From: Raineyella sp. LH-20
GTDB taxonomy: Bacteria > Actinomycetota > Actinomycetes > Propionibacteriales > Propionibacteriaceae
Reading direction: 5' to 3'
Length of the DNA: 64,000 nucleotides
NCBI RefSeq assembly: GCF_033110965.1
Contig: NZ_CP137003.1
Coordinates: 744,001 to 808,000 of the forward strand
Every line of letters starts with the position of its first letter. Positions within the stretch are counted from its first letter, which is position 1. A model generated the notes under the pieces. That model ran no database searches and was not told where the DNA came from. It saw only the letters and a list, made by a program, of their open reading frames with translations. Shown piece after piece: positions 1 through 64,000 of this stretch. A program made the translations under genes and the position numbers.

Positions 1-1226
1 GGCACGTTCTCCGCTGCGAGGGTCAGGGACTGGGCGAAAGTGAACTGGGTCTCGAACAACCCGCCCGGGACGGGACGCATCGGGTCCGGCGCATCGGGGA
101 GCTGGCGGGCGTAGGCAACCCACTCGTCGATCAGGATGAGGGCCGGGCCGAATTTCGTGAACAGCTCGCGCAGCAGGTTGCCGGGGTTGGTTCCCGTCTC
201 GTCGGCGTCCGCGACGATCGCGTACCCCTCCGCACCACCGAGTTGCCAGGCCAGCTCGCCCCACAGTGTGTGCACCACGGTGCCGTCGGGCTTCTGTGAC
301 GGCGTCGCCGGCGGGATCTCGTTGCCTACCAGCGCAGCTTTGCGGACGGGCTTACCCAGGACGTCGGCGTGTTCGCCGGCCAGCAGGTCCTGGACACCCT
401 GGGGGAACTCGTACAGAGAGCGTCCGGAGAACAAGTGCCACACCGCCAGCATCGAGTGGGTCTTGCCGCCACCGAACGTGGTCTGCAGGTTGATGACCGG
501 GTTGGCCGACCCCGAGCCGGAGATACGGTCGACCGCGCGGCGCAGCAGCTCCTTGAGACCGGCGGTCAGGTAGGTCCGGCGGAAGAACTCGACCGGGTCC
601 TGGTACTCGCTCGCGGCATTGCCCTGCACGGCGACCGAGTACAGGTCGGCGGCGAACTCGGCGTTGTTGTAGCGCCCCGTTGCCACGTCCGCGTGGGGCT
701 TGAGCACGTCGCGCCAGGACGGCAACGCCGCGTCCGCAGTACCGGGCAACGCCGCGGCACGCACGGCCTTGCGGGTCCGCTGCTCGAAGTCGCCACTGAG
801 GATGTCAAGGCGGGCCTTGCGGACCGCGTCCGCCTCGCGGGCTGCACCGACCGCGCGCATCACCCGCTCGATGGTGTCCAGCGCCCGTACCGCGTCGTCG
901 GGGGCGAACGGTTTGAAGTGTGCGACGTCGTTACGCACTCCGCGCAACTCACCCACGAACCCCTGCTCGGTGCGCGACAGGTGGGCATTGAACAAGTACC
1001 CGAGCTGGCCGATCGGCTCGGTGATGATGCGGAATTGGTCCTGTGGATCGGTCCGCGAGTACTCCTTACCCTCGATGCCCTTCTGAGCATCCTTCGCGGC
1101 CAGGAGCACGGTCCAGTCCTTGCCAGCGGGCACGTGCAGCGCGGTGACCCGCTCGATGTAGGGGTCCAGCACTCCCGCCAGAGACTGCAGCGCTGTGCGC
1201 ACCGCCTCAATGTTGCTCGACGCCAT
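1..1226 (-). CDS. DUF499 ATPase, N-terminal 408 residues, cut by window edge
   Basis: This is the N-terminal part of a large AAA-type ATPase of the DUF499 family, which occurs as the ATPase of BREX-like and other anti-phage loci. The start codon overlaps the stop of the upstream methyltransferase (TGATG), so the two are translationally coupled. Residues 1-130 resemble the Swt1-type HEPN domain and carry RNDVAH at 98-103, the R-x4-H signature of HEPN ribonucleases. A Walker A motif (FGGGKTHS, 251-258) and a Walker B motif (ALILIDEW, 362-369) follow. The C-terminus lies left of base 1. Family assignment is from motifs and the DUF1156 partner; whether the HEPN part is an active RNase is inference. 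Confidence 0.85.
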   Translation of the reverse strand, partial: MASSNIEAVRTALQSLAGVLDPYIERVTALHVPAGKDWTVLLAAKDAQKGIEGKEYSRTDPQDQFRIITEPIGQLGYLFNAHLSRTEQGFVGELRGVRNDVAHFKPFAPDDAVRALDTIERVMRAVGAAREADAVRKARLDILSGDFEQRTRKAVRAAALPGTADAALPSWRDVLKPHADVATGRYNNAEFAADLYSVAVQGNAASEYQDPVEFFRRTYLTAGLKELLRRAVDRISGSGSANPVINLQTTFGGGKTHSMLAVWHLFSGRSLYEFPQGVQDLLAGEHADVLGKPVRKAALVGNEIPPATPSQKPDGTVVHTLWGELAWQLGGAEGYAIVADADETGTNPGNLLRELFTKFGPALILIDEWVAYARQLPDAPDPMRPVPGGLFETQFTFAQSLTLAAENV

Positions 1227-4072
1227 CAGACCTCACCCACGAAGTCGAAGCCATCCTGAACCGCTGGACGGAGCTGAACATGACCGGCCGCTGCGGTCAG
1301 ATCCGTCCAGGATCCACCAAGCAGATTGAACAGCCGCGCGTCGTCCGGACGTGACTTTTGCGTCATCTCGTACAGGCGGTAGGCCAATCTCTGGACGGAC
1401 TCGACATCGATCTCCGGGCGAGTCCCCGCGGCGACCATGAGCTTCGCCGCTGCCTCAAGCCCGCCGTCCTCGGCGGACAGCACTCGCACGAGGTGCATCG
1501 CTGTCTCCCACACGGAGATGCTGTGGTCGGTCGCCGGGTTCCAGGTCGCCGGGAGGCTCGCAGGGGGAACCAGTTGGACCGTACTGCCGTTCTTGGTCAG
1601 CACACCGCTGTTGAGCAAGGAAGGCTCGCTGGTGCCGTACGCCTGCGAGAGACTGATGCCGTCTCCCGACGGGCCCGCGGCCCACCCGTACTGCGCATAC
1701 CAGGTGAGGCAGAACCTCGTGGTCGGATCGAGATCGCCCTCTTGCTCGGAGAGCACCTCGTCAACCACCTGGTTTATGACCGCGATCGCAGTCTTGACTG
1801 ACATATCCGAACCGTCGTTCTCCACGACGCCCTCGTAGCGGGAGAAGACGCCCATCCCAGGACCGATTGTCGCCTGGGCGAGGTCCACCGGGGCGATTGC
1901 TACCTGGCGCATCTTCTCCAACGCGCGGGGCAGCTCGCGCTTAAGCGTGGCGACGAACCCACGGCGGGAGGTTCGGCCTGCGGCCATATGGCGCGGACGT
2001 AGCACGAGGACGATAGACGAGGCGAGTGCGCTCGTGCCGGAGGCGATCATGCGGTTGCCCAGTTCCGTCCGCATCGGCCAGGTGGCCGTGATCGACCAGC
2101 CCCCACGGATCATTCCCTCAAGAATCGAGGCCCACCCGGTGTTACTCAGGCCCTCCGAATCAAGATCTGTCTGTTTGAATGCGTAGAACACCGTGATAGG
2201 AAAGTCGTCTGACGCCCCCTCGCGTGCGTGGGCAAAGACGTTCTCGAACCCTGTTTCGAAAAACCGCTTCGCGCCATCGCGTCCGTTGTGTCGGTGTGGG
2301 TTGGCGACGAGTTCTTCAGCCTTGGGCACGAGCATCGACGCAAACAAGCGCGGTTGGACTTCGCGGAGCGAACGACGTAGCCAAACGTAGAAGAAGTCTG
2401 AGAGATCCGAATATCCGATGTTGTCGTAGTACGGGGGGTCAGTGCTCACCACCAGGCCGCGATACTCCCGGGTAGCGGCATCGGCCTGGTCAGCATGCCC
2501 GGGCTCGCGAGCCGGAGTGTTTTCGAGGGAACGACAGACCCAATTGAGGTCCTCCAAGAAGTCCCCTGATGACCCACCGAACGGATTTGATTCGGCGAAG
2601 TCCCACGCCATGGGGATTTGCTGTCGCGCAAATAGGCCGCGAACTGCCTCCATTTTCGGGCTACTGTCCCACGAGTTCAGGGCGTTCGACTTGTTAGTCG
2701 TACGGCTGATCGCGAAGGCGAGGTATGTGGCGACAGCGTCCGCATAGGCCTCGGCGCCAGCGCCGCCGTCGGCGAGGCGATCACTAGACGGCAGGCCAGC
2801 AGCAAGCGCGTCTTCGACGACCTTCGCTCGTGCCTCGCCGACGAGGTCGCTGAGACTCGTGAGCGATGCCAACTGGCGCGCAGTGAAGAGGTCGGAGAAC
2901 TTGGCGAAACCGTAGATCGTGATGGTCTGGTTACTGTTGGGGCTCAAGCTATGGGGAGGCAGCAATCCAGGCGGACCGGAGACAACGTCCTGGGTTTCCG
3001 CTGCACGGTTGTCTGCGTCAGTCGGCGCGAGATAGACGCGCCGACGCGCCCCCTCAGCGACAACTGTCATCAGTCTCGCCGAAAGCCTGCCTGCCCGCCC
3101 TTCGGAGCGTACGTAGTTCAGGTCCGCCGTCGCTCCACAGGAAACACAGATAGCCCCAGTGCGCTTGACGGTTCCGTCGTTCTTCGCGGCGGGCGCGCTC
3201 CCCTTGTCGTGGCCGATGGTGAATTCGATGCGGCGCCCGCCGGGTGCTGCGGGGTCCTCCACCACAGCGGGGACGACGTACGCCTCTTTGCCCTTCTTCT
3301 TGCCAAGCCACCACGAGCGCACAAGGGGCATCTCAATGCCACACGCCGGGTTGGGGCACGTGACGGTCCGGGCCCAGATCCAAGCGATCGTCGTCGCCGT
3401 CGTCTTCTTGCCGGTCTCCTCGTCAACGACCTCGGCGTCGGGATACAGATGGCCGATGCGCTCCTTGGCCTGCTCCCGCATCCACGCTCCGTAGCGGCGC
3501 ACGTCCTCGGCGAGTCCGGTCGCGCGCGGCCACGGTCCGAGCGTGTTGGCTGCGGCCGGGAACACGGGCGGCCGGCCGGCGAACTTAGGCGGAATCTCGA
3601 TGAGCGCCTTGTTGATCAGGACGGCCACGGGGTTCAGGTCGGATGCGTGCGCCTCCAGGCCGAGGCGCTGTGCCTCGAGCGGGATCGTGCCCCCGCCTGC
3701 GAACGGATCGAGGATCGCGGGCGGGTTGCCGCCGGTGGACTTGAGGATCTCCTCGTGCGCCTCACGCATCAGGCCCGCGTCATTGACGTTCTCCCACTTG
3801 ACCAGGCGCCGGATGAGGTTGTGCAACCGCTCGCGCTCAACTGTCTGCTGTTCCTCGGTCAGTGACGGATCGGAGGACGGGTCGTCGACGAGTTGGGCGA
3901 AGAGCACCGCGCGCGCTGCCGCGAGCGGTCGGCGTGCCCACCACAGATGCAGTGTCGAGGGGTGGCCGTACCGGATCGACTTCTCGCGGGCGGACTCGGC
4001 ATTGATGTCCTCCAGCGGGATCGACACCTCGATCAGCTTCTTGCGGATCGGGGCGTCGGATGTCGTCGTCAT
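1226..4072 (-). CDS. DUF1156 DNA methyltransferase (N6-adenine/N4-cytosine type)
   Basis: A 948-residue protein. Its first 60 residues match the DUF1156 signature (IEVSIPLEDINAES, then HPSTLHLWWARRPLAAARA). An SAM-binding motif I follows (DPFAGGG, 122-128, and SDLNPVA, 144-150), with the catalytic DPPY at 545-548. This DPPY arrangement is typical of amino-methyltransferases that modify adenine or cytosine N4. Between the motifs lies a split zinc-ribbon-like set of cysteines (C239/C244 and C309/C312). DUF1156 enzymes pair with DUF499 ATPases, as in the type 3 BREX core, and the next gene here is such an ATPase, overlapping by one base. No PglZ-type phosphatase is visible in the window, so the system type is open. 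Confidence 0.9.
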   Translation of the reverse strand: MTTTSDAPIRKKLIEVSIPLEDINAESAREKSIRYGHPSTLHLWWARRPLAAARAVLFAQLVDDPSSDPSLTEEQQTVERERLHNLIRRLVKWENVNDAGLMREAHEEILKSTGGNPPAILDPFAGGGTIPLEAQRLGLEAHASDLNPVAVLINKALIEIPPKFAGRPPVFPAAANTLGPWPRATGLAEDVRRYGAWMREQAKERIGHLYPDAEVVDEETGKKTTATTIAWIWARTVTCPNPACGIEMPLVRSWWLGKKKGKEAYVVPAVVEDPAAPGGRRIEFTIGHDKGSAPAAKNDGTVKRTGAICVSCGATADLNYVRSEGRAGRLSARLMTVVAEGARRRVYLAPTDADNRAAETQDVVSGPPGLLPPHSLSPNSNQTITIYGFAKFSDLFTARQLASLTSLSDLVGEARAKVVEDALAAGLPSSDRLADGGAGAEAYADAVATYLAFAISRTTNKSNALNSWDSSPKMEAVRGLFARQQIPMAWDFAESNPFGGSSGDFLEDLNWVCRSLENTPAREPGHADQADAATREYRGLVVSTDPPYYDNIGYSDLSDFFYVWLRRSLREVQPRLFASMLVPKAEELVANPHRHNGRDGAKRFFETGFENVFAHAREGASDDFPITVFYAFKQTDLDSEGLSNTGWASILEGMIRGGWSITATWPMRTELGNRMIASGTSALASSIVLVLRPRHMAAGRTSRRGFVATLKRELPRALEKMRQVAIAPVDLAQATIGPGMGVFSRYEGVVENDGSDMSVKTAIAVINQVVDEVLSEQEGDLDPTTRFCLTWYAQYGWAAGPSGDGISLSQAYGTSEPSLLNSGVLTKNGSTVQLVPPASLPATWNPATDHSISVWETAMHLVRVLSAEDGGLEAAAKLMVAAGTRPEIDVESVQRLAYRLYEMTQKSRPDDARLFNLLGGSWTDLTAAAGHVQLRPAVQDGFDFVGEV

Positions 4073-4167
4073 CGGTTCAACTCCAAGGTGGATCGGCTGC
4101 TCCGCATGCTAGTTGTCGCTGCTGACATCTGCTCGAAGGGTTCGGCACCGGCGCCCAAGGCCCTCCA

Positions 4168-4548
4168 TCAAGCAGCGCCGCCTGGGCGGACGAGCCGCGC
4201 GATGTCAGTGGCTGCTTGTTTCATATTCTCGTGCTCCCAGACGCGGAGCACCGTCCATCCGATGGAGATCAGGTGAGCGTCGGTCTCCCGGTCGCGCTCG
4301 ACGTTGCGCTCGAGCTTGGCGACCCACCAGGCAGCGTTGGTGGCGGGTGACGTCTTGTGTTCGGGGCACCCGTGCCAGAAACAGCCGTCGACGAAGACGG
4401 CGACCTTCGCGCGGGTGAACAGGACATCGGCCCGTCTTCGGGGCATGCCCGGCAGCGGGTGGTCGACGCGATATCGAAGCCCCATGCGGTGGAGTTCGCG
4501 ACGGAGGATCAGCTCGGGCTCGGTGTCGCGTCTGGCCTGCCGGGACAT
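4168..4548 (-). CDS. vsr: Vsr-type very short patch mismatch endonuclease
   Basis: A 126-residue protein beginning MSRQARRDTEPELILRRELH. It carries the Vsr core: metal-binding Asp41 in RRADVLF, then FVDGCFWHGCPEH with His59 and His64, and the C-terminal IGWTVLRVWEHE. Vsr nicks beside T:G mismatches that arise when 5-methylcytosine deaminates. A divergent C5-cytosine methyltransferase begins 129 bases away, the usual pairing. I chose the ATG at 4548 because the longer in-frame extension runs antisense through the methyltransferase gene and has no Vsr-like sequence. The gene lies 95 bases upstream of the DUF1156 gene on the same strand, so it may head that operon. Confidence 0.9.
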   Translation of the reverse strand: MSRQARRDTEPELILRRELHRMGLRYRVDHPLPGMPRRRADVLFTRAKVAVFVDGCFWHGCPEHKTSPATNAAWWVAKLERNVERDRETDAHLISIGWTVLRVWEHENMKQAATDIARLVRPGGAA

Positions 4549-4677
4549 ACGAGCGGAGGTACTGGGCAGCACATTGGCAAGCGACACGCGCGACGCAGCG
4601 CCAGCGCTCGGCGTGGCAGTGGTGCCGGGCCCGCGCGGCTCGCTAGCCTCACTAACTATGTCGGCCACACCCCTATC

Positions 4678-5853
4678 ATGCCGCGCCCGATGATGGCGGC
4701 CGAGCCCGACTCTGTGGTCCGCACCCTCGACCTGTTCGCCGGTGCGGGCGGCCTCACGACAGGTCTGAGTCTCGCTGACGGCCTGAAGATCCTGCCTGTC
4801 TGCGCGGTCGAGGCCGACGAGTCCGCGGCCGCAACCTACACGCTCAACCACGGCGGGAGGATCGCGGACGGTCGCGTGGTCGGCGGGACGGTCTACGCCG
4901 GCAGGATCGAGGACTGGCTCGCTGATAACGCGGAGATCGACGTCGACCTTGTCGTCGGCGGCCCGCCCTGTCAGGGGTTCTCGACGCTCGGCAAGCAGGA
5001 TGCGGACGACAAGCGCAACGTCCTCTGGCGCAAGTACGCAGAGGCCGTCCATCGATCGGCCCCGCGCTACTTCGTCCTGGAGAACGTTCCCGCGTTCCTG
5101 ACCTCACCGCAGTGGGAGGTGTTCCAGGACGAGTTGGAGTCCGGGCTGCTCGCGGACTACGCGATCACGGCCGGCATCCTCAACGCGGCTGATTACGGGG
5201 CTGTCCAGGCGCGCAAGCGAGTCATCGTCATCGGGCATCGCAGGGATGTCCCCGATCCTGGCATGCCGGTGAAGACCCACGCGCATCACCACCGCAAGCT
5301 CGAGGAGATCTTCGAGGACATCCCCGACAAGGTTGACCGCGTCGGCGTCCCGGACGGGACGATCTGGTACGAAGGAACCGAACGTCCCGGCGCGTTCTCC
5401 ACTCGACAACTCCATTTCGGGCGCTACTACACCGACCTGTCGCTGAGGCGATTTGCGGCGATCCCGCGCGACGGGAGCAGGTTCAACCTTCCCGACGAAC
5501 TGCTGTCCCCGTGTTGGCGCAAACATCGGACTGGTGCCGGTGACGTCATGGGACGGATGCACCTCGACAAGCCGTCGGTGACGATCCGCACCGAGTTCTT
5601 CAAGCCCGAAAAGGGTCGCTACTTGCACCCGACCGAGAACCGCGTCATCACGCACTACGAGGCAGCCCTGATCCAGGGATTCCCGGAGAACTACCAATGG
5701 GTCGGCACGCGTGAGGAGATCGCAAGACAGATCGGGAACGCCGTGCCGATCCCGCTGGGCCGGGCAATTGGTCGCCAGCTTCTGGCGGCATTCCGGCAAG
5801 GCCGAAGCCCCTTAGACTGCGAGGCGCCACACGTTTCCTCCGAATTTCGTTGA
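4678..5853 (+). CDS. DNA (cytosine-5-)-methyltransferase
   Basis: A 391-residue C5-methyltransferase. It shows motif I DLFAGAGG (18-25), motif IV GGPPCQGFS with the catalytic Cys98, motif VI ENV (135-137), motif VIII QARKRV (177-182) and the C-terminal motif X GNAVPIPLG. The stretch between motifs VIII and IX is the target-recognition region, so the recognised sequence cannot be read off. ATGs at 4678, 4690 and 4693 are all possible; the first is taken. It is divergent from vsr and convergent with the AIPR gene. In such islands the enzyme can protect host DNA or belong to a composite restriction system. Confidence 0.93.
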   Translation: MPRPMMAAEPDSVVRTLDLFAGAGGLTTGLSLADGLKILPVCAVEADESAAATYTLNHGGRIADGRVVGGTVYAGRIEDWLADNAEIDVDLVVGGPPCQGFSTLGKQDADDKRNVLWRKYAEAVHRSAPRYFVLENVPAFLTSPQWEVFQDELESGLLADYAITAGILNAADYGAVQARKRVIVIGHRRDVPDPGMPVKTHAHHHRKLEEIFEDIPDKVDRVGVPDGTIWYEGTERPGAFSTRQLHFGRYYTDLSLRRFAAIPRDGSRFNLPDELLSPCWRKHRTGAGDVMGRMHLDKPSVTIRTEFFKPEKGRYLHPTENRVITHYEAALIQGFPENYQWVGTREEIARQIGNAVPIPLGRAIGRQLLAAFRQGRSPLDCEAPHVSSEFR

Positions 5854-5932
5854 CCGCAGCAGACCCCCTCCCCGGACAAGGCACTTTCCTCAGCTGAGGC
5901 AAACATATCCCGGACAGGGAATCGAAATTCGG
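5840..5932. terminator. Inverted repeat in convergent intergenic region
   Basis: CCGAATTTCG at 5840-5849 is matched by its exact complement CGAAATTCGG at 5923-5932. A separate perfect palindrome, CCTCAGCTGAGG, sits between them at 5888-5899. The element spans the end of the cytosine methyltransferase gene and the gap before the AIPR stop. It fits a shared terminator for the two convergent genes, although the 73-base gap between the arms is long for a simple hairpin. Confidence 0.4.
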
Positions 5933-5965
5933 CCCCCATTTCACCATGAATAACGTGATATTCAT

Positions 5966-7801
5966 TCAGGAAACACTGGTTTCGGTGAGCCCCAGGACGA
6001 CATCAGCAACGCGAGCCGTGAGACCTTGACGCTTTGTAGCATCCCTCGACGACATATTCTCCTCTACCGAGAATGAGTCGAGAGCAGACGTAACGCAACG
6101 ATATGCCGAGTCTAACCGTTCTTGACTAATCGGCCTCTTCGCGACCTCATCCCTAGAAACATCGGCCACATCTCGCCACGACTGCGGTGCCTTGCCGACG
6201 AGACGAGTAATATAGGCAAATGCCACGAAGTAGGAGATGTGCTTTCTTTGCCAGTAGGTCATCGCACCCTCAAGGCCATGCAAGTAGTCGTCGACTGCAC
6301 GCATGAGTACAACACAGGCATAATATACTTCTATATCCGCCTTCGGGTCAAAAGCGCGCTTGTAGCGTGAGTCTTCAGCCAGAAGTGAATTCGGCTTACC
6401 TCGGGCGACTTCTGGCCCGCCGTAGGCAATCGAATAGACAGCTTGTCCGAGATACGGAATACTTACGATCCTTCCTGGATCTCGACCAAGATTTCGGTGG
6501 AAACCTTTTCTGCGATCGTAGTACAGCCCCTTCGTTTCGAAGTACATCTCGATCCTGCGCTGAACCTCGTCCGTCGCCCTCAAGGAAGCATCCGCAACCG
6601 GAGTCTGGCGATTCGTCGCTCGGATTATCTTGTCTCGAACTCCTGCATCGCTTTCGACAATAATCCGGACTAGCAACTGACGCTGCTCGCCAATCTTTTC
6701 TTGAGCGTCGCCAGAGACGAACCACCGAGCCACGTTATGTGAAGTTTGTAAACCGTTGACGATCTGAATGTTCTTCATTGCAATCGTCTTGCCGGCGCCA
6801 TGCGCCTCGTCACACAGGATAGTCACACCATTGTTAAGCCACCAGAATTCCGGACTACCTGAATCCTCAAGAGAGGCATAGATCTCCTTATTTACCGCCA
6901 CCTCACCCTGAAAGTCTCGAACATTAGCCTCGAAAAGATGCCTACGAATTCCTCCATCTTCATCAAGAATCAAATTTGCATAGTTCGACAGCCTCACCAA
7001 AGCGATGTAAGAATTTCCGCTAAGGATCAGCTCCGAGCACTCGAGTTGGTGCGTAGGGTTCGAGCGGCGATTAAACCTTGCCAACAACTCGTCTGCACCT
7101 AAGAAGTCCGCCTGGACTTCGGATGAAGGTAGGCGCTTGAGAATCTCTTCCCGCAAAGCCTCTGACCTCAAGCTGACATTCGGAGAAATCCTTGAGACGT
7201 CGCCTCTGGAAATTATGTGCACCTGTACTGAAACACTCGGACGCCGGGTAAGGAGGTTGCGGTAGGCCTTCCGAAAGATATCCAACTGCTCCCGCACAGC
7301 CTCGTTCAGTTCACCTTTCAGTAGATCTATGTCTGCTGCCAGGTCAAGCGCCCGGGGCAAGATCGAGTAGAGCCGAGAGATAGAATCCTGCTTGAACGAG
7401 GTCGATTTCTTCGCCTGGATCACCACCAGAACTACCTCGATACCCTCTGGGGCCTTACGCGCCTCTGACTGATCCTCTACAAACCTGTGGTCTGACTGGG
7501 CAACGGTGCCACCGATTATGGTGAAGACGGAATCAATGCCACCGTCATCGCTCCCATCAACTATACCCATTTGAATCTCGTCAAGATTTGCATCATATTG
7601 ACGCAAAAGCAGCCAGGAGGTAAATAACTCCCAGGCGTCACTTTCGGGAGTGGTGGGTAAATTGGTATTTCGCCAGTCGGTGAAGACGGCTGAAATAAGA
7701 GTCTCGGCCCCGGACACACTTACCTCTCGAGTAAATAACTGAGGACGCCAGCTTGCGTCGTTCTTCTTCAGCATCCTTCGATTCGGCGCTGCGTCCAGCA
7801 T
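5966..7801 (-). CDS. AIPR-family abortive-infection protein with Mrr-like nuclease signature
   Basis: A 611-residue protein. The AIPR (abortive phage infection resistance) core shows WLNNGVTILCDEA at 321-333 and IQIVNGLQTS at 345-354. The N-terminal third has a pattern expected of a PD-(D/E)XK or Mrr-like nuclease fold: DGSDDGGIDSVF (Asp90), a hydrophobic strand and Gln129-Ala-Lys131 in VVIQAKKS. AIPR genes are known neighbours of C5-methyltransferases and Vsr endonucleases, as here. The ATG at 7801 follows GGAG at seven bases. Base composition is clearly lower in GC (33/60 and 28/60 in two lines counted, against 42/60 in a typical sugar gene), which suggests transfer. Nuclease activity is inference. 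Confidence 0.85.
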   Translation of the reverse strand: MLDAAPNRRMLKKNDASWRPQLFTREVSVSGAETLISAVFTDWRNTNLPTTPESDAWELFTSWLLLRQYDANLDEIQMGIVDGSDDGGIDSVFTIIGGTVAQSDHRFVEDQSEARKAPEGIEVVLVVIQAKKSTSFKQDSISRLYSILPRALDLAADIDLLKGELNEAVREQLDIFRKAYRNLLTRRPSVSVQVHIISRGDVSRISPNVSLRSEALREEILKRLPSSEVQADFLGADELLARFNRRSNPTHQLECSELILSGNSYIALVRLSNYANLILDEDGGIRRHLFEANVRDFQGEVAVNKEIYASLEDSGSPEFWWLNNGVTILCDEAHGAGKTIAMKNIQIVNGLQTSHNVARWFVSGDAQEKIGEQRQLLVRIIVESDAGVRDKIIRATNRQTPVADASLRATDEVQRRIEMYFETKGLYYDRRKGFHRNLGRDPGRIVSIPYLGQAVYSIAYGGPEVARGKPNSLLAEDSRYKRAFDPKADIEVYYACVVLMRAVDDYLHGLEGAMTYWQRKHISYFVAFAYITRLVGKAPQSWRDVADVSRDEVAKRPISQERLDSAYRCVTSALDSFSVEENMSSRDATKRQGLTARVADVVLGLTETSVS

Positions 7802-7828
7802 TAGTTTACTCCGACGTTCCGGCCAGGA

Positions 7829-7867
7829 GTGTCACAGCGCTCGCACGCCTTCGGCTCGCTCTGACAC
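7829..7867. other. Inverted repeat upstream of the AIPR gene
   Basis: GTGTCACAGCG at 7829-7839 pairs with CGCTCTGACAC at 7857-7867 at ten of eleven positions around a 17-base loop. It lies 28 bases upstream of the AIPR start and includes the stop of the exonuclease remnant. It could be a terminator for transcription from the right, a regulatory hairpin, or a leftover of the junction event. Confidence 0.4.
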
Positions 7868-7990
7868 GCGGTCCCCAAGCAGCCAGCCGGTGTCGTCCAC
7901 GTGCGCCGTCGCGATCTCGCCGATCCGGTCGTACCCGCTCGCGTTCAACCCGGTCGTCTGCAGATCGACCATCGGATAGCCGTTGCTCAC
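7832..7990 (-). pseudogene. Remnant of a DnaQ-like exonuclease, N-terminus only
   Basis: A GTG-started 52-codon ORF whose first 40 residues line up without gaps with the start of the intact exonuclease at 8952-10181. Over residues 4-39, 24 of 36 are identical (shared stretches DRI, HVDD, TTG and LLG). It breaks off after RV, and ten unrelated residues run to a TGA inside an inverted repeat. The catalytic Glu of the first exonuclease motif is Gln here (VDLQTTG against VDLETTG), so even the surviving piece would be inactive. It looks like a decayed duplicate of the neighbouring gene, cut where the defence island begins. Confidence 0.8.
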
Positions 7991-8058
7991 CGTGCCCCCA
8001 CGTTATCGACGCGGGTTTTAGCGGCCCACAGAGGAGTGCGGGCTCACTGCGGCGGTGA

Positions 8059-8412
8059 TCACATTGAGAGCCCGCCATTCCCGAGCAGCAAGACTTGTCC
8101 CAGGAGGGACGTGATCAGCCCGACGTACATCGGGTTGCGTACGTAACGGTTGAAGCCCGAGACCACGAGCCGCTCGGTGGGCGCCAGCGGCACCGGCGTA
8201 CCGCCGGCCTTCACGAACTCGGCGAAGGCCGACACGGTGGGCACCATCCCCCCGACGATCATCGTCGCGCCGAGGACGCGCATCGCCCTCCATCCGGCCA
8301 CCGGGCGCTGGAACTTCCACCGGGTGATGGCCCAGGGCAGCAGGCCGACGACCGTTCCGGGAGCAGCGATGAAGAAGACGATGCTGATGGCGGTCGCCGG
8401 GGCCCTCTTCAT
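8059..8412 (-). pseudogene. Truncated isoprenylcysteine/phospholipid methyltransferase-family membrane protein
   Basis: A 117-residue ORF starting MKRAPATAISIVFF after a good ribosome site (AAGAAGG, eight bases). It has an N-terminal membrane segment, further hydrophobic stretches and the family hallmark GFNRYVRNPMYVG near residue 93. Family members normally continue about 50 residues past this motif, with another membrane region and a conserved Glu-Pro SAM-binding tail. Here the reading ends abruptly at GNGGLSM, with no tail in the same or neighbouring frames. I read it as 3'-truncated, probably by the event that left the exonuclease remnant next to it. A short functional variant is less likely. 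Confidence 0.7.
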
Positions 8413-8507
8413 CGGACACCTTCTTCGCGAGGCGGGATCTGTTGACCATCGTAGGCACGGGATGCCACCTCGGGCGTCCGAGATTGCCACTCACCTACCG
8501 TGGAGCC

Positions 8508-8873
8508 ATGAAGGCCTTCGGCCCGACGCGGGTCCCCGACACCGTGCCCCGACCCGTCCTGGTGGTCGCCCGGACCCGTCTGCGATCCGGCTACCGCCGC
8601 GCCGGTTCGGTGCGTGGCGTCGTCATGCTGGCGGACTCGGCTCCCGGCCTACTGCTCCCCTGGCGGCGGCGCCGGCTGGTCGCCCGTCCCGGGTCGTTCC
8701 CCGTCGTCGGCCGCTCCCATCGACTCGACCTGGGCACCATCGACCGGGTCACCGCATCCTGGTCCGACCGGGAACGGTTCGACACCCTCCAGCGCGCGGG
8801 CCGGGATCCTCGATGGGCCCGGTGGACCGCCGACGGCATGCGCGAACGTCATGAGGACGACCGCCGGGCGTGA
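8508..8873 (+). CDS. Hypothetical protein, 121 residues
   Basis: An arginine-rich soluble protein starting MKAFGPTRVPDTVPRP, with no signal peptide, membrane segment or motif that I recognise. The ATG at 8508 is preceded by GTGGAG at a short distance. The DNA has the GC-rich third positions of real genes in this window, and it fills the gap between the truncated methyltransferase and the convergent exonuclease. There is no homology-based support, so a non-coding assignment remains possible. Confidence 0.45.
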   Translation: MKAFGPTRVPDTVPRPVLVVARTRLRSGYRRAGSVRGVVMLADSAPGLLLPWRRRRLVARPGSFPVVGRSHRLDLGTIDRVTASWSDRERFDTLQRAGRDPRWARWTADGMRERHEDDRRA

Positions 8874-8951
8874 CCGCCGCTCCTCACCAGCCCGGGCACT
8901 CGACAGGCGGCCGAGACGTCGCCTGCGATCCATCCCCCGGGCGCTGAGGAC

Positions 8952-10181
8952 CTACCGCTGGGCGAGGCTCTCCAGGATCCGCCCGAACGTCTCCTCCCCC
9001 ACGATCGGGATCCCGTAGTCCCGCGCCTTCCGGGCCTTGCCGCTCAGCGAGTCCGGATCGGCTGCGATGACCAGTTTCGTACGCTTCGTGACGGCGCCCA
9101 CCTCGAGCCCCGCCTGACCAGCCACGGCGATCCACTCCTCACGTGGCCGCTGCATGTCGCCGGTGAAGACGACCCGGTCGCCGGGCTCCAGGCGGAACTC
9201 GGGTCGACACGCCATCGTGTCGCTGCCGTGATCATGGACCGCGGCCAGCGCCACATCGGCGTCCGCGGCGGCCAGCCCGAGCATCTGCGCGATCGCCCGG
9301 ATGTTCTCGTGCTCGGCCGGCGTCACCACACCATCGGCCCACGCCGCCACCGCGACCGACGCGAGATACGTACGGTGCACCTCGCGGACCTGCGTTGCGG
9401 TCAACCCCAGGTCCTCGGCGACCTGCAGCAGCAGGCTCTCCTCGTGCAGGCTCAGCGAAGCGTCGAGCAGGGCCCGGTCCAACAGCTCCAGGTAGGCGTC
9501 GACGTCCGGGCTCTGCGACCGCGGCAGCCGCGTCGTCAGCCGGTCGACCCATGCCCCGGGACGGCGGCGCTCACACGCGCCCCGCTGCACCAGCGCCACC
9601 GATCCGTGCGCCGGCGACACCGGCCAGGCGTACGACCGGGTCTCCTGCAGAGTCTGCTCCCAGCTCGGGTCCACGGTGAGCTGGTCCAGGTAGACGCCGA
9701 GGAGCGCGGCGGTCGCCCGGGCATCCCCGAGAGCCGAGTGCGCGCCATCGAGTGTCACTCCCGCCGCAGCACAACACGATTCGAGCCTGCGGGGCACCCG
9801 GGGCAGGAAGACCCGAGCCCACTCCATCGTGCAGAGCCCGCCGAGCGGCGTGGGCAGGTCGTAGCCGGCCCGTCGCAACTCGACGGTGAGGAAGTTCAGA
9901 TCGAAGCGCGCATTGTGGGCGACGACGGTCCGCCCGGCCAGGTCCTCGATCAGCATCGGCGCAAGGTCGGCGAACGTCGGCGCCCCGAGCACGTCACCGG
10001 CTGCGATGCCGTGGACACTGACCGGCCCGACGTCCCGCAACGGGTTGACCAGGGTCGACCACTCCCCCAGCAGCCGGCCGACATCGTCCACGTGCACCGC
10101 CGCGATCTCGACGATCCGGTCACAGCCCTTCGGATTGAAACCGGTCGTCTCCAGATCGACCACCACATACCCGCCACGCAT
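8952..10181 (-). CDS. DnaQ-like 3'-5' exonuclease with C-terminal BRCT domain
   Basis: A 409-residue protein in three parts. Residues 1-170 form an RNase T/DNA polymerase III epsilon-type exonuclease: VDLETTG (Asp9, Glu11), VVAHNARFDLNFL, and the HSALGDARA motif giving the closing His and Asp. The middle is helical and resembles the TerB-like segment found in such actinobacterial proteins (WADGVVTPAEHENIRAIAQM). The last 80 residues are a BRCT domain (DRVVFTGDMQRPREEW, then TKLVIAADPDSLSGKARKA). It probably trims DNA ends in repair. The start at 10181 follows AGGGGGG. A decayed copy of its N-terminus lies at 7832-7990. Confidence 0.88.
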   Translation of the reverse strand: MRGGYVVVDLETTGFNPKGCDRIVEIAAVHVDDVGRLLGEWSTLVNPLRDVGPVSVHGIAAGDVLGAPTFADLAPMLIEDLAGRTVVAHNARFDLNFLTVELRRAGYDLPTPLGGLCTMEWARVFLPRVPRRLESCCAAAGVTLDGAHSALGDARATAALLGVYLDQLTVDPSWEQTLQETRSYAWPVSPAHGSVALVQRGACERRRPGAWVDRLTTRLPRSQSPDVDAYLELLDRALLDASLSLHEESLLLQVAEDLGLTATQVREVHRTYLASVAVAAWADGVVTPAEHENIRAIAQMLGLAAADADVALAAVHDHGSDTMACRPEFRLEPGDRVVFTGDMQRPREEWIAVAGQAGLEVGAVTKRTKLVIAADPDSLSGKARKARDYGIPIVGEETFGRILESLAQR

Positions 10182-10298
10182 GATCCCCCCTGATCTCTCG
10201 GCAGGGATGCTAACGACGGACGGCATACGTCGGGCCGACTGAGGCAGGCATCACATCACGTACGCCGGCGCGCTGATCAGCAGCAGGCGGGGCCGGAG

Positions 10299-10338
10299 CT
10301 TCACACATGACTCTCAACAACTCTCACCATGTGTGAAG
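10299..10338. promoter_or_regulatory. 11-bp perfect inverted repeat with internal direct repeat
   Basis: CTTCACACATG at 10299-10309 is exactly complemented by CATGTGTGAAG at 10328-10338. The 18-base centre contains ACTCTCA twice. The element is AT-richer than its surroundings and lies in the 277-base gap between the exonuclease start and the SPW gene end. It sits about 118 bases upstream of the exonuclease ATG, so an operator for that gene is possible. A repressor of matching type is not evident nearby. Confidence 0.45.
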
Positions 10339-10413
10339 TTAAGTGTTAGTAGGCGTGAAGCCGGGGCAGTTTACCTCACGCGGCGCGCGCCGATGCACGG
10401 GGCCGCAGACAGA

Positions 10414-10442
10414 AGGCCGCGGCCCCCACGGGGTCGCGGCCT
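10414..10442 (-). terminator. Hairpin terminator of SPW-repeat gene
   Basis: AGGCCGCG at 10414-10421 pairs perfectly with CGCGGCCT at 10435-10442, and an inner CCC/GGG extends the stem. It begins 17 bases past the stop of the leftward SPW gene. There is no long T-run, as is common for GC-rich actinobacterial terminators. Confidence 0.6.
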
Positions 10443-10458
10443 GTCGTAGACGGGGACT

Positions 10459-10836
10459 TCAGTGCTGGTGCGCCGGACGGTGCTGCCGTGCGTCCATGGC
10501 CGGCTTGAAGGCCGCGGCCGTGACGATGGCAGCGATGATGCCCGCGATCCAGGACGTCCAGGACGCCGAGGCGAAGGTCATCGTCGAGTACGACGCATAC
10601 ATGCCGACCCACGGGGACACGAACAGCAGGACGCCAACGGCGCACTGCGCGTACTCGAGCCACGGGGTGCCGGGCATGGACAGGTTGAAGACGCCTGTCA
10701 CAATGAGGAGGCCGCCGAACACCAGCATGAGCGTCATCGAGAGCGGCGTTGTCGTCGTCCAGATGAGCGCTGCCAGGACGGTGAACAGGCCAGCCGCCAG
10801 TGCGACATAGTCCTCCCAACGCGTCCACCTCTTCAT
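10459..10836 (-). CDS. SPW-repeat membrane protein
   Basis: A 125-residue integral membrane protein with four hydrophobic segments. It carries the SPW-repeat signature: TRWEDYVALAAGLF near the start and LLFVSPWVGMY near residue 72. The family's role is unknown. The start follows AAGGAG. A second family member with a clearer repeat is at 29501-29911. The gene stands alone, with a hairpin terminator downstream and an unrelated divergent sugar operon upstream. Confidence 0.85.
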   Translation of the reverse strand: MKRWTRWEDYVALAAGLFTVLAALIWTTTTPLSMTLMLVFGGLLIVTGVFNLSMPGTPWLEYAQCAVGVLLFVSPWVGMYASYSTMTFASASWTSWIAGIIAAIVTAAAFKPAMDARQHRPAHQH

Positions 10837-10874
10837 GGGGATGATCTCCTTCCGAAATGACTCTGCTTCTCTTC

Positions 10875-10897
10875 ATCCCCCCGGTCCCCGGGGGGAT
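10875..10897. other. GC hairpin in the divergent intergenic region
   Basis: ATCCCCCCGG at 10875-10884 and its exact complement at 10888-10897 enclose a 3-base loop. It lies 39 bases upstream of the SPW gene start, in the 262-base gap shared with the SDR operon. It could form a leader hairpin on the SPW transcript. The rest of this gap shows only the LacI-type operator at 11070. Confidence 0.35.
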
Positions 10898-11069
10898 CGG
10901 TCAGTGGTGCAGGGTCGGCGCAAGGGCCGACGCGCGACGCCTCTGGCTTCTTCCAGTACATGCCTGTCAAGGCCGGTTTTCCAGTGGGCGAAGGTCACGA
11001 AACGGACAACACAGCCCGTCGTGCCCCATGGCCGCCCTTCCGCCGCACCCCGACTCGTGCTACGGTGTC

Positions 11070-11083
11070 GGAAAGCGCATTCC
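11070..11083. promoter_or_regulatory. LacI-type operator (regulon 1) before the SDR/flavoprotein operon
   Basis: GGAAAGCGCATTCC is a near-perfect dyad with the central AAGCGC of the motif found at four other promoters between 14 and 22.4 kb. It is 16 bases upstream of a small leader ORF and 93 upstream of the SDR start, consistent with repression of the SDR/flavoprotein operon. Confidence 0.7.
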
Positions 11084-11098
11084 CAGTGAGGTGAAGGC

Positions 11099-11179
11099 AT
11101 GGACCATCGACTCTCCGAGGTCGAGAAGCACACCGCGGGCGGGCGCCTCCGGGTGGATCGCCAGGAGGACCACGGATGA
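11099..11179 (+). CDS. Possible 26-residue leader ORF coupled to the SDR gene
   Basis: ATG at 11099 opens a 26-codon ORF (start MDHRLSEVEKHTAGG) after GAGGTGAAGG. Its TGA overlaps the SDR start as ATGA. This layout is typical of translational coupling. The peptide is charged, with no recognisable motif. It could be a real small protein, a coupling leader, or chance in a 5' leader that starts at the operator. Confidence 0.4.
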   Translation: MDHRLSEVEKHTAGGRLRVDRQEDHG

Positions 11180-11949
11180 ACCGGATCGCACTGGTCACCG
11201 GCGGCAACCGAGGCATCGGCCGCGGGGTGACCGAGGCCTTGCTGTCCGCCGGCTATCGGGTGGCGATCCTGGCCACCCGACCCGAGCCGACCGAGGTGAT
11301 CACCGATCTGCGCCGACTCGGCGAGGTCAGCTATATCCGCGGCAGCGTCGCCGACACCACCGAACACGCCCGGTACCTCGACCAGGTGCTCGACCGTTGG
11401 GGCCGCCTCGACGTGTTGGTCAACAACGCCGGCGTCGCCCCGCTCGACCGTCGAGACCTGCTGGAGGCCGATCCCGAGAGCTTCGACCGGGTGCTCGGGA
11501 TCAACCTGCGCGGCCCCTATTTCCTCACCCAGGCAGCCGCTCGGGCCATGGTCGCCGGCCGCCCCACCGGCTGGACCCTCGAGGACGGGCCGATCGGCAC
11601 CATCGTCAACGTCTCCTCGATCTCGGCCGAGGTCGTCTCCACCGACCGTGGCGACTACTGCCTGTCCAAGGCGGGCGTGGCGATGGCCACCCGGCTCTGG
11701 GCCGCCCGGCTCGCCCCGGAAGGCATCCTCGTCTACGAAGTGCGCCCGGGCATCATCGCCACCGACATGACCGCCGGGGTCACCGCGAAGTACGACGCCT
11801 ACTTCGCCGCCGGCGCCGTACCGATGTCCCGCTGGGGTCGGCCCGACGACGTCGGCGGCGCGGTGGCGCAGCTCTGCGCCGGGGCCATGCCCTACTCCAC
11901 CGGCGATGTCATCCACGTCGACGGCGGCCAGCACATCCCGGTGCTCTGA
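11176..11949 (+). CDS. SDR-family NAD(P)-dependent oxidoreductase
   Basis: A 257-residue short-chain dehydrogenase of the 3-oxoacyl-ACP reductase type. It has the cofactor motif TGGNRGIG (8-15), the NNAG motif, the catalytic Ser in VNVSSIS, YCLSK (Tyr-x3-Lys), and the family's usual C-terminal HVDGGQ. Position in a LacI-regulated sugar cluster suggests it oxidises or reduces a sugar or sugar-acid carbonyl rather than a fatty-acyl chain. The flavoprotein gene follows 63 bases downstream on the same strand. Confidence 0.88.
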   Translation: MNRIALVTGGNRGIGRGVTEALLSAGYRVAILATRPEPTEVITDLRRLGEVSYIRGSVADTTEHARYLDQVLDRWGRLDVLVNNAGVAPLDRRDLLEADPESFDRVLGINLRGPYFLTQAAARAMVAGRPTGWTLEDGPIGTIVNVSSISAEVVSTDRGDYCLSKAGVAMATRLWAARLAPEGILVYEVRPGIIATDMTAGVTAKYDAYFAAGAVPMSRWGRPDDVGGAVAQLCAGAMPYSTGDVIHVDGGQHIPVL

Positions 11950-12012
11950 CCCGCCCCACCCCTCGTCGTACGACGCCGTACGACCCGCCCCCAATCCCCC
12001 GAGGAGCACGCC

Positions 12013-14103
12013 GTGGACAACGACATCTGGATCCCGCAGCACACCACCGATGTGCTGTCGGTCGGGGAGCAGCGGATCCCGGTGGTCACCGCCAACACCG
12101 TGGTGGTGGGCACCGGGGCCGCCGGATACTGCGCGGCCGACCGGCTGGTCGGCTTCGGCCAACGTGACGTGGTGATGGTCACCGACAAGGTCCGGGCCGG
12201 CACCTCCCGCAACGCGGGCTCGGACAAGCAGACCTACTACAAGCTCACCCTGGCCGGCGGTGAGCCGGACTCGGTCCGCGAGATGGCCGAGACGCTGTTC
12301 GCCGGCGGGTCGATGGACGGCGACCTCGCGCTCGCCGAGGCGGCCGGATCACTATCGGCGTTCTTCCACCTGGTGGAGGCGGGCGTCCCGTTCCCGCACA
12401 ACGCCAGCGGCGAGTTCGTCGGCTACAAGACCGACCACGACCCCCGGCAGCGAGCCACCTCCGTCGGTCCGTACACCTCGCGGACGATGGTGGAACGGCT
12501 GGAGCGGCGGGTCAACGAGCAGGGCGTCCCGGTGCTGGAGGGGTGCCGGGTGGTCGATCTCGTGGTCGCCGAGGGCCGGCTCGCCGGTCTGCTCTGCGTC
12601 CGGGTCGACAGCGCGGACCATGACGGCAGGACCCCCAGTGACGGCAGGACCCCCGGTGACGACCCGACCGGCGACCGGTTCGTGCTGCTGCGCTGCCGCA
12701 ACCTGGTCTACGCCACCGGCGGGCCGGGCGGGATGTACGCGGACTCGGTCTACCCGCACGGTCAGTGGGGCGCCAACGGGGCCGCGCTGCGCGCCGGCGT
12801 GATCGGCAAGAACCTCACCGAGTGGCAGTTCGGCCTCGCCTCCCTCCGGCCCCGGTGGAACGTGTCGGGCAGCTACATGCAGGCCCTGCCACGCTTCGTG
12901 TCCACTGACGCCGACGGGAACGACGAGCGGGAATTCCTCACCGACTTCCTGCCCGACTACGGCGACCAACTCAGCCGGATCTTCCTCAAGGGCTACCAGT
13001 GGCCGTTCGACATCCGCAAGGCAACGGACGGCTCGTCCATGATCGATCTGCTCGTGGACCGGGAGACCCGGCTCCGTGGTCGGCGGGTCTGGCTCGACTT
13101 CCGCCACAACCCGTACGGTGACGCCTTCCGCCCCGACCTGCTGTCCGAGGAGGCACGCGGCTACCTGCGGGCCACCGGGGCTCTCGATCCCGGGGCCGAC
13201 ACCCCGTTGGAGCGGCTGATCCGGATGAACCGGCCGGCGTACGAGTTCTACCTCCAGCGCAACCCCGGCATCGATCTGGCGACCGACCTGCTGGAAGTCG
13301 GCGTCTGCGCCCAGCACAACAACGGCGGGCTCGACATCGACCAGTGGTGGCAGTCGAACCTCCCCGGCTTCTTCCCGGTCGGTGAGGCGGCTGGCGCCCA
13401 TGGGATCTATCGTCCCGGCGGGGCCGCACTGAACAGTGGCCAGGTCGGCGCCACCAGGGCAGCCCGATGGATCGCCGAACGCGGCCGGACCGAGCCGATC
13501 CCGTCGGATGCCTTCGCCACGGCCGCGCTCCCCCTCGCCGAAGCGGCCGCCGGGCTGCTCACCGCGGCCGGTGCCCGGGCGGAGACCGGTCCGGACACCA
13601 CCGGCGACCTGCTGCGCGAGATCACCACGACGATGAGCCGGCAAGCAGGACCGGTCCGCTCCGCCGCGAGCATCGCCGGCGCCAAGGCCACCGTGCGTGC
13701 CCATCTGGCCGCCTACGCCGACACCGTGGCCGCCGACCTGTCCAGCGGTCGCTCGGTGAGCCGGCTGTTTCTCCTCCGGGACATCCTCGCCAGCCAGTTC
13801 GTCTACCTGTCCGCGATGGCGGACTACCTGGCCCGAGGCCTGGGCAGCCGCGGCTCGGTGCTCTACACCGACCCGACCGGCGGCCGGCCGCACCTCGACC
13901 CGGCCGTGGCCACCCCGCTCCCCGACGAGTACGCCTTCCGGCTCGCCGGTGACGAGGCCACCGGCCTGATCCAGGAGACCCATTGGGACGGGGCCGCCGA
14001 TCCGGTGGCCGTCTGGCGACCCGTACGCCCCCTCCCGGACACCTCCGGCGAGGTGTTCGAGACCACCTGGCGCCGCTATCGGGAGCATCGCATCGTCGGA
14101 TGA
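12013..14103 (+). CDS. FAD-binding oxidoreductase, fumarate reductase/aspartate oxidase-like
   Basis: A 696-residue flavoprotein. The N-terminal dinucleotide-binding motif is VVVGTGAAGYCAADRL (about 30-45). Further FAD contacts are suggested by NLVYATGGPGG and by the late GFFPVGEAAGAHGIYRPGGAALNS segment, which resembles the FAD-contact loop of succinate dehydrogenase/fumarate reductase flavoproteins. A C-terminal helical domain starts near residue 500. The substrate is unknown. It is likely co-transcribed with the SDR, so the two may act on the same sugar-derived substrate. Residues about 205-217 hold a short duplicated DGRTP segment, encoded by an imperfect 20-base repeat at 12625-12664. 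Confidence 0.82.
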   Translation: MDNDIWIPQHTTDVLSVGEQRIPVVTANTVVVGTGAAGYCAADRLVGFGQRDVVMVTDKVRAGTSRNAGSDKQTYYKLTLAGGEPDSVREMAETLFAGGSMDGDLALAEAAGSLSAFFHLVEAGVPFPHNASGEFVGYKTDHDPRQRATSVGPYTSRTMVERLERRVNEQGVPVLEGCRVVDLVVAEGRLAGLLCVRVDSADHDGRTPSDGRTPGDDPTGDRFVLLRCRNLVYATGGPGGMYADSVYPHGQWGANGAALRAGVIGKNLTEWQFGLASLRPRWNVSGSYMQALPRFVSTDADGNDEREFLTDFLPDYGDQLSRIFLKGYQWPFDIRKATDGSSMIDLLVDRETRLRGRRVWLDFRHNPYGDAFRPDLLSEEARGYLRATGALDPGADTPLERLIRMNRPAYEFYLQRNPGIDLATDLLEVGVCAQHNNGGLDIDQWWQSNLPGFFPVGEAAGAHGIYRPGGAALNSGQVGATRAARWIAERGRTEPIPSDAFATAALPLAEAAAGLLTAAGARAETGPDTTGDLLREITTTMSRQAGPVRSAASIAGAKATVRAHLAAYADTVAADLSSGRSVSRLFLLRDILASQFVYLSAMADYLARGLGSRGSVLYTDPTGGRPHLDPAVATPLPDEYAFRLAGDEATGLIQETHWDGAADPVAVWRPVRPLPDTSGEVFETTWRRYREHRIVG

Positions 14104-14153
14104 CCACGCGCCCCGCAGGGCAGAACGCGCTATCGAGCAGCCGTATGCCGGGC

Positions 14154-14167
14154 GGAAAGCGCTATTC
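14154..14167. promoter_or_regulatory. LacI-type operator (regulon 1) before the LacI gene
   Basis: GGAAAGCGCTATTC keeps the left half and core of the regulon motif but has a weaker right half. It lies 29 bases upstream of the LacI start, a position that suggests autoregulation. Confidence 0.6.
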
Positions 14168-14196
14168 TGAAGTTTCCTGATCGCGAGGAGGAGCTG

Positions 14197-15249
14197 ATGC
14201 CGCGCAAGCGTTCGGAGGGTGCCGTGACTCTCAGTGACGTGGCCCAGCTGGCCGGGGTGTCCCTCGCCACGGCGTCCCGCGCGATCAACGGCAGCAAGGA
14301 CCGGTCGGTGGCCGAGGAACTCGCCACCCGCGTCCGGGAGGCCGCCCAGATGCTCGGATACGAACCCGATGCCAATGCCCAGGCGATGGCCCGCGGCGCC
14401 ACCCAGACCATCGGCGTTGCGGTGAACGACCTCACCGACCCTTACTTCGCCGCCATCGCCGGCGGGATGACCGACGCGTGCCTGGACCGCGGCATGTTCC
14501 TCACCCTCGCCTCGACCGGCAACCAGCTGGACCGGCTGCCCGAGGTGGTGCGGTCACTGGACTCTCTGCGTGTCCGGGCGATCCTGCTCACCGGTGGCCG
14601 GTGGCGAACATCGGGCATCGGCGACGACCTGTCCGAGGCCATCAGACGCTACATCTCCCGCGGCGGCCGGCTGGTCACCGTCGGCGTCCGACTGCCCGGG
14701 ATCGACCGGGTGCTGATCGACAACGAGGGCGGGTCCGCCCGGCTGGCTCAGGCCCTGTGGGAGTGCGGATATCGGCGGCCGATCGTGCTGACCGGCCCAG
14801 AGATGCACTCCACGGCGACCGTACGGGCCCAGGCGTTCCTCGCCCGGGCCCGTGAGCTCGGCTGCCGGATCCCACCGGAGAACCAGATCGTCTCCGACTA
14901 CACCCGCGCCGGAGGGCAGGAGGCGATGCGGCTGGCCCTGGAGTCCGGGCTGAAGGGCGACATCGTCGTCGCCACCAACGACGTGATGGCCCTGGGGGCG
15001 ATGCGCCAGGCCCGCCAGGCCGGGGTCGCCGTCGGCACCGAGCTCGGTTTCGCCGGTTTCGGTGACATCGCCGGCCTGGAGGATGCGGTGCCCACTCTCA
15101 CCACCGTCAGGGTGCTCAAGGAGGAGATGGGACGCCAGTCCGTGGCCCTCGCGGTCACCGGCCCGGGCGACGGCACCGGAGAGATCAATCTGCCGACCAC
15201 TGTGGTCCTGCGCGATTCCACCCCGCGACGGACCGGACGGCCAGCCTGA
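14197..15249 (+). CDS. LacI-family transcriptional regulator (regulon 1)
   Basis: A 350-residue repressor. The N-terminal HTH (TLSDVAQLAGVSLATASRAING, about 11-32) includes the recognition helix, and the hinge helix follows (ANAQAMARG). The periplasmic-binding-protein-like effector domain starts at TIGVAVNDLTDPYFAAIAGG. It is preceded by GAGGAG and by a variant of the GGWAAGCGCTTTCC motif. As the only LacI gene inside the group of promoters that carry this motif, it is the best candidate to bind them. The ligand is unknown; the neighbours suggest a sugar or sugar acid. Confidence 0.92.
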   Translation: MPRKRSEGAVTLSDVAQLAGVSLATASRAINGSKDRSVAEELATRVREAAQMLGYEPDANAQAMARGATQTIGVAVNDLTDPYFAAIAGGMTDACLDRGMFLTLASTGNQLDRLPEVVRSLDSLRVRAILLTGGRWRTSGIGDDLSEAIRRYISRGGRLVTVGVRLPGIDRVLIDNEGGSARLAQALWECGYRRPIVLTGPEMHSTATVRAQAFLARARELGCRIPPENQIVSDYTRAGGQEAMRLALESGLKGDIVVATNDVMALGAMRQARQAGVAVGTELGFAGFGDIAGLEDAVPTLTTVRVLKEEMGRQSVALAVTGPGDGTGEINLPTTVVLRDSTPRRTGRPA

Positions 15250-15266
15250 CTCGGCCCACCGTGCAC

Positions 15267-15314
15267 GTACGTGTCTGCCCCGGCTCCCTGACGGGAAACG
15301 GGGCAGACACGTAC
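15267..15314. terminator. Bidirectional hairpin terminator
   Basis: GTACGTGTCTGCCCCG at 15267-15282 is exactly complementary to CGGGGCAGACACGTAC at 15299-15314, a 16-bp stem with a 16-base loop. It sits midway between the convergent LacI and MHS transporter genes and can serve both. Confidence 0.75.
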
Positions 15315-15348
15315 GGACGGCCACCTGGCGGGGTCCGCCACCCGTCGC

Positions 15349-16704
15349 TCAGTCGGCCAGCGACCGGTGCGCCGTCTCCGGGGAGAGCAGCGCGGACAGG
15401 GACGCCACGACCGCGAGACCCAGCGTCGCGCCGCCGATGACCAACGGGACGTTCGCGGTGCCCGGCGGGGCGATCATCGCGAAGATGGTCGGCAGGAAGG
15501 AGGTGATGAGCAGCGCGATGTTCATCGAGACGGCGAACCCGGTCACCCGGGCGCTGGTCGGGAAGAGCTCCTGGATGTAGCTGGCGAAGGTCGCGTTCCA
15601 GAACGAGTAACACACTCCGAACATGAGGATGGCGAGCCCGAAGGTGAGCGGCACGTTCTTGTGCTCGACCGCCACCAGGTACGGGTAGGCCAGCAGGCCG
15701 CCACAGATCGGCCCGAAGATCATCATCGGCCGGCGCCCGATCCGGTCGGAGAACCGACCGATCAACGGAATGATGGTGGCGGCCACCACGTTCGCCGCCA
15801 CCGGGACCCACAGGAAGGTCGAGGGGCGCAGGCCGATCCCGTACGACTTCTGGGTGGCGTACGCCGTGCCGAAAACGACCGCCGTCGTGCCGAGCACATT
15901 CGCCATCCCCATCAGCACCGCCCGCAGCACGGTCGTGGGGTGACGGCGGAAAATCGTGATGAACGGGACCTCCGCCGGCTTGCCGCTCTTCGTCTCATCG
16001 AGGAAGACCGGGGTCTCCTCGACCTGGTTGCGGATGATGAGGGCGGCGATGACGACCAAGGCGCTGAGCAGAAAGGGCACCCGCCAGCCCCAGGCCAGAA
16101 ACTGGTCGGTGGGCAATGCCGCATCGAGCGGGATGAAGGCCGCGGCACCGAGAATGCCACCGATCTGGGTGCCCATGGTGCCGAAGCTGGCGAAGAAGCC
16201 TCGTTTGCCCTCCGGCGCATGTTCGACGATCATCGCGCCGGCGCCGGCGAGCTCCCCGGAGACCGCGAAGCCCTGGGCGAGCCGCAGGATCACCACCAGG
16301 ATCGGCGCCAGGATGCCGACCTGGTGATAGGTGGGCAGGACACCGACGAGGAAGGTCGAGACGCCCATCAGCATCATCGCGTAGACCAGGATCTGCTTGC
16401 GGCCGTACCGGTCACCGAGGTGACCGAGGACGAACGCGCCGATCGGACGGGCGACGTAGCCGACGGCGTACGTCGCCAACGACGCGATCAGCGCGACGGT
16501 GGGATTGCCGCTGGGGAAGAACACCTGCGGCAGCACGATCGCCGCCGCCGACGCGTAGACGGTGAAGTCGTAGTACTCGAGCGTGCTCCCGGCGAAGCCG
16601 CTCGCCGCCGCCCGGCGGATCATCCTGGGATCCCGGCCACCGCTGCTCGACGACGAGCCCGTCGCAACCGCCACCCCAGGTACGTTACGCACATCCTTGT
16701 GCAT
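15349..16704 (-). CDS. MFS transporter, metabolite:H+ symporter (MHS) type
   Basis: A 451-residue, 12-segment transporter. Typical MHS features are GSTLEYYDFTVYASAAAIVLPQVFFP near the start, the loop 2-3 motif GHLGDRYGRKQIL, and GRFSDRIGRRPMM in the second half. These symporters usually import organic acids or related metabolites. The ATG at 16704 follows AAGGAG; a longer in-frame reading upstream is noise. A TGAATCGTTTCA operator lies 54 bases upstream. That motif otherwise marks the rhamnose operon, so this transporter may answer to the rhamnose-linked LacI protein rather than its nearest LacI neighbour. Confidence 0.88.
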   Translation of the reverse strand: MHKDVRNVPGVAVATGSSSSSGGRDPRMIRRAAASGFAGSTLEYYDFTVYASAAAIVLPQVFFPSGNPTVALIASLATYAVGYVARPIGAFVLGHLGDRYGRKQILVYAMMLMGVSTFLVGVLPTYHQVGILAPILVVILRLAQGFAVSGELAGAGAMIVEHAPEGKRGFFASFGTMGTQIGGILGAAAFIPLDAALPTDQFLAWGWRVPFLLSALVVIAALIIRNQVEETPVFLDETKSGKPAEVPFITIFRRHPTTVLRAVLMGMANVLGTTAVVFGTAYATQKSYGIGLRPSTFLWVPVAANVVAATIIPLIGRFSDRIGRRPMMIFGPICGGLLAYPYLVAVEHKNVPLTFGLAILMFGVCYSFWNATFASYIQELFPTSARVTGFAVSMNIALLITSFLPTIFAMIAPPGTANVPLVIGGATLGLAVVASLSALLSPETAHRSLAD

Positions 16705-16757
16705 GGGAGACTCCTTGTTGTGATTGTCTGATGTTGAGATGGATTCGACAGCCACTG

Positions 16758-16769
16758 TGAATCGTTTCA
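16758..16769. promoter_or_regulatory. TGAATCGTTTCA operator (motif 2) before the MHS transporter
   Basis: TGAATCGTTTCA is identical to a site before the rhamnose transporter at 28200 and one base from the perfect palindrome at 28231. It lies 54 bases upstream of the MHS transporter ATG. This ties the transporter to the second LacI regulator by sequence. Confidence 0.65.
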
Positions 16770-16852
16770 AGCCGGTGATGTGAGGCGGAGAGGTCGATTC
16801 GGCAGTGGAGATTGTTGGGGGGACGATCCGGCCGTCGGGACGTCCCGACGAT

Positions 16853-17851
16853 TCAGACCCCGGCCCGGCTGAGGCACCGTTCGACGAACCCGACCTGGAG
16901 TGGCCACTGGAACCCTTCGCCGCCCTTGTGGTCGTTGTAGCGATAGACCTCGATGTGCTTGTCGTCGGCACCCGCACTGCCCGGGGCGCCGTAGTGGTTG
17001 AACGCCGCGAACACCGTCGACGGCGGACAGGTCTGATCCTGCAGACCGGTCGAGAACAGCGCCGGTGCCGTGGCACGCTTGGCGAAGTTGACCGCATCGA
17101 CGTACGACAGGGTCTCGAAGGTCGGCTCGACGAGGTCGCGGTGACACCGCAGGTAGCCGTTGATCTCGTCGTACGGAGTGTCGACGGTGAGCCCGACCGC
17201 CCGCTCGAAGTGGCAGAGGAAGGGCACGTTCGGTGTCACCGCCACCAGGCCCTCGACGAGGCCGGCGACGGCGATCGCCAGTCCACCACCCTGACTGATG
17301 CCGACGACGGACACCAGGTCCGGGTCCACCAGCGGGAGCGATCGCAGCGTGTCGACGGCCCGGACGGCGTCGGTGATCAGGCGACGGTAGTAGTAGCCCT
17401 CGGGAGACTCGATGCCGCGTGTCATCAGACCAGGGAAGGCCGGGCCGTTGCCATGCGGATCGGCGGTGTCGCCCGGGACCGATCCACTGCCCTGTCCGCG
17501 GGTGTCCATCCGCAGGTAGGCGTAGCCGGCGAGCGCCCAGCCGGCCGCCTCGTGGGCCAGGCCACGCCCGCCCCGGTATCCCACCGTCTCGACGATCCCC
17601 GGCAGCGGGCCGGTGGCGCCGTGCGGTGTGGCGAGCCACGCCTTGACCGGCTCACCCAGGAAGCCCGGGAAGGTCACGTCGTACAGGTCGACGACCGTCA
17701 GCGGGGTCGGCATCGGCACCACCGCGACGGCTCCACCGACAGAGCGGGACTCGGCCAACGTACGCGTCCAGAACGCGTCGAAGTCGGCAGGCTCACGCAC
17801 CTGCGGCGCATAGGCCCGGAGCTCGTCGAGAGGAAGATCAAAGAACGGCAT
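16853..17851 (-). CDS. Acetylxylan esterase/cephalosporin-C deacetylase family (CE7) hydrolase
   Basis: A 332-residue alpha/beta hydrolase of the AXE1/CE7 family. It has the oxyanion motif VGYRGGRG, RMDTRGQG, the family hallmark LMTRGIESPEGYYYRRL, nucleophile Ser186 in GISQGGG, and a late DDKHIEVYRYNDHKGGEG segment with the catalytic His. CE7 enzymes remove acetyl groups from xylo-oligosaccharides and other acetylated sugars. There is no signal peptide, so it acts in the cytoplasm on imported substrates. It is preceded by AGGGAG and overlapped by a small upstream ORF. The promoter carries a regulon 1 operator. Confidence 0.88.
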   Translation of the reverse strand: MPFFDLPLDELRAYAPQVREPADFDAFWTRTLAESRSVGGAVAVVPMPTPLTVVDLYDVTFPGFLGEPVKAWLATPHGATGPLPGIVETVGYRGGRGLAHEAAGWALAGYAYLRMDTRGQGSGSVPGDTADPHGNGPAFPGLMTRGIESPEGYYYRRLITDAVRAVDTLRSLPLVDPDLVSVVGISQGGGLAIAVAGLVEGLVAVTPNVPFLCHFERAVGLTVDTPYDEINGYLRCHRDLVEPTFETLSYVDAVNFAKRATAPALFSTGLQDQTCPPSTVFAAFNHYGAPGSAGADDKHIEVYRYNDHKGGEGFQWPLQVGFVERCLSRAGV

Positions 17852-18005
17852 CGCGGTCGCTCCCTGCCCGATCGGTCACCGCACGATCGCCCGACAGGGG
17901 TGGCGCCGCGAAGCCGATCGGCGAGGCGGTCTTCTCGACCACGTCCGGCGATCCCCCGACGCCTTTCGGCCCGGAGAAGTCCCGGGCCTCGATCTGGTCC
18001 GACAT
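17838..18005 (-). CDS. Possible 55-residue small ORF upstream of the esterase
   Basis: ATG at 18005 sits eight bases after a strong ribosome site, AAGGAAGG, and opens a 55-codon frame beginning MSDQIEARDFSGPKGVGG. It overlaps the esterase start by 14 bases in another frame. It is the first start codon downstream of the operator at 18045, so it should be translated if the transcript starts there. The product is small, soluble and Asp/Gly-rich, with no domain I recognise. Confidence 0.5.
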   Translation of the reverse strand: MSDQIEARDFSGPKGVGGSPDVVEKTASPIGFAAPPLSGDRAVTDRAGSDRDAVL

Positions 18006-18044
18006 CCGTCAACCTTCCTTGAAGACGTCCTTGTCCACCCACTG

Positions 18045-18058
18045 GGAAAGCGTTTTCC
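18045..18058. promoter_or_regulatory. LacI-type operator (regulon 1) before the esterase
   Basis: GGAAAGCGTTTTCC matches the regulon motif at both ends. It is 40 bases upstream of the small ORF and about 190 upstream of the esterase. The divergent Gfo/Idh/MocA gene has its own copy 98 bases away, so the divergent pair may be controlled by paired operators. Confidence 0.7.
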
Positions 18059-18142
18059 ATACCATAACCCGATGATCACCTCGGTTGTCAAGGCCCACGC
18101 CCGTTTATGGCAACCTCCACAGGTTCCGGTGTACGCTGCACT

Positions 18143-18156
18143 GGTAAGCGCTTTCT
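18143..18156. promoter_or_regulatory. LacI-type operator (regulon 1) before the Gfo/Idh/MocA + DUF6807 operon
   Basis: GGTAAGCGCTTTCT is within one base of the site at 22323. It lies 20 bases upstream of the oxidoreductase ATG, so a bound repressor would cover the start of transcription or the ribosome site. Confidence 0.72.
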
Positions 18157-18176
18157 CACTGAGGAGACGGAAGCTG

Positions 18177-19262
18177 ATGTCGAGACCATTGCGAGCGGCG
18201 CTGCTCGGCGCCGGAGATGTTGCCCGCCTGCACGCGGACGCGCTGGCTGCGATGGACGGGGTGGCCCTGGTGTCCGCCGCCGACACCGCCGATCCGAGTG
18301 CGTTCTGCGACCGACACGGGATCCCCGGCCGGTACACGTCGCTGGAGGAGATGCTGCGCGTCGAGCGGCCCGATGTGGTGCACCTCTGCACACCCCCGGG
18401 CGGCCACGCCGGTCAGGCGATCTCCTGTTTCGCGGCCGGCGCACACGTCATCGCCGAGAAGCCCGCAGCGCTCTCGCTGGTGGAGGTCGACGCGATGATC
18501 GACGCCGGCCGACGAGCGGACCGGAAGCTCGCCATCGTCTTCCAGCAACGGACCGGCACCGCGGCGGCCCACGTCCGCGAACTGCTGCGATCCGGTCGGC
18601 TCGGCCGGCCGATGGTCGCGAACTGCCAGACCCTCTGGTACCGCGACCAGGCCTATTTCGACGTGCCTTGGCGCGGAACCTTCGCCACCGAAGGCGGCGG
18701 CACCACGCTGGGCCACAGCATCCACCAGATCGACCTGCTCGGCTACCTGCTCGGCGACTGGAGGTCCGCGTCGGCCCGGATGTGGCGACGCGGACGGGAG
18801 ACTGAGACCGAGGACACCGTCACTGGGACCCTGCTCTTCGACGACGGCGTGGTGGCCTCGGTGCTGGGGACCGTCCTGGCCCCCCGACAGGTCAGCGCGA
18901 TCCGGATCGACACCGACGTCGCCACGGTTGAGCTCGAGCATCTCTATGGCCACGGGCACGCCAACTGGCGGATCACCCCGTTGCCCGGCCATGCGCCCGA
19001 CCCGGCCTGGGCCTGGCCCCGGGATGAAGTCCCCAGCGGCCACGACGACTACCTCCGCCAGATCTATGCGTCACTGCTCTCCGGGAGCGACCTTCCCGAT
19101 ATCGCCTCCGGCCCGCGGCGCTCGATGGAGATCGTGTCGGCGATGTACGCCTCGGCCCGGCGGAACGGGGCCGAGGTGACCGCAGCCGAGCTGGCCGCCG
19201 AGCCGGAGCTGCGCGGGCCGCTGTTCGTGGTGCCGCGCGAGCTGCGGGACATGGCCCGATGA
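18177..19262 (+). CDS. Gfo/Idh/MocA-family oxidoreductase
   Basis: A 361-residue NAD(P)-dependent sugar or inositol dehydrogenase-type protein. It has an N-terminal Rossmann motif (ALLGAGDVARLHADAL), HLCTPPGGHAGQAI, the conserved EKP motif (IAEKPAAL), and a C-terminal domain with GGGTTLGHSIHQIDLLGYL carrying the catalytic-region His and Asp. It shares a four-base ATGA overlap with the DUF6807 gene, so the two are co-translated. Family members often oxidise C2 or C3 hydroxyls of sugars. The substrate here is unknown. Confidence 0.9.
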   Translation: MSRPLRAALLGAGDVARLHADALAAMDGVALVSAADTADPSAFCDRHGIPGRYTSLEEMLRVERPDVVHLCTPPGGHAGQAISCFAAGAHVIAEKPAALSLVEVDAMIDAGRRADRKLAIVFQQRTGTAAAHVRELLRSGRLGRPMVANCQTLWYRDQAYFDVPWRGTFATEGGGTTLGHSIHQIDLLGYLLGDWRSASARMWRRGRETETEDTVTGTLLFDDGVVASVLGTVLAPRQVSAIRIDTDVATVELEHLYGHGHANWRITPLPGHAPDPAWAWPRDEVPSGHDDYLRQIYASLLSGSDLPDIASGPRRSMEIVSAMYASARRNGAEVTAAELAAEPELRGPLFVVPRELRDMAR

Positions 19263-20089
19263 CCGGCGAGCCCCGCCTCGTCCTGGCCGACGACGTGACC
19301 GTCATCGCGAACGGGCTCCACCTCGCCCGGTGCGTGATCGAGCCGACGCCGGCCTTCGAGTCTCCCCGCCCGTACTGGCATCCGCTGCGCACGCTGCACG
19401 GTGCGGTGGTCAGCGACCACCGGCCACCGGACCACTCCTGGCACTGGGGGCTGTCGCTGGCGGTCGCCAACATCCGGGTGAACGCCCTCGACGAGGAGGT
19501 GAACCTCTGGGGCGGCGTCACCTGGGTCACCGGCGACGGCTACCGGCAACTGAACAACAACGGCAGCGAGCGTCACGACGGCTGGCGGACGTCCGCCGGC
19601 GGTGCCACCGAAGACCTCACCTGGTGCACGGCGGGCGGCCAGGAGTTCCTCGCCGAGACCCGGGCGCACCGGCTGGTCGCGGTCCGGACCGGTTGGGCGC
19701 TCCGGGTGACGAGCACCTGGCGCAATCTCACCGACGACGTCATCGTCTTCGGCAGCCCGACCACCGCCGGCCGGCCGAACGCCGGCTACGGCGGGTTCTT
19801 CCTGCGCGGCAGCGAGGCGCTGCGCGGTGCACGGGTCGAACTGGACGGATCTCCGATCGACGCCGACGCGGCGATGGGGGAACGAGGCATGGCGATGTCG
19901 CTACTCGCACCGGGCGGCCTCCGAGTCACCATGCGATCCCTGCCGGGCAATCCGGTGGAGCCGACGCCGTGGTTCGTCCGCACCGACCCGGTGGTGATGC
20001 TGTGTGCCGCGCCGTTCTTCCACACCCAGTGGACCTTGTCGGCCGGCCAGCAGGTCACCTGGGTCTGGGAGCTGCAGATCGAGGACTGA
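19259..20089 (+). CDS. DUF6807 (PmoA-like) family protein
   Basis: A 276-residue protein resembling the family first named for methane oxygenase PmoA, now DUF6807. Key features are YWHPLRTLHG near residue 38, the histidine-rich DHRPPDHSWHWGLSLAVANI and a late PWFVRTDPVVMLCAAPFF. The fold is thought to be beta-rich, and methane oxidation is not implied. These genes repeatedly sit beside Gfo/Idh/MocA dehydrogenases in sugar clusters, as here with an overlapping start. Its reaction is not established; a carbohydrate-binding or epimerase-like role is only a guess. Confidence 0.78.
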   Translation: MTGEPRLVLADDVTVIANGLHLARCVIEPTPAFESPRPYWHPLRTLHGAVVSDHRPPDHSWHWGLSLAVANIRVNALDEEVNLWGGVTWVTGDGYRQLNNNGSERHDGWRTSAGGATEDLTWCTAGGQEFLAETRAHRLVAVRTGWALRVTSTWRNLTDDVIVFGSPTTAGRPNAGYGGFFLRGSEALRGARVELDGSPIDADAAMGERGMAMSLLAPGGLRVTMRSLPGNPVEPTPWFVRTDPVVMLCAAPFFHTQWTLSAGQQVTWVWELQIED

Positions 20090-20102
20090 ACGGGTCGAGA
20101 CG

Positions 20103-20142
20103 GCAGAGGGCGTCGGTGGCTGCGCCCACCGACGCCCTCTGC
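20103..20142. terminator. Strong bidirectional hairpin terminator
   Basis: A 17-bp perfect stem, GCAGAGGGCGTCGGTGG against its complement, closes a small loop between the convergent DUF6807 gene and the TIM-barrel gene. It starts 14 bases after the DUF6807 stop. Confidence 0.8.
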
Positions 20143-20200
20143 TGCGTCCGTGCCCCCATCAGGGAGCCATGCCGACCGGACGCCTTCCGTCGGCCGCCGC

Positions 20201-21088
20201 TCAGCGCTGGGCCAGGTAGGATCCATGGGCCAAGTGGGGCGAGACCGTCTCCCCGAAGGTCGTCGCCGTACGGTGGACGACGGTGGCCGGATCGTCGGCC
20301 CAGACCTCCTCGTTGAAGATCTCCACTTCAACGTCACCGGCATACCCGGCGGCCTCCACCGCGGTGGTGAACGCGGCGAAGTCGATCACGCCCTCCCCGG
20401 GGTAGTGCCGGGCGAGCAGGACGTCGGCCGGCAGCGGTGTCCTCCAGTCACAGACCTGATAGCTGGCGATCCTGCCCTCCCGCCCTGCCCGGGCGATCTG
20501 GTCCAGGACGTCGGGATCCCACCAGAGGTGGAAGGTGTCGACGGTGACCGCCACCACCGACGGCTCGAAGTCGGCGGCGAGGTCCAGCGCCTGTCCCAGA
20601 GTGGAGACCACCGCGCGATCGGAGCAGTACATCGGATGCAGCGGCTCGATCGCCAGGGTCACCCCCGCCGCGGCGGCCACCGGAACCAACTCCTCGAGGG
20701 CCTCACGGACCAGGCGACGGGCGCCGACCAGATCGCGCGAACCGGCGGGCAGCCCGCCCGCGACGAGCACCAGCACCGCCGTCGAGCCAGGGGCGCCGGC
20801 GGCCGCCAGGGTCGCGGTCTCCTCGATCGCGCGACGATTGTCGTCCAGGGCGGCCCGCCGCTCCGCCCCCTCGGGCAGGGTGAAGAAGCCACCACGGCAC
20901 AGGGTGCTGAACCGCAGGCCGGAGTCCTCCAGCCGCCGGGCGGCGCGGGCGAGGCCGATCGCCTGCACCGGCTCCCGCCACAGGCCGATGGCCGCTACCC
21001 CTGCCGACGCGGTGACCTCGAGAGCGGTGGACAGGTCGGCGTGCTTGAGGGTGGCGGTATTGATCGACAACCGCGGATCCACGTCCAT
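20201..21088 (-). CDS. Sugar phosphate isomerase/epimerase (xylose isomerase-like TIM barrel)
   Basis: A 295-residue TIM-barrel protein. Features are LSINTATLKHADLSTALEV at the start, the metal-site strands IEPLHPM and AVTVDTFHLWWDPD, and a late VEVEIFNEEVWADD. The pattern of Glu, Asp and His ligands fits the AP-endonuclease 2/xylose isomerase-like superfamily. The ATG at 21088 is 13 bases past the stop of the upstream Gfo/Idh/MocA gene, and the larger in-frame extension is antisense noise. It probably isomerises or cleaves the keto-sugar made by the partner dehydrogenase. Confidence 0.87.
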   Translation of the reverse strand: MDVDPRLSINTATLKHADLSTALEVTASAGVAAIGLWREPVQAIGLARAARRLEDSGLRFSTLCRGGFFTLPEGAERRAALDDNRRAIEETATLAAAGAPGSTAVLVLVAGGLPAGSRDLVGARRLVREALEELVPVAAAAGVTLAIEPLHPMYCSDRAVVSTLGQALDLAADFEPSVVAVTVDTFHLWWDPDVLDQIARAGREGRIASYQVCDWRTPLPADVLLARHYPGEGVIDFAAFTTAVEAAGYAGDVEVEIFNEEVWADDPATVVHRTATTFGETVSPHLAHGSYLAQR

Positions 21089-21101
21089 GTCCGTACGCCC
21101 G

Positions 21102-22307
21102 TCAGGCGAGGTCGAGCGCGGGCAGGACGACCTTGCGGCCCTCCCGGTGCGACTCGAGCGCCGCCTCGGCCAACTGCACGCCCCGAGCGCCCGCCAGCAG
21201 GTCGAACGGGTAGGGCGTCCCGTCGGCGTACGAGACCAAGTACTCCTCCCACTGCTGCTTGAAGCCGTTGTCGAACAGGTCGTTGCTCGGCATCTCGAGC
21301 CAGTCCCCGGCGTAGGTGTGCTCGTCGGCCAGATCGGGGTTCCACACCGGCTTCGGGGTCGCGGTCCGCGGCTGGAGCTTCGCGCCGAACAGGCCGACGA
21401 CGGCCGAGCCGTGGGTCCCGTCGACCTGGAACTCGACCAGTTCGTCCCGGTTGACCCGCACGGTCCAACTCGAGTTGATCTGGGCCACCACACCCCCGGC
21501 CAGCTCGAACACGCCGTACGCGGCGTCCTCGGCGGTGGCCGCGTACGGCTCGCCCTGCTCGTCCCAGCGCTGCGGGATGTGTACGGCAGCCTGGGCATAG
21601 ACGGACTCGACGCGGCCGAACAGGTTCTCCAGCACGTAGCTCCAGTGCGGGAACATATCGGTGATGATGCCGCCGCCGTCCTCGGTGCGGTAGTTCCAGC
21701 TCGGTCGCTGCGCCTGCTGCCAGTCGCCCTCGAACACCCAGTAGCCGAACTCTCCACGCACGCTGAGGATCCGGCCGAAGAAGCCGGAGTCGATCAGCCG
21801 ACGCAGCTTCTGCAGGCCGGGCAGGTACAGCTTGTCGTGCACCACGCCGGTCTTCACCCCGGCAGCGGCCGCCAGCCGGGCCAGTTCGAGCGCCTCGGGG
21901 AGGCTCTCCGCGGTGGGCTTCTCGGTGTAGATCGCCTTGCCGGCGGCGATGGCCTTGCGGATCGCGGCGGCGCGGGCCTTGGTGACCAGGAAGTCGGCGT
22001 AGATCTCCCAGCGCGGATCCGCCAGCACCGCGTCCAGGTCGGTGGAGTAGTCCGCGATCCCGTGCCGGTCCGCCAGCTCGGCGAGCTTGGCCTCGCTGCG
22101 CCCGACCAGGATCGGGCGGACAGTGATCCGGGACCCATCGGGCCGCTCGAGGCCGCCCTGGTCGCGGATCGCCAGGATCGATCGAACAAGGTGCTGCCGG
22201 TAGCCCATGCGCCCCGAGGCACCGTTCAGGATGATGCCGATCTCGCGGGTGCCGGACGCGGGCGCGTCGGCCACTGCAGGATCGGTGATTGTTGTCGCCA
22301 CTGACAT
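21102..22307 (-). CDS. Gfo/Idh/MocA-family oxidoreductase
   Basis: A 401-residue dehydrogenase. After about 20 disordered residues comes a modified Rossmann motif (GIILNGASGRMGYRQHL), the EKP motif (YTEKPTAE), VVHDKLYLPGLQKLRRL, and a C-terminal domain with DGGGIITDMFPHWSYVLENL. It is only distantly like the oxidoreductase at 18177, so the two probably handle different substrates or steps. AAAGGTG precedes the ATG, and a regulon 1 operator is 15 bases further upstream. It heads a two-gene operon with the TIM-barrel protein. Confidence 0.9.
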   Translation of the reverse strand: MSVATTITDPAVADAPASGTREIGIILNGASGRMGYRQHLVRSILAIRDQGGLERPDGSRITVRPILVGRSEAKLAELADRHGIADYSTDLDAVLADPRWEIYADFLVTKARAAAIRKAIAAGKAIYTEKPTAESLPEALELARLAAAAGVKTGVVHDKLYLPGLQKLRRLIDSGFFGRILSVRGEFGYWVFEGDWQQAQRPSWNYRTEDGGGIITDMFPHWSYVLENLFGRVESVYAQAAVHIPQRWDEQGEPYAATAEDAAYGVFELAGGVVAQINSSWTVRVNRDELVEFQVDGTHGSAVVGLFGAKLQPRTATPKPVWNPDLADEHTYAGDWLEMPSNDLFDNGFKQQWEEYLVSYADGTPYPFDLLAGARGVQLAEAALESHREGRKVVLPALDLA

Positions 22308-22322
22308 GATTCACCTTTCATT

Positions 22323-22336
22323 GGTAAGCGCTTTCC
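22323..22336. promoter_or_regulatory. LacI-type operator (regulon 1) before the Gfo/Idh/MocA + TIM-barrel operon
   Basis: GGTAAGCGCTTTCC, the best copy of the motif in the window, lies 15 bases upstream of the oxidoreductase start codon. Confidence 0.75.
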
Positions 22337-22490
22337 CCCCACTATGACACAGACCGCGGCGACACGCAAAGGTCAACGGGGCACTCAGACGAGCACCAGC
22401 ACGGCCCGCTGCTCGGCGATCTGCCACCCCCAACTCGGCGTTTCACCACCCGCAACTCGGCGATCTGCCACCGTCTCACCGAAAACGACA

Positions 22491-22521
22491 AGCGCCGCCG
22501 GGCGCTCGGCCCGACGGCGCT
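22491..22521 (-). terminator. Hairpin terminator of the rhamnose operon
   Basis: AGCGCCGCCGGG at 22491-22502 pairs with CCCGACGGCGCT at 22510-22521 with one mismatch and a 7-base loop. It begins 10 bases past the rhaD stop. Two 17-base copies of CTCGGCGATCTGCCACC at 22412 and 22456 fill the remaining gap. Confidence 0.65.
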
Positions 22522-22531
22522 CGACCGCAGA

Positions 22532-23347
22532 TCAGAACAGCTCGGTCGGTACGTCGAAAGCGACCACCACGCGGTGCAGGTCCTCATCGCTCAGCCCCTC
22601 GGCGAGGCCGCCCATGCACCGGTTGCGGTACTCGTACATCGCGCCGGCCTCGGCGTACTCCACCTTGTCGACGGCCGCCAGCGGCGAGTCGTCGGAGCGC
22701 ACCATGATCCCGTGCTTGGACCACAGCACGATCTGGTGGGCGCGCAAGCCTGCGATGTTGTTCTCCATCAGCTCCTGGCTGCCCGGCACCATGAAGTCCA
22801 GCACGCCGATGCCGGCGGGCAGCTGGACGATGGTCTCCGGCTCCCAGCGCAGGACCGCCTTGTTGAACGCCGCGGTGGAGCGCAACGCGGCGACGTGGGA
22901 CAGGCTGACCAGGTACGGCGGCTGGGCGTGGACCAGAGCCTGGAACTCCACCCCGCGCGCGGCGATCTGGTCGGCGTGGACCGCGAGATGGGAGTTGAGC
23001 TCGGAGGTCGGCCGGGCGTACGTACGGTCGTCGCCGTAGTGCAGGATGCCGGTCGTCCCGCCGGGCTGCACGGTGATCGCGGCGACGGTCGCGGTCGGGG
23101 CGTCCGCGACATCGCGCAGCCGGCTGCCGGAGCCGGTCACCAGCACGGTCCGGCCGGCCAGGGTCGGCACCGTCCAGGGCAGTTCGAGGGGCTCGGTGTG
23201 CGGGAAGAGTTCGTCGAGCTCGACCGGGGCGGCCGTGCAGACGGAGATGTTGCCGGCACCGGCCTCGCAGGCGCCCATCTGGTCGAGGCGCCGACCGGCC
23301 GCCCCCATGGAGGCCAAGAGTTCCTGGACGGTGGTGGGAGTGGACAT
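22532..23347 (-). CDS. rhaD: Rhamnulose-1-phosphate aldolase
   Basis: A 271-residue class II aldolase. It splits L-rhamnulose 1-phosphate into dihydroxyacetone phosphate and L-lactaldehyde. Features are EAGAGNISV near residue 30, LVTGSGSRLRDV, zinc-site histidines in ALVHAQPPYLVSLSH and LWSKHGIMV, and RPTSELNSHLAVH. It is the last gene of the rhamnose operon, after rhaB. The dihydroxyacetone phosphate goes to glycolysis. No lactaldehyde dehydrogenase or reductase is recognised in the window. Confidence 0.9.
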   Translation of the reverse strand: MSTPTTVQELLASMGAAGRRLDQMGACEAGAGNISVCTAAPVELDELFPHTEPLELPWTVPTLAGRTVLVTGSGSRLRDVADAPTATVAAITVQPGGTTGILHYGDDRTYARPTSELNSHLAVHADQIAARGVEFQALVHAQPPYLVSLSHVAALRSTAAFNKAVLRWEPETIVQLPAGIGVLDFMVPGSQELMENNIAGLRAHQIVLWSKHGIMVRSDDSPLAAVDKVEYAEAGAMYEYRNRCMGGLAEGLSDEDLHRVVVAFDVPTELF

Positions 23348-23364
23348 GTGATGACTTCCTTCGG

Positions 23365-23416
23365 GTCGATGGACAGGGGGTCGATGGACAGGGGGTCGAT
23401 GTACAGGGGGTCGAGG
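23365..23416. repeat. 15-bp tandem repeat between rhaB and rhaD
   Basis: The unit GTCGATGGACAGGGG occurs three times (the third with one change) plus a partial copy, just upstream of rhaD and 14 bases before the rhaB stop. The length is a multiple of three, so frames stay open through it. It is a possible slippage site in the rhaB-rhaD spacer. Confidence 0.8.
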
Positions 23417-23429
23417 TCGTGGAGGTCGT

Positions 23430-24953
23430 TCAGGTGCGCGGGACGCGGCCGTCGGCGGTGTGCCAGGGATGCGCCGCGCACGGCTCGTACCGCACCGTCG
23501 GGAACGAGCGCCGGATCACTGCGCGCAGCGCGGTCAGGTCCTGCGGGGCGGCGCCGATGGCGCGCAACTGGATCAGCATGTTGCCGAGCCCGGTCCCCTC
23601 CGCGGGCCCCGCCTCCACCGGCCGGCCGGTGGCATCGGCAGTGAGCTGGCACAGCAGCGCGTTCTGCGAGCCGCCACCCACCAGGTGTACCGTACGGATC
23701 TCCTTGCCCGACAGGCGGGTGGCGTCATCCAGGGCCCGGGCGTACGCCAGGGCGAGCGAGTCGGTGACGCAGCGGAGGTGCTCCCCCCGACTGCGTGGCA
23801 CCGGTTCGCCGGCCTCCCGGCACATCTCGGCGATCCGCAGCGGCATCTCGCCGGGGGCGAGCAGCCGGGCGTCGTTCATGTCGATCAGGCTGCGCAGCGG
23901 TTCCGCGCCGGCGGCCTCCGGCACCAGGGTGTCCCAGCCGAGGTCGGTCTGGCCCAGGTAGCGCCAGTAGTTGATGCACTCGGTCATCACCCACAGGCCC
24001 ATCACGTTCCGGAGGTAACGTACGGTGCCGTCCACCCCGAGTTCGTTGGTGAAGTTGGCCAGCCGGCTCTCCTCGGTGCGCAGCGGCGCATCGAGTTCCA
24101 CGCCGACCAGCGACCACGTGCCGCAGGAGATGTAGCCGAACGCGTCGTCCGCTGCCGGCACCGCGACCACCGCCGACGCGGTGTCGTGGCTGCCCACCGC
24201 GACCAGCGGGGTCGGCGCCCCGGCCGGCGTCGCCAGCGCCAGCTGGGGGACGTCGACCGGAGCCAGCAGGGTGCCGGGCTCGACCAGGTCGGGCAGCAGC
24301 GCTGTCGCGTCGATCCCCCAGCCGTCGTCCAAGGCGGCGAGGATCCCGGCCGACCAGGTCCGCGCCGCCACGTCCAGCAGCCCGGTGGTGGAGGCGTGGG
24401 TGACCTCGGCGACCTCCCGCCCGGTCAGCCAGAAGCCGAGCAGGTCGGGCAGCAGGAGCAGCCGATCGGCCAGGCCGAGGGAGGCCTGAGTCCGATCCGC
24501 GATCAGCTGGAACATGGTGTTGAACGGCTGCACCTGCAGCCCGTTCACCGCGTAGAGCCGGTCGGCGGGGAACCGCTCGAAGAACCGCTCCGGCACGCCG
24601 TCGGTCCGCGAGGAGCGGTAGCTGGTCGGGTTGCCCAGCAGATGCCCGGTGCGGTCCAGCAGCCCGTAGTCCACTCCCCAGGTGTCGATGCCGACGGCGT
24701 CGACCGGCCCGCGCCGGCCGGCGACCCGCAGGCCCTGCTGGATGCCCTGCCACAGTGCCAGCACATCCCACTGGAGATCGGCGCCCCCGGCACGGGTGCG
24801 CACCCGGACGGCTCCGTTGGGGAAACGTGCCGCCTCCTCGATCGCCAGCCGACCGTCCCGGTAGTGGCCGGTCAGGACGCGACCGCTGGTGGCACCCAGG
24901 TCGACGGCTGCCACGGTGGTCGGGGGCGCTGTGGTCGGGGGCACTGTGGTCAT
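23430..24953 (-). CDS. rhaB: Rhamnulokinase
   Basis: A 507-residue FGGY-family kinase that phosphorylates L-rhamnulose at O1. It shows the N-terminal phosphate loop AAVDLGATSGRVL, the sugar-site motif GIDTWGVDYGLLD, VGSHDTASAVVAVP, and the second ATP-site segment VHLVGGGSQNALLCQLTADA. Length and order match rhaB products. It lies between rhaI and rhaD in the operon, with 54 bases to rhaI. Confidence 0.93.
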   Translation of the reverse strand: MTTVPPTTAPPTTVAAVDLGATSGRVLTGHYRDGRLAIEEAARFPNGAVRVRTRAGGADLQWDVLALWQGIQQGLRVAGRRGPVDAVGIDTWGVDYGLLDRTGHLLGNPTSYRSSRTDGVPERFFERFPADRLYAVNGLQVQPFNTMFQLIADRTQASLGLADRLLLLPDLLGFWLTGREVAEVTHASTTGLLDVAARTWSAGILAALDDGWGIDATALLPDLVEPGTLLAPVDVPQLALATPAGAPTPLVAVGSHDTASAVVAVPAADDAFGYISCGTWSLVGVELDAPLRTEESRLANFTNELGVDGTVRYLRNVMGLWVMTECINYWRYLGQTDLGWDTLVPEAAGAEPLRSLIDMNDARLLAPGEMPLRIAEMCREAGEPVPRSRGEHLRCVTDSLALAYARALDDATRLSGKEIRTVHLVGGGSQNALLCQLTADATGRPVEAGPAEGTGLGNMLIQLRAIGAAPQDLTALRAVIRRSFPTVRYEPCAAHPWHTADGRVPRT

Positions 24954-25007
24954 CGCGTCACTCCTCGCTGTCTGGTGTCCGGACCGACTGTCCTCGAGCG
25001 GCGCCGC

Positions 25008-26192
25008 TCAGGCGCCCCAGCCGGCCTGCTGGCCGCCGACCCGTTCGGCGGCGATGGTGTCCAGGTAGCCGGACGCCAGGAAGGCGCCCATCGGGTCGGG
25101 ATCCAGTCCCTTCGACTCCCGCAGCTCGGCGAGCAGGGGGCGTACGTCGGTGTTGTACGCGTCCAGCAGCACGGCGTTGCCCCCCAGCACGTCGCAGCTG
25201 CGCTGCGCCTCGGCCAGCGCGTCCCGGTCGACCAGCAAGGCCTTGGCGGTGGCCTCCTGCACATTGAGGATGGAGCGGATCTCGCCGGGGATCTTCGCCT
25301 CCAGGTTGTGACACTGGTCGAGCACGAAGGCGACACCCGAGTCGGGAGCCAGCGCCCCGGCGCTGACGATCTCGTTCATGATCCGGAACAGCTGGAACGG
25401 GTCGGCAGCGCCCACGATGAGGTCGTCGTCGGCGTAGAACCGGGAGTTGAAGTCGAACGCCCCCAGCCGGCCCTGGCGGAGCAGCTGGACGACGATGAAC
25501 TCGATGTTGGTGCCCGGCGCATGGTGGCCGGTGTCCAGGACGACCTGTGCCCGCTCACCGAGGTCGAGGCAGTGCAGCAGGCTGGTGCCCCAGTCCGGGA
25601 CATCGGTGTGGTAAAACGCCGGCTCGAAGAACTTGTACTCCAGCAACAGCCGCTGGTCGGGCGCCAGTGCCGCGTAGATCTCGTGCAGGCCCTCGGCGAG
25701 CCGCTCCTGGCGGTCGCGGATCGAGTCCTGGCCCGGGTAGTTGGTGCCGTCGGCGAGCCAGATCTTCAGGTCGCGGGAGCCGGTGGCGGACATGATCTCG
25801 ATGCAGTGCTTGTGCGCGTCGACGGCCTTGCGGCGGACCTTGGGGTCGGGGCTGCACAGCGAGCCGTACTTGTAGTCCTCGTCCTGGAAGACGTTGGAGT
25901 TGATCGCGCCCAGCGTCATCCCGAGATCGGCGGCGTGCCGCTTCAGGTCAGCGTAGTCGTCGACCTCGTCCCACGGGATGTGCAGCGAGACCCGGCTGGC
26001 GGCGCCGGTGTACTTCTGCACCTGCGCGGCGTCGGCGAGCTTCTCGTACGGATCCCGCGGGGTGCCCGGGGTGGCGAAGACGCGGAAGCGGGTGCCCGAG
26101 TTGCCGAACGCCCAGGACGGCAGTTCGATGTCCTGCGTCTCGAGCAGGGAGCGGGCCTCCCGGGTGAGGGAGGCCAGGGTCGGGGTGGTCAT
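25008..26192 (-). CDS. rhaI: L-rhamnose isomerase
   Basis: A 394-residue TIM-barrel isomerase of the actinobacterial/Pseudomonas RhaI type, converting L-rhamnose to L-rhamnulose. Metal and substrate residues are visible in LLLEYKFFEPAFYHTDVPDWG, QVVLDTGHHAPGTNIEF, DFNSRFYADDDLIVG and LDQCHNLEAKIPG. Its length is close to the roughly 420 residues usual for this group. It lies between rhaM and rhaB. Confidence 0.92.
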   Translation of the reverse strand: MTTPTLASLTREARSLLETQDIELPSWAFGNSGTRFRVFATPGTPRDPYEKLADAAQVQKYTGAASRVSLHIPWDEVDDYADLKRHAADLGMTLGAINSNVFQDEDYKYGSLCSPDPKVRRKAVDAHKHCIEIMSATGSRDLKIWLADGTNYPGQDSIRDRQERLAEGLHEIYAALAPDQRLLLEYKFFEPAFYHTDVPDWGTSLLHCLDLGERAQVVLDTGHHAPGTNIEFIVVQLLRQGRLGAFDFNSRFYADDDLIVGAADPFQLFRIMNEIVSAGALAPDSGVAFVLDQCHNLEAKIPGEIRSILNVQEATAKALLVDRDALAEAQRSCDVLGGNAVLLDAYNTDVRPLLAELRESKGLDPDPMGAFLASGYLDTIAAERVGGQQAGWGA

Positions 26193-26301
26193 GGTGTCGG
26201 TCCTTTCCGGAACCGGGCGACCTCGTGGGGCGCCGATCGTTGGATGTCGGGGTGGGTACCGGGGCGTGGGACGTACGCCCCGGCGGAGCTCGGGCAGATG
26301 C

Positions 26302-26721
26302 TCAGGGCAGGAAGAAGTACTGGGACAGGATCCGGTCGGTGCCCCCGTCGGGTTGCTGGAAGTACTGGGCCATCTCGGCCTGCCAGCGGGTGTTCACCGC
26401 CGTGGCGGCCATCGCTCGACGGGCCGCGTCGGCGTCGTCGGATTCGAAGTAGCCGACCACCAGACCGGTGTCCGGGTCGACGAACAGCGAGTAGTCGTGC
26501 CAGCCGCAGGCCGACAGGGCCTGGAGCATCTCCGACCAGACCCGCTGATGGATCTCGAGGTAGTCGGCGAGCTTGTCCGGACGGACGCGCAGCAGGAAGC
26601 AGCTGCGACGCGGCGACCGGGCCGCGGTGGTGTCGAGCAGGTGGCGCACCCTGGCGGCCTCGGCGGCGGTGCCGTCGGCGGTGGTGCTGGCGCTGGCGGC
26701 GGTGGCGCTGGCGGCGGTCAC
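26302..26721 (-). CDS. rhaM: L-rhamnose mutarotase
   Basis: The family core starts at CFLLRVRPDKLADYLEIHQRVW and ends TDRILSQYFFLP, with GWHDYSLFVD and ARWQ-type positions (VNTRWQAEM) in between. It interconverts the anomers of L-rhamnose. The GTG at 26721 overlaps the transporter stop as GTGA and gives 139 residues, about 35 more than usual. The extra N-terminus is Ala/Thr-rich, so an internal GTG (the valine of VRHLLDTTAARS) is an alternative start. It is second in the rhamnose operon. Confidence 0.85.
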   Translation of the reverse strand: MTAASATAASASTTADGTAAEAARVRHLLDTTAARSPRRSCFLLRVRPDKLADYLEIHQRVWSEMLQALSACGWHDYSLFVDPDTGLVVGYFESDDADAARRAMAATAVNTRWQAEMAQYFQQPDGGTDRILSQYFFLP

Positions 26722-28049
26722 TTCGCGGCCACCGATCCGGCCGAGACCGCTGCCGCGGCGGCCTGCGCCGAGACCGGCTCGCCGTAGCGTTCCAGCTCGA
26801 TCTGCTCCAGGGTCTTGCCCTGCGTCCGCGGCGTGAAGACGGTGCCGATCAGCAGGTTGGCGACCAGGAAGCCGATCAGGATCAGGCCGTCGATGAGCAG
26901 GCCGTTGGTGCCCTTGAGGATCACCGGGAAGATCAGCGAGATCAGGCCACTGGCGAGCCGTACGGTGAAGAAGACGATGCCCTGGGCGCCGGCGCGGTAC
27001 GGGGTGGCGAAGAGTTCGGGCGACCAGACGGCGTAGAACGCCTGAGCCGACGGGCCGGCGCTGAGACCCCAGACGATGACGTACGCGAACGCCGTGAAGG
27101 CGGCCGTCGGGGAGCCGAACACCAGCACCACCCAGGACACCACGGCGAGGGCGGCGCCGAGGAAGAAGTGCCACCGGTAGGGCACCTTGTCGACCAGCGC
27201 CATGAAGACGATCGTGGCGATGATGACCACGCCCCACGACAGCATGGAGAACAGGTCGGAGGCCAGCGTGCTGTAGCCCATCGAGTTGAGGATCGTCGGC
27301 AGGAAGATGCCGTTCTGGCTGGCGGCGAGGTTCCAGAAGGTGTATATCGCGGCGAGGAACAGCAGTGCGGTGATGTTGGCCTTGCGGGTGAACAGGCCGC
27401 GGAACGAGGCGAACATCGACGGCGCCTTGGCGGTGGCGCCGCCCTTGGCGTCGGTCCACTTCTGCGACTCCTCCAGCCCCTGTCGGATGTACCAGGTGAC
27501 CAGCGCGATGACGACCAGGTGGGCGAAGACGATCCGCGAACCCAGCAGGCCCAGCGGGGCGAGGGCTGCGGCGAGGCCGAAGCCGATGAACGGGCCGAAC
27601 GACCAGGCCAGCTGGGTCATCGACACATGTCGACCTCGTTGCGAGGTGGGGGCGAACTCGGCGATGTAGGTCCAGCCGGCGGGGACGCTGGCGCCCACGG
27701 CGAGGCCGATGATCACGAAGCCGACGAACAGCATGGGCAGGTTCGCCGCGAAGGTGACGATCAGGCCGCCCAGCGCGTAGAGCAGCAGGTCGTAGGTGTA
27801 GATGAACTTCCGGCCGTACTTGTCGCACAGCGGGCCGCCGATCAGTGCGCCGATGGCGGCGCCGAAGGCGTTGGAACTGAAGGCCGCCAGCAGACCGGCG
27901 ATCCGGCCGTTGTCGCCGGGGAAGTAGGCGGCGCCCCAGAATCCCAGGGACGTGGCGATGGCGATGATGGAACCCGAGTCGATGTAGTTCGACATCGAGA
28001 CCGCGACGGTGGCTTTCCACCCCGTGATCGGTCGGGGTTTCACACTCAT
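26718..28049 (-). CDS. MFS sugar transporter, probable L-rhamnose permease
   Basis: A 443-residue, 12-segment major facilitator of the sugar porter type. It has SMSNYIDSGSIIAIATSLGF at the start, GGPLCDKYGRKFIYTYDL in loop 2-3, PAGWTYIAEFAPTSQRGRH and a C-terminal TPRTQGKTLEQIELERYGE like that of sugar porters. The ATG at 28049 follows AAGGAGG. It heads the rhamnose operon, and two motif 2 operators lie between it and the divergent LacI gene, so rhamnose import is the natural reading. Transport of another deoxysugar is not excluded. Confidence 0.85.
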   Translation of the reverse strand: MSVKPRPITGWKATVAVSMSNYIDSGSIIAIATSLGFWGAAYFPGDNGRIAGLLAAFSSNAFGAAIGALIGGPLCDKYGRKFIYTYDLLLYALGGLIVTFAANLPMLFVGFVIIGLAVGASVPAGWTYIAEFAPTSQRGRHVSMTQLAWSFGPFIGFGLAAALAPLGLLGSRIVFAHLVVIALVTWYIRQGLEESQKWTDAKGGATAKAPSMFASFRGLFTRKANITALLFLAAIYTFWNLAASQNGIFLPTILNSMGYSTLASDLFSMLSWGVVIIATIVFMALVDKVPYRWHFFLGAALAVVSWVVLVFGSPTAAFTAFAYVIVWGLSAGPSAQAFYAVWSPELFATPYRAGAQGIVFFTVRLASGLISLIFPVILKGTNGLLIDGLILIGFLVANLLIGTVFTPRTQGKTLEQIELERYGEPVSAQAAAAAVSAGSVAAK

Positions 28050-28199
28050 GAGAGCCTCCTTGCTCTGTGGTGTCGTCGGGGGGTGTGAGGCTGCGGGGCC
28101 GCCGGGCTCCGCTGAGGATTCGCAGTCCTCGATTGACTCACACACGATCCGCGCGGCCCAGGACGCCTCGAGTCGTACGCATCGAATCGTCCAGGCGGT

Positions 28200-28242
28200 T
28201 GAATCGTTTCAGACAGTCGTTACGGTAATATGAATCGATTCA
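28200..28242. promoter_or_regulatory. Tandem operators (motif 2) of the rhamnose operon
   Basis: TGAATCGTTTCA at 28200-28211 and the perfect palindrome TGAATCGATTCA at 28231-28242 lie 31 bases apart centre to centre, about three helix turns. That suits cooperative binding of a LacI dimer pair. They are in the 337-base divergent region between the transporter and the LacI gene and could control both. Confidence 0.75.
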
Positions 28243-28386
28243 ATGCGCAAGGCCGTACGACCGCCTCAGGGGTGTCCGGAGATGTGTCTCCGGACACCCT
28301 CGGATCCCCTGCCGAGTAGGCTCAGGGGAACCCATCCGACGGGTGATCGCCAGGTCCTGCACCCGTTCCGACCGGAGGTGCACACC

Positions 28387-29403
28387 GTGACCCGTCGCCC
28401 GAACATCCGGGACGTGGCCGAGACTGCGGGGGTTTCGGTGGGGACGGTCTCCCACGCCCTCAACCATCCCGAGCGCGTCTCGCCCACCACGCTCGACCGC
28501 ATCACCCAGGCGATCGACGACCTCGGATTCGTTCGCAATGCCACCGCTCGCCAGCTGCGCCGCGGATCCTCCCCCACCGTCGGGGTGATCGTCACCGAGA
28601 TCTCCAACCCGTTCTTCGTCGAGGCGGCCGAGGCGATGGAGCGCCGGATCCGCGACGAGGAATGCCTGATGATGCTGGCGAGCACGCACGGCGACCCGAC
28701 CACCGAGGCCCGACTGCTGCGGCACTACCAGGAGCAGAACGTCCGCGGCGTCCTGCTCACCCCGGTCGACGACGATATCTCCGCCGCAGAGGAACTGGTC
28801 GCCGCCGGGATCCCGGTCGTCCTGTTCGACGACCGCCACGGTTCGGACCTGGTCTCCTCGGTCGCCTCCGACGACGTCGACGGAGCCGCCTCGGCGGTCG
28901 GTCACCTGCTGGACCTGGGCCATCGCCGCATCGGCTTTCTCAACGGGCCGCCGGAGATCCACCAAGCCCGCGACCGACTGACCGGGGCCCGCGAGGCGTA
29001 CGTCCGGCGCGGCCTCGACCCCGACCGGGACGGCCTGCAGGTCGTCCACCTACCGCGGTTCGACGCCGACGCCGGCGCCGCCGGGACGGCCCGGCTGCTG
29101 CGGTCCGGCGGTGAGCCGTGCACCGCCGTCTTCTGCGCCAACGACCTGATGGCGGTCGGCGCCTACCGGATGCTGGCGCAACACGATGTCGCCGTGCCCG
29201 AGCAGATGTCCGTGGTGGGCTACGACGACATCACGCTCGCGGCCCAACTGAACGTCCCGCTCACCACCGTCCGCCAGCCGATGGACCGGATCGGCTGGAC
29301 CGCAGCAGACCTGCTGTTCCGCGGCGAGGATCGGACCACCCATCTGCTGTTCCAGCCCGAGTTGGTCATCCGGACCAGCACGGCGGCCGTGCGGGGGCAG
29401 TGA
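28387..29403 (+). CDS. LacI-family transcriptional regulator, probable rhamnose repressor
   Basis: A 338-residue LacI protein. The HTH is NIRDVAETAGVSVGTVSHALNH, the hinge NATARQLRRG, and the effector domain begins VGVIVTEISNPFFVEAAEAM and ends with the usual TTVRQPMDRIG. The GTG at 28387 is eight bases after GGAGG; earlier in-frame ATGs lack that support. It is divergent from the rhamnose operon with the paired operators between them, which makes it the likely binder of motif 2, with rhamnose or rhamnulose as effector by inference. Confidence 0.9.
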   Translation: MTRRPNIRDVAETAGVSVGTVSHALNHPERVSPTTLDRITQAIDDLGFVRNATARQLRRGSSPTVGVIVTEISNPFFVEAAEAMERRIRDEECLMMLASTHGDPTTEARLLRHYQEQNVRGVLLTPVDDDISAAEELVAAGIPVVLFDDRHGSDLVSSVASDDVDGAASAVGHLLDLGHRRIGFLNGPPEIHQARDRLTGAREAYVRRGLDPDRDGLQVVHLPRFDADAGAAGTARLLRSGGEPCTAVFCANDLMAVGAYRMLAQHDVAVPEQMSVVGYDDITLAAQLNVPLTTVRQPMDRIGWTAADLLFRGEDRTTHLLFQPELVIRTSTAAVRGQ

Positions 29404-29438
29404 GCACAGCCGTGTCGCGGTGTCGGGGGCGTACGACG

Positions 29439-29510
29439 CATTGCCGCGACTCCTCAGCGCCCTGCCTCTCAATGCCGCGACTCCTCAGTGCCGCGACTCC
29501 TCAATGCCGT
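29439..29510. repeat. 16-bp direct repeats at the convergent LacI/SPW junction
   Basis: TGCCGCGACTCCTCA occurs at about 29442, 29473 and 29489, the last two in tandem. The stop codon of the SPW gene lies inside the last copy. Such a repeat at a gene end can shift the stop by slippage. Confidence 0.7.
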
Positions 29511-29911
29511 GGCGTCCTGATCGGCTGGCCACCCTCCACGACGCGCCGCCGCCGGCTGATCGTCTCGAAGATCGCCATCACGATGGCGACCGCACCGACG
29601 GCCCAGGCCGAGATGGCCAGCGCATTGAGACCGGCGAAGCCGCCGATCCACGGCGACGCGATGATGAAGGCGCCCGCCAGCGCCACCATCCCCTCGGCGA
29701 ACGCCGACGCCCGCTCCCGGAACTCCGACCACGCACCGAACACGATCAGCACGACCCCGAACGGCACCAACCAGATCGCCCGCGGCTGCTGTGTCTGCAG
29801 CCACAGCGGGGAGAGGACCAGATACAGACCGGCGAGGATGCTCAGCCAGTCTTCCCAATGACGCCGCGCCACCGCCCCCCAGGGGACGTGCACGGCCGGA
29901 TGTGCACTCAT
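29501..29911 (-). CDS. SPW-repeat membrane protein
   Basis: A 136-residue membrane protein with two SPW repeats: HWEDWLSILAGLYLVLSPLWL and a second half with FIIASPWIGGFAGL. It has four hydrophobic segments and a basic C-terminus. The function is unknown. It is related to the gene at 10459-10836, so the window holds two members of this family. The ATG at 29911 follows GGGAGGG. Confidence 0.86.
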   Translation of the reverse strand: MSAHPAVHVPWGAVARRHWEDWLSILAGLYLVLSPLWLQTQQPRAIWLVPFGVVLIVFGAWSEFRERASAFAEGMVALAGAFIIASPWIGGFAGLNALAISAWAVGAVAIVMAIFETISRRRRVVEGGQPIRTPRH

Positions 29912-30077
29912 GATGAACCCTCCCTGTGGTCCCACAGGGGCGTCGCGAGGGACCGCGGCGACCCTCGTAGAGTTCATCTCAGTCTACTCGGCGGAGCTTT
30001 GCGCCGACCCTCCACGTCACCGGCCGCGCAGCACCGCGGGTCTGGTCAGAGGACGCCACCTCCGGCACCCTGAGGGC

Positions 30078-30866
30078 ATGGGCGAGCTCGAGGTCACCGT
30101 CATCGGCGCCGGCGAACCGGTCCTGATCATCCCGACGGCGGTCAACCCGTACGAACTGACTCCGCTGGCACAGCTGATCGCCGCCACCGGGCCTTACCAG
30201 GTGGTCGAATATCGCCGGCGCGGCTCCGGCACGAGCGGTCCGGCGGACCGGCCGGGCACCATCGGCGGGGAGGTGGTCGACGCCGCGGCACTGCTGGCAT
30301 CTCTCGGGCTGGTCCGCGCCCATGTCGTCGGCGCGTCCTACAGCGCCGCCATCGCACTGCAGCTGGCCGTCGGCCGTCCCGACCTGGTCCACACGCTGGT
30401 GGTCCACGAACCGCCGCCGACCTTCGTGCCCTCCGCGGCCGAGTTCCGCGAGGCCTGCCGGACACTGCTCAGCGACCGGGCGGAGTACGGCGCCCGGGCG
30501 GCGATGGAGCGTTTCGAGTCCAGGCTGGACGGGCCGACCTGGCGTACGGACCTCGAACAGCTCGCCCCCGGCTCGGTCGCGGCGATCGACCGGGAGGCCG
30601 ACCTGTTCTTCGGCCATGACCTTCCAGCGCTGCTGTCCTGGCGGTTCGACGCCGAACAGGCCGGCAGGATCCGCTGCCCGCTGCTGTCCCTGGGCGGCAC
30701 CGCGAGCGGCCCATGGTTCGCCGAGGTCCACGCCGTCCTCGCCCGGTGGCTGCCGCACGCCCGCACCGTGGTGCTCCGCGACGCCGACCATTCGATGACC
30801 GTACGCCGCGCCGCGGAGGTGGCCGAGCTGGTCACGACATTCCTCGCCGAGCACCCGATGCCCTGA
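30078..30866 (+). CDS. Alpha/beta-fold hydrolase
   Basis: A 262-residue cytoplasmic hydrolase. The nucleophile is the first Ser of VGASYSAA (about residue 95), in the G-x-S-x-S/G elbow. The cap region is helical, and the catalytic His is likely in LRDADHSMTV near the end. The N-terminus is short and direct (MGELEVTVIGAGEP). No operon partner is evident; it is divergent from the SPW gene. The substrate cannot be inferred. Confidence 0.82.
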   Translation: MGELEVTVIGAGEPVLIIPTAVNPYELTPLAQLIAATGPYQVVEYRRRGSGTSGPADRPGTIGGEVVDAAALLASLGLVRAHVVGASYSAAIALQLAVGRPDLVHTLVVHEPPPTFVPSAAEFREACRTLLSDRAEYGARAAMERFESRLDGPTWRTDLEQLAPGSVAAIDREADLFFGHDLPALLSWRFDAEQAGRIRCPLLSLGGTASGPWFAEVHAVLARWLPHARTVVLRDADHSMTVRRAAEVAELVTTFLAEHPMP

Positions 30867-31361
30867 TCGGTCGGCGACCCGTCCGCCGAGGGACCCGCGA
30901 CTCGATTTGCGTCGCCCTTATGGGATGTATAACGTTCCGTGTCGTAGAGAGACCCCACCCTCCGACATGACACCGCGTCCGATGAACCACTGACCGGTTC
31001 CGGAAATCGTGAGAGGAATGCCCCGTCATGACCGACCAGGTCGTCCGTGCCCACCGAGCGTCACACCGCCTTCCGCGGTGGCGAATGTGGCCGGTCCCCT
31101 GTTCGACGACCGGATGATCCTCAGCTGTTGATCTGATTCCGCTGCCCGTCGATGTCGTCGTACGGGTCGCGTGTCCACGACCACGGCGACCGACGTCGAT
31201 CCGACGTGTGACGGAAGGTCGCCCCGTCGAGCCTCCTTTTTCGTCGACCTGTCGTCGACGTTCCCTCATTCCTTTGCACGCCTGATTCTCCTCACGCCCA
31301 TTCGATTCCCATTGGTCGACGGCGACCTCGTTCGTCGACCCCGCGAGAAGGAATTTCCCCG
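30867..31361 (+). promoter_or_regulatory. Long leader region before the ABC transporter operon
   Basis: This 495-base gap has no clear gene. TATAAC at 30928-30933, with TTGCGT 15 bases upstream at 30907-30912, is a plausible promoter. If used, it leaves about 425 bases of leader before the binding-protein ATG at 31362. Inside it, ATG at 31028 after GAGAGGA opens a 29-codon ORF ending PVPCSTTG at 31117. I see no known riboswitch fold by eye. Confidence 0.4.
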
Positions 31362-32528
31362 ATGTCAGATCCAGACAGCGCACCCGACTCCCCCAGCATT
31401 TCCGGACCCGCGCCGGGCACCCCCGGCCCGGCCGGCGATGGCCCGACCGTTCTGCCGTCCGGCGCCGTCCTCGACACCTCAGCCCCGGCGGAACACCGTG
31501 CCCCGCGAACGGTGAGCCGGCGCAGCTTCGTCACCGGGATCGCCGCCGGCGCCCTCGGTGGGCTCATCATCGGCGGCGGTGTCGGGGCGGCGATCGGCCG
31601 CACCGCCCGGGGCGCCACCACGGCGGCGAATCGGCCACTGAGCATCATCTTCGGCGGCGACGTCTGCGACGCCCCCGCCATCGTCGCGAAGGAGAAGGGC
31701 TTCTTCGCCGAGGCGGGCCTCGACGTCACCCTGCATCGTACGGTCGGGGACGAGGACATCAAGGCGGCCGTCGGCTCCGGCCAGTACGACGCTTCCTCGG
31801 GCATCTTCTACTCCTGGTTGAAGCCCATCGAACAGGGCCAGAACGTCAAGTTCGTCGCCGGCCTGCACAGCGGCTGCCTGCGGCTGATCGTGCCCACCTC
31901 GGCGGGCATCACCGATCCGGCCCAGCTCAAGGGCAGGACCATCGGCATCCCGAGCCTCGCCTCGAGCGCCACCATGTTCTTCTCGATGGACCTGCTGGAC
32001 GCCGGCATCAACCCGCTGCCCGAGGCCAAGCAGGTGAACTGGAAGGTGCTCGACTCCTCCGTGCTCGCCGACGCCCTCAAGCGGGGTCAGGTCGACGCCA
32101 TCGCGACCTCCGACCCGATCGCCTACCTGCCGGTGCTGGACGGGTACGGCACCGAACTGGCGAGCAACATGACCGGCATGAACGCGCAGGCCTACTGCTG
32201 CTGCACCGCGCTCAACGGCGACCTCGTGGCCAAGGAGACGCCGCTGGCCCGCAAGCTGATCGAAGCCTGGGCCCGCGGGTCGCGCTACGTGGCCGGCCAC
32301 GAGGCGGAGGTCGCAGCCCTCGAGGTGGACAAGAAATACGTGGCCGGCGACCCCGCGACCATCGAGGCGCTGCTGAAGACGTACGTCTGGGAGCCGTCGG
32401 TGACACATCTCAAGGCGGCCTTGCTGCCGGGCATCGAGAAGTTCAAGAAGACCGGCTTCCTCGACGCGACGGCCGATCCGCAGAAGCTCGCCGACCAGGC
32501 CTTCACCACCCTCGGCATCACCTGGTGA
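31362..32528 (+). CDS. Tat-exported ABC substrate-binding protein, NMT1/SsuA-like
   Basis: A 388-residue binding protein of the nitrate/sulfonate/taurine class. About 45 disordered Pro/Ser-rich residues precede a twin-arginine signal (SRRSFVTG, then a Gly/Ala-rich hydrophobic stretch). The mature protein starts near ANRPLSIIFGG and contains AIVAKEKGFFAEAGLDVTL and LKGRTIGIPSLASSATMF. The Cys-rich NAQAYCCCTALNG is unusual for the family and could bind metal or a ligand. The long stretch before the signal is atypical. It is followed 7 bases later by the permease gene. Confidence 0.85.
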   Translation: MSDPDSAPDSPSISGPAPGTPGPAGDGPTVLPSGAVLDTSAPAEHRAPRTVSRRSFVTGIAAGALGGLIIGGGVGAAIGRTARGATTAANRPLSIIFGGDVCDAPAIVAKEKGFFAEAGLDVTLHRTVGDEDIKAAVGSGQYDASSGIFYSWLKPIEQGQNVKFVAGLHSGCLRLIVPTSAGITDPAQLKGRTIGIPSLASSATMFFSMDLLDAGINPLPEAKQVNWKVLDSSVLADALKRGQVDAIATSDPIAYLPVLDGYGTELASNMTGMNAQAYCCCTALNGDLVAKETPLARKLIEAWARGSRYVAGHEAEVAALEVDKKYVAGDPATIEALLKTYVWEPSVTHLKAALLPGIEKFKKTGFLDATADPQKLADQAFTTLGITW

Positions 32529-32535
32529 GGACACC

Positions 32536-33654
32536 ATGACCACACCCACCACCACCGTCCGCCGCGACGCCCCACAGGCCGAACACCCCCACGGACGCCC
32601 CACACCGCCGAGCACCGCCGAGCGGGACCTCGCACTGTCCCGAGACCCCGCCATCCGGGCCGCACTGACCCGACGGCACCGCCCACGCACCGCCGACCAC
32701 CGGCTCGTCGCCGTGGCGGTCGGGGCATGGCTGCTCACCTCGGCCGGCATCGTGCTGATCCCCGACACTCGGACGTTCCTGGTCAAGGGGCAGTCACCGC
32801 TGGCCGTCGTGGCCGGCATCGTCACGGCGGCGTTGGTGGTGGTGTGGGCGGCCAGCACCCGTGCGCAGACCCGCCGGGGCCTGCGCGCCTCCCGATGGTT
32901 GGGTGCCTGGGCGGCGTGGTGGGTCGCGTTGGCGGTGGTGATCGCCGTCTGGGACGGGCTGACCGCCAAGTCCGGCGTCCTGCGCCCGCCGTACGTCCCG
33001 CCGCCGGGGCAACTCCTCACCGAGGCGTGGTCGGATCGGGTGCTGCTCGGCCAGTCGATCGCCCACTCGGCGGTGCTGCTGGTGCTCGGTCTGGCGATCG
33101 GCGGGGTCTCCGGCCTGCTGACCGGCCTGTGGATGGGCTGGTCCCGGCGGGCCGGCTACTGGCTCGCCCCGATCGTGAAGTACATCGGACCGGTGCCGGC
33201 CCTGGCCTGGATCCCGATCGTCTTCATCGCCTTCCCCACCACCTTCTGGGCGGCGGTCTTCCTGGTCTCGCTCACCGTCTGGTTCCCGATGACGGTGCTG
33301 ACCAGCGCCGGCATCCGATCAGTGCCCAAGAGCTACTTCGACGTCTGCCAGACCCTCGGCGCCGGGGCGCGCTTCCTGGTGCTCAGGGTCTCCCTTCCCG
33401 CCGCGCTGCCGAACATCTTCACCGGCATCTTCATGGCGCTGCCGACCGCCTTCGTCACCCTCACCATCGCCGAGACCCTCGGCGTCAACTCCGGCCTCGG
33501 CTGGTACATCAACTGGCAGAAGGGCTGGAGCGCCTACCCGGCCATGTACGCAGCGATCCTCGTCATGGTGCTGCTCTGCGGCAGCCTGCTCACCCTCCAA
33601 CTCGCCGTACGCAACCGCGTGCTGGCCTGGCAGAAGGACCTGACCCGATGGTGA
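32536..33654 (+). CDS. ABC transporter permease, SsuC/TauC-like with extra N-terminal membrane segments
   Basis: A 372-residue permease. About 60 polar residues and two to three extra hydrophobic segments precede the usual core ([31 protein letters not shown]). The EAA-type loop is [36 protein letters not shown]. It overlaps the ATPase start by seven bases. Family permeases are about 260 residues, so the N-terminal addition is a peculiarity of this system. Confidence 0.86.
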
Positions 33655-34442
33655 CCACCCCCGCTTCCCCGCCGGCGGCCCCGGGGACGCACAGGGTCGC
33701 CGGGGCAATCGACCTGCTCGACGTCAGCCAGGCGTTCCTCGCCCACGGCGAGCCGCTGCCGGTGCTCGACCACGTCGATCTCTCGGTCGCGCCCGGCCAG
33801 TTCGTCAGCCTGGTCGGTCCCTCCGGGTCGGGCAAGTCGACCCTGCTGCGGCTGGTCGCCGGCCTCGACCGGCCGGTCACCGGGACCGTCTACGTCGACG
33901 GCCGCCCGGTCACCGGGCCCGACCCCTCGCGCGGCCTCGTCTTCCAGGACCCCACGCTGTTGCCCTGGCTCACCGTCGCCCGCAACGTCGCCCTCGGGCC
34001 GACGATCCAGGGCGGCAAGGACGACCCGACGTGGCGCGCCCGGATCGACGCAATGATCACGATGGTCGGGTTGGACGACTTCCGCGACACGCTCCCCGCC
34101 GAACTGTCCGGCGGAATGGCCCAGCGGGCAGCGCTGGCCCGGGCGCTGGTCACCGAGCCGGAGATCCTGCTGCTGGACGAGCCGCTCGGCAAGCTCGACG
34201 CCCTCACCCGCGCCGCCCTGCAGACCGAACTGGCCCGGTTGTGGCAGCACCAGGGGTTCACCGGGCTCCTGGTCACCCACGACGTCGAGGAGGCCCTGCT
34301 GCTCTCCGACCGGGTGGTGGTGTTCTCGCCGCGTCCCGCCCGGGTGGTCGCCGACATCGCGGTGGACCTCGCCCGGCCTCGCACCCAGGACGATCCGGGC
34401 TTCCGGACACTGCGGCGGCAGATCCTCGACCTGTTGACCTGA
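33648..34442 (+). CDS. ABC transporter ATP-binding protein, SsuB/TauB-like
   Basis: A 264-residue ATPase. It has Walker [11 protein letters not shown], the Q-loop in [14 protein letters not shown], the signature [15 protein letters not shown], Walker [10 protein letters not shown] and the switch VTHDVEEAL. The ATG at 33648 overlaps the permease end. The PTLLPW motif after the Q-loop is typical of nitrate/sulfonate/taurine importers. The substrate is not fixed by sequence; no sulfonate-cleaving enzyme adjoins this copy, unlike the one at 57.6 kb. Confidence 0.9.
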
Positions 34443-34568
34443 CAGGCATGCGGCTTGCCTGGCCCTGTCTCGACCAAGCGGCCACGGATCCAGCTGTCCC
34501 CGCGGAGTGTCAGAGGTGGTCGCCAGACTGAGGTGTCGAACGTACGTACGCATCGCAGCGTGCGATCG

Positions 34569-34622
34569 CATCACCACGAACGTCTACATCACCACGTACG
34601 TCCACATCACCACGTACGTCCA
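34569..34622. repeat. 18-bp tandem repeats upstream of the DUF222 gene
   Basis: CATCACCACGTACGTCCA occurs twice in tandem at 34587-34622, and a degenerate copy precedes it at 34569. Each unit holds the palindrome ACGTACGT in part. The array ends 15 bases before the DUF222 start codon, so it lies in the promoter or leader. Confidence 0.75.
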
Positions 34623-34637
34623 CATCAGGGGGGAGCC

Positions 34638-36143
34638 ATGTGGGACTGGTCAGAAGCCGTCGATGTCGATCGGATGCCTCGGGCGCGCGCGGAAGACGTC
34701 GGGGTCGGCATCCAGGGTGCCGCCACAGCCCAGGCCCGATGCGACGCCCAACTGGTGGCTCTGGTCGGTGAGTTCGATGCCGGCGCGGGCTGGGGCTGGT
34801 ACGAGGGCATCACGTCGTGCACGCACTGGTTGATGTGGGCCTGTTCGATGAGCGCCGGCACCGCCCGGGAGCACCTTCGCGTGGCCCGTGCCCTGCGCGC
34901 CATGCCGACCGTGGCGGAACGATTCGGCGAGGGTGTGCTCAGCTACTCCAAGGTGCGGGAACTGACCCGGCTCGCCGGTCAGGTCGACGAGACCGAACTG
35001 TGCGAACTCGCCTGCCTGCAGACCGCTTCCCAACTCGCCCGTACGGTCCGCGAGTATCGCGCCCACGCCGGCGCCCACCTGGCCCAGCAGTCGCGGCGGC
35101 GGTTGACCTGGCGCGAGACCAATGACGGCATGGTCCGCCTCAGCGTCACGCTGCCACCGGAAGAGGCGGCCGTGCTGCGCGGAGCGGTCGACGCCGCCAC
35201 CGATCGCCTGCTCGACGCCCCAGCCCCCTCCGACCCCGGCGCCACTGACCTCGGCCCCACCGCGCCCGGCTCTACTGAGCCCGGCTCCATTGATCCCGGC
35301 CTCGCCGACCCTGACACAGAACCGTCCCCTCCGGCCGCCGACCCGGTCGCCGGACTGTGTGACGTCGCCCGCAGCTACCTCGCCACCATGCCAGGCAGCT
35401 CCACCGACGACCCCCACCTCGTCGTGGTCCACGTCGATGCCGAATGCCTGGCCGCTTCGGCCGCCGACGCCACCGACGGTGCCAACGACACCGACCTCAC
35501 CGACGGTGTCGGCCAGGACGTTCCCGCGGGAACGTCGACAGTCGCCGCTCCGGACACCGGGCAGCGCCCCGGCCGACCGTACGGCGGCCGAGCATGGATC
35601 GAACGGGGCGGTCCGATCGAGGCAGCCACCGCGGCACGACACGCCTGTGACGCGCCGCTGGTCGGCATGCTCATCGACCGCAACGGCGACGTGTTGGCCA
35701 TGGGTCGCACCCGACGCCTCGCCAGCCCGGCCCAACGCCGCGCACTGCGGGTGCGCGACGGATCCTGCCGGTTCCCCGGCTGCGGGCAACACCGCCGCCT
35801 CAAAGCCCACCACATCGTGTCCTGGGTGGACGGTGGCGCGACCGACCTCGACAACCTCATTCTGCTGTGCCAGGCCCACCACACGTACGTCCATGAAGGG
35901 GGCGTACGGCTCACCGGCCGCCCCGGCGACTGGCGTTTCGTCCTCCCGGACGGCACCGCGATCCACCCGACCGGCCCCGGCACGCCGCCGGCCCCCGACC
36001 AGATCGAGGAGATCGTACGGCGGGCGACCGAGGCGTCCGCCGCCCATCCGGACCGCGTGTTCCCGGTCGGTGCAGGTGAAGGGTTCCGGCTCGTCGAGTG
36101 CGTCCAACGACTCTTCGACATCCAGTTGCCTGCTGCCGCCTGA
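34638..36143 (+). CDS. DUF222 protein with C-terminal HNH endonuclease domain
   Basis: A 501-residue member of the DUF222-HNH family common in actinobacteria. DUF222 covers about residues 20-330, with a Pro/Asp-rich linker near 195-235. The HNH domain shows RDGSCRFPGCGQHRRLKAHHI, then VDGGATDLDNLILLCQAHHTYVHEGG, giving zinc-ligand cysteines, the HH pair, Asn and the final His. The role is unknown; mobile-DNA or defence functions are suspected for the family. ATG at 34638 follows AGGGGGGAG. The coding DNA contains CGTTCCCGCGGGAACG at 35519, the same 16-bp palindrome that forms an array at 62.6 kb. Confidence 0.88.
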   Translation: MWDWSEAVDVDRMPRARAEDVGVGIQGAATAQARCDAQLVALVGEFDAGAGWGWYEGITSCTHWLMWACSMSAGTAREHLRVARALRAMPTVAERFGEGVLSYSKVRELTRLAGQVDETELCELACLQTASQLARTVREYRAHAGAHLAQQSRRRLTWRETNDGMVRLSVTLPPEEAAVLRGAVDAATDRLLDAPAPSDPGATDLGPTAPGSTEPGSIDPGLADPDTEPSPPAADPVAGLCDVARSYLATMPGSSTDDPHLVVVHVDAECLAASAADATDGANDTDLTDGVGQDVPAGTSTVAAPDTGQRPGRPYGGRAWIERGGPIEAATAARHACDAPLVGMLIDRNGDVLAMGRTRRLASPAQRRALRVRDGSCRFPGCGQHRRLKAHHIVSWVDGGATDLDNLILLCQAHHTYVHEGGVRLTGRPGDWRFVLPDGTAIHPTGPGTPPAPDQIEEIVRRATEASAAHPDRVFPVGAGEGFRLVECVQRLFDIQLPAAA

Positions 36144-36217
36144 GTCCCCTTGGGGCTCGCTGCGCGTCCTGAGACCGTCGTCGGACCGTCCGGCCTCGTC
36201 CTCGATCACCGAGGGGT

Positions 36218-36547
36218 TCAGCGTCGTTCGGCCGCTGCCTCGGCGTCCGCCCCGGACTGCTCCGGACGCTCCCCGTCGACGTCCTCGGCCCGGGCGACCA
36301 ACCAGACCACCTTCCGCCCCAACGCGAACCCGCTCAGATCGGGCACCCGGACCAGGTACTCGTCCTCCACCAGCATGTTGAGCAGCCGGTAGGCGGTCGC
36401 CTTCGGCATCCTGAGGTTGCGCGCCACCTGGGTCCCGGTGACTCCCGCCCCACACCGGGCGACCTCCTCCAGCACCGCGAACGCGTTGCGGACGGCCTGG
36501 GGCTGGCGGGCCCGCAGACCCACCCCGTCGTCCGGGTCGCGGCTCAT
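36218..36547 (-). CDS. Short HTH regulator with IclR-type winged helix
   Basis: A 109-residue protein. It carries an IclR-like N-terminal DNA-binding domain (AVRNAFAVLEEVARCGAGVTGTQVARNLRMPKATAYRLLNMLVEDEYLV) and then a short segment ending in an acidic tail. The usual 170-residue effector domain is absent, and the stop is clean, so this is a minimal HTH-only form. Its start overlaps the permease stop (ATGA), so it is co-translated as the second gene and probably tunes that operon. Confidence 0.75.
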   Translation of the reverse strand: MSRDPDDGVGLRARQPQAVRNAFAVLEEVARCGAGVTGTQVARNLRMPKATAYRLLNMLVEDEYLVRVPDLSGFALGRKVVWLVARAEDVDGERPEQSGADAEAAAERR

Positions 36548-38196
36548 GCGTCGGGACCGTCCGCCCCGGAGCGTACGTCGCGTACGCCACGTACGCCGGG
36601 AACATCGCTCACCCCGTGGACATCACGCGCGCCGTCACCGCCGAGCACGTCCCGGGTGGTCGGCACATCGTAGCGACCCCATCTGCCCGGTGGCCGGCGC
36701 CGGACGACTTCCCACCCGGCGAGCACCAGCACGACCGGCAGGATGACACCGATCCAGGCGCCCCAACGATCCGTTTCTTGCCCGGGACCGGCGACGAATC
36801 CCAGCCACACCGCGGCCAGCCCGACGGCCGCCCCGACGGCGCCGACCATCGGCATGAGGGTGAGCTCGCCGATCCGCCGCAAGAACAACGGCACGGCAAC
36901 CGCGGTGAGCAGATAGGCCAATACGTACGCCGAGGCCGCCGCTGATGTCGCGGTGGACACCACCACCCAGGGGCCGGCGACCGCGACGGCACCTGCGGTG
37001 ACGCCGATGATCGGCAGCGCCGTCACCAGCACGGCAGTGACCGGGCTGCCCTGGTCGGTGGTCCGGCCGACCCCGGCCGGCAGGATCCCGTCCTTCGCCA
37101 GCACCAGGAAGAGCCGCGACAGCGCGGTCATCGACGCCAGCGCACAGGCGGCGAACCCGAGGACTCCGGCCAACGACAGCACCGGCGTCCACCACATCCC
37201 GGTGGCCTGGAACACGGCCGACGACCCGGCCCGGATCGCCGCCGTCACCGTCAGCAGCTGGACCACGGCGACGACCACGACGCTGGTCGACAACACCCGC
37301 GGGATCGTTCGCAGCGGTCGGCGGGTCTCGGCCCCCACGAAGGCGGCATGGTCGAAGCCGATGAACGCCGCCATCGTGATCATCACCCCGGCGGCGAGCC
37401 CGCCCAGGTGCGGGAAGATGCTGCCGACCACGGTGCCGGCCCCGGCCACGTCCGCGCCGGCCACACCCGCGCCGGACGCCGCGGGAACCGGCACACCGGA
37501 CACCGCCGGGTCACCGAAGCCCGCAGCGCCGGTCGCAGCACCGCCGGTCGCCGCGGCACCGGACACCGCGGCGTGGCCCCAGTCCCCCAGCAGGACGCCG
37601 AGCACCGGCACCAGCAACACCACCAGGGCACCCGCCTCCAGCGCCAGCATCACCCGGGAGGAGAGCGAGATCCGGCGGACCAACAACCCCAGGCAGGCCA
37701 GGCCCGCCACGACGGCCGCGCCGACCGGCACCAGCGAGGGGACCATCAGCCCGAACGACCCGGGGAGCCGGGCGAGGTAGAGGCCGGTGCCGGCCAGGGC
37801 GGTCACCGCGACCAGCCCGTACGCGACGGTCAGGAACGCGGCGGTGGCCAGCGCCATCGCCCGTCCGGAGGCACGGACGGTGTCGACCGACTGCGCCACG
37901 AACGTGTAGAGCGCTCCCGACCCGGTCAGCCGGCGGGCGAACACCCCGACCAGCAACGCCATCGACAGGGCCAGCCCCGCGGCGAGCAGCACCGCGATCC
38001 AGGCTCGGACACCGGTGTGCTGCAGCAGCAGCGGCGGCAGGGTGAGCCCTGCGGCGGTGGGCGCCGCGGCCGCGATCGACCCGGCCAGAGCATCCACCGG
38101 GCGCAGCGAGCGGCGCCGCAGACCGGCCAGCGGCGACGACGTCCCGAACTGCGGCGCCGGCGTCGGGGACGCGATCTCGTCGTGCAGGGTCCTCAT
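36544..38196 (-). CDS. APC-family amino acid/amine permease
   Basis: A 550-residue APC permease with about 12 membrane segments. The start region LRPVDALAGSIAAAAPTAAGLTLPPLLL and the later GFDHAAFVGAETRRPLRTIPRVL are family hallmarks. Residues about 215-250 are an unusual Gly/Ala/Val-rich loop, and the C-terminal 40 residues are polar, with repeated RDV and GV pieces. Its stop overlaps the HTH gene. It is divergent from a second APC permease, and both probably feed the amine module downstream. Confidence 0.85.
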   Translation of the reverse strand: MRTLHDEIASPTPAPQFGTSSPLAGLRRRSLRPVDALAGSIAAAAPTAAGLTLPPLLLQHTGVRAWIAVLLAAGLALSMALLVGVFARRLTGSGALYTFVAQSVDTVRASGRAMALATAAFLTVAYGLVAVTALAGTGLYLARLPGSFGLMVPSLVPVGAAVVAGLACLGLLVRRISLSSRVMLALEAGALVVLLVPVLGVLLGDWGHAAVSGAAATGGAATGAAGFGDPAVSGVPVPAASGAGVAGADVAGAGTVVGSIFPHLGGLAAGVMITMAAFIGFDHAAFVGAETRRPLRTIPRVLSTSVVVVAVVQLLTVTAAIRAGSSAVFQATGMWWTPVLSLAGVLGFAACALASMTALSRLFLVLAKDGILPAGVGRTTDQGSPVTAVLVTALPIIGVTAGAVAVAGPWVVVSTATSAAASAYVLAYLLTAVAVPLFLRRIGELTLMPMVGAVGAAVGLAAVWLGFVAGPGQETDRWGAWIGVILPVVLVLAGWEVVRRRPPGRWGRYDVPTTRDVLGGDGARDVHGVSDVPGVRGVRDVRSGADGPDA

Positions 38197-38239
38197 GCCC
38201 GCCGAGCGTACGAACCGCGTGTGTCTCCGGTGTTACGTG

Positions 38240-38371
38240 GCGTCCCCGGATTCCGCGGGCGTCCCCAGGCGTCCCCAGGCGTCCCCGGATTCCGTAGGCG
38301 TCCTCGGGCGCCGCCGCCATGCCCGATTCCGCGGGCGTCCCCGGTGCCGCAGGCATCCCCGATTCCGCAGG
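38240..38371. repeat. Degenerate GC repeat between divergent permease genes
   Basis: Units related to GGCGTCCCCGGATTCCGC recur about six times with spacing near 20 bases, some shortened to GGCGTCCCCA. The array occupies most of the upstream region shared by the two APC permeases. It may be a repeat expansion or a multi-site regulatory region. Confidence 0.65.
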
Positions 38372-38499
38372 TAACCCCGGCGTTACATCCGGATGAATCA
38401 GTCGCCCGATCCACGCGGTCGGGCGGGTCTCATTTGGACGCCGTGCAGGATTCACCGCGCGGGGACCGGCTGAAACATGTCCCGCCGACGATCGTCGCC

Positions 38500-39954
38500 A
38501 TGACCTCACTCGCACCGGACACGGCGACCACCACCGCCGAACATCGCCTGACAGGAACCCTCGGGCCCGGCCCGATCGTGTTCATGGTCGTCGCCGCCGC
38601 CGCACCGCTCACCGTCATCGCCGGCGGCGCCCCGCTCGGCATCCTCCTCGGCAACGGCCCCGGCTACCCGGCGATGTTCGCCGCTGTTGCCCTGGTCCTG
38701 CTCCCCTTTTCCGTCGGCCTCAGCACGATGAGCCGACTGGTGCCCAAGCCCGGCGCGTTCTTCACGTACGTCGGTTACGGGCTCAACCGCCGCTGGGGCC
38801 TGGGCGCGGCCTACCTCGCCCTGCTCACGTACACGGCCGTCCAGGTCGCCGTGTACGCCTATGTGGGATTCAGCCTCAACATGACCGTCACTGCCCTGGG
38901 CGGACCACCGCTGCCCTGGTGGCTCTACACCTTGGCGGTGATCGGTCTGGTCGGTTACCTCGGCTACCGCCACATCGAGCTGAGCTCCAAGGTGCTCGGT
39001 CTGCTGCTGATCGGGGAGATCCTGATCGTCCTCGCCCTGGGCGTGGCGGTCATCGCGACCGGCGGAGCCGAGGGACTGTCCCTGGCACCGTTCGCTCCCG
39101 CCAATGTCCTCTCCGGGGCCCCCGGCGTGGGCCTGATGTTCGCGGCCGCCGGCTTCATCGGCTTCGAGTCGACCGCCATCTACCGTGACGAGGCGCGCCA
39201 GCCGGAACGGACCATCCCCCGCGCGACGTACGCCGCGGTCATCCTGATCGGCGTCTTCTACACCTTCGGCGCCTGGGTGTTGGTGATGGCCGAGGGCCCG
39301 AGCAAGGTGCTCGAGGTCGCCGCGCAGGACCCCGGCGCGATGGTGATCAACGTCACCGCCGCCTACCTCGGCCCGATCGGCGGGGCCATCGTCAACGTCC
39401 TGCTGCTCACCTCGCTGTTCGCCTGCGTGCTGTCCTTCCACAACGTCATCGCCCGCTATCAGCACTCGATGGCACACGCCGGCACGCTGCCGAGCGCCCT
39501 GAAGGCGGTCCACCCGGTGCACGGCTCGCCGTCGGCGTCCTCGCTGACCCAGACCGTCACCACCGCCGTCCTCGTCGTCGCCCTCGCGGTGGCCGGACTC
39601 GACCCGGTGCTCGCCGTCTTCACCTGGCTGTCCGGGGTCGCCACCCTCGGGGTGGTCGTCCTGATGGCGCTCACCTCGCTGGCGGTGATGGTCTTCTTCG
39701 CCCGCCACCGCGACGTCGTCGGCTCGGTCTGGGAGACCCGGGTCCTGCCGGCCCTCGGGCTGGTCGGCCTGGTCGTGATGACAGCGCTGATCGTCGCCTA
39801 CTTCCCGGTCCTCGTCGGCGGCGGCCCCGCACTCACCGTCGGCCTGATCGCGACCGTCCCGCTGGCGCTGGCCGGCGGCTACGCCCAGGCCGTCCACCTG
39901 CGGGCCCGCCGCCCCGAGCTGTACGCCGACCTCACCGACCACATCTCCGCCTGA
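38500..39954 (+). CDS. APC-family amino acid/amine permease
   Basis: A 484-residue permease with 12 predicted membrane segments. It opens with GPGPIVFMVVAAAAPLTVIAGGAPLGI, and the conserved GFIGFESTAIYRDEARQPERTIPRATY lies near residue 225. It is followed by only 15 bases before the ornithine-cyclodeaminase-like gene, so the permease, that gene and the oxidase form an operon. It likely imports the amine or N-methyl amino acid that the oxidase uses. No strong ribosome site precedes the chosen ATG, so another start is possible. Confidence 0.85.
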   Translation: MTSLAPDTATTTAEHRLTGTLGPGPIVFMVVAAAAPLTVIAGGAPLGILLGNGPGYPAMFAAVALVLLPFSVGLSTMSRLVPKPGAFFTYVGYGLNRRWGLGAAYLALLTYTAVQVAVYAYVGFSLNMTVTALGGPPLPWWLYTLAVIGLVGYLGYRHIELSSKVLGLLLIGEILIVLALGVAVIATGGAEGLSLAPFAPANVLSGAPGVGLMFAAAGFIGFESTAIYRDEARQPERTIPRATYAAVILIGVFYTFGAWVLVMAEGPSKVLEVAAQDPGAMVINVTAAYLGPIGGAIVNVLLLTSLFACVLSFHNVIARYQHSMAHAGTLPSALKAVHPVHGSPSASSLTQTVTTAVLVVALAVAGLDPVLAVFTWLSGVATLGVVVLMALTSLAVMVFFARHRDVVGSVWETRVLPALGLVGLVVMTALIVAYFPVLVGGGPALTVGLIATVPLALAGGYAQAVHLRARRPELYADLTDHISA

Positions 39955-39969
39955 CGCCCAGGAGCACCG

Positions 39970-41199
39970 ATGACCACGACCGTGATCCCCAGCACCGCCG
40001 CCCCGACCCCCGCCACCTCCAGCAGCTCCACTCTGGCCCCGGCGACCGCCCGGGACGTTGCCGCCCCCGCGACCGCCATCGACTTCCGCTACCTCTCCGA
40101 GCAGGACATGATCGCCGCCGGGGTCACCGACATGGCCGCCTGCGTCGACACCATGGAGGAGATGTTCGCCCTGCTCGCCACCGGCGACTACCGGATGGCC
40201 GGGGCCAACAACGACTCGCACGGCGCGATGGTCACCTTCCCCGACGAGTCGCCGTTCCCGACCATGCCGACCAACACCGCCGACCGCCGGTTCATGGCGA
40301 TGCCCGCGTATCTGGGCGGCTCGTTCGGCACCACCGGGGTGAAGTGGTACGGCTCCAACAAGGACAACCGGGCCAAGGGCCTGCCCCGCTCCATCCTGAT
40401 GTTCACCCTCAACGACACCGACACCGGCGCCCCGCTGGCCTTCATGTCGGCCAACCTGCTGTCCGCCTACCGCACCGGCGCGGTGCCCGGGGTCGGCGCC
40501 CGTCACCTGGCCCGCCCCGACGCCGAGGTCGTCGGCATCGCCGGCCCCGGCGTGATGGCCCGGACGGCCCTGCAGGCCTTCCTCGTCGCCTGCCCCGGCA
40601 TCCACACCGTCAAGGTGAAGGGCCGTGGCGCCGCGAGCCTGGCCGCGTTCGTCGACTGGATCGGCACCGAGCTGCCGCAGATCACCACGGTCACGGTGGT
40701 CGACGACCTGGCCGACGTGGTCCGCGGCGCCGACATCGTCACCTACTGCACCTCCGGCGAGGAGGGCGACCCCAGCAGCTACCCGCTGGTCAAGCGGGAA
40801 TGGGTCAAGCCGGGAGCCTTCCTGGTGATGCCGTCGCTGTGCGAGATCGACGAGGCCATGGAGGCCGCCGACGTCCGCAAGGTCGTCGACGCGTCCGGCC
40901 TGTACGAGGCCTGGGCCGACGAGACGGTCGGCCCCACCCACCACTCCATCCCGATCATCGGCTGCAAGTTCACCGACATGATCGAGGACGGCCGGATGGC
41001 CCGCGACCAGATGGAGGACCTCGGCCGGATCGTCACCGGCGAGCTGCCCGGCCGCCGCAACGACGAGGAGATCGTCCTGATGTCGGTCGGCGGCATGCCG
41101 GTCGAGGACGTCGCCTGGGGCACCACCGTCTACCGCCGGGCGCTGAAGTTGGGCATCGGCACCCCACTGACCCTGTGGGACACCCCGGAGCTGGCATGA
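39970..41199 (+). CDS. Ornithine cyclodeaminase/mu-crystallin family protein (tyramine oxidase subunit B-like)
   Basis: A 409-residue protein. About 35 low-complexity residues precede the family fold: MTDMAACVDTMEEMFALLATGDY-type dimer region, KWYGSNKDNRAKGLPRSILMFTLND, and a Rossmann motif variant VVGIAGPGVMARTALQAF. Family members reduce or deaminate imine-forming amino acids with NAD(P). Close relatives are annotated as tyramine oxidase subunit B, which would fit the amine oxidase partner downstream. The TGA overlaps the start of a repeat-peptide ORF. Confidence 0.8.
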   Translation: MTTTVIPSTAAPTPATSSSSTLAPATARDVAAPATAIDFRYLSEQDMIAAGVTDMAACVDTMEEMFALLATGDYRMAGANNDSHGAMVTFPDESPFPTMPTNTADRRFMAMPAYLGGSFGTTGVKWYGSNKDNRAKGLPRSILMFTLNDTDTGAPLAFMSANLLSAYRTGAVPGVGARHLARPDAEVVGIAGPGVMARTALQAFLVACPGIHTVKVKGRGAASLAAFVDWIGTELPQITTVTVVDDLADVVRGADIVTYCTSGEEGDPSSYPLVKREWVKPGAFLVMPSLCEIDEAMEAADVRKVVDASGLYEAWADETVGPTHHSIPIIGCKFTDMIEDGRMARDQMEDLGRIVTGELPGRRNDEEIVLMSVGGMPVEDVAWGTTVYRRALKLGIGTPLTLWDTPELA

Positions 41200-41438
41200 C
41201 GGACGCCGGTCGCACGTACGGACCATCCGGAGCGTACGGACCATCCGGAGCGTACGGACCATCCGGAGCGTACGGACCATCCGGAGCGTACGGAGCACAC
41301 GGAACGTACGGAGCACACGGAACGTACGGACCACGCCGGACGTACGCCTCCCGCAGGGCCACAGCGGCCACAGCGGCCACGGGGAACGTACGGCCCCGGA
41401 CGACATCACACGACAGACACGGACGGAGGACGCGATGA
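41196..41438 (+). CDS. Possible 80-residue repeat peptide ORF
   Basis: This ORF overlaps the gene before it (ATGA at 41196) and the gene after it (ATGA at 41435). It encodes MTDAGRTY, then GPSGAY four times, GAHGTY twice, and an Arg/Thr-rich tail. The hexapeptides come from 18-bp tandem repeats at 41220-41345. Because 18 is a multiple of three, all frames stay open, so openness alone is weak evidence. The coupled overlaps at both ends are the main support for translation. No known family fits. Confidence 0.45.
   Translation: MTDAGRTYGPSGAYGPSGAYGPSGAYGPSGAYGAHGTYGAHGTYGPRRTYASRRATAATAATGNVRPRTTSHDRHGRRTR
41220..41345. repeat. Seven-unit 18-bp tandem repeat
   Basis: Four copies of GGACCATCCGGAGCGTAC (41220-41291) are followed by two of GGAGCACACGGAACGTAC (41292-41327) and one variant to 41345. 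There are no spacers, so this is not a CRISPR array. The first four are exact, which indicates recent expansion. Confidence 0.9.
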
Positions 41439-42601
41439 GCAACGACAGCACGGTGACGACGGTCGACGTGGCGGTCATCGGGGTGGGGACGATGGGGTCG
41501 ATGGCGCTGTGGCGCCTCAGCCGGCGCCCCGGCCTGCGGGTGCTGGGGATCGAACAGTTCGGCCCGGCGCACACCCACGGCTCGTTCAGCGGGGAGTCGC
41601 GGCTCTACCGGGCGGCGGCCAAGGAGGGGCAGATCTACATCCCGGCGCTGCTGGAGGCCCGGCGGCTGTGGCAGGAGCTCGAGGCGGAGTCGGGCCGCAG
41701 CATCCTGCTGCCGGTCGGCGCGCTGAGCGTGGGGCCGGAGGGCCTCGAGGACCTGGCCTCGACGCTTCGCTCGATCCAGGAGTACGACCTGCCGCACCGC
41801 CTTCTCGACGCCGACCAGCTGCGGGCCGAGTTCCCGCAGTTCGCGGTCCGCGGGAACGACATCGGCATCCTCGACGAGCTGGGCGGCGGGCTCCGTCCCG
41901 AGGTGGCCGTGATGACGGCCACCGAGCAGGCCGTCGCCGCGGGCGCCGAGGTGCGCTACCACACCGAGGTGCTCAGCCTGGCCGAGGACGCCGACGGGGT
42001 CACCGTCACCACCAGCACCGGGACCGTCCGGGCGGCCCGGGTGGTGGTCACCGCCGGGTCGTGGACCACCCGGGTGCTGCCGGGACTGGCCTCACTGCTG
42101 CACGTCGAGGCGTACGCCCTCACCTGGTTCATGCCACGTCACATCGAGCGGTTCACCCCGGATCGACTGCCGGTGTTCCTGCGGGACCTCGACGGCGTGC
42201 ACGCCTTCGGCGCGCCGAGCCTGGACGGCTACAGCATCAAGATGTGCCCGAAGATCGACTGGGACCCGATCGACCACCCATCACAGCTGCCGACCCGGAT
42301 CACGCCCGAACAGCTGGCCTGGGCCGGGGAGCAGGCGCAGCGGATGATGCCCGATCTGGTCCCCGATCCGGTCCGCTGGTCGATCCACCACGACTCGGTG
42401 ACCCCCGATCACATCCCGGTGATCGACCGGATCGGTGCCGGCCGGATCGTGGTCGCGGCCGGCATGTCGGGCAACGGCTTCAAGTTCGCCCCGGCGTACG
42501 GCGCAGTGGTGGCCGATCTGGTGACCGAGAGCGCCTCGGCGTGGCAGCACCCGGCGTTCACCCTCGACGGCCATCTGGCCCGCGCCGGCGCCGCGGTCTG
42601 A
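41435..42601 (+). CDS. FAD-dependent amine oxidase, N-methyltryptophan/sarcosine oxidase-like
   Basis: A 388-residue flavoprotein of the monomeric sarcosine oxidase family. The FAD motif is VAVIGVGTMGSMALWRLSRR, the His-Gly region AHTHGSFSGESRLYR matches the covalent-FAD neighbourhood of the family, and IDRIGAGRIVVAAGMSGNGFKFAPAYG is the C-terminal FAD site. Such enzymes oxidise N-methyl amino acids or amines to an imine with hydrogen peroxide release. It follows the cyclodeaminase-like gene and the repeat ORF. Confidence 0.87.
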   Translation: MSNDSTVTTVDVAVIGVGTMGSMALWRLSRRPGLRVLGIEQFGPAHTHGSFSGESRLYRAAAKEGQIYIPALLEARRLWQELEAESGRSILLPVGALSVGPEGLEDLASTLRSIQEYDLPHRLLDADQLRAEFPQFAVRGNDIGILDELGGGLRPEVAVMTATEQAVAAGAEVRYHTEVLSLAEDADGVTVTTSTGTVRAARVVVTAGSWTTRVLPGLASLLHVEAYALTWFMPRHIERFTPDRLPVFLRDLDGVHAFGAPSLDGYSIKMCPKIDWDPIDHPSQLPTRITPEQLAWAGEQAQRMMPDLVPDPVRWSIHHDSVTPDHIPVIDRIGAGRIVVAAGMSGNGFKFAPAYGAVVADLVTESASAWQHPAFTLDGHLARAGAAV

Positions 42602-42652
42602 GCGAGTGCGGGATGGAGCGGGCCGGTCTGACAGCCGCGGGGTTCGGGCGGC

Positions 42653-43831
42653 TCAGGCCGGCCCGTCGGCGACCGAGGTCAGGAATCCGGTCCCCTCACC
42701 ACGGACCACGACCCGCTCACCGGCGGCGATGAACACCGCCTGGCCGCTGTCGAGGTGGTGCTCGACCCCGGCGCAGGTGAGCACTACCCCACCCTGCACG
42801 GTCAGGAACACCCGAGGACCGTCCGCACCGGGCAGCTCGCGGTCCGCCGGGGCGGGATCGACGCACCACAACGCGAAGTGCGGGGCAGGTGTCCGGTAGC
42901 GCCGGATGCCTGCCCCGACGTCCTCGGCGGGCACCAGGACCGGGGCGCAGGGCCGCGGGTCGACCAGCGCGACCAACCCGTCCCGGTCGATGTGCTTGGC
43001 CGTCAGCCCGCCACGCACCACATTGTCGGAGGAGGCCATCACCTCCACGCCGGTCCCGGACAGGTAGGCGTGCAACACCCCGGCCGGCACGTAGAGCGCC
43101 TCGTACGGCGCCAGCCGCAGGCGGTTCATCAGCAGGGCGACGACGATGCCCGGGTCGCCGGGGTAGTCGCGTCCGAGCAGGTCGATGGTGTCACGCGCCT
43201 GGACCAACTCGGGGTCGTCCCCGCCGCAGCCGGCGGCGGCGCCGGCCACCAGTTCGTCCACCAGGGCGGTGTCCGCGGCACCCAGCAGGTCCAGCACCAC
43301 CCGGGGCAGCACGCCGGGCGTGCCGGACTCCAGTGTGTCAGCCAGCCGGGCGGCCAGCGGCCCACCCAGCGCGCGCAGCACCGCAGCGCTCCGCTCGGGC
43401 GCACGGAAGCCGTACAGGGCCTCGAACGGCTCCACCGCGCACATGATCTCCGGCTTGGGCCAGTCGTCCTTGTACGTGCGCGTCGGGTCGGTCAGCGGGA
43501 CGCCGGCCGCGTTCTCCCTGGCGAACCCGTCCCGGGCCTGCTCGGCCGTGGGATGCACCTGCAGCGAGAGCGCCCGGTCGGCGCTCAGCAGTTTCATCAG
43601 GAACGGCAGCCGATCACCGAACACCCGCCGCGTACGGTCCCCCAGCAACGCGGGATCGGCGGCGATCGCCACGTCCAGGCCCACGCCGTCGACGGTCGCC
43701 GGCCCGGCCGGGTGGGCCCCCAGCCAGTACTCGGCACACGGTTCACCGGTCGGGCTCTGCCCCAGCAGCGCCGGGATGCGATCCGTCGTCCCCCAGAGGT
43801 AGTTCTTCACGGATCCGCGCAGGATGTCCAT
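42653..43831 (-). CDS. manA: Mannose-6-phosphate isomerase, class I
   Basis: A 392-residue zinc enzyme interconverting mannose 6-phosphate and fructose 6-phosphate. It shows YLWGTTDRIPALLG at the start, the zinc-site SLQVHPTAEQA, DDWPKPEIMCAVEPFEALYGFR, the zinc-site His in PAGVLHAYLSGTGVEVMASSDNVVRGG, and a cupin-like C-terminus. I chose ATG 43831 (MDILRGSV) because AAAGG lies upstream and the family begins there. It is divergent from thioredoxin. Confidence 0.92.
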   Translation of the reverse strand: MDILRGSVKNYLWGTTDRIPALLGQSPTGEPCAEYWLGAHPAGPATVDGVGLDVAIAADPALLGDRTRRVFGDRLPFLMKLLSADRALSLQVHPTAEQARDGFARENAAGVPLTDPTRTYKDDWPKPEIMCAVEPFEALYGFRAPERSAAVLRALGGPLAARLADTLESGTPGVLPRVVLDLLGAADTALVDELVAGAAAGCGGDDPELVQARDTIDLLGRDYPGDPGIVVALLMNRLRLAPYEALYVPAGVLHAYLSGTGVEVMASSDNVVRGGLTAKHIDRDGLVALVDPRPCAPVLVPAEDVGAGIRRYRTPAPHFALWCVDPAPADRELPGADGPRVFLTVQGGVVLTCAGVEHHLDSGQAVFIAAGERVVVRGEGTGFLTSVADGPA

Positions 43832-43909
43832 CGATCGGCACCTTTCCTCCACCATCGGGCCCAGCCGTTCGCCAGCATACGGGAGCCTCTCCGCACCCTC
43901 ACGGGGCCA

Positions 43910-43925
43910 ATACCCCTAGGGGTAT
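43910..43925. promoter_or_regulatory. CsoR/CstR-like palindromic operator before thioredoxin
   Basis: ATACCCCTAGGGGTAT is a perfect 16-bp palindrome, closely resembling the C4/G4-tract operators bound by CsoR-family copper and persulfide sensors. It sits 46 bases upstream of the thioredoxin ATG. A possible -10 (TAGGCT) follows at 43931, so binding would block the promoter. No CsoR-family gene is in the window. Confidence 0.65.
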
Positions 43926-43971
43926 CTGCTAGGCTGACGGGGAATCCGACCGACGACCGGGGAGGGACCCG

Positions 43972-44385
43972 ATGGCGACCCTGCAACTGACAGCTGACAA
44001 CTTCGAGGAGACGGTGCTCGCGGAGGGCATCACCTTCGTGGACTTCTGGGCCGCCTGGTGCGGACCGTGCCGCGCCTTCGCGCCGGTGTTCGAGAAAGCC
44101 TCCGCGGCGCACCCGCAGATGCGCTTCGGCAAGGTGGACACCGAGGCCGAGCAGGGCCTGGCGATGGCCGCCCAGATCTCCTCCATCCCGACGCTGATGG
44201 CGTTCCGGGACGGGATCCTGGTGTTCCGCCAGGCCGGCGCCCTGCCCGCCAAGACGTTCGACGAGCTGATCGCCGCCGTCGAGGGCCTCGACATGGACGA
44301 CGTACGCGCCCAGATCGCGGCGGAGGCCGAGCAGCCGGAGCGCTCCGGTCAGGCCGAGCCCGCCGAGCCGGCCACCCGCGGATGA
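43972..44385 (+). CDS. Thioredoxin-fold protein with WCGPC active site
   Basis: A 137-residue thioredoxin: DFWAAWCGPCRAFAPVFEKAS (active Cys pair near residues 34 and 37) and the cis-proline in ISSIPTLMAFRDG. The last 30 residues form an acidic tail (AEAEQPERSGQAEPAEPATRG) not found in classical TrxA. Its promoter carries a CsoR/CstR-like palindrome, which hints at a role in copper or reactive-sulfur stress rather than general reduction. Confidence 0.9.
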   Translation: MATLQLTADNFEETVLAEGITFVDFWAAWCGPCRAFAPVFEKASAAHPQMRFGKVDTEAEQGLAMAAQISSIPTLMAFRDGILVFRQAGALPAKTFDELIAAVEGLDMDDVRAQIAAEAEQPERSGQAEPAEPATRG

Positions 44386-44407
44386 CCACACCGCAGGCGC
44401 CGGCGTC

Positions 44408-44483
44408 GTGACCGAGTGACGACCACGTGACCCAGTGACGACCACGTGACCCAGTGACGACCACGTGACCCAGTGACGACCAT
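44408..44483. repeat. Four-unit 19-bp tandem repeat
   Basis: GTGACCCAGTGACGACCAC is repeated four times with one base changed in the first and last copies. Each unit boundary creates CACGTG. The array sits between the ends of the convergent thioredoxin and acetyltransferase genes. Confidence 0.85.
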
Positions 44484-44514
44484 GCCGGCGTCGTGACTGG
44501 GTCGACCGCCCGAG

Positions 44515-45261
44515 TCACCGGGAGGTGGCCACCGGGAGCAACCCCCAGTCGGTCGTCGGCAGCAGGTCGCGGTCGAGATCCACGTCGGCCGCGGCCTCCA
44601 GCACCGCCCGGACGGCGGGGTCGACCAGGGCGTCGGTGCCCTCGCAGGTCGTGTAGTACTCGGCAAGGAAGCTGCAGAGCAGACCGGGCGCAGGCCTGCC
44701 GTGGCGGTCGAGACGCAGCAGGAACATGCCGGCGACCCGGCCCGCGCCCGGCTGCAGTTCCGGCATGACGTACGACAGCCGGACCAGTCGGGCACCGTGC
44801 CGCCCGTAGAACTGGAGCCGGGCCACCGGATCGCCGGTCGCCTCGGTGCCGGGCCACACCCGCGGGTCGTCCACCTCGGCGAGCACGACCGCGCCCGGCC
44901 AGGTGGCCTCGAGCTGGCGCGCCGCGTGGTCGAGCAGTTGCGACCCGATGCCGCCGCCGCGCGCGTCCGGCGACACGGCGAGGTGCGTCAGCAACAACAC
45001 CCGGCCGTCGACGTACGCCTCGCACAGGTGCACCCCGAGCGGACGTCCGTCCCGCACCAGCACCCCGGAGGGCGCCGGATCCTCGCCCGCGTACAGCCGC
45101 AGCACGTCACCGATGCTGACCAACTCCTCGGGACGGAACGAGGGGCGCAGCAGGTCGTCGTAGAGGGCGATGATCTCGGCGGTGGTGAGCGCGGCGAGCG
45201 GGCGGATATCGGACGGGTCACCGTCCGCGTCTGCCCGCATCGAATTGTCAGGGAAGCTCAC
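44515..45261 (-). CDS. GNAT-family N-acetyltransferase
   Basis: A 248-residue protein with the acetyl-CoA motif LLLTHLAVSPDARGGGIGSQLLDHA near residue 95. The N-terminal helices (TAEIIALYDDLLRPSF) precede it, and a C-terminal extension of about 80 residues runs past the usual GNAT length. The GTG at 45261 follows GGAAGG at seven bases; the longer in-frame reading is antisense to dhaK and its leader. The substrate is unknown. It is divergent from dhaK. Confidence 0.83.
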   Translation of the reverse strand: MSFPDNSMRADADGDPSDIRPLAALTTAEIIALYDDLLRPSFRPEELVSIGDVLRLYAGEDPAPSGVLVRDGRPLGVHLCEAYVDGRVLLLTHLAVSPDARGGGIGSQLLDHAARQLEATWPGAVVLAEVDDPRVWPGTEATGDPVARLQFYGRHGARLVRLSYVMPELQPGAGRVAGMFLLRLDRHGRPAPGLLCSFLAEYYTTCEGTDALVDPAVRAVLEAAADVDLDRDLLPTTDWGLLPVATSR

Positions 45262-45427
45262 GATAGGTCCTTCCGTCCGAGAACTTCTTCCCACTCTGCC
45301 AGCCCAGCCTGACAGTCTCAGCCGGTTGCCGGGAGAAGGGGCCCCCAACCCGGCCGCCGGGACATGTCCGCCCCATCCCGCGGTCACCTTTTCCCCACCC
45401 CTGACAGCGGCGCGGAAGAGGCGTTGG

Positions 45428-46441
45428 ATGAATGCCATGAAGAAGCTCATCAACGCGCCGGACGATGTGGTCGCCGAGTCGCTCCGCGGGTTCGAGGCGG
45501 CGTACCCGGGTCGGGTCCGGGTCGACCACGCGATGGCGACGGTCTACCGCGCCGAGAAGCCGCTGCTGGGCACCGTCGGCCTGGTCTCCGGCGGCGGGTC
45601 AGGGCACGAACCGCTGCATGCCGGCTACGTCGGCCACGGCATGCTGTCGGCGGCCTGTTGCGGGCAGATCTTCACCTCCCCGGTGCCCGACCAGGTGCTG
45701 GCCGCGACCCGGCAGGTCGACGCCGGGGCGGGGGTGCTGCACCTGGTGAAGAACTACACCGGCGACGTGATGAACTTCGAGATGGCCGCGGAGATGGCCG
45801 CCGACGAGGGCGGCACCGAGATCGCGACGGTCGTCCTCGACGACGACGTGGCGGTGCAGGACTCCACCTGGACCGCCGGGCGGCGCGGCACCGGCGCCAC
45901 CGTGTTCGCCGAGAAGCTGGCCGGCGCGGCCGCCGAGGAGGGCCGCTCGCTGGCCGAGGTCGCCGCGATCGCCCGGCGGGTGAACGAGAACGCCCGCAGC
46001 ATGGGCATGGCGCTCGCCCCGTGCACCCCGCCGAGTGCCGGCCGGCCGAACTTCACCCTCGCCGAGGACGAGATGGAGCTGGGCGTCGGCATCCACGGTG
46101 AGCCCGGCCGGGCCACCGTCCCGCTCGCCCCCGCGGCCGAGATCGCCGAGCAGCTCCTCACCCCGGTGCTCGCCGACCTGCCGTTCTCCCGCGGCGACGA
46201 GGTGCTGGCGCTGGTCAACGGCATGGGCGCCACCCCGCTGCTCGAGCTCTACCTGATGTACGGCGAGGTGCAGCGCATCCTGCAGGCCCACGGCATCAGG
46301 GTCGTCCGGCCGCTGGTCGGCAACCACATCACCTCCCTCGACATGGCCGGCTGCTCGGTCACCCTGCTGCGCGCCGACGACGAGCTGGTCGGGCTCTGGG
46401 ACGCCCCGGTGGACACGCCGGCCCTCCGGTGGGGGCGGTGA
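45428..46441 (+). CDS. dhaK: PTS-dependent dihydroxyacetone kinase, substrate-binding subunit
   Basis: A 337-residue DhaK. Features are [57 protein letters not shown], and the [10 protein letters not shown] motif carrying the substrate-binding His. It holds dihydroxyacetone for phosphoryl transfer from DhaL. GAAGAGG is well spaced for the ATG at 45428; 45437 is the alternative. dhaL overlaps its stop. Confidence 0.93.
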
Positions 46442-47094
46442 CGACGATGGACACCGGCACCACGCCGACCGACAGCACGCTGACCGTCGCCGGGCTGACG
46501 GCCTGGCTGCGGGCGTACGCCACTCTGATCACCCGGCACGAGGACGAGCTGACCGAACTCGATGCCGCCATCGGCGACGCGGACCACGGCACCAACATGG
46601 CCCGCGGCATGAAATCGGTCACCGCCCTGCTCGCGGACCGGACCTTCGAGACCCTCGACGCCCTCGCCAAGCAGACCGGGATGGCCCTGGTGAGTTCGGT
46701 CGGTGGCGCCAGCGGCCCGCTGTACGGGACGTTCTGGATCCGGTTCGCCCGGCCGCTCGCCGGCCTGGCGGAGGCCGATGCCGAGGAACTGGGCCGGGCC
46801 CTGCACGCCGCCGTCGAGGGCGTACGCCAACGGGGCAAGGCGGAGGCGGGCGACAAGACGATGCTCGACGCCCTGCTGCCGGCCCTCGACGCGTACGACA
46901 CGGCGCTCGCCGAGGGCGCGGGTCTCAGCACCGCACTGGCCCGGGCAGCGGACGCCGCCGAGGCCGGATGCGCCGCCACCATCCCGTTGGTCGCCCACAA
47001 GGGCCGGGCGAGCTATCTCGGCGAGCGCAGCGCCGGCCACCAGGACCCGGGCGCCACCAGCGCCGCGCTGCTGCTGCGCGCCGCGACCCGCTGA
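46438..47094 (+). CDS. dhaL: Dihydroxyacetone kinase, ADP-binding subunit
   Basis: A 218-residue DhaL. The Mg-ADP aspartates lie in LDAAIGDADHGTNMARG, followed by the nucleotide-site SSVGGASGPLYGTFW and AGDKTMLDALLPA. GTG at 46438 overlaps the dhaK stop as GTGA; ATG at 46447 is equally possible. DhaL keeps ADP bound and passes phosphate from DhaM to dihydroxyacetone on DhaK. Confidence 0.92.
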   Translation: MTTMDTGTTPTDSTLTVAGLTAWLRAYATLITRHEDELTELDAAIGDADHGTNMARGMKSVTALLADRTFETLDALAKQTGMALVSSVGGASGPLYGTFWIRFARPLAGLAEADAEELGRALHAAVEGVRQRGKAEAGDKTMLDALLPALDAYDTALAEGAGLSTALARAADAAEAGCAATIPLVAHKGRASYLGERSAGHQDPGATSAALLLRAATR

Positions 47095-47097
47095 CCG

Positions 47098-47877
47098 ATG
47101 ATCGGGATCGTGGTCGTGTCGCACAGCCGCCGCCTCGCCGAGGCGGCGGTGGCGCTGGCCACCACAACGGTGCCGTCCGCGGCGCGACCGGTGATCGCCG
47201 TCGCTGCGGGCATCACCGGCCGAGACGGCACCGGGGCGTACGGCACCGACGCGGCCGCTGTCGCCGAGGCGATCGGGACAGCCGACTCACCCGACGGGGT
47301 GCTGGTGCTGATGGACATCGGGTCCTCGGTGCTGAGCGCCCAGCTGGCGGTGGAGTTCCTCGACGAGGACCTCGCCGCGCGGGTGGGGCTGTGCTCGGCG
47401 CCCGTGGTCGAGGGCCTGATCGCCGCGGTGGTGACCGCTTCCGGCGGTGCGCCGCTCGGCGCCGTGGCCGCCGAGGCACGAGCCGGACTTCGCGCCAAGG
47501 AGGAGTTGATCGGCGACACCGGACCGGCCGGCGCACCGCCCGGGTCGACGGGGTCCCCGCTCCCCACCGCCGGGACTGCGCCGACCGCTCCGACCATCGC
47601 AACCCTCGAGGTGGCGCTGACCAGCCCGGCCGGGTGGCATCTGCGCCCGGCGGCGCGACTGGCCGGGCTGGTGCAGGAGTACGACGCCGAGGTGAGCATC
47701 GCCGATCCCGCCCGAGGCAGCGGGCCGGTCGACGCCGCCAGCCTCACCGACCTGCTGCTGCTCGACGCGGCGAACGGTGACCGCCTCCGGGTGACGGCCA
47801 CCGGCCCCCGGGCCGGCGACGCGATCGGAGCGATCGCCCGGCTGGCCGCGACGGGCTTCGGGGACCTCGCACCCTAG
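47098..47877 (+). CDS. dhaM: PTS phosphoryl-donor subunit DhaM (EIIA-Man + HPr)
   Basis: A 259-residue two-domain protein. Residues 1-130 are EIIA-Man-like, with the phosphohistidine in VVVSHS (His9) and LVLMDIGSSVLSAQLAVEFL. A Pro/Gly/Thr linker follows, then an HPr-like domain with its phosphohistidine in SPAGWHLRPAARLAGL. The EI-like third domain of E. coli DhaM is absent, as usual in actinobacteria. It implies that a general PTS enzyme I exists elsewhere in the genome. Confidence 0.92.
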   Translation: MIGIVVVSHSRRLAEAAVALATTTVPSAARPVIAVAAGITGRDGTGAYGTDAAAVAEAIGTADSPDGVLVLMDIGSSVLSAQLAVEFLDEDLAARVGLCSAPVVEGLIAAVVTASGGAPLGAVAAEARAGLRAKEELIGDTGPAGAPPGSTGSPLPTAGTAPTAPTIATLEVALTSPAGWHLRPAARLAGLVQEYDAEVSIADPARGSGPVDAASLTDLLLLDAANGDRLRVTATGPRAGDAIGAIARLAATGFGDLAP

Positions 47878-48031
47878 GGCGGGGCACTTTCGGGTCGTCC
47901 TGACGAGACCGGACCGTACGACGCCGCTCTCCCCAGACAACTCGTGCAGCCGAGGCGGCTCGAGGCCGTGCGTGTCGCGGCGGCCGCTGTGGGTCGCCGC
48001 CGCGACGCGTCCTCCCGTACCGGTCAGGAAG

Positions 48032-48661
48032 TCAAGCGTTCGCCGCAGGAGCCCTGTCAGGCTCCTGCGCGGTGCCGGCGGCGCGCCTGCGGCTTCGATG
48101 GGCGCGGAGGTTCGCGACATTGCCGCAGGTGCGTGTCGAGTGCCATACACCGCTGTTGTTGCGCGAGCGGTCGAAGAACGACGCCGCGCAGGTCGTGTTG
48201 CGGCACACCTTGAGCCGGGGCCATGCACCCGATCGCTGCGCCTCGAGGATCTCGATGGCCACCAGAGAGGCGACCACGTGCCAGTCACGGCCGACCGGCA
48301 GCAGCGAGGCCACCCCGCCGCCATCCACGTCGACAACGGCAGGCTCGCTCCACCTGGCAGTGACGTCCACGGGCCCCGGGGCATCGGACGTGTCACGCGC
48401 ATACAGGACGCCGCGAAGATCGTCACGCAGGTCACGCAGACGATGAACACCAGAATCCGAAAGCTCGACGGTGGGCGCGTCAACGGCCCTTTGTTCCGCC
48501 CACTCCTCAAGCGCGTCTCGCAACCATCCCTCGGCACTGGCGGTGGCCTCAAGCAGGTCGGACCTCGTGCCGATCGGCGCAGTGTTGAGCAGATCCTGCA
48601 CGAACGCCAGCGGCCCCGGCGCCGCTGAAAGCTGAAGACGTTCCGTCGCCATCCACCCCAT
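48032..48661 (-). CDS. CGNR zinc-finger (ABATE-type) protein, putative regulator
   Basis: A 209-residue protein. The N-terminal two thirds resemble the ABATE stress-associated domain (PLAFVQDLLNTAPIGTRSDLLEA). The C-terminus is a CGNR zinc finger (LKVCRNTTCAASFFD, then TRTCGNVANLRAHRSRR), with three to four cysteines as ligands and a basic DNA-binding tail. Such proteins are thought to regulate stress genes. ATG at 48661 follows GGGGGA. The 154-base gap to dhaM holds nothing I can identify. Confidence 0.85.
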   Translation of the reverse strand: MGWMATERLQLSAAPGPLAFVQDLLNTAPIGTRSDLLEATASAEGWLRDALEEWAEQRAVDAPTVELSDSGVHRLRDLRDDLRGVLYARDTSDAPGPVDVTARWSEPAVVDVDGGGVASLLPVGRDWHVVASLVAIEILEAQRSGAWPRLKVCRNTTCAASFFDRSRNNSGVWHSTRTCGNVANLRAHRSRRRAAGTAQEPDRAPAANA

Positions 48662-48828
48662 GATCAATCCCCCATCTTCCCGACGTCCACCCAGGCTCGG
48701 CGAAAGAGCCATGAGTCTATAGCAGGTTTCACAATCGAAGGAAGACGGAACCGTGCCCACAACGGTGGAGACCATCACCTTCGTGGCGAACCCTGACGCC
48801 GTGGGGATTCTTGTGGCTGGCTGCGTGA

Positions 48829-49533
48829 TCAACCGGCGCGATCCGCGCTGGAACGGCCGACAAGGCCGAGGCCGCCGGGCCGTGGGTGCCGCTCATCGCC
48901 AGCGGCGGTGACGAGGACCGGGACGCCTGCCACCCCTTCTGCGGGCTTCCGTGGGCTGGTGGCGGGCAGCTCGTCCTGGTTGCACAGGAGGCCGACGACC
49001 AGCAGGTAGTGGTCGGGGAGGCTGGTGCCGTCGCTCCACAGGGTGGGCTGGTCGAACAGCACTCGCATTGTCGCGTCCACGTCTCCACCCATCGATTCGA
49101 GGGAGTGGACGAGTTGGTCGGGGATCCGGCAGGGCGATCCGTCGCGGCGGGTGCACGTCGGGCACAGGCCGCATTCACCGGCGCCGAGCGGAATCGACCC
49201 CGGCAGTGCCCGGTGCAGGGCCATCATGCTGCGATGCGCGCGCCGCTTCTCACGACGGAACATGGCCATCACGTCACTGACCAACCGATCGTGGTCCAGG
49301 TCGGTGCGCGGCTGGTCGGCGGTGAACTCCATCCTGAAAGCCACCAGGTGCAGCCACCGGAAGCGCGCCCAGACCCCGACCGGGTCGAAGTCGAATGGTG
49401 GGCACGACCAGTTCCGGCCGTAGGCGGGGCACTCGCGGCAGAAGGCGTGGAAGCGGGGAACGTCGACGAAGTCCCGCAGATATTCCTCGACCGCGACCTG
49501 CCGGTACGTCTCACTGACAACATAGTGGAGCAC
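48829..49533 (-). CDS. DUF2284 predicted metal-binding protein
   Basis: A 234-residue protein with the DUF2284 pattern: FHAFCRECPAYGRNWSCPPFDFD near residue 30, and later GECGLCPTCTRRDGSPCR, together giving seven cysteines likely to bind a metal or iron-sulfur cluster. The function is unknown. The GTG start at 49533 lies after GGAGGAAAGGG. The gene runs toward the CGNR gene, 167 bases from it, on the same strand, and could share a transcript. Confidence 0.82.
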   Translation of the reverse strand: MLHYVVSETYRQVAVEEYLRDFVDVPRFHAFCRECPAYGRNWSCPPFDFDPVGVWARFRWLHLVAFRMEFTADQPRTDLDHDRLVSDVMAMFRREKRRAHRSMMALHRALPGSIPLGAGECGLCPTCTRRDGSPCRIPDQLVHSLESMGGDVDATMRVLFDQPTLWSDGTSLPDHYLLVVGLLCNQDELPATSPRKPAEGVAGVPVLVTAAGDERHPRPGGLGLVGRSSADRAG

Positions 49534-49699
49534 GACACCACCCTTTCCTCCACCCTGACCAGGGCTCCTGGGCGCCGGGACGCCGATGCCGGTTCGGGCA
49601 GCACCTGCGGGTCAGTCACTGCAGACCATCCTAGCTTCGAAATTCGAATCGAGAGGGGCAGTCGTGTGGGTACGCCGCCCGTCCTCGACGAACCAGCAC

Positions 49700-50161
49700 C
49701 TACTCCGACGCCCTCTCCGCCGGCCGGCTGAGCACCACCTCGGACGGATCGACCGCCACCCCGGCGTCGTCGACGAACCGCACCCGCACCCGCACCCCAT
49801 CCGAGGCACGCCGGTACGCCACGTACGGGCCACCCTCGAGCGGCTGATGAGCGTCACTCCACGCGCTCAATGCCCCCATCACCAGCACCACGTCCCGCCC
49901 AGCGTCGGTGAGCACGTACTCGTCGCGGGTCCGCTCCCCGTCCAGTCGGTACGGGCGGCGCTCCAGCAATCCGGCGTCCACCAGCTCTCCCAGCCGTGTG
50001 CTCAACGCCTCCGTAGGCACGCCGATCCGGTGGAAGTCCGCGAACCGCGTCCGCCCGCGCAGCGCCTCGCGCAGGATCAGCAGCGCCCACTTCTGCCCCA
50101 GAACCCCCAGGCTGCGGGCGATCGAACACCGGCTGTTGACCGGCAATCCCATCGGATCCAT
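49700..50161 (-). CDS. HxlR-family winged-helix regulator
   Basis: A 153-residue regulator. The HxlR signature is CSIARSLGVLGQKWALLILREALRGRTRFADFHR, then VPTEALSTRLGELVDAGLLERRPY. The redox-relevant N-terminal Cys is present (SRCSIAR). It starts 36 bases downstream of the hydrolase stop on the same strand, suggesting that it is co-transcribed with and regulates that gene. Confidence 0.87.
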   Translation of the reverse strand: MDPMGLPVNSRCSIARSLGVLGQKWALLILREALRGRTRFADFHRIGVPTEALSTRLGELVDAGLLERRPYRLDGERTRDEYVLTDAGRDVVLVMGALSAWSDAHQPLEGGPYVAYRRASDGVRVRVRFVDDAGVAVDPSEVVLSRPAERASE

Positions 50162-50197
50162 GCCCGCGATCCTAACCGCCACGCGGCGGACACGAAC

Positions 50198-51370
50198 CTA
50201 CTGTGTTCGGAAACCGAAGTTGGAGGTGACTCGACCGCGCTGCTCCGGCCTCGACGGGAATGCGACAGTGCCCTGGCGCACCAGCTCGCCCATCAGCTCC
50301 ACGAAGCGGCCCGGGTCCTCGACGTGGAATCCGTGCCCGGTGTCGACGCGGACGATCCTGCAGTCGGTGAGGAGTCCGCAGGCCCGGGCGGCGTCATCGT
50401 CGGTCATCGCGCCCTCGAGGATGCCGGCATCGGTGATCCGCCAGTTCGCGTGGACCAGGATCGTCGGCTGGTGGATGCGTTCGAGTGTTGCGGCCTGGTC
50501 AAAGCCCTGCTGCCAGCCGAAGGTGAAGAAGGCGTCGGCGAACGCCGGATCGAACTCGTGCAGGTGGGCGTACGACTCGTTCGTCCTCGGGGGCAGGAAC
50601 CACAGCGTCAGGGGCTCGTCGGGATGGTCGCGACGATAGCGCTGGGCGTACGAGACAATGCCGTCCCGGCCGCCCCCGAAGTAGCCGATCCACGCATTGT
50701 GAGCGATGTAGTAGCTGGTGAAATCCGGCTCGGCGTCCTGGTGGAGGAACTCATGCGCCGGGGTGGCGAGGTCGATGTAGTTGAACGTCGTGGGCGCCCG
50801 ATCGGGATCGGTGGAGAAGAACGGCGGATCCTCGAAGAGCACGGCGGCCACCCGGTCGGGTGCCTCGGCGGCCACCCGGGCCGCGACCAGACCTCCCGAG
50901 GAATGGCCCGAGAGGATCACCGGTTCGCCGATGACCTCGGCGATGAAGTCGACGACATCCCGGCCCAGTGCGGCCACGTCGTATCGCCCCGGCGTCCGAT
51001 CGGACGTTCCGTGTCCGGGGACGTCGAGCGCGTACACGTGGAAGTGGTCGGCGAGACCGGGCAGCACCGGGTCGTAGCTCTGCCAGGCCGAGCCCTGGGC
51101 GTGCAGCAACAGCACGGCGGGTCCGTTGTCGGGTCCCTCGACGAAGGTCAGCCGGGTGCCGCTCGGCAGGACGTGGCTCGCCTCGACATATCCGGCCTTC
51201 CGGACCCGCGCGGCTTCCCGTGCGGCGTACGTCGTGTTGTTCCACGCGTACCACCCCACGGCACCGCCGCCCACGAGGACGACGGCGGCGCCGGCGGCCA
51301 GAACCGTGAGGAGCACCCGGGTCCTCCTTCTCCCCTGACCTCGTGTCGTCCGGCGACCGGAATCACTCAT
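50198..51370 (-). CDS. Membrane-anchored alpha/beta hydrolase
   Basis: A 390-residue protein with an N-terminal basic stretch and one hydrophobic anchor (about 18-44), so the catalytic domain is probably outside the membrane. The domain shows LLLHAQGSAW, DVPGHGTSD, nucleophile Ser in LSGHSSGGLV and the closing His in VDTGHGFHVEDP. Family relatives include esterases and haloalkane-dehalogenase-like enzymes. The substrate is unknown. Its start is six bases from the start of the divergent AbrB-type gene, so the promoters must overlap. Confidence 0.84.
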   Translation of the reverse strand: MSDSGRRTTRGQGRRRTRVLLTVLAAGAAVVLVGGGAVGWYAWNNTTYAAREAARVRKAGYVEASHVLPSGTRLTFVEGPDNGPAVLLLHAQGSAWQSYDPVLPGLADHFHVYALDVPGHGTSDRTPGRYDVAALGRDVVDFIAEVIGEPVILSGHSSGGLVAARVAAEAPDRVAAVLFEDPPFFSTDPDRAPTTFNYIDLATPAHEFLHQDAEPDFTSYYIAHNAWIGYFGGGRDGIVSYAQRYRRDHPDEPLTLWFLPPRTNESYAHLHEFDPAFADAFFTFGWQQGFDQAATLERIHQPTILVHANWRITDAGILEGAMTDDDAARACGLLTDCRIVRVDTGHGFHVEDPGRFVELMGELVRQGTVAFPSRPEQRGRVTSNFGFRTQ

Positions 51371-51375
51371 GGGAC

Positions 51376-51705
51376 ATGTATATCATGCAAATCATGCACG
51401 ACGAGGAGACAGCTGATGATCGTACGCAGGCCCCCGGCCCGGGGACGGACAGGCCTGCGGTGGACGGACCCGAGGGACGGAAATTCTATGGCGCGGTCAC
51501 CGTGGGTGAGCGTGGCCAGATCGTCATCCCCGCCCGGGCCCGCCGCGACCACGGGATCACCGCCGGCGACAAACTGATCGTCCTCGGGAGCGCCGAAGGC
51601 CTCGCACTGATGGGCGTCGACGCGCTGATGGATGCGCTCAGCGCGTCGACCACACTCCTGGACGCCCTTCGTGGCGACCCCAACCTGCACGGGGACCAGC
51701 CGTAG
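51376..51705 (+). CDS. AbrB/SpoVT-type looped-hinge DNA-binding protein
   Basis: The domain runs FYGAVTVGERGQIVIPARARRDHGITAGDKLIVLG, the AbrB swapped-hairpin fold, preceded by about 40 polar residues. In-frame ATGs at 51376, 51385 and 51394 are all possible and none has a clear ribosome site. The start region TATATCATGCAAATCATGCA contains repeated ATCATGCA and may itself be an operator or a leaderless promoter. It probably regulates itself and the divergent hydrolase. Confidence 0.8.
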   Translation: MYIMQIMHDEETADDRTQAPGPGTDRPAVDGPEGRKFYGAVTVGERGQIVIPARARRDHGITAGDKLIVLGSAEGLALMGVDALMDALSASTTLLDALRGDPNLHGDQP

Positions 51706-51810
51706 GCCCGGTAATTGCGGTCACCGGCTGACGCAGGATCGTCCGCAGCTTGCTGGGCTCGGTCCTCCGGACGTCGCTGAGGAGAAGCCCACCTCCACCC
51801 CCACCTCTCT

Positions 51811-51826
51811 TGTGAGATGGGTCACA
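51811..51826. promoter_or_regulatory. CRP/GlxR-type binding site
   Basis: TGTGAGATGGGTCACA fits the CRP-family consensus TGTGA-N6-TCACA exactly. It lies 48 bases upstream of the lipoprotein ATG and just ahead of a possible -10 (TAGCGT at 51833). Confidence 0.65.
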
Positions 51827-51873
51827 TCGACCTAGCGTGGAGAAAGGCGGATTCCGTCCTGGAGGAGGACCTC

Positions 51874-52398
51874 ATGAAGGCGAAACTCTTCGGTGCAGCG
51901 GCGGCGTTGTCCGCCGTGCTGCTGGCCCTGGCCGGTTGCGGCACGAGCGGTGGCGGCTCGGGCGGGTACGGGACGGGTGGGTACGGGACCACCGCGCCCA
52001 CGAGCCCGTCCCCGAGCGCCACGACCTCCGCCGCCGCGACGGTGTCCGGTCTGAGGACCGGACAGTCCAGCCTCGGCACGATCGTGGTCAGCGACACGGG
52101 CATGACCGTCTACCAGTTCACCAACGACGTGCGGGACTCCGGCAGGAGCAACTGCACCGGTGGCTGCCTCGCGGCCTGGCCGCCCGTGCTCACCACCCAG
52201 GACACCCCGACCCTCCAGGGCGTCACCGGGACGGTGGGCACCATCACCACCCCGCAGGGCGCCAAGCAGGTCACCCTCAACGGGCTGCCGCTCTACTACT
52301 GGGCCTCGGACACCGCCCCCGGTGACGTCACCGGACAGGGGGTGCAGGGCGTCTGGTACGTCGTCGCACCCGACGGTTCCATGATCAAGCAGCCCTGA
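51874..52398 (+). CDS. Secreted-repeat lipoprotein (Lipoprotein_15/COG4315 type)
   Basis: A 174-residue lipoprotein. The signal MKAKLFGAAAALSAVLLALAGC ends in the lipobox LAGC, then comes a Gly/Ser/Thr linker. Two repeats follow, of the type LGTIVVSDTGMTVYQFTND...CTGGCLAAWPPVLT, and the second half is VTLNGLPLYYWASDTAPGD. The family is of unknown function and found in actinobacterial envelopes. GGAGGAGG precedes the start. A CRP-type site suggests carbon-source control. Confidence 0.88.
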   Translation: MKAKLFGAAAALSAVLLALAGCGTSGGGSGGYGTGGYGTTAPTSPSPSATTSAAATVSGLRTGQSSLGTIVVSDTGMTVYQFTNDVRDSGRSNCTGGCLAAWPPVLTTQDTPTLQGVTGTVGTITTPQGAKQVTLNGLPLYYWASDTAPGDVTGQGVQGVWYVVAPDGSMIKQP

Positions 52399-52436
52399 CA
52401 GCGGCCCTCCGCAGGAACTCCCCGGCGCGACGGGCC

Positions 52437-53075
52437 TCAGCGCTGCAGATACGCCAGCACCGCCAGCACACGGCGGTTGTCGTCATCGGAGGAGACCAGG
52501 TCGAGTTTCGCGAAGATGTTCGCGATGTGCTTGCCGACGGCCTTCTCGGTGATCGACATGGCGTCCCCGATCGCCGCGTTCGAACGGCCCTGGGCCATGT
52601 GCTCGAGCACTTCGCGCTCGCGCGGGGTCAGCGCGGCGAGCGGCGCACCGCGGCGGCGGAGCAGCTGGCTGACCACTTCCGGGTCCATCACCGTGCCACC
52701 GGCGGCGACCTGTCGCACCGACGTGATGAATTGCGCGACGTTCGCCACCCGATCCTTGAGCAGATAGCCGATGGCCCCCTCCTCGGAGGCGAGCAGCTCA
52801 CGGGCGTACAGCTGCTCGACGTACTGGCTCAGCACCAGGACGGGCAGCCCCGGGCGCCGGCGCCGGGCCTGAACGGCCGCCCGCAGTCCCTCGTCGGTGC
52901 CGGTCGGCGGGAGACGGACGTCCAGGATCGCCACGTCGATGTCGGGGCGCTGGAGGGCGCGGACCAGCGAGGGCTCGTCCGCCACGGCTTCCACGACCTC
53001 GATATCGTGGGCCTCGAGCAGCTGGATCAGGCCGGCCCGGAGGAGGGCATGGTCTTCGGCGACAAGGGCTCGCAC
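52437..53075 (-). CDS. NarL/LuxR-family response regulator
   Basis: A 212-residue regulator. The receiver has Asp8, the phospho-acceptor Asp52 (DVAILDVRLP) and the Lys in LLKDRV. The LuxR-type HTH is LTPREREVLEHMAQGRSNAAIGDAMSITEKAVGKHIANIFAKLDL. The GTG at 53075 follows GGAG. It overlaps the end of the kinase gene by 49 bases, so the pair is co-translated. The much longer open frame upstream is antisense noise. Confidence 0.9.
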   Translation of the reverse strand: MRALVAEDHALLRAGLIQLLEAHDIEVVEAVADEPSLVRALQRPDIDVAILDVRLPPTGTDEGLRAAVQARRRRPGLPVLVLSQYVEQLYARELLASEEGAIGYLLKDRVANVAQFITSVRQVAAGGTVMDPEVVSQLLRRRGAPLAALTPREREVLEHMAQGRSNAAIGDAMSITEKAVGKHIANIFAKLDLVSSDDDNRRVLAVLAYLQR

Positions 53076-54283
53076 GGCATCTCCATGGTCACGAGGGTCG
53101 GCCCACCCGGTGGGCTGCTCACCGTCAGTGTCCCATCGAAGGCGGCCAGCCGGCGGCGCATGCCACTGAGCCCGCCGCCACCGTCGGGATGGGCACCGCC
53201 CCGCCCCTCGTCCCGGACGATCGCCCGCAGGGTGCCGGGCGCCAACTCGAGCAGGATGTCCCCCCGTGAGGCCCCGGAGTGCTTCACGACGTTGGCCAGC
53301 GCCTCGGAGATGACGAAGTACGCACAGGCCTCCACCGGGGCGGGCAGGCGTACGGCTTCGTCGGCACCGAAACCGGCGGCACGGACGTCGATCTCCAGCG
53401 GCAGGTCGAGGGCGAGGGCCCGGACCGCGCCGACCAGCCCGCGGTCGGCCAGCACCGGGGGATGGATCCCGTGGACGAGGCGCCGCAGATCCTGCAGGGT
53501 CGCCGTCACCGACCCCTGGGCCTCGGCGAGCAACTGGCGGGCGCGCTCCGGCCGCGCATCGACCAGTTCCTCGGCCAGCCCGATGGTCAGCCCCAGGCTC
53601 ACCAGGCGCACCTGGACCCCGTCGTGCAGGTCGCGTTCGATCCGGCGGATCTCCTGGGCGGCGGAGTCCACGCTGTCGGCCCGGCTGCTGGTCAGCTGGG
53701 CGACCCGGCTGCTCAGCACCGAGGTGCGCGACGGGCCGAGCAGACCGGCCGCGATCGCGGCCCAGGTCCTGACCAGCGGTGGGGTGGCGTACCACCACGC
53801 GGCGACGAGCCCGACCGCGACGAGCCAACCGGACCCCCCGAGAACCCACCAGGATCCCACCGCCGCACCCGACGGGGTCAGCGCCATCAGGGGCGACAGG
53901 ACGGCCGCCGCGGCGCCGATGAGGAAGACCGGCGGAAGCAGCACCAGGGCCAGTCCGGCGGTGGCGTTCACCCCGATCCACAGCAGGTCGCGCCAGGTGG
54001 CCTCGTCGGTCACCACCTCGCGGACGACCACGAAGAAGCCGCGATGCTGCCCCGCCGGGCGGTACGGCCGCGCCACCTGCCTGCCGAGCACATAGCCGGC
54101 TCCGTACCGGTGCGCGTCGAGGAGCCGGCGCCCGACCCAGGTGGCGCCGATCAGCAGCGGGATGCCCACCCACAGCACGGTGAGCGGCAGGCTGACCAGG
54201 GTCACCGCTGCCGGGACCAGACAGACCACCGACAGCACTGCGGCGATCAGTGCCACCAGGGTCAATTGCAGTCGCCGTTTCAC
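53027..54283 (-). CDS. Sensor histidine kinase (HisKA_3 type)
   Basis: A 418-residue kinase. Residues 1-180 form a membrane sensor with about four to five hydrophobic segments, resembling the putative sensor domain of actinobacterial NarL-system kinases. The H-box is ERDLHDGVQVRLVSLG with His220, and the ATPase domain has ISEALANVVKHSGA (N-box) and GRGGAHPDGGGGLSGMRRR. No large extracytoplasmic domain is present, so a membrane-state signal is plausible. It is divergent from a fatty-acid desaturase. Confidence 0.9.
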   Translation of the reverse strand: MKRRLQLTLVALIAAVLSVVCLVPAAVTLVSLPLTVLWVGIPLLIGATWVGRRLLDAHRYGAGYVLGRQVARPYRPAGQHRGFFVVVREVVTDEATWRDLLWIGVNATAGLALVLLPPVFLIGAAAAVLSPLMALTPSGAAVGSWWVLGGSGWLVAVGLVAAWWYATPPLVRTWAAIAAGLLGPSRTSVLSSRVAQLTSSRADSVDSAAQEIRRIERDLHDGVQVRLVSLGLTIGLAEELVDARPERARQLLAEAQGSVTATLQDLRRLVHGIHPPVLADRGLVGAVRALALDLPLEIDVRAAGFGADEAVRLPAPVEACAYFVISEALANVVKHSGASRGDILLELAPGTLRAIVRDEGRGGAHPDGGGGLSGMRRRLAAFDGTLTVSSPPGGPTLVTMEMPCEPLSPKTMPSSGPA

Positions 54284-54329
54284 CCTGCCATTGTCCCGTC
54301 ACGTCCCCGTCCCGTGTCGTACGCAGGGA

Positions 54330-54353
54330 CATAGGGGTGCCAGCACCCCTATG
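54330..54353. promoter_or_regulatory. Perfect dyad between kinase and desaturase genes
   Basis: CATAGGGGTG at 54330-54339 is exactly complemented by CACCCCTATG at 54344-54353 with four bases between. It lies 47 bases upstream of the kinase start and 55 upstream of the desaturase start, a natural place for the response regulator to bind. Confidence 0.6.
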
Positions 54354-54407
54354 AATCCGGGTCCTGCCCCCAGTGTCCGCCGCGGCTCGGACACGGAGAC
54401 TCGAAGC

Positions 54408-55478
54408 ATGACGACATATCTGGAAGCGGCGGCATCGGCCGAGGAGACCCCGAACGGGGAGCGGCGGACCGGGCAGAGCTCCTTCCGCCCGCTGATCAAG
54501 CGGATCAAGGCCCGTGGCCTGATGGGCGGTGCCACCCGCTTCTACGTGGTCACCGGCATCGCCCTCGTGCTGGCCACCGCGGCCATCGTGGCAGGCATGG
54601 TCCTGCTCGCGGGCAGCTGGTGGGCCCTGCTGCTGGCCCCGCTCCTGGCCGTGGTCTGGGGACAGGTCAGCTTCATCGCGCATGACGCCGGCCACAAACA
54701 ACTGCCCGGTCCGCGCTCCCTGAGCCATCGGGTCGGACTGTTCGCGGCCAATGTCGTGCTCGGCGTCAGCTTCGGCTACTGGAACGACAAGCACGACCGC
54801 CACCACGCCAACCCGAACCACGAGGGTCTCGACCCCGACGTCGCCGAGGGCGTCATCACCTGGTCGGAACGCCAGCAGGCGAAGAAGACCGGTCTCGGCC
54901 TGTGGATGGCGCGTCATCAGGCCGGCCTGTTCTTCCCCCTGCTCACCTTCCAGGGGTGGCTGCTCCAGCTCGAGGGCATCAGGTGGCTGCAGCGTCGTCC
55001 GCGCGGCACCCGGTGGGTCGAGGCACTGCTGCTGACCCTGCACTACGTGCTCTACGTCGGACTGCTGCTGTGGCTCTTCTCCCCGCTGCAGGCCCTCGCC
55101 TTCCTGGCGATCCAGCAGGGCATCTGGGGCTTCATGCTGGCCTCGGTCTTCGCCCCGAACCACAAGGGCATGGAGATGCTCGACGTCAACGACGACGAGA
55201 AGCTCGACCACCTCCAGAAGCAGGTCCCGACCTCCCGCAACATCATCGGTTCGCCGCTGGTGGACTTCTTCATGGGCGGGCTGAACTACCAGATCGAACA
55301 CCACCTGTTCCCGTCGATGCCGCGGTCGCATCTGAAGGACGCCCAGCCGATCGTCGAGGAGTACTGCCACGAGATCGGCCTGCCGTACGTCAAGGTCGGG
55401 ATGATCGACTCGTACGCCCAGATCCTGCGCTACCTGCACGCCGTCGGCAACGGGCAGCCGGCCGAGCGGCTCGTCTGA
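54408..55478 (+). CDS. Membrane fatty-acid desaturase
   Basis: A 356-residue desaturase. The three histidine boxes are HDAGH, HDRHH and QIEHHLFPSM; the last, with Gln in front, is typical of front-end and acyl-lipid desaturases. Four hydrophobic segments surround them (VVTGIALVLATAAIVAGMVL and others). It inserts a double bond into membrane acyl chains using a di-iron site. Its upstream region is shared with the divergent kinase and contains a perfect dyad, so the two-component system may adjust membrane fluidity. Confidence 0.9.
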   Translation: MTTYLEAAASAEETPNGERRTGQSSFRPLIKRIKARGLMGGATRFYVVTGIALVLATAAIVAGMVLLAGSWWALLLAPLLAVVWGQVSFIAHDAGHKQLPGPRSLSHRVGLFAANVVLGVSFGYWNDKHDRHHANPNHEGLDPDVAEGVITWSERQQAKKTGLGLWMARHQAGLFFPLLTFQGWLLQLEGIRWLQRRPRGTRWVEALLLTLHYVLYVGLLLWLFSPLQALAFLAIQQGIWGFMLASVFAPNHKGMEMLDVNDDEKLDHLQKQVPTSRNIIGSPLVDFFMGGLNYQIEHHLFPSMPRSHLKDAQPIVEEYCHEIGLPYVKVGMIDSYAQILRYLHAVGNGQPAERLV

Positions 55479-55513
55479 GACGGTCGGATCTGAGACGGTC
55501 GTGGGTCGTCTTC

Positions 55514-55549
55514 GGCGGCCCCGCAGCGCACGGTCGCCGCGGGGCCGCC
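55514..55549. terminator. Bidirectional hairpin terminator
   Basis: GGCGGCCCCGC at 55514-55524 and its exact complement at 55539-55549 enclose 14 bases between the convergent desaturase and universal stress protein genes. Confidence 0.7.
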
Positions 55550-55564
55550 ATCAGTCCGTCGCCG

Positions 55565-56461
55565 TCATGACGGCGACGGCACCACGCAGACCAGACACGG
55601 CGCCTCGCGTACCACCCGGTCGGCCGTCGACCCGAGGACGGCCCGTACGAAACCCCCGTGCCCGCGCGAGCCGATCACCAGCACCCGGACCGGCTGTCGC
55701 CGCGCCAGCGCCACCAGGGCGTCGACAGCGGTGTCACCGGTCAGCGCCAGGAGTTCGGTGTCCGGCACCCCGAGGGCGGTGGCCGCGGACACCAGGATCT
55801 CCTCCGCCTCCTCCGCGCGGCGACGTTCGGCCATCTCCTCGAAGGCCCCCTCGGCGGCGATCCTCCGCGGGGCCGTCACCGTGGCCACCGCGACGGGCAG
55901 GTCGCGGGCCAGCAGCGGCACCACCGTGGCACCGGCCCGCACCGCACGCTCCGAGCCGTCCACACAGACCACCACCGGACCGGCCGGCGCCACCGGCACC
56001 TCCTCGCCACCCACCAGGACCGGGCACGGTGCGTGACGCAGCAGATGGGCGGAGACCGACCCGAGCACGACCCGAGCGGCACCCCCGAGCCCACGGGTGC
56101 CGGCGACGACGAGGCTCGCCCCGACGGCCGCCAGATGGTCGACCACGGCCGGACCGGGTGAGCCCAACAGCACGTGGGCCGATGCGGGGTCGAGGCCGAG
56201 TCTCTCGGCGGTCTGCACCGCGATCTCCCGGCCGGCGTCGAGGGCCCGCCTGCGGGCGGCGACCGGGTCCGCGGCGACGACGCCGGCGGCGAACGACGTG
56301 GCGGGCATCGGCCCCGGCATCCCGGGATCGAGAACCACGTCCGACACCACCGTCACGATCTGGACCGACCACCGCCCCCGGTCGAGCAGGGACAGTCCCG
56401 CCGCGATCGCGTCCCGCGAGATCATCGATCCATCGGTGCAGCAGACCACGATGTCGCTCAT
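55565..56461 (-). CDS. Tandem universal stress protein
   Basis: A 298-residue protein with two UspA domains. The first starts DIVVCCTDGSMISRDAI and has the ATP-loop GTRGLGGAARVVLGSVSAHLL. The second starts PVVVCVDGSERAVRAG and has GSRGHGGFVRAVLGSTADRVV. Both keep the G-x2-G-x9-G(S) nucleotide loop, so it is probably of the ATP-binding type seen in mycobacteria. GAGGAGG precedes the ATG at 56461. Confidence 0.9.
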   Translation of the reverse strand: MSDIVVCCTDGSMISRDAIAAGLSLLDRGRWSVQIVTVVSDVVLDPGMPGPMPATSFAAGVVAADPVAARRRALDAGREIAVQTAERLGLDPASAHVLLGSPGPAVVDHLAAVGASLVVAGTRGLGGAARVVLGSVSAHLLRHAPCPVLVGGEEVPVAPAGPVVVCVDGSERAVRAGATVVPLLARDLPVAVATVTAPRRIAAEGAFEEMAERRRAEEAEEILVSAATALGVPDTELLALTGDTAVDALVALARRQPVRVLVIGSRGHGGFVRAVLGSTADRVVREAPCLVCVVPSPS

Positions 56462-56561
56462 GTCGACCTCCTCGTCGCACGGTTCCTGCCGACCACGGTA
56501 GCGCCGCCCGGACTCCGGCATGCCGGAGTCGGCGGAGTCACCCCGGAGGTGCGCCGTCCCG

Positions 56562-56752
56562 TCCCGCGGGACAAATCAATCGACTATTCCTATATCTTTA
56601 GTCGTAGATTGACTCAGCTTATATCTGGCTCCTAGGGTCGAGCCATCGACGACGACCCCTCCGTGGGTCCTCCGCGATGAGGACCGCCCGGTCCTCGTCC
56701 GCCACCGTCCGACCTACCGACCCACCTGGCCCCCAGCCTGTCGAGGAGCGAC
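56562..56752 (+). promoter_or_regulatory. AT-rich promoter region of the alkanesulfonate operon
   Basis: After GTCCCGCGGGAC at 56562, an unusually AT-rich stretch (about 56573-56630) holds TCAATC and GATTGA arms around GACTA/TAGTC halves. TTGACT at about 56609 with TAGGGT 18 bases later is a plausible promoter. The inverted halves could bind a sulfur-starvation regulator. Confidence 0.45.
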
Positions 56753-57646
56753 ATGAGCACGACCCTGTCCGAACTCGCGTCCGCGCCGCCCGCGCCCATC
56801 CCATCGGCCGACGGAGGCCCGGGCGGGGCTACGGGCGACCGGCCCGCCCGCCCGGCCGCCCTGTCCACCCGCGGGCGGAGGCGGCTCGGCCGTCTCACCC
56901 CGCCTCGCTGGCTGAGCCTGGTGGCGATCCTCGCCGTCTGGCAGATCGCAGGCTCCACCGGCGTGCTCCCGGCGGACGTCCTCGCCTCGCCGGCCACGAT
57001 CGCGGTGACCGCCTGGCACCTGCTGGTCACCGGTCAACTGGTCGACGCCCTGCGGGTCTCCCTCGGCCGGGTCGGGCTCGGGCTGGTCGCCGGCCTGCTG
57101 GCCGGCACCGTGTTCGGGCTGCTCACCGGTCTGTCCCGCTGGGGCGACGCCCTGCTCGACCCGCCCCTGCAGGCCCTGCGGACACTGCCCCACCTGGGGC
57201 TGGTGCCGCTGTTCATCCTCTGGTTCGGGATCGGGGAGTTCCCCAAGGTACTGCTCATCGCGCTGGGCGTGATGTTCCCGATCTACCTGAACCTGCACAG
57301 CGCGGTCCGCGGTGTCGACCGGGCGCTGCTCGAGGTGGCCGCGGTCAACGGGCTCGGCCGGTGGGGCACGCTCCGCGAGGTCGTGTTCCCGTCGGTCACC
57401 GCGCCGATGCTGGTGGCGCTGCGCCAGGCCCTCGCCATCTCCTGGCTCACCCTGATCGTCTCCGAGCAGGTCAACGCCAACGCCGGGCTCGGCTACATGA
57501 TCAACAACGCCCGCGACTTCCTGCAGACCGACGTCATCGTGGTCGGACTGGTCGTGTACGCCGCGCTCGGCCTGATCTCCGACGCGATCGTCCGGGCCGC
57601 CGAGCATCGCATCCTCGCCTGGCGCGCCGGGACGGTGCTGCGATGA
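56753..57646 (+). CDS. ABC permease, alkanesulfonate type
   Basis: A 297-residue permease with about six membrane segments and an N-terminal polar stretch. The EAA loop is VRGVDRALLEVAAVNGLGRWGTLREVVFPSVTAPML. The core NANAGLGYMINNARDFLQTD matches the SsuC/TauC family. The ATPase start overlaps its stop (ATGA). The downstream monooxygenase makes alkanesulfonates the best substrate guess. Confidence 0.9.
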   Translation: MSTTLSELASAPPAPIPSADGGPGGATGDRPARPAALSTRGRRRLGRLTPPRWLSLVAILAVWQIAGSTGVLPADVLASPATIAVTAWHLLVTGQLVDALRVSLGRVGLGLVAGLLAGTVFGLLTGLSRWGDALLDPPLQALRTLPHLGLVPLFILWFGIGEFPKVLLIALGVMFPIYLNLHSAVRGVDRALLEVAAVNGLGRWGTLREVVFPSVTAPMLVALRQALAISWLTLIVSEQVNANAGLGYMINNARDFLQTDVIVVGLVVYAALGLISDAIVRAAEHRILAWRAGTVLR

Positions 57647-58392
57647 GCACCATCAGCCCCGCCGACCCGATCACCACCGGCCCGATCACCACCGATCCGA
57701 TCACCATCTCGCTGCGCTCCCTCACCCGACGGTACGGCGACACCACCGTCCTGGACGGTCTGGACCTCGACATCCGGCCCGGCGAGTTCGTCGCCCTCCT
57801 CGGCCGCTCCGGCTCCGGCAAGTCCACCCTGCTGCGCGCCGTGGCCGGCCTCGACCCGGAGGCGACCGGCGACATCCAGGTCACCGGCGCGGCCTCGGTC
57901 GCCTTCCAGCAGCCGCGACTGCTGCCCTGGCGTCGGGTCTGGCAGAACGTCGTGCTGGGGCTGCCCCGCGCCACCGCCACCCGGGAACGGGCCGAAGCCG
58001 CCCTGACCGAGGTCGACCTGGCCGGGTACGCAGACCGCTGGCCCGCCACGCTGTCCGGTGGGCAGGCCCAACGCGTCTCGCTGGCCCGTGCTCTGGTCCG
58101 GGAACCTGCACTGCTGCTGCTCGACGAGCCGTTCGGGGCTCTGGACGCCCTCACCCGGTTGGCCATGCACGACGTGCTGGAGGAGCTGTGGCGCCGCCAC
58201 GGGTTCGCCGTCCTGTTGGTCACCCACGACGTGGACGAGGCCGTACGCCTCGCCGACCGCCTCCTCGTGCTGCGCGACGGACACATCCATGCCGACCAGC
58301 ACAATCCGACCGAACGGCCCCGCACCCGCGGGGCGACCGCCGACCTGCGCGAGCAGGTCCTCATCCACCTGGGAGTGACCCACCATGACTGA
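57643..58392 (+). CDS. ABC ATP-binding protein, alkanesulfonate type
   Basis: A 249-residue ATPase. It shows Walker A LLGRSGSGKST, the Q-loop VAFQQPRLLPWRRV, the signature LSGGQAQRVSLARAL, Walker B LLLLDEPFGALD and VTHDVDEAV. About 20 Ile/Thr/Pro-rich residues precede the domain. It overlaps the next gene by eight bases, so the permease, ATPase and binding-protein genes are tightly coupled. Confidence 0.91.
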   Translation: MSTISPADPITTGPITTDPITISLRSLTRRYGDTTVLDGLDLDIRPGEFVALLGRSGSGKSTLLRAVAGLDPEATGDIQVTGAASVAFQQPRLLPWRRVWQNVVLGLPRATATRERAEAALTEVDLAGYADRWPATLSGGQAQRVSLARALVREPALLLLDEPFGALDALTRLAMHDVLEELWRRHGFAVLLVTHDVDEAVRLADRLLVLRDGHIHADQHNPTERPRTRGATADLREQVLIHLGVTHHD

Positions 58393-59434
58393 CCGGAACC
58401 GACGACGCCTCCGCACCCGCGGCCCGCTGGCCCTCGCGGCCCTGCTGCTGAGCGCGCTGCTCGCCGCCTGCAGCGGGGCGCAGGCCACCACGAGCCAGAG
58501 CACGGCCGCGACGCCGGGACCGGTGAGCTCCGCCGACCTGGCGAAGGTCACCCTCAAGGTCGGCGACCAGAAGGCGGGGCTCCAGGCCCTCCTCAAGGCC
58601 GCCGGCCAGGACAAGGACCTGCCCTACGCGATCGAGTGGTCCACCTTCACCTCCGGACCGCCGCTGCTGGAGGCCGCCGCCTCCGGCGCCATCGACGTCG
58701 GCACGGTCGGCAACACGCCCCCGATCTTCGCCGGCGCGGCGAAGTCACCGGTGTCGATCGTCTCGGCCAGCCGCTACGACGGCAAGGGCGACGCGATCCT
58801 GGTGCGCAAGGACTCCCCTGCCACGACGCTGAACGACCTCAAGGGCAAGACCATCGCGGTGGCCAAGGGCAGCAGCGCCCACGGTCACCTGCTGCTGGCG
58901 CTCAATCAGGCCGGTCTCAGGCCGAGCGATGTGAACATCTCGTACGTGGCGCCCTCGGACGGCTACGCGGCGCTGAAGAACGGTGCCGCCGACGCCTGGG
59001 TGGTGTGGGATCCGTACACCGCGGCGGCGGAGCAGGAGATCGGTGCCCGCATCCTGCTGAGCGGTGAGGGACTCGTCAACGGCCTGGGGTTCCAGGTGGC
59101 CTCGAACAAGTCGCTCGCCGATGCCGGCACGAACGCCGCCATCCAGGACATCGTGGTGCGGACGGCCAAGGCGTACCAGTGGTCGGCCACTCACCAGGAC
59201 GAGTGGGCGAAGGTCTACAGCGCAGAGACCTGCCTGAGCCTGGCCGCCACCACGGTGCAGGCCCAGCGCTCGGTCAAGCACCCGATCACCCTCGACCAGG
59301 ATGTCATCAGCAGCTCCCAGAAGCTCACCGACGCCCTGGCGGCCGGCGGGTTCATCCCCTCCTCGTTCGACTTCGGCACTCTCGTCGACCATCGCTACGA
59401 CGCGGCCGTCGCGGCCGCCATCGGAAAGGCCTGA
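58385..59434 (+). CDS. Alkanesulfonate-binding lipoprotein, SsuA-like
   Basis: A 349-residue lipoprotein. The signal is basic, then hydrophobic, ending LLAAC at about residue 29. The mature domain shows KVGDQKAGLQALLKAAG, IEWSTFTSGPPLLEAAASGAIDVGTVGNTPPIFAGAA (a hallmark of SsuA-type proteins) and LKGKTIAVAKGSSAHGHLLLAL. It delivers substrate to the permease. The usual gene order ssuD-ssuA-ssuC-ssuB is reversed here. Confidence 0.9.
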   Translation: MTDRNRRRLRTRGPLALAALLLSALLAACSGAQATTSQSTAATPGPVSSADLAKVTLKVGDQKAGLQALLKAAGQDKDLPYAIEWSTFTSGPPLLEAAASGAIDVGTVGNTPPIFAGAAKSPVSIVSASRYDGKGDAILVRKDSPATTLNDLKGKTIAVAKGSSAHGHLLLALNQAGLRPSDVNISYVAPSDGYAALKNGAADAWVVWDPYTAAAEQEIGARILLSGEGLVNGLGFQVASNKSLADAGTNAAIQDIVVRTAKAYQWSATHQDEWAKVYSAETCLSLAATTVQAQRSVKHPITLDQDVISSSQKLTDALAAGGFIPSSFDFGTLVDHRYDAAVAAAIGKA

Positions 59435-59438
59435 GCAC

Positions 59439-60617
59439 ATGTCCATCAGCCTCCATTGGTTCCTCACCTCCAGCGGCGACATCCGCCCGGTCCCCCGCGC
59501 CGCCGCGAACGCCCACGGCGTCTTCCCCAGCGCGGGCGGCACCGCGGGGATCCCCGGCGAACGGCCCGCCGGCTTCCGTGAGCCCGACATCGAGTACCTG
59601 GCCCAGCAGGCCCGTGCCGCCGATGCCCTCGGCTTCACCGCGGTGCTCACCCCCACCGGGACGGTCTGCGAGGACGCCTGGCTCACCGCCGCAGCTCTGG
59701 CCCGGGAGACCGAACGGCTCAAGTTCCTGGTGGCGTTCCGGCCCGGCCTGATGTCGCCCACCCTGTCGGCGCAGATGGCCGCGACCCTGCAGCGCCAGTC
59801 CCGCGGCCGGCTGCTGCTCAACGTCGTGACCGGCGACGACCACGAACAGCCGCGGTTCGGCGACTGGCTGTCCAAGGACGAGCGTTACGCCCGTACGGAC
59901 GAGTTCCTCGAGATCGTCAAGGGCGTCTGGTCCGGCGAACCGTACGACTTCGAGGGCGAGCACTACCGGATCCGCGACGCCGGCATCCTGGCCGCCCCCG
60001 ACCCGGTGCCGCCGCTCTATTTCGGCGGGTCCAGCGACGCCGCCCTGCCGGTCGCCGGGCGGCACGCCGACGTCTACCTCACCTGGGGCGAACCGCCGGC
60101 CCAGGCGAAGGAGAAGATCGACCGGGTCCGGGCCGAGGCGGAGCGGGCGGGGCGGGGCGACCGGATCCGGTTCGGCATCCGCTTCCACGTCTTCACCCGG
60201 GACACCTCAGCGGACGCCTGGGCGGAGGCCCGGCGTTTCCTCGACGCGCTCGACCCGGCTGACATCCGGCGCACCCAGGAGCTGCTGCGCCGCAACACCT
60301 CGGTGGGCCAGCAGCGGATGTTGGCGCTGCACGGCGACAGCAAGGACGACAACCTGGAGATCCATCCCAACGTGTGGGCAGGGATCGGCCTGGCCCGCGG
60401 ACACGCCGGCACCGCCCTGGTCGGCAGCCACGAAGAGGTGGCCGACCGGATCGAGGAGTATCACCAGATCGGCATCGACGAGTTCATCTTCTCGGGCTAC
60501 CCGAACCTGGAGGAGTCGTACTGGTTCGGCGAGAACGTCCTCCCGCTGCTGCGCCGGCGCGGACTGTTGGATGCCGCTCCGGACGACCTGCGGGCCCTGG
60601 CGGACGTCCGGTCCTGA
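59439..60617 (+). CDS. ssuD: FMNH2-dependent alkanesulfonate monooxygenase-like enzyme
   Basis: A 392-residue luciferase-like monooxygenase. It shows ISLHWFLTSSGDIR at the start, ALGFTAVLTPTGTVCEDAWLTAAAL, and the family-typical LLLNVVTGDDHEQPRFGDWLSKDERYARTDEFLE and IHPNVWAGIGLARGHAGTALVGS. It cleaves C-S bonds of alkanesulfonates to aldehyde and sulfite with reduced flavin. It starts five bases after the binding-protein stop. The flavin reductase partner may be the gene at 61924-62508, though that is not in the operon. Confidence 0.9.
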   Translation: MSISLHWFLTSSGDIRPVPRAAANAHGVFPSAGGTAGIPGERPAGFREPDIEYLAQQARAADALGFTAVLTPTGTVCEDAWLTAAALARETERLKFLVAFRPGLMSPTLSAQMAATLQRQSRGRLLLNVVTGDDHEQPRFGDWLSKDERYARTDEFLEIVKGVWSGEPYDFEGEHYRIRDAGILAAPDPVPPLYFGGSSDAALPVAGRHADVYLTWGEPPAQAKEKIDRVRAEAERAGRGDRIRFGIRFHVFTRDTSADAWAEARRFLDALDPADIRRTQELLRRNTSVGQQRMLALHGDSKDDNLEIHPNVWAGIGLARGHAGTALVGSHEEVADRIEEYHQIGIDEFIFSGYPNLEESYWFGENVLPLLRRRGLLDAAPDDLRALADVRS

Positions 60618-60725
60618 GGTCGGTCACGGGCGACCGGCGTCACCGGCGTCACCACCCGAGGCCGGAGCCGGCCCTGGCCGGTCATCGGTCATCGGTTACC
60701 GATGGGACCGCGTGCGGCCGCAGGA

Positions 60726-60772
60726 CAACAGGCCCGGGTGAGCGGGACGGGGGCGCTCACCCGGGCCTGTTG
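60726..60772 (+). terminator. Strong hairpin terminator after the ssu operon
   Basis: A 19-bp perfect stem (60726-60744 with 60754-60772) around a 9-base loop, followed by TTGTG. It lies 108 bases past the ssuD stop and 110 before the next gene. Confidence 0.75.
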
Positions 60773-60881
60773 TTGTGCGAGTGACCGCGTCGATCCCATC
60801 GACAGACCTCTGAGCGCGCCGTACGTTGGACTCATCCGCGGCTCCGGCGCCCGGCCGGAGCATTCCCTGCCTGGAGGCACC

Positions 60882-61853
60882 ATGGACGCGTCCTTCCCCG
60901 CCACCGCCGGCACCCCCGCGGTCCCGGCGACCATGCGGGCGTTCGGCTTCGCGCGGTACGGCGGGCCCGACGTCCTCGAGTACTACACGGCCCCGGTCCC
61001 GACGCCCGGACCGGGTCAACTGCTGGTGAGAGTGCTCGCCAGCGGCCTGAACCCGGCCGACATCAAGGTCCGGGCCGGCAAACGGGCCGGAGTGTTCGAC
61101 GTGACGTTCCCGATGGCGATGGGCCGCGAGCTCTCCGGCACCGTGGTCGCCCGGGGCGCAGAGGTCACGGGCTTCGCGGTGGGCGACGCCGTCTTCGGCA
61201 GTCCCAGCGCCGGCGTCGGGAGCCTCGCGGAGTACACCGTGCTCGACGCAGCGGCGACGGTCCCCGTCCCGCCGTCGTTGTCCGCGGTCCAGGCGGCATG
61301 TGTCCCGGTGGCGGTGGGCACCGCACTGGACGTCCTCGACCACCTCTACCTCGCCCCCGGCGACGTCTTCGTCGTCATCGGGGCGGGCGGCGGCGTCGGG
61401 TCTGCCGCCTGCCAGCTCGCGGTCTCCCGGGGCGCGCGGGTGATCGGCGTCGCCTCGGAGGGAAAGCACGACCTGGTCGCCGGCCTGGGCGCCCGGCCGG
61501 TGGCCAGCGGTGACGGCTGGGTCGACCGGGTCCGCGCCGAGGCCGGCGGGCCCGTGGTCGCACTGCTCGACATGGTCGGCGGCGATGTGCTCCACGAGGC
61601 ACTCGATCTGGGCAGCGAGGAGACCCAGGTGGTCAGCATCGCCGACCCTGTCCAGGCCGGAAAGGCGGGCGGCGGTGGCGTCACCCGGCGGAGGACCCGC
61701 GAGGCGTACGCCACCGCTGCCCGCCTTGTCGTCGACGGGGCGGTGCGACCGTTGATCCGCACCGAGCCGTTCTCCCGCGCCGCCGAGGCGTACGCCGAGA
61801 TCGAGCGCGGCCATGTCGGCGGCAAGATCGTCGTGACGTTCGACGCCGAGTGA
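60882..61853 (+). CDS. NADP-dependent quinone oxidoreductase-like (MDR family) protein
   Basis: A 323-residue zinc-free medium-chain dehydrogenase. It has RYGGPDVLEYYTAPVPTPGPGQLLVRV, GLNPADIKVRAG, the cofactor motif VVIGAGGGVGSAACQLA, and a C-terminal YAEIERGHVGGKIVVTF. No catalytic zinc ligands are present, as in quinone reductases. GGAGG precedes the ATG at 60882. It stands alone; the substrate is unknown. Confidence 0.88.
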   Translation: MDASFPATAGTPAVPATMRAFGFARYGGPDVLEYYTAPVPTPGPGQLLVRVLASGLNPADIKVRAGKRAGVFDVTFPMAMGRELSGTVVARGAEVTGFAVGDAVFGSPSAGVGSLAEYTVLDAAATVPVPPSLSAVQAACVPVAVGTALDVLDHLYLAPGDVFVVIGAGGGVGSAACQLAVSRGARVIGVASEGKHDLVAGLGARPVASGDGWVDRVRAEAGGPVVALLDMVGGDVLHEALDLGSEETQVVSIADPVQAGKAGGGGVTRRRTREAYATAARLVVDGAVRPLIRTEPFSRAAEAYAEIERGHVGGKIVVTFDAE

Positions 61854-61923
61854 GCGTACGGGCCGCGCCGAGTGGCTGGCGGCCGACGCCGCGCGAGCGT
61901 ACGGCCCGATCAGCGCCCGCGCG

Positions 61924-62508
61924 TCATGCCAGGTCGGAAACCGACTCCGCGCCGGCCCGGGCGACCAGTTCGGCGCCGGTCGCCCGCACAGCATCGCTGT
62001 AGCGGGCCACGAATCCGGCCGGATCCACCAGTCGCATCTGCTCATTCATGTCGCCCTGGCCGAAGCTCAGGCGCAGGCCCGGCTCGACCTCGACGAGCTC
62101 AGCCCCCAGGTTGGTGATGATCTCCGAGATCTGCTTGAAGGCACGAGCGCCGCCGCGGGCGCCGTAGCTTGCCACCGCGAACGGCTTGCCGACCCACTCG
62201 TTGGCGAGGGCGTCCAGGGCGTTCTTCACGCCGGCCGGGTACCCGCCGTTGTACTCCGGGGTGACCAACACGACCGCATCCGCGGCGGTGACGCGCTGCG
62301 ACCAGGCCTTGGTGCTGGGCTGCTGGTACTGACCCATCCGCGGGTGCCACGGCTCGGCGTCCAGCGGGATGGAGATCTCGGCGAGATCGGCCAGGTCGAC
62401 CACGACCTCGGGATCCTCGGACAGCCCGAGGGCGATCGCGTCGCTGATGCCGCGGCCGTTTCGCGCCTGACGGGTGCTGCCGGAGATGACCAGGATGGTG
62501 GTGGGCAT
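61924..62508 (-). CDS. NAD(P)H-dependent FMN reductase
   Basis: A 194-residue flavodoxin-fold reductase. The phosphate loop is ISGSTRQARNGRGIS, followed by the family motif VLVTPEYNGGYPAGVKNALD and ASYGARGGARAF. It could supply reduced flavin to the SsuD-like enzyme 1.3 kb away, but the intervening gene and opposite strand make this only a possibility. AAGGAG precedes the ATG. Confidence 0.88.
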   Translation of the reverse strand: MPTTILVISGSTRQARNGRGISDAIALGLSEDPEVVVDLADLAEISIPLDAEPWHPRMGQYQQPSTKAWSQRVTAADAVVLVTPEYNGGYPAGVKNALDALANEWVGKPFAVASYGARGGARAFKQISEIITNLGAELVEVEPGLRLSFGQGDMNEQMRLVDPAGFVARYSDAVRATGAELVARAGAESVSDLA

Positions 62509-63164
62509 GAAGGCTCCTTGACGATTGTTGACTCTTGAACCACCACCTCAACCGCCCTCCGCCACCCTCTATTCCCGACTCCCCCAGGTCGCGGAACAAC
62601 CTCCTCGGAACGTACGCCCACGTTCCCGCGGGAACGCCCCGGGCATCGGGAAGGCCCGCCGGGTTCGCTTGCGTACGCCCACGTTCCCGCGGGAACGCCA
62701 CACGGCCGCCACGTCGGAACGCACCGGTGTCGACAACCGGCACGCGCGTACCCCTGCGTTCCCGCGGGAACGCCTGCCGGACCGGACGGACGTTCCTCGG
62801 GGCAGGCGTCGTGCGCACCGGTCTCGGCGAACGGTCGGCGTCGCAGTCGCGAGCGAATCCGCCAACCGCGCACGCACAAGCATCCGTGGCCTGCCGCGCC
62901 GCGCCTGTCGGCGCTCGATGTCCGTGCGGGTCACTCCTGGCGGTCGCGGATCGGTCCGGACCAGGTAGGCCGGCCCAGCCACGCGCGGGGGTCTGTCGGC
63001 GCACGTCATGGGGGATCGGACCGAGGTGGTCGCGTGGCTGGTGGACTGGTCGCCTGTGGGTTGACGTGAGGTGGCTCTCATCCCTGTGGATAAGTCGTTC
63101 AGGGGCTTGTTGTGGCCCGTCTGTGCGACAGGCTGTGCGGAGCGCGAGTCGAGGGGGATGAGAC
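62509..63164. repeat. Gene-free region with three copies of a 16-bp palindrome
   Basis: I find no convincing gene in this 656-base gap. It contains CGTTCCCGCGGGAACG three times, at 62621, 62682 and 62757, each preceded by a version of GCGTACGCCCA and followed by CC. The spacing is 61 and 75 bases. The same palindrome occurs once in the DUF222-HNH gene (35519). The rest is GC-rich with no further structure that I can name. Confidence 0.8.
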
Positions 63165-63749
63165 GTGGCGTCGAGACGTGTCTGCGGGTTGATGGTGGCG
63201 TGGGTGGTGGTCGGTGCGGCCGGCTTGTTGGCTGGTTGTGGTGGTGGGCCTGGGGTGGCGCCGATTCCGACGCCGTCGTATTCCTGTTCTCCGGATCCCG
63301 CAGGTACTCCGTGCACGGCGGAGTTGGCTGCGGCGCAGGCTGAGGAGGCCAAGGCGTACGAGGAGGCGATCTTCGCCTATCAGGAATTCACCAAGGAGCG
63401 GAACCGACTTCTTCACGCAGGGGGTAGTCCTGTTTCGACGCCGACGATGGAGCGTTACGCCACGGGGCCCTATCTGGAAGCCATGGCGGGTGACCTGAAG
63501 CTTGTGTATGACAATGATCTGAAGTCGACAGGGGACATCGAAGTGCGCGGCTATGGGCTCGAGAAGTATGAGCCCGAGCGGCTGGAACTCTATCTCTGTG
63601 AAGACGCGACTGCCGTGCGGCTGATTCGTGCTGACGGTCGGCAGGCCTCGTCTGGGCTCAAGGGGAAACTGCGGGTAGTCGCGGCCGGGCCGGCCGGTGA
63701 GCGCAGGATCGAAGACACCGTGCAGGAGGGGGAGTCGGAATGTCCATGA
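63165..63749 (+). CDS. Hypothetical lipoprotein, 194 residues
   Basis: The GTG at 63165 opens a signal peptide (RR, then LMVAWVVVGAAGLLAGC) with lipobox LLAGC, so the protein is membrane-anchored outside the cell. The mature part has an Ala/Glu-rich helix (AELAAAQAEEAKAYEEAIFAYQEF) and then a mixed domain with YLCEDATAVRLIRADG near the end. This helix-then-NTF2-like layout is common in actinobacterial secreted proteins. It overlaps the next gene, so the two are probably an operon. Confidence 0.75.
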   Translation: MASRRVCGLMVAWVVVGAAGLLAGCGGGPGVAPIPTPSYSCSPDPAGTPCTAELAAAQAEEAKAYEEAIFAYQEFTKERNRLLHAGGSPVSTPTMERYATGPYLEAMAGDLKLVYDNDLKSTGDIEVRGYGLEKYEPERLELYLCEDATAVRLIRADGRQASSGLKGKLRVVAAGPAGERRIEDTVQEGESECP

Positions 63750-64000
63750 AGCCGGTTCTTGCCATCACGATCGGAATTGCGTTCGCGGTCCTCGGAACAG
63801 CGCCCGCGGTTGCCGCTTCCCGGCCGGATTACACAGGTGCAAGGGTCGTCGCGGGCGGTGACTCGGCGGCGGGGACTCTCACTGGCCAAGGACGTCCCGA
63901 ACCTGAGTCGGCAGGTTCCTCGTCCTCAGGGTGGAGGTCGGTTGTTCGGTGGCGGGCGGGTGTTGATCCGTCGTCGGTGTCGGGGGAGGAGTTGCGTCGG
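63740..64000 (+). CDS. Secreted protein, N-terminal 87 residues, cut by window edge
   Basis: It starts MSMKPVLAITIGIAFAVLG, a signal peptide with a likely cleavage at AVA-AS. The visible mature part is Gly/Ser-rich and polar, with no recognisable domain before the window ends. ATG 63740 or 63746 may be used; the second overlaps the upstream stop as ATGA. It probably acts with the preceding lipoprotein. Confidence 0.65.
   Translation, partial: MSMKPVLAITIGIAFAVLGTAPAVAASRPDYTGARVVAGGDSAAGTLTGQGRPEPESAGSSSSGWRSVVRWRAGVDPSSVSGEELRR

Follow-up and report, generated by a model that had tools for sequence, protein, structure and literature searches.

Two truncated genes beside a Raineyella defence island: a probable composite scar of cargo turnover in a chromosomal hotspot

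Two truncated genes lie side by side at the edge of a putative defence island in the chromosome of Raineyella sp. LH-20, and the question they raise is whether they mark the point at which the island was inserted or are the remains of another process. They occupy positions 7829-8412 of the stretch of 64,000 nucleotides that was analysed (the window; negative coordinates lie outside it), in a genome that consists of a single contig of 3.63 Mb (G000). The original prediction had taken them for the boundary scar of an island that interrupted a resident methyltransferase gene. The comparative analysis described below points instead, with a probability that we put at roughly 0.78, to a scar of composite origin, left by the turnover of cargo within a defence hotspot of the chromosome.

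The locus was compared with its counterparts in three other genomes of the genus (G001, G002 and G003) by means of blastn synteny; as the four genomes represent separate species, no same-species empty site was seen. On the left side all four share a block that comprises a metallophosphoesterase, a UvrD-like helicase, a ParA-type ATPase and its partner gene (-13.1 to -7.87 kb). On the right side the homology common to all four restarts at 8492, i.e. 80 bp past the start of the methyltransferase fragment and just ahead of the start codon of a conserved open reading frame (ORF; 8508-8873, plus strand; core flank 8492-8873). Between these anchors, G000 carries 16.4 kb that are not common to the relatives. 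In G001, G002 and G003 a ResIII-DUF3427 helicase adjoins the ParA block; in G002 and G003 the protein has about 1030 residues and includes a PLD domain, in G001 the open frame has 720 residues, and the combination of PLD, ResIII and DUF3427 domains would suggest a role in defence. No orthologue of this helicase was found in G000 (best match 30% over a part). The emptiest form of the slot is that of G003, in which the helicase ends less than 100 bp short of the conserved ORF, and in G002 the slot also holds an intact exonuclease gene, which lies left of the conserved ORF and is oriented as the exonuclease stump in G000. The filling differs in each of the four genomes, which bears out the earlier suggestion that the site has been used more than once. 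With its conserved flanks and differing, defence-related contents the locus has the make-up of a defence hotspot, and the island and the two stumps alike are cargo of its variable slot.

In having a fixed slot between conserved genes, species-specific defence genes and remnants left behind, the locus resembles bacterial defence islands and hotspots with cargo turnover. Unlike in those systems, the boundaries are here defined by synteny alone and the hallmarks of an integrase-type genomic island (an integrase, and ends marked by a tRNA or direct repeats) were not found: there was no tRNA at the slot junctions, no target-site duplication at the slot ends above the level of shuffled sequence, no terminal or direct repeat between the slot ends, and the scanned island genes included no integrase. 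The edges of the slot are partly fluid, in that variation is also seen right of the conserved ORF. The conserved ORF itself is single-copy in three of the genomes and doubled in G003 (L096; contig C20, 304265-310236), where the copies flank about 5 kb; in G000 it has 121 codons and is without a partly hydrophobic internal stretch of about 60 residues that is present in the G003 copies. Further to the left, about 18 kb of genes at -32.7 to -14.3 kb (L090/L062), which look catabolic by eye, are found in G000 and are missing there in G001 and G002.

The island extends from about -7.8 to 7.8 kb, i.e. it continues outside the window. Read from -7.8 kb, its genes encode a Z1 protein, a DUF4420 protein, a HATPase, a DUF499-type ATPase, a DUF1156/HmaB methylase, Vsr, a cytosine methylase and an AIPR/AbiU-type protein. 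The first three are located outside the window. Within it lie the end of the gene that we take, from reading its sequence by eye, to encode a DUF499-type ATPase (to 1226, minus strand), followed by the genes for the DUF1156/HmaB methylase (1226-4072, minus), Vsr (4168-4548, minus), the cytosine methylase (4690-5853, plus) and, as the right-most intact gene of the island, the AIPR/AbiU-type protein (5966-7801, minus; Pfam AIPR, 2.9e-29; PADLOC AbiU, 2.6e-162). A core of Z1, PD-(D/E)XK and cytosine methylase genes together with AIPR has been described as a 'type II' putative defence system reminiscent of mzaABCDE (PMC9523054; the PD-(D/E)XK gene is printed there as DUF4220, the Pfam name being DUF4420). 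The island has this composition, with a Z1 protein of 940 residues, DUF4420, HATPase, cytosine methylase and AIPR and with matches to the MzaB, MzaC and MzaD models, and departs from the published system in that it encloses a DUF499-type ATPase and DUF1156 (HmaB) pair. This pair occupies L062 17805-20000 and window positions 1-4072, and no HmaA helicase was found alongside it. The AIPR gene is absent from the other genomes of the genus and may have arrived separately, since its GC content (52%) is far below that of the remaining island (64-67%) and of the chromosome (about 70%); its closest relatives, at 39% identity, are too distant to define the end of the island.

Next to the AIPR gene lies an open frame of 52 codons (7832-7990, minus strand), which had been predicted to be a truncated copy of a neighbouring exonuclease, and so it proved. 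Its codons 1-39 (7872-7990) are homologous to the exonuclease (E 5.9e-10, 56%, in a protein search of the whole G000 genome), and at the nucleotide level the stretch 7872-7999 aligns without gaps to 10063-10190 of the intact gene (128 nt, 77% identical). The match stops at 7872, and the final 13 codons (7832-7871), past the junction between exonuclease and island at about 7871, are without homology. Where the exonuclease reads VDLETTG the stump reads VDLQTTG, by which the DEDDh catalytic Glu is replaced by Gln; the motif D-x-E-T-T-G is invariant in 10 homologues. The intact gene (8952-10181, minus), which had been placed 1 kb away, a distance that holds for its nearer end, encodes a DEDDh domain, a TerB-like stretch and a BRCT domain (Pfam RNase_T and BRCT), has an orthologue in G002 (81-82%) and matches the PADLOC candidate defence protein PDC-S48, a DEDDh exonuclease with BRCT, along its entire length (527.7 bits). 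The stump, in contrast, retains the first 39 of 409 codons, so that 90% of the protein is gone, and no longer has the catalytic Glu, which makes it a former member of the PDC-S48 family by N-terminal homology and no longer a working one. Codons 40-409 of a second exonuclease copy were not found anywhere in the G000 genome by protein search. The intact gene, which in G000 lies right of the conserved ORF, is probably cargo too, because it is itself a defence candidate; we know of no anti-phage test of the PDC-S48 family.

The substitutions in the stump are those expected of neutral decay, with loss of codon structure. Relative to the two intact orthologues (G000 and G002) it has 15 private changes, which are spread over the three codon positions as 8/4/3 and of which 13 are nonsynonymous and 2 synonymous, versus 3/4/12 for the differences between the orthologues themselves (Fisher p 0.017). 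One could suppose that the stump arose as a partial copy of its intact neighbour, made within the G000 lineage by a local duplication across the conserved ORF. The two copies have the same orientation, are 2.2 kb apart and share 77-80% of their nucleotides, and the doubled conserved ORF of G003 implies that duplications do happen in this slot. The distances, however, speak against it: of 117 sites the stump differs at 27 from the G000 gene and at 30, i.e. about equally, from the G002 gene, whereas the two intact genes differ from each other at 19. Fast neutral drift could account for part of this excess, and the 117-nt tree allows the stump to be sister to the G000 gene, to the G002 gene or to both; on balance we regard a local duplication as unlikely and favour turnover of a copy that once resided in the slot. 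A further notion, which we offer tentatively and hold to be rather doubtful, is that the slot selects for exonucleases of the PDC-S48 type: the left copy decayed while a second, intact one became established right of the conserved ORF, so that a near relative replaced the broken copy and the latter would be a datable fossil of a defence gene since lost.

The second truncated gene (8059-8412, minus strand) encodes 117 codons of a PEMT/ICMT-family methyltransferase (Pfam PEMT, E 3.3e-6 for the same frame with an upstream start, 8059-8490). That it lacks its C-terminus, as had been proposed, is evident from the orthologue in G001, which has 165 codons and is 79% identical across codons 1-112; full-length relatives also occur in G003 and G047. 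The fragment breaks off after codon 112 or thereabouts, so that about 53 C-terminal codons are gone, among them a conserved WYEEPTL...YGxxYxxYR motif, and without this EE...YxxYR region it is not a working member of the family. The last 53 codons were found neither near the island nor elsewhere in the G000 genome, where the search returned only a paralogue at 40%. The fragment still looks coding-like in its substitutions: its private changes by codon position are 6/5/15, those of the intact G001 gene 3/5/12, and the difference from the pattern in the stump has a p value of 0.025.

The way in which the two stumps are joined is informative. On the minus strand, the methyltransferase starts at 8412 and its homology to the G001 gene ends at 8078; there follow a junction (about 8066-8077) at which codon 112 or so is fused to DNA from upstream of the exonuclease, this upstream (promoter) region itself (7991-8065), the stump down to 7872, the island junction and the start of the AIPR gene at 7801. 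Within the spacer, 27 nt are 85% identical to the DNA upstream of the G002 exonuclease and lie at a near-equal distance from the start codon, a match as high as which was not reached in any of 5000 dinucleotide shuffles; judged by this match, the spacer is the exonuclease's own upstream region. The last 5 or so codons of the methyltransferase fragment read into this region, which also supplies their stop codon. A reading of the spacer as the end of an insertion sequence was considered and dropped once the spacer had been accounted for in this way; among 392 genomes of the order it had a single 26-bp match, which lay in coding DNA that seemed unrelated and which we took as chance. No relatives of the scar turned up among plasmids or phages.

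These junctions bear directly on the proposal that the island was inserted into a resident methyltransferase gene and in one event truncated both this gene and an adjacent exonuclease copy. Both stumps do adjoin the island at its AIPR end, and from 8492 onward the DNA is core, so that the part of the original prediction that places a boundary here stands: the right end of the variable slot is where the stumps are located. An insertion into the methyltransferase is another matter. An uninterrupted methyltransferase had been expected at an empty site, but none of the relatives has one at the slot: the gene is absent from G002, in G003 it is found on a different contig, and in G001 it is intact, inverted and about 10 kb away, left of the metallophosphoesterase and beyond the ParA block. 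A plain insertion would have left two halves of the gene; the methyltransferase C-terminus and the remainder of the exonuclease are neither at the far end of the island nor elsewhere in the genome, so that nothing was simply split by insertion and deletion or replacement has to be invoked. Moreover, the methyltransferase end touches exonuclease upstream DNA and not the island, and the decay patterns of the two stumps differ. A single insertion is therefore, in our judgement, distinctly improbable, more so than a local duplication. Relatives that lack the island and carry the same truncations, which would have marked an older, unrelated scar, were not seen among G001-G003.

Between the AIPR start and the exonuclease stump lies the inverted repeat that was said to end the remnant (GTGTCACAGCGCTCGCACGCCTTCGGCTCGCTCTGACAC, 7829-7867). 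It exists, in imperfect form (10 outer pairs and a short inner stem), and is not stronger than expected by chance: folding gives a z-score of -1.27, a level that 20 of 200 shuffles also reach; it has no T-run or terminator tail, and neither a second copy in the genus nor a partner near the other end of the island was found, and we give it no weight. That the repeat or the stump ORF is functional, as a terminator, an AIPR operator or a short regulatory peptide, is hardly credible, for although the repeat precedes the AIPR start codon by some 28 bp and the 52 codons are open, the substitutions are neutral, the catalytic residue is lost and the hairpin is no better than chance, without T-run or conserved copies.

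Turnover of cargo in the slot would then have proceeded as follows. An exonuclease of the PDC-S48 kind would once have been situated on the left of the conserved ORF, where the sister species G002 has it to this day, and a deletion would have spared no more than its first 39 codons and the region upstream of them, after which the stump drifted without selection. A later rearrangement would have set the methyltransferase gene beside this stump, with the loss of the last 53 codons of that gene, and the Z1/DUF4420/cytosine-methylase/AIPR island would have come to occupy the remaining slot, where the relatives carry the PLD-ResIII-DUF3427 helicase. The truncations of the two genes seem to date from different times, since the exonuclease stump lost its codon structure and the methyltransferase fragment kept it; on these patterns, which comprise only 15 and 26 substitutions, the exonuclease copy would have been inactivated early, about as long ago as the species diverged, and the methyltransferase would have been cut much later. 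As to mechanism, the lack of a tRNA, a target-site duplication or a terminal repeat at the junctions and of an integrase among the scanned genes leads us to infer illegitimate or homologous recombination.

The process as such is modest, ordinary turnover in a defence hotspot, of which the locus provides a small and clean case of slot recycling, with four species and four fillings. Two stumps of apparently different age would indicate that cargo is lost by deletion in separate steps, and they call for the caution that a truncated gene beside an island need not be the target of its insertion.

In an alignment search of genome contigs, the relatives of the exonuclease reach about 60% identity, and among these only L154 and L155 have two separate exonuclease matches. 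A frame-broken N-terminal piece of the same kind of exonuclease is present in G038, from another family of the order (L068; 2372929-2373160), and, given this piece, exonuclease stumps of such a kind may recur.
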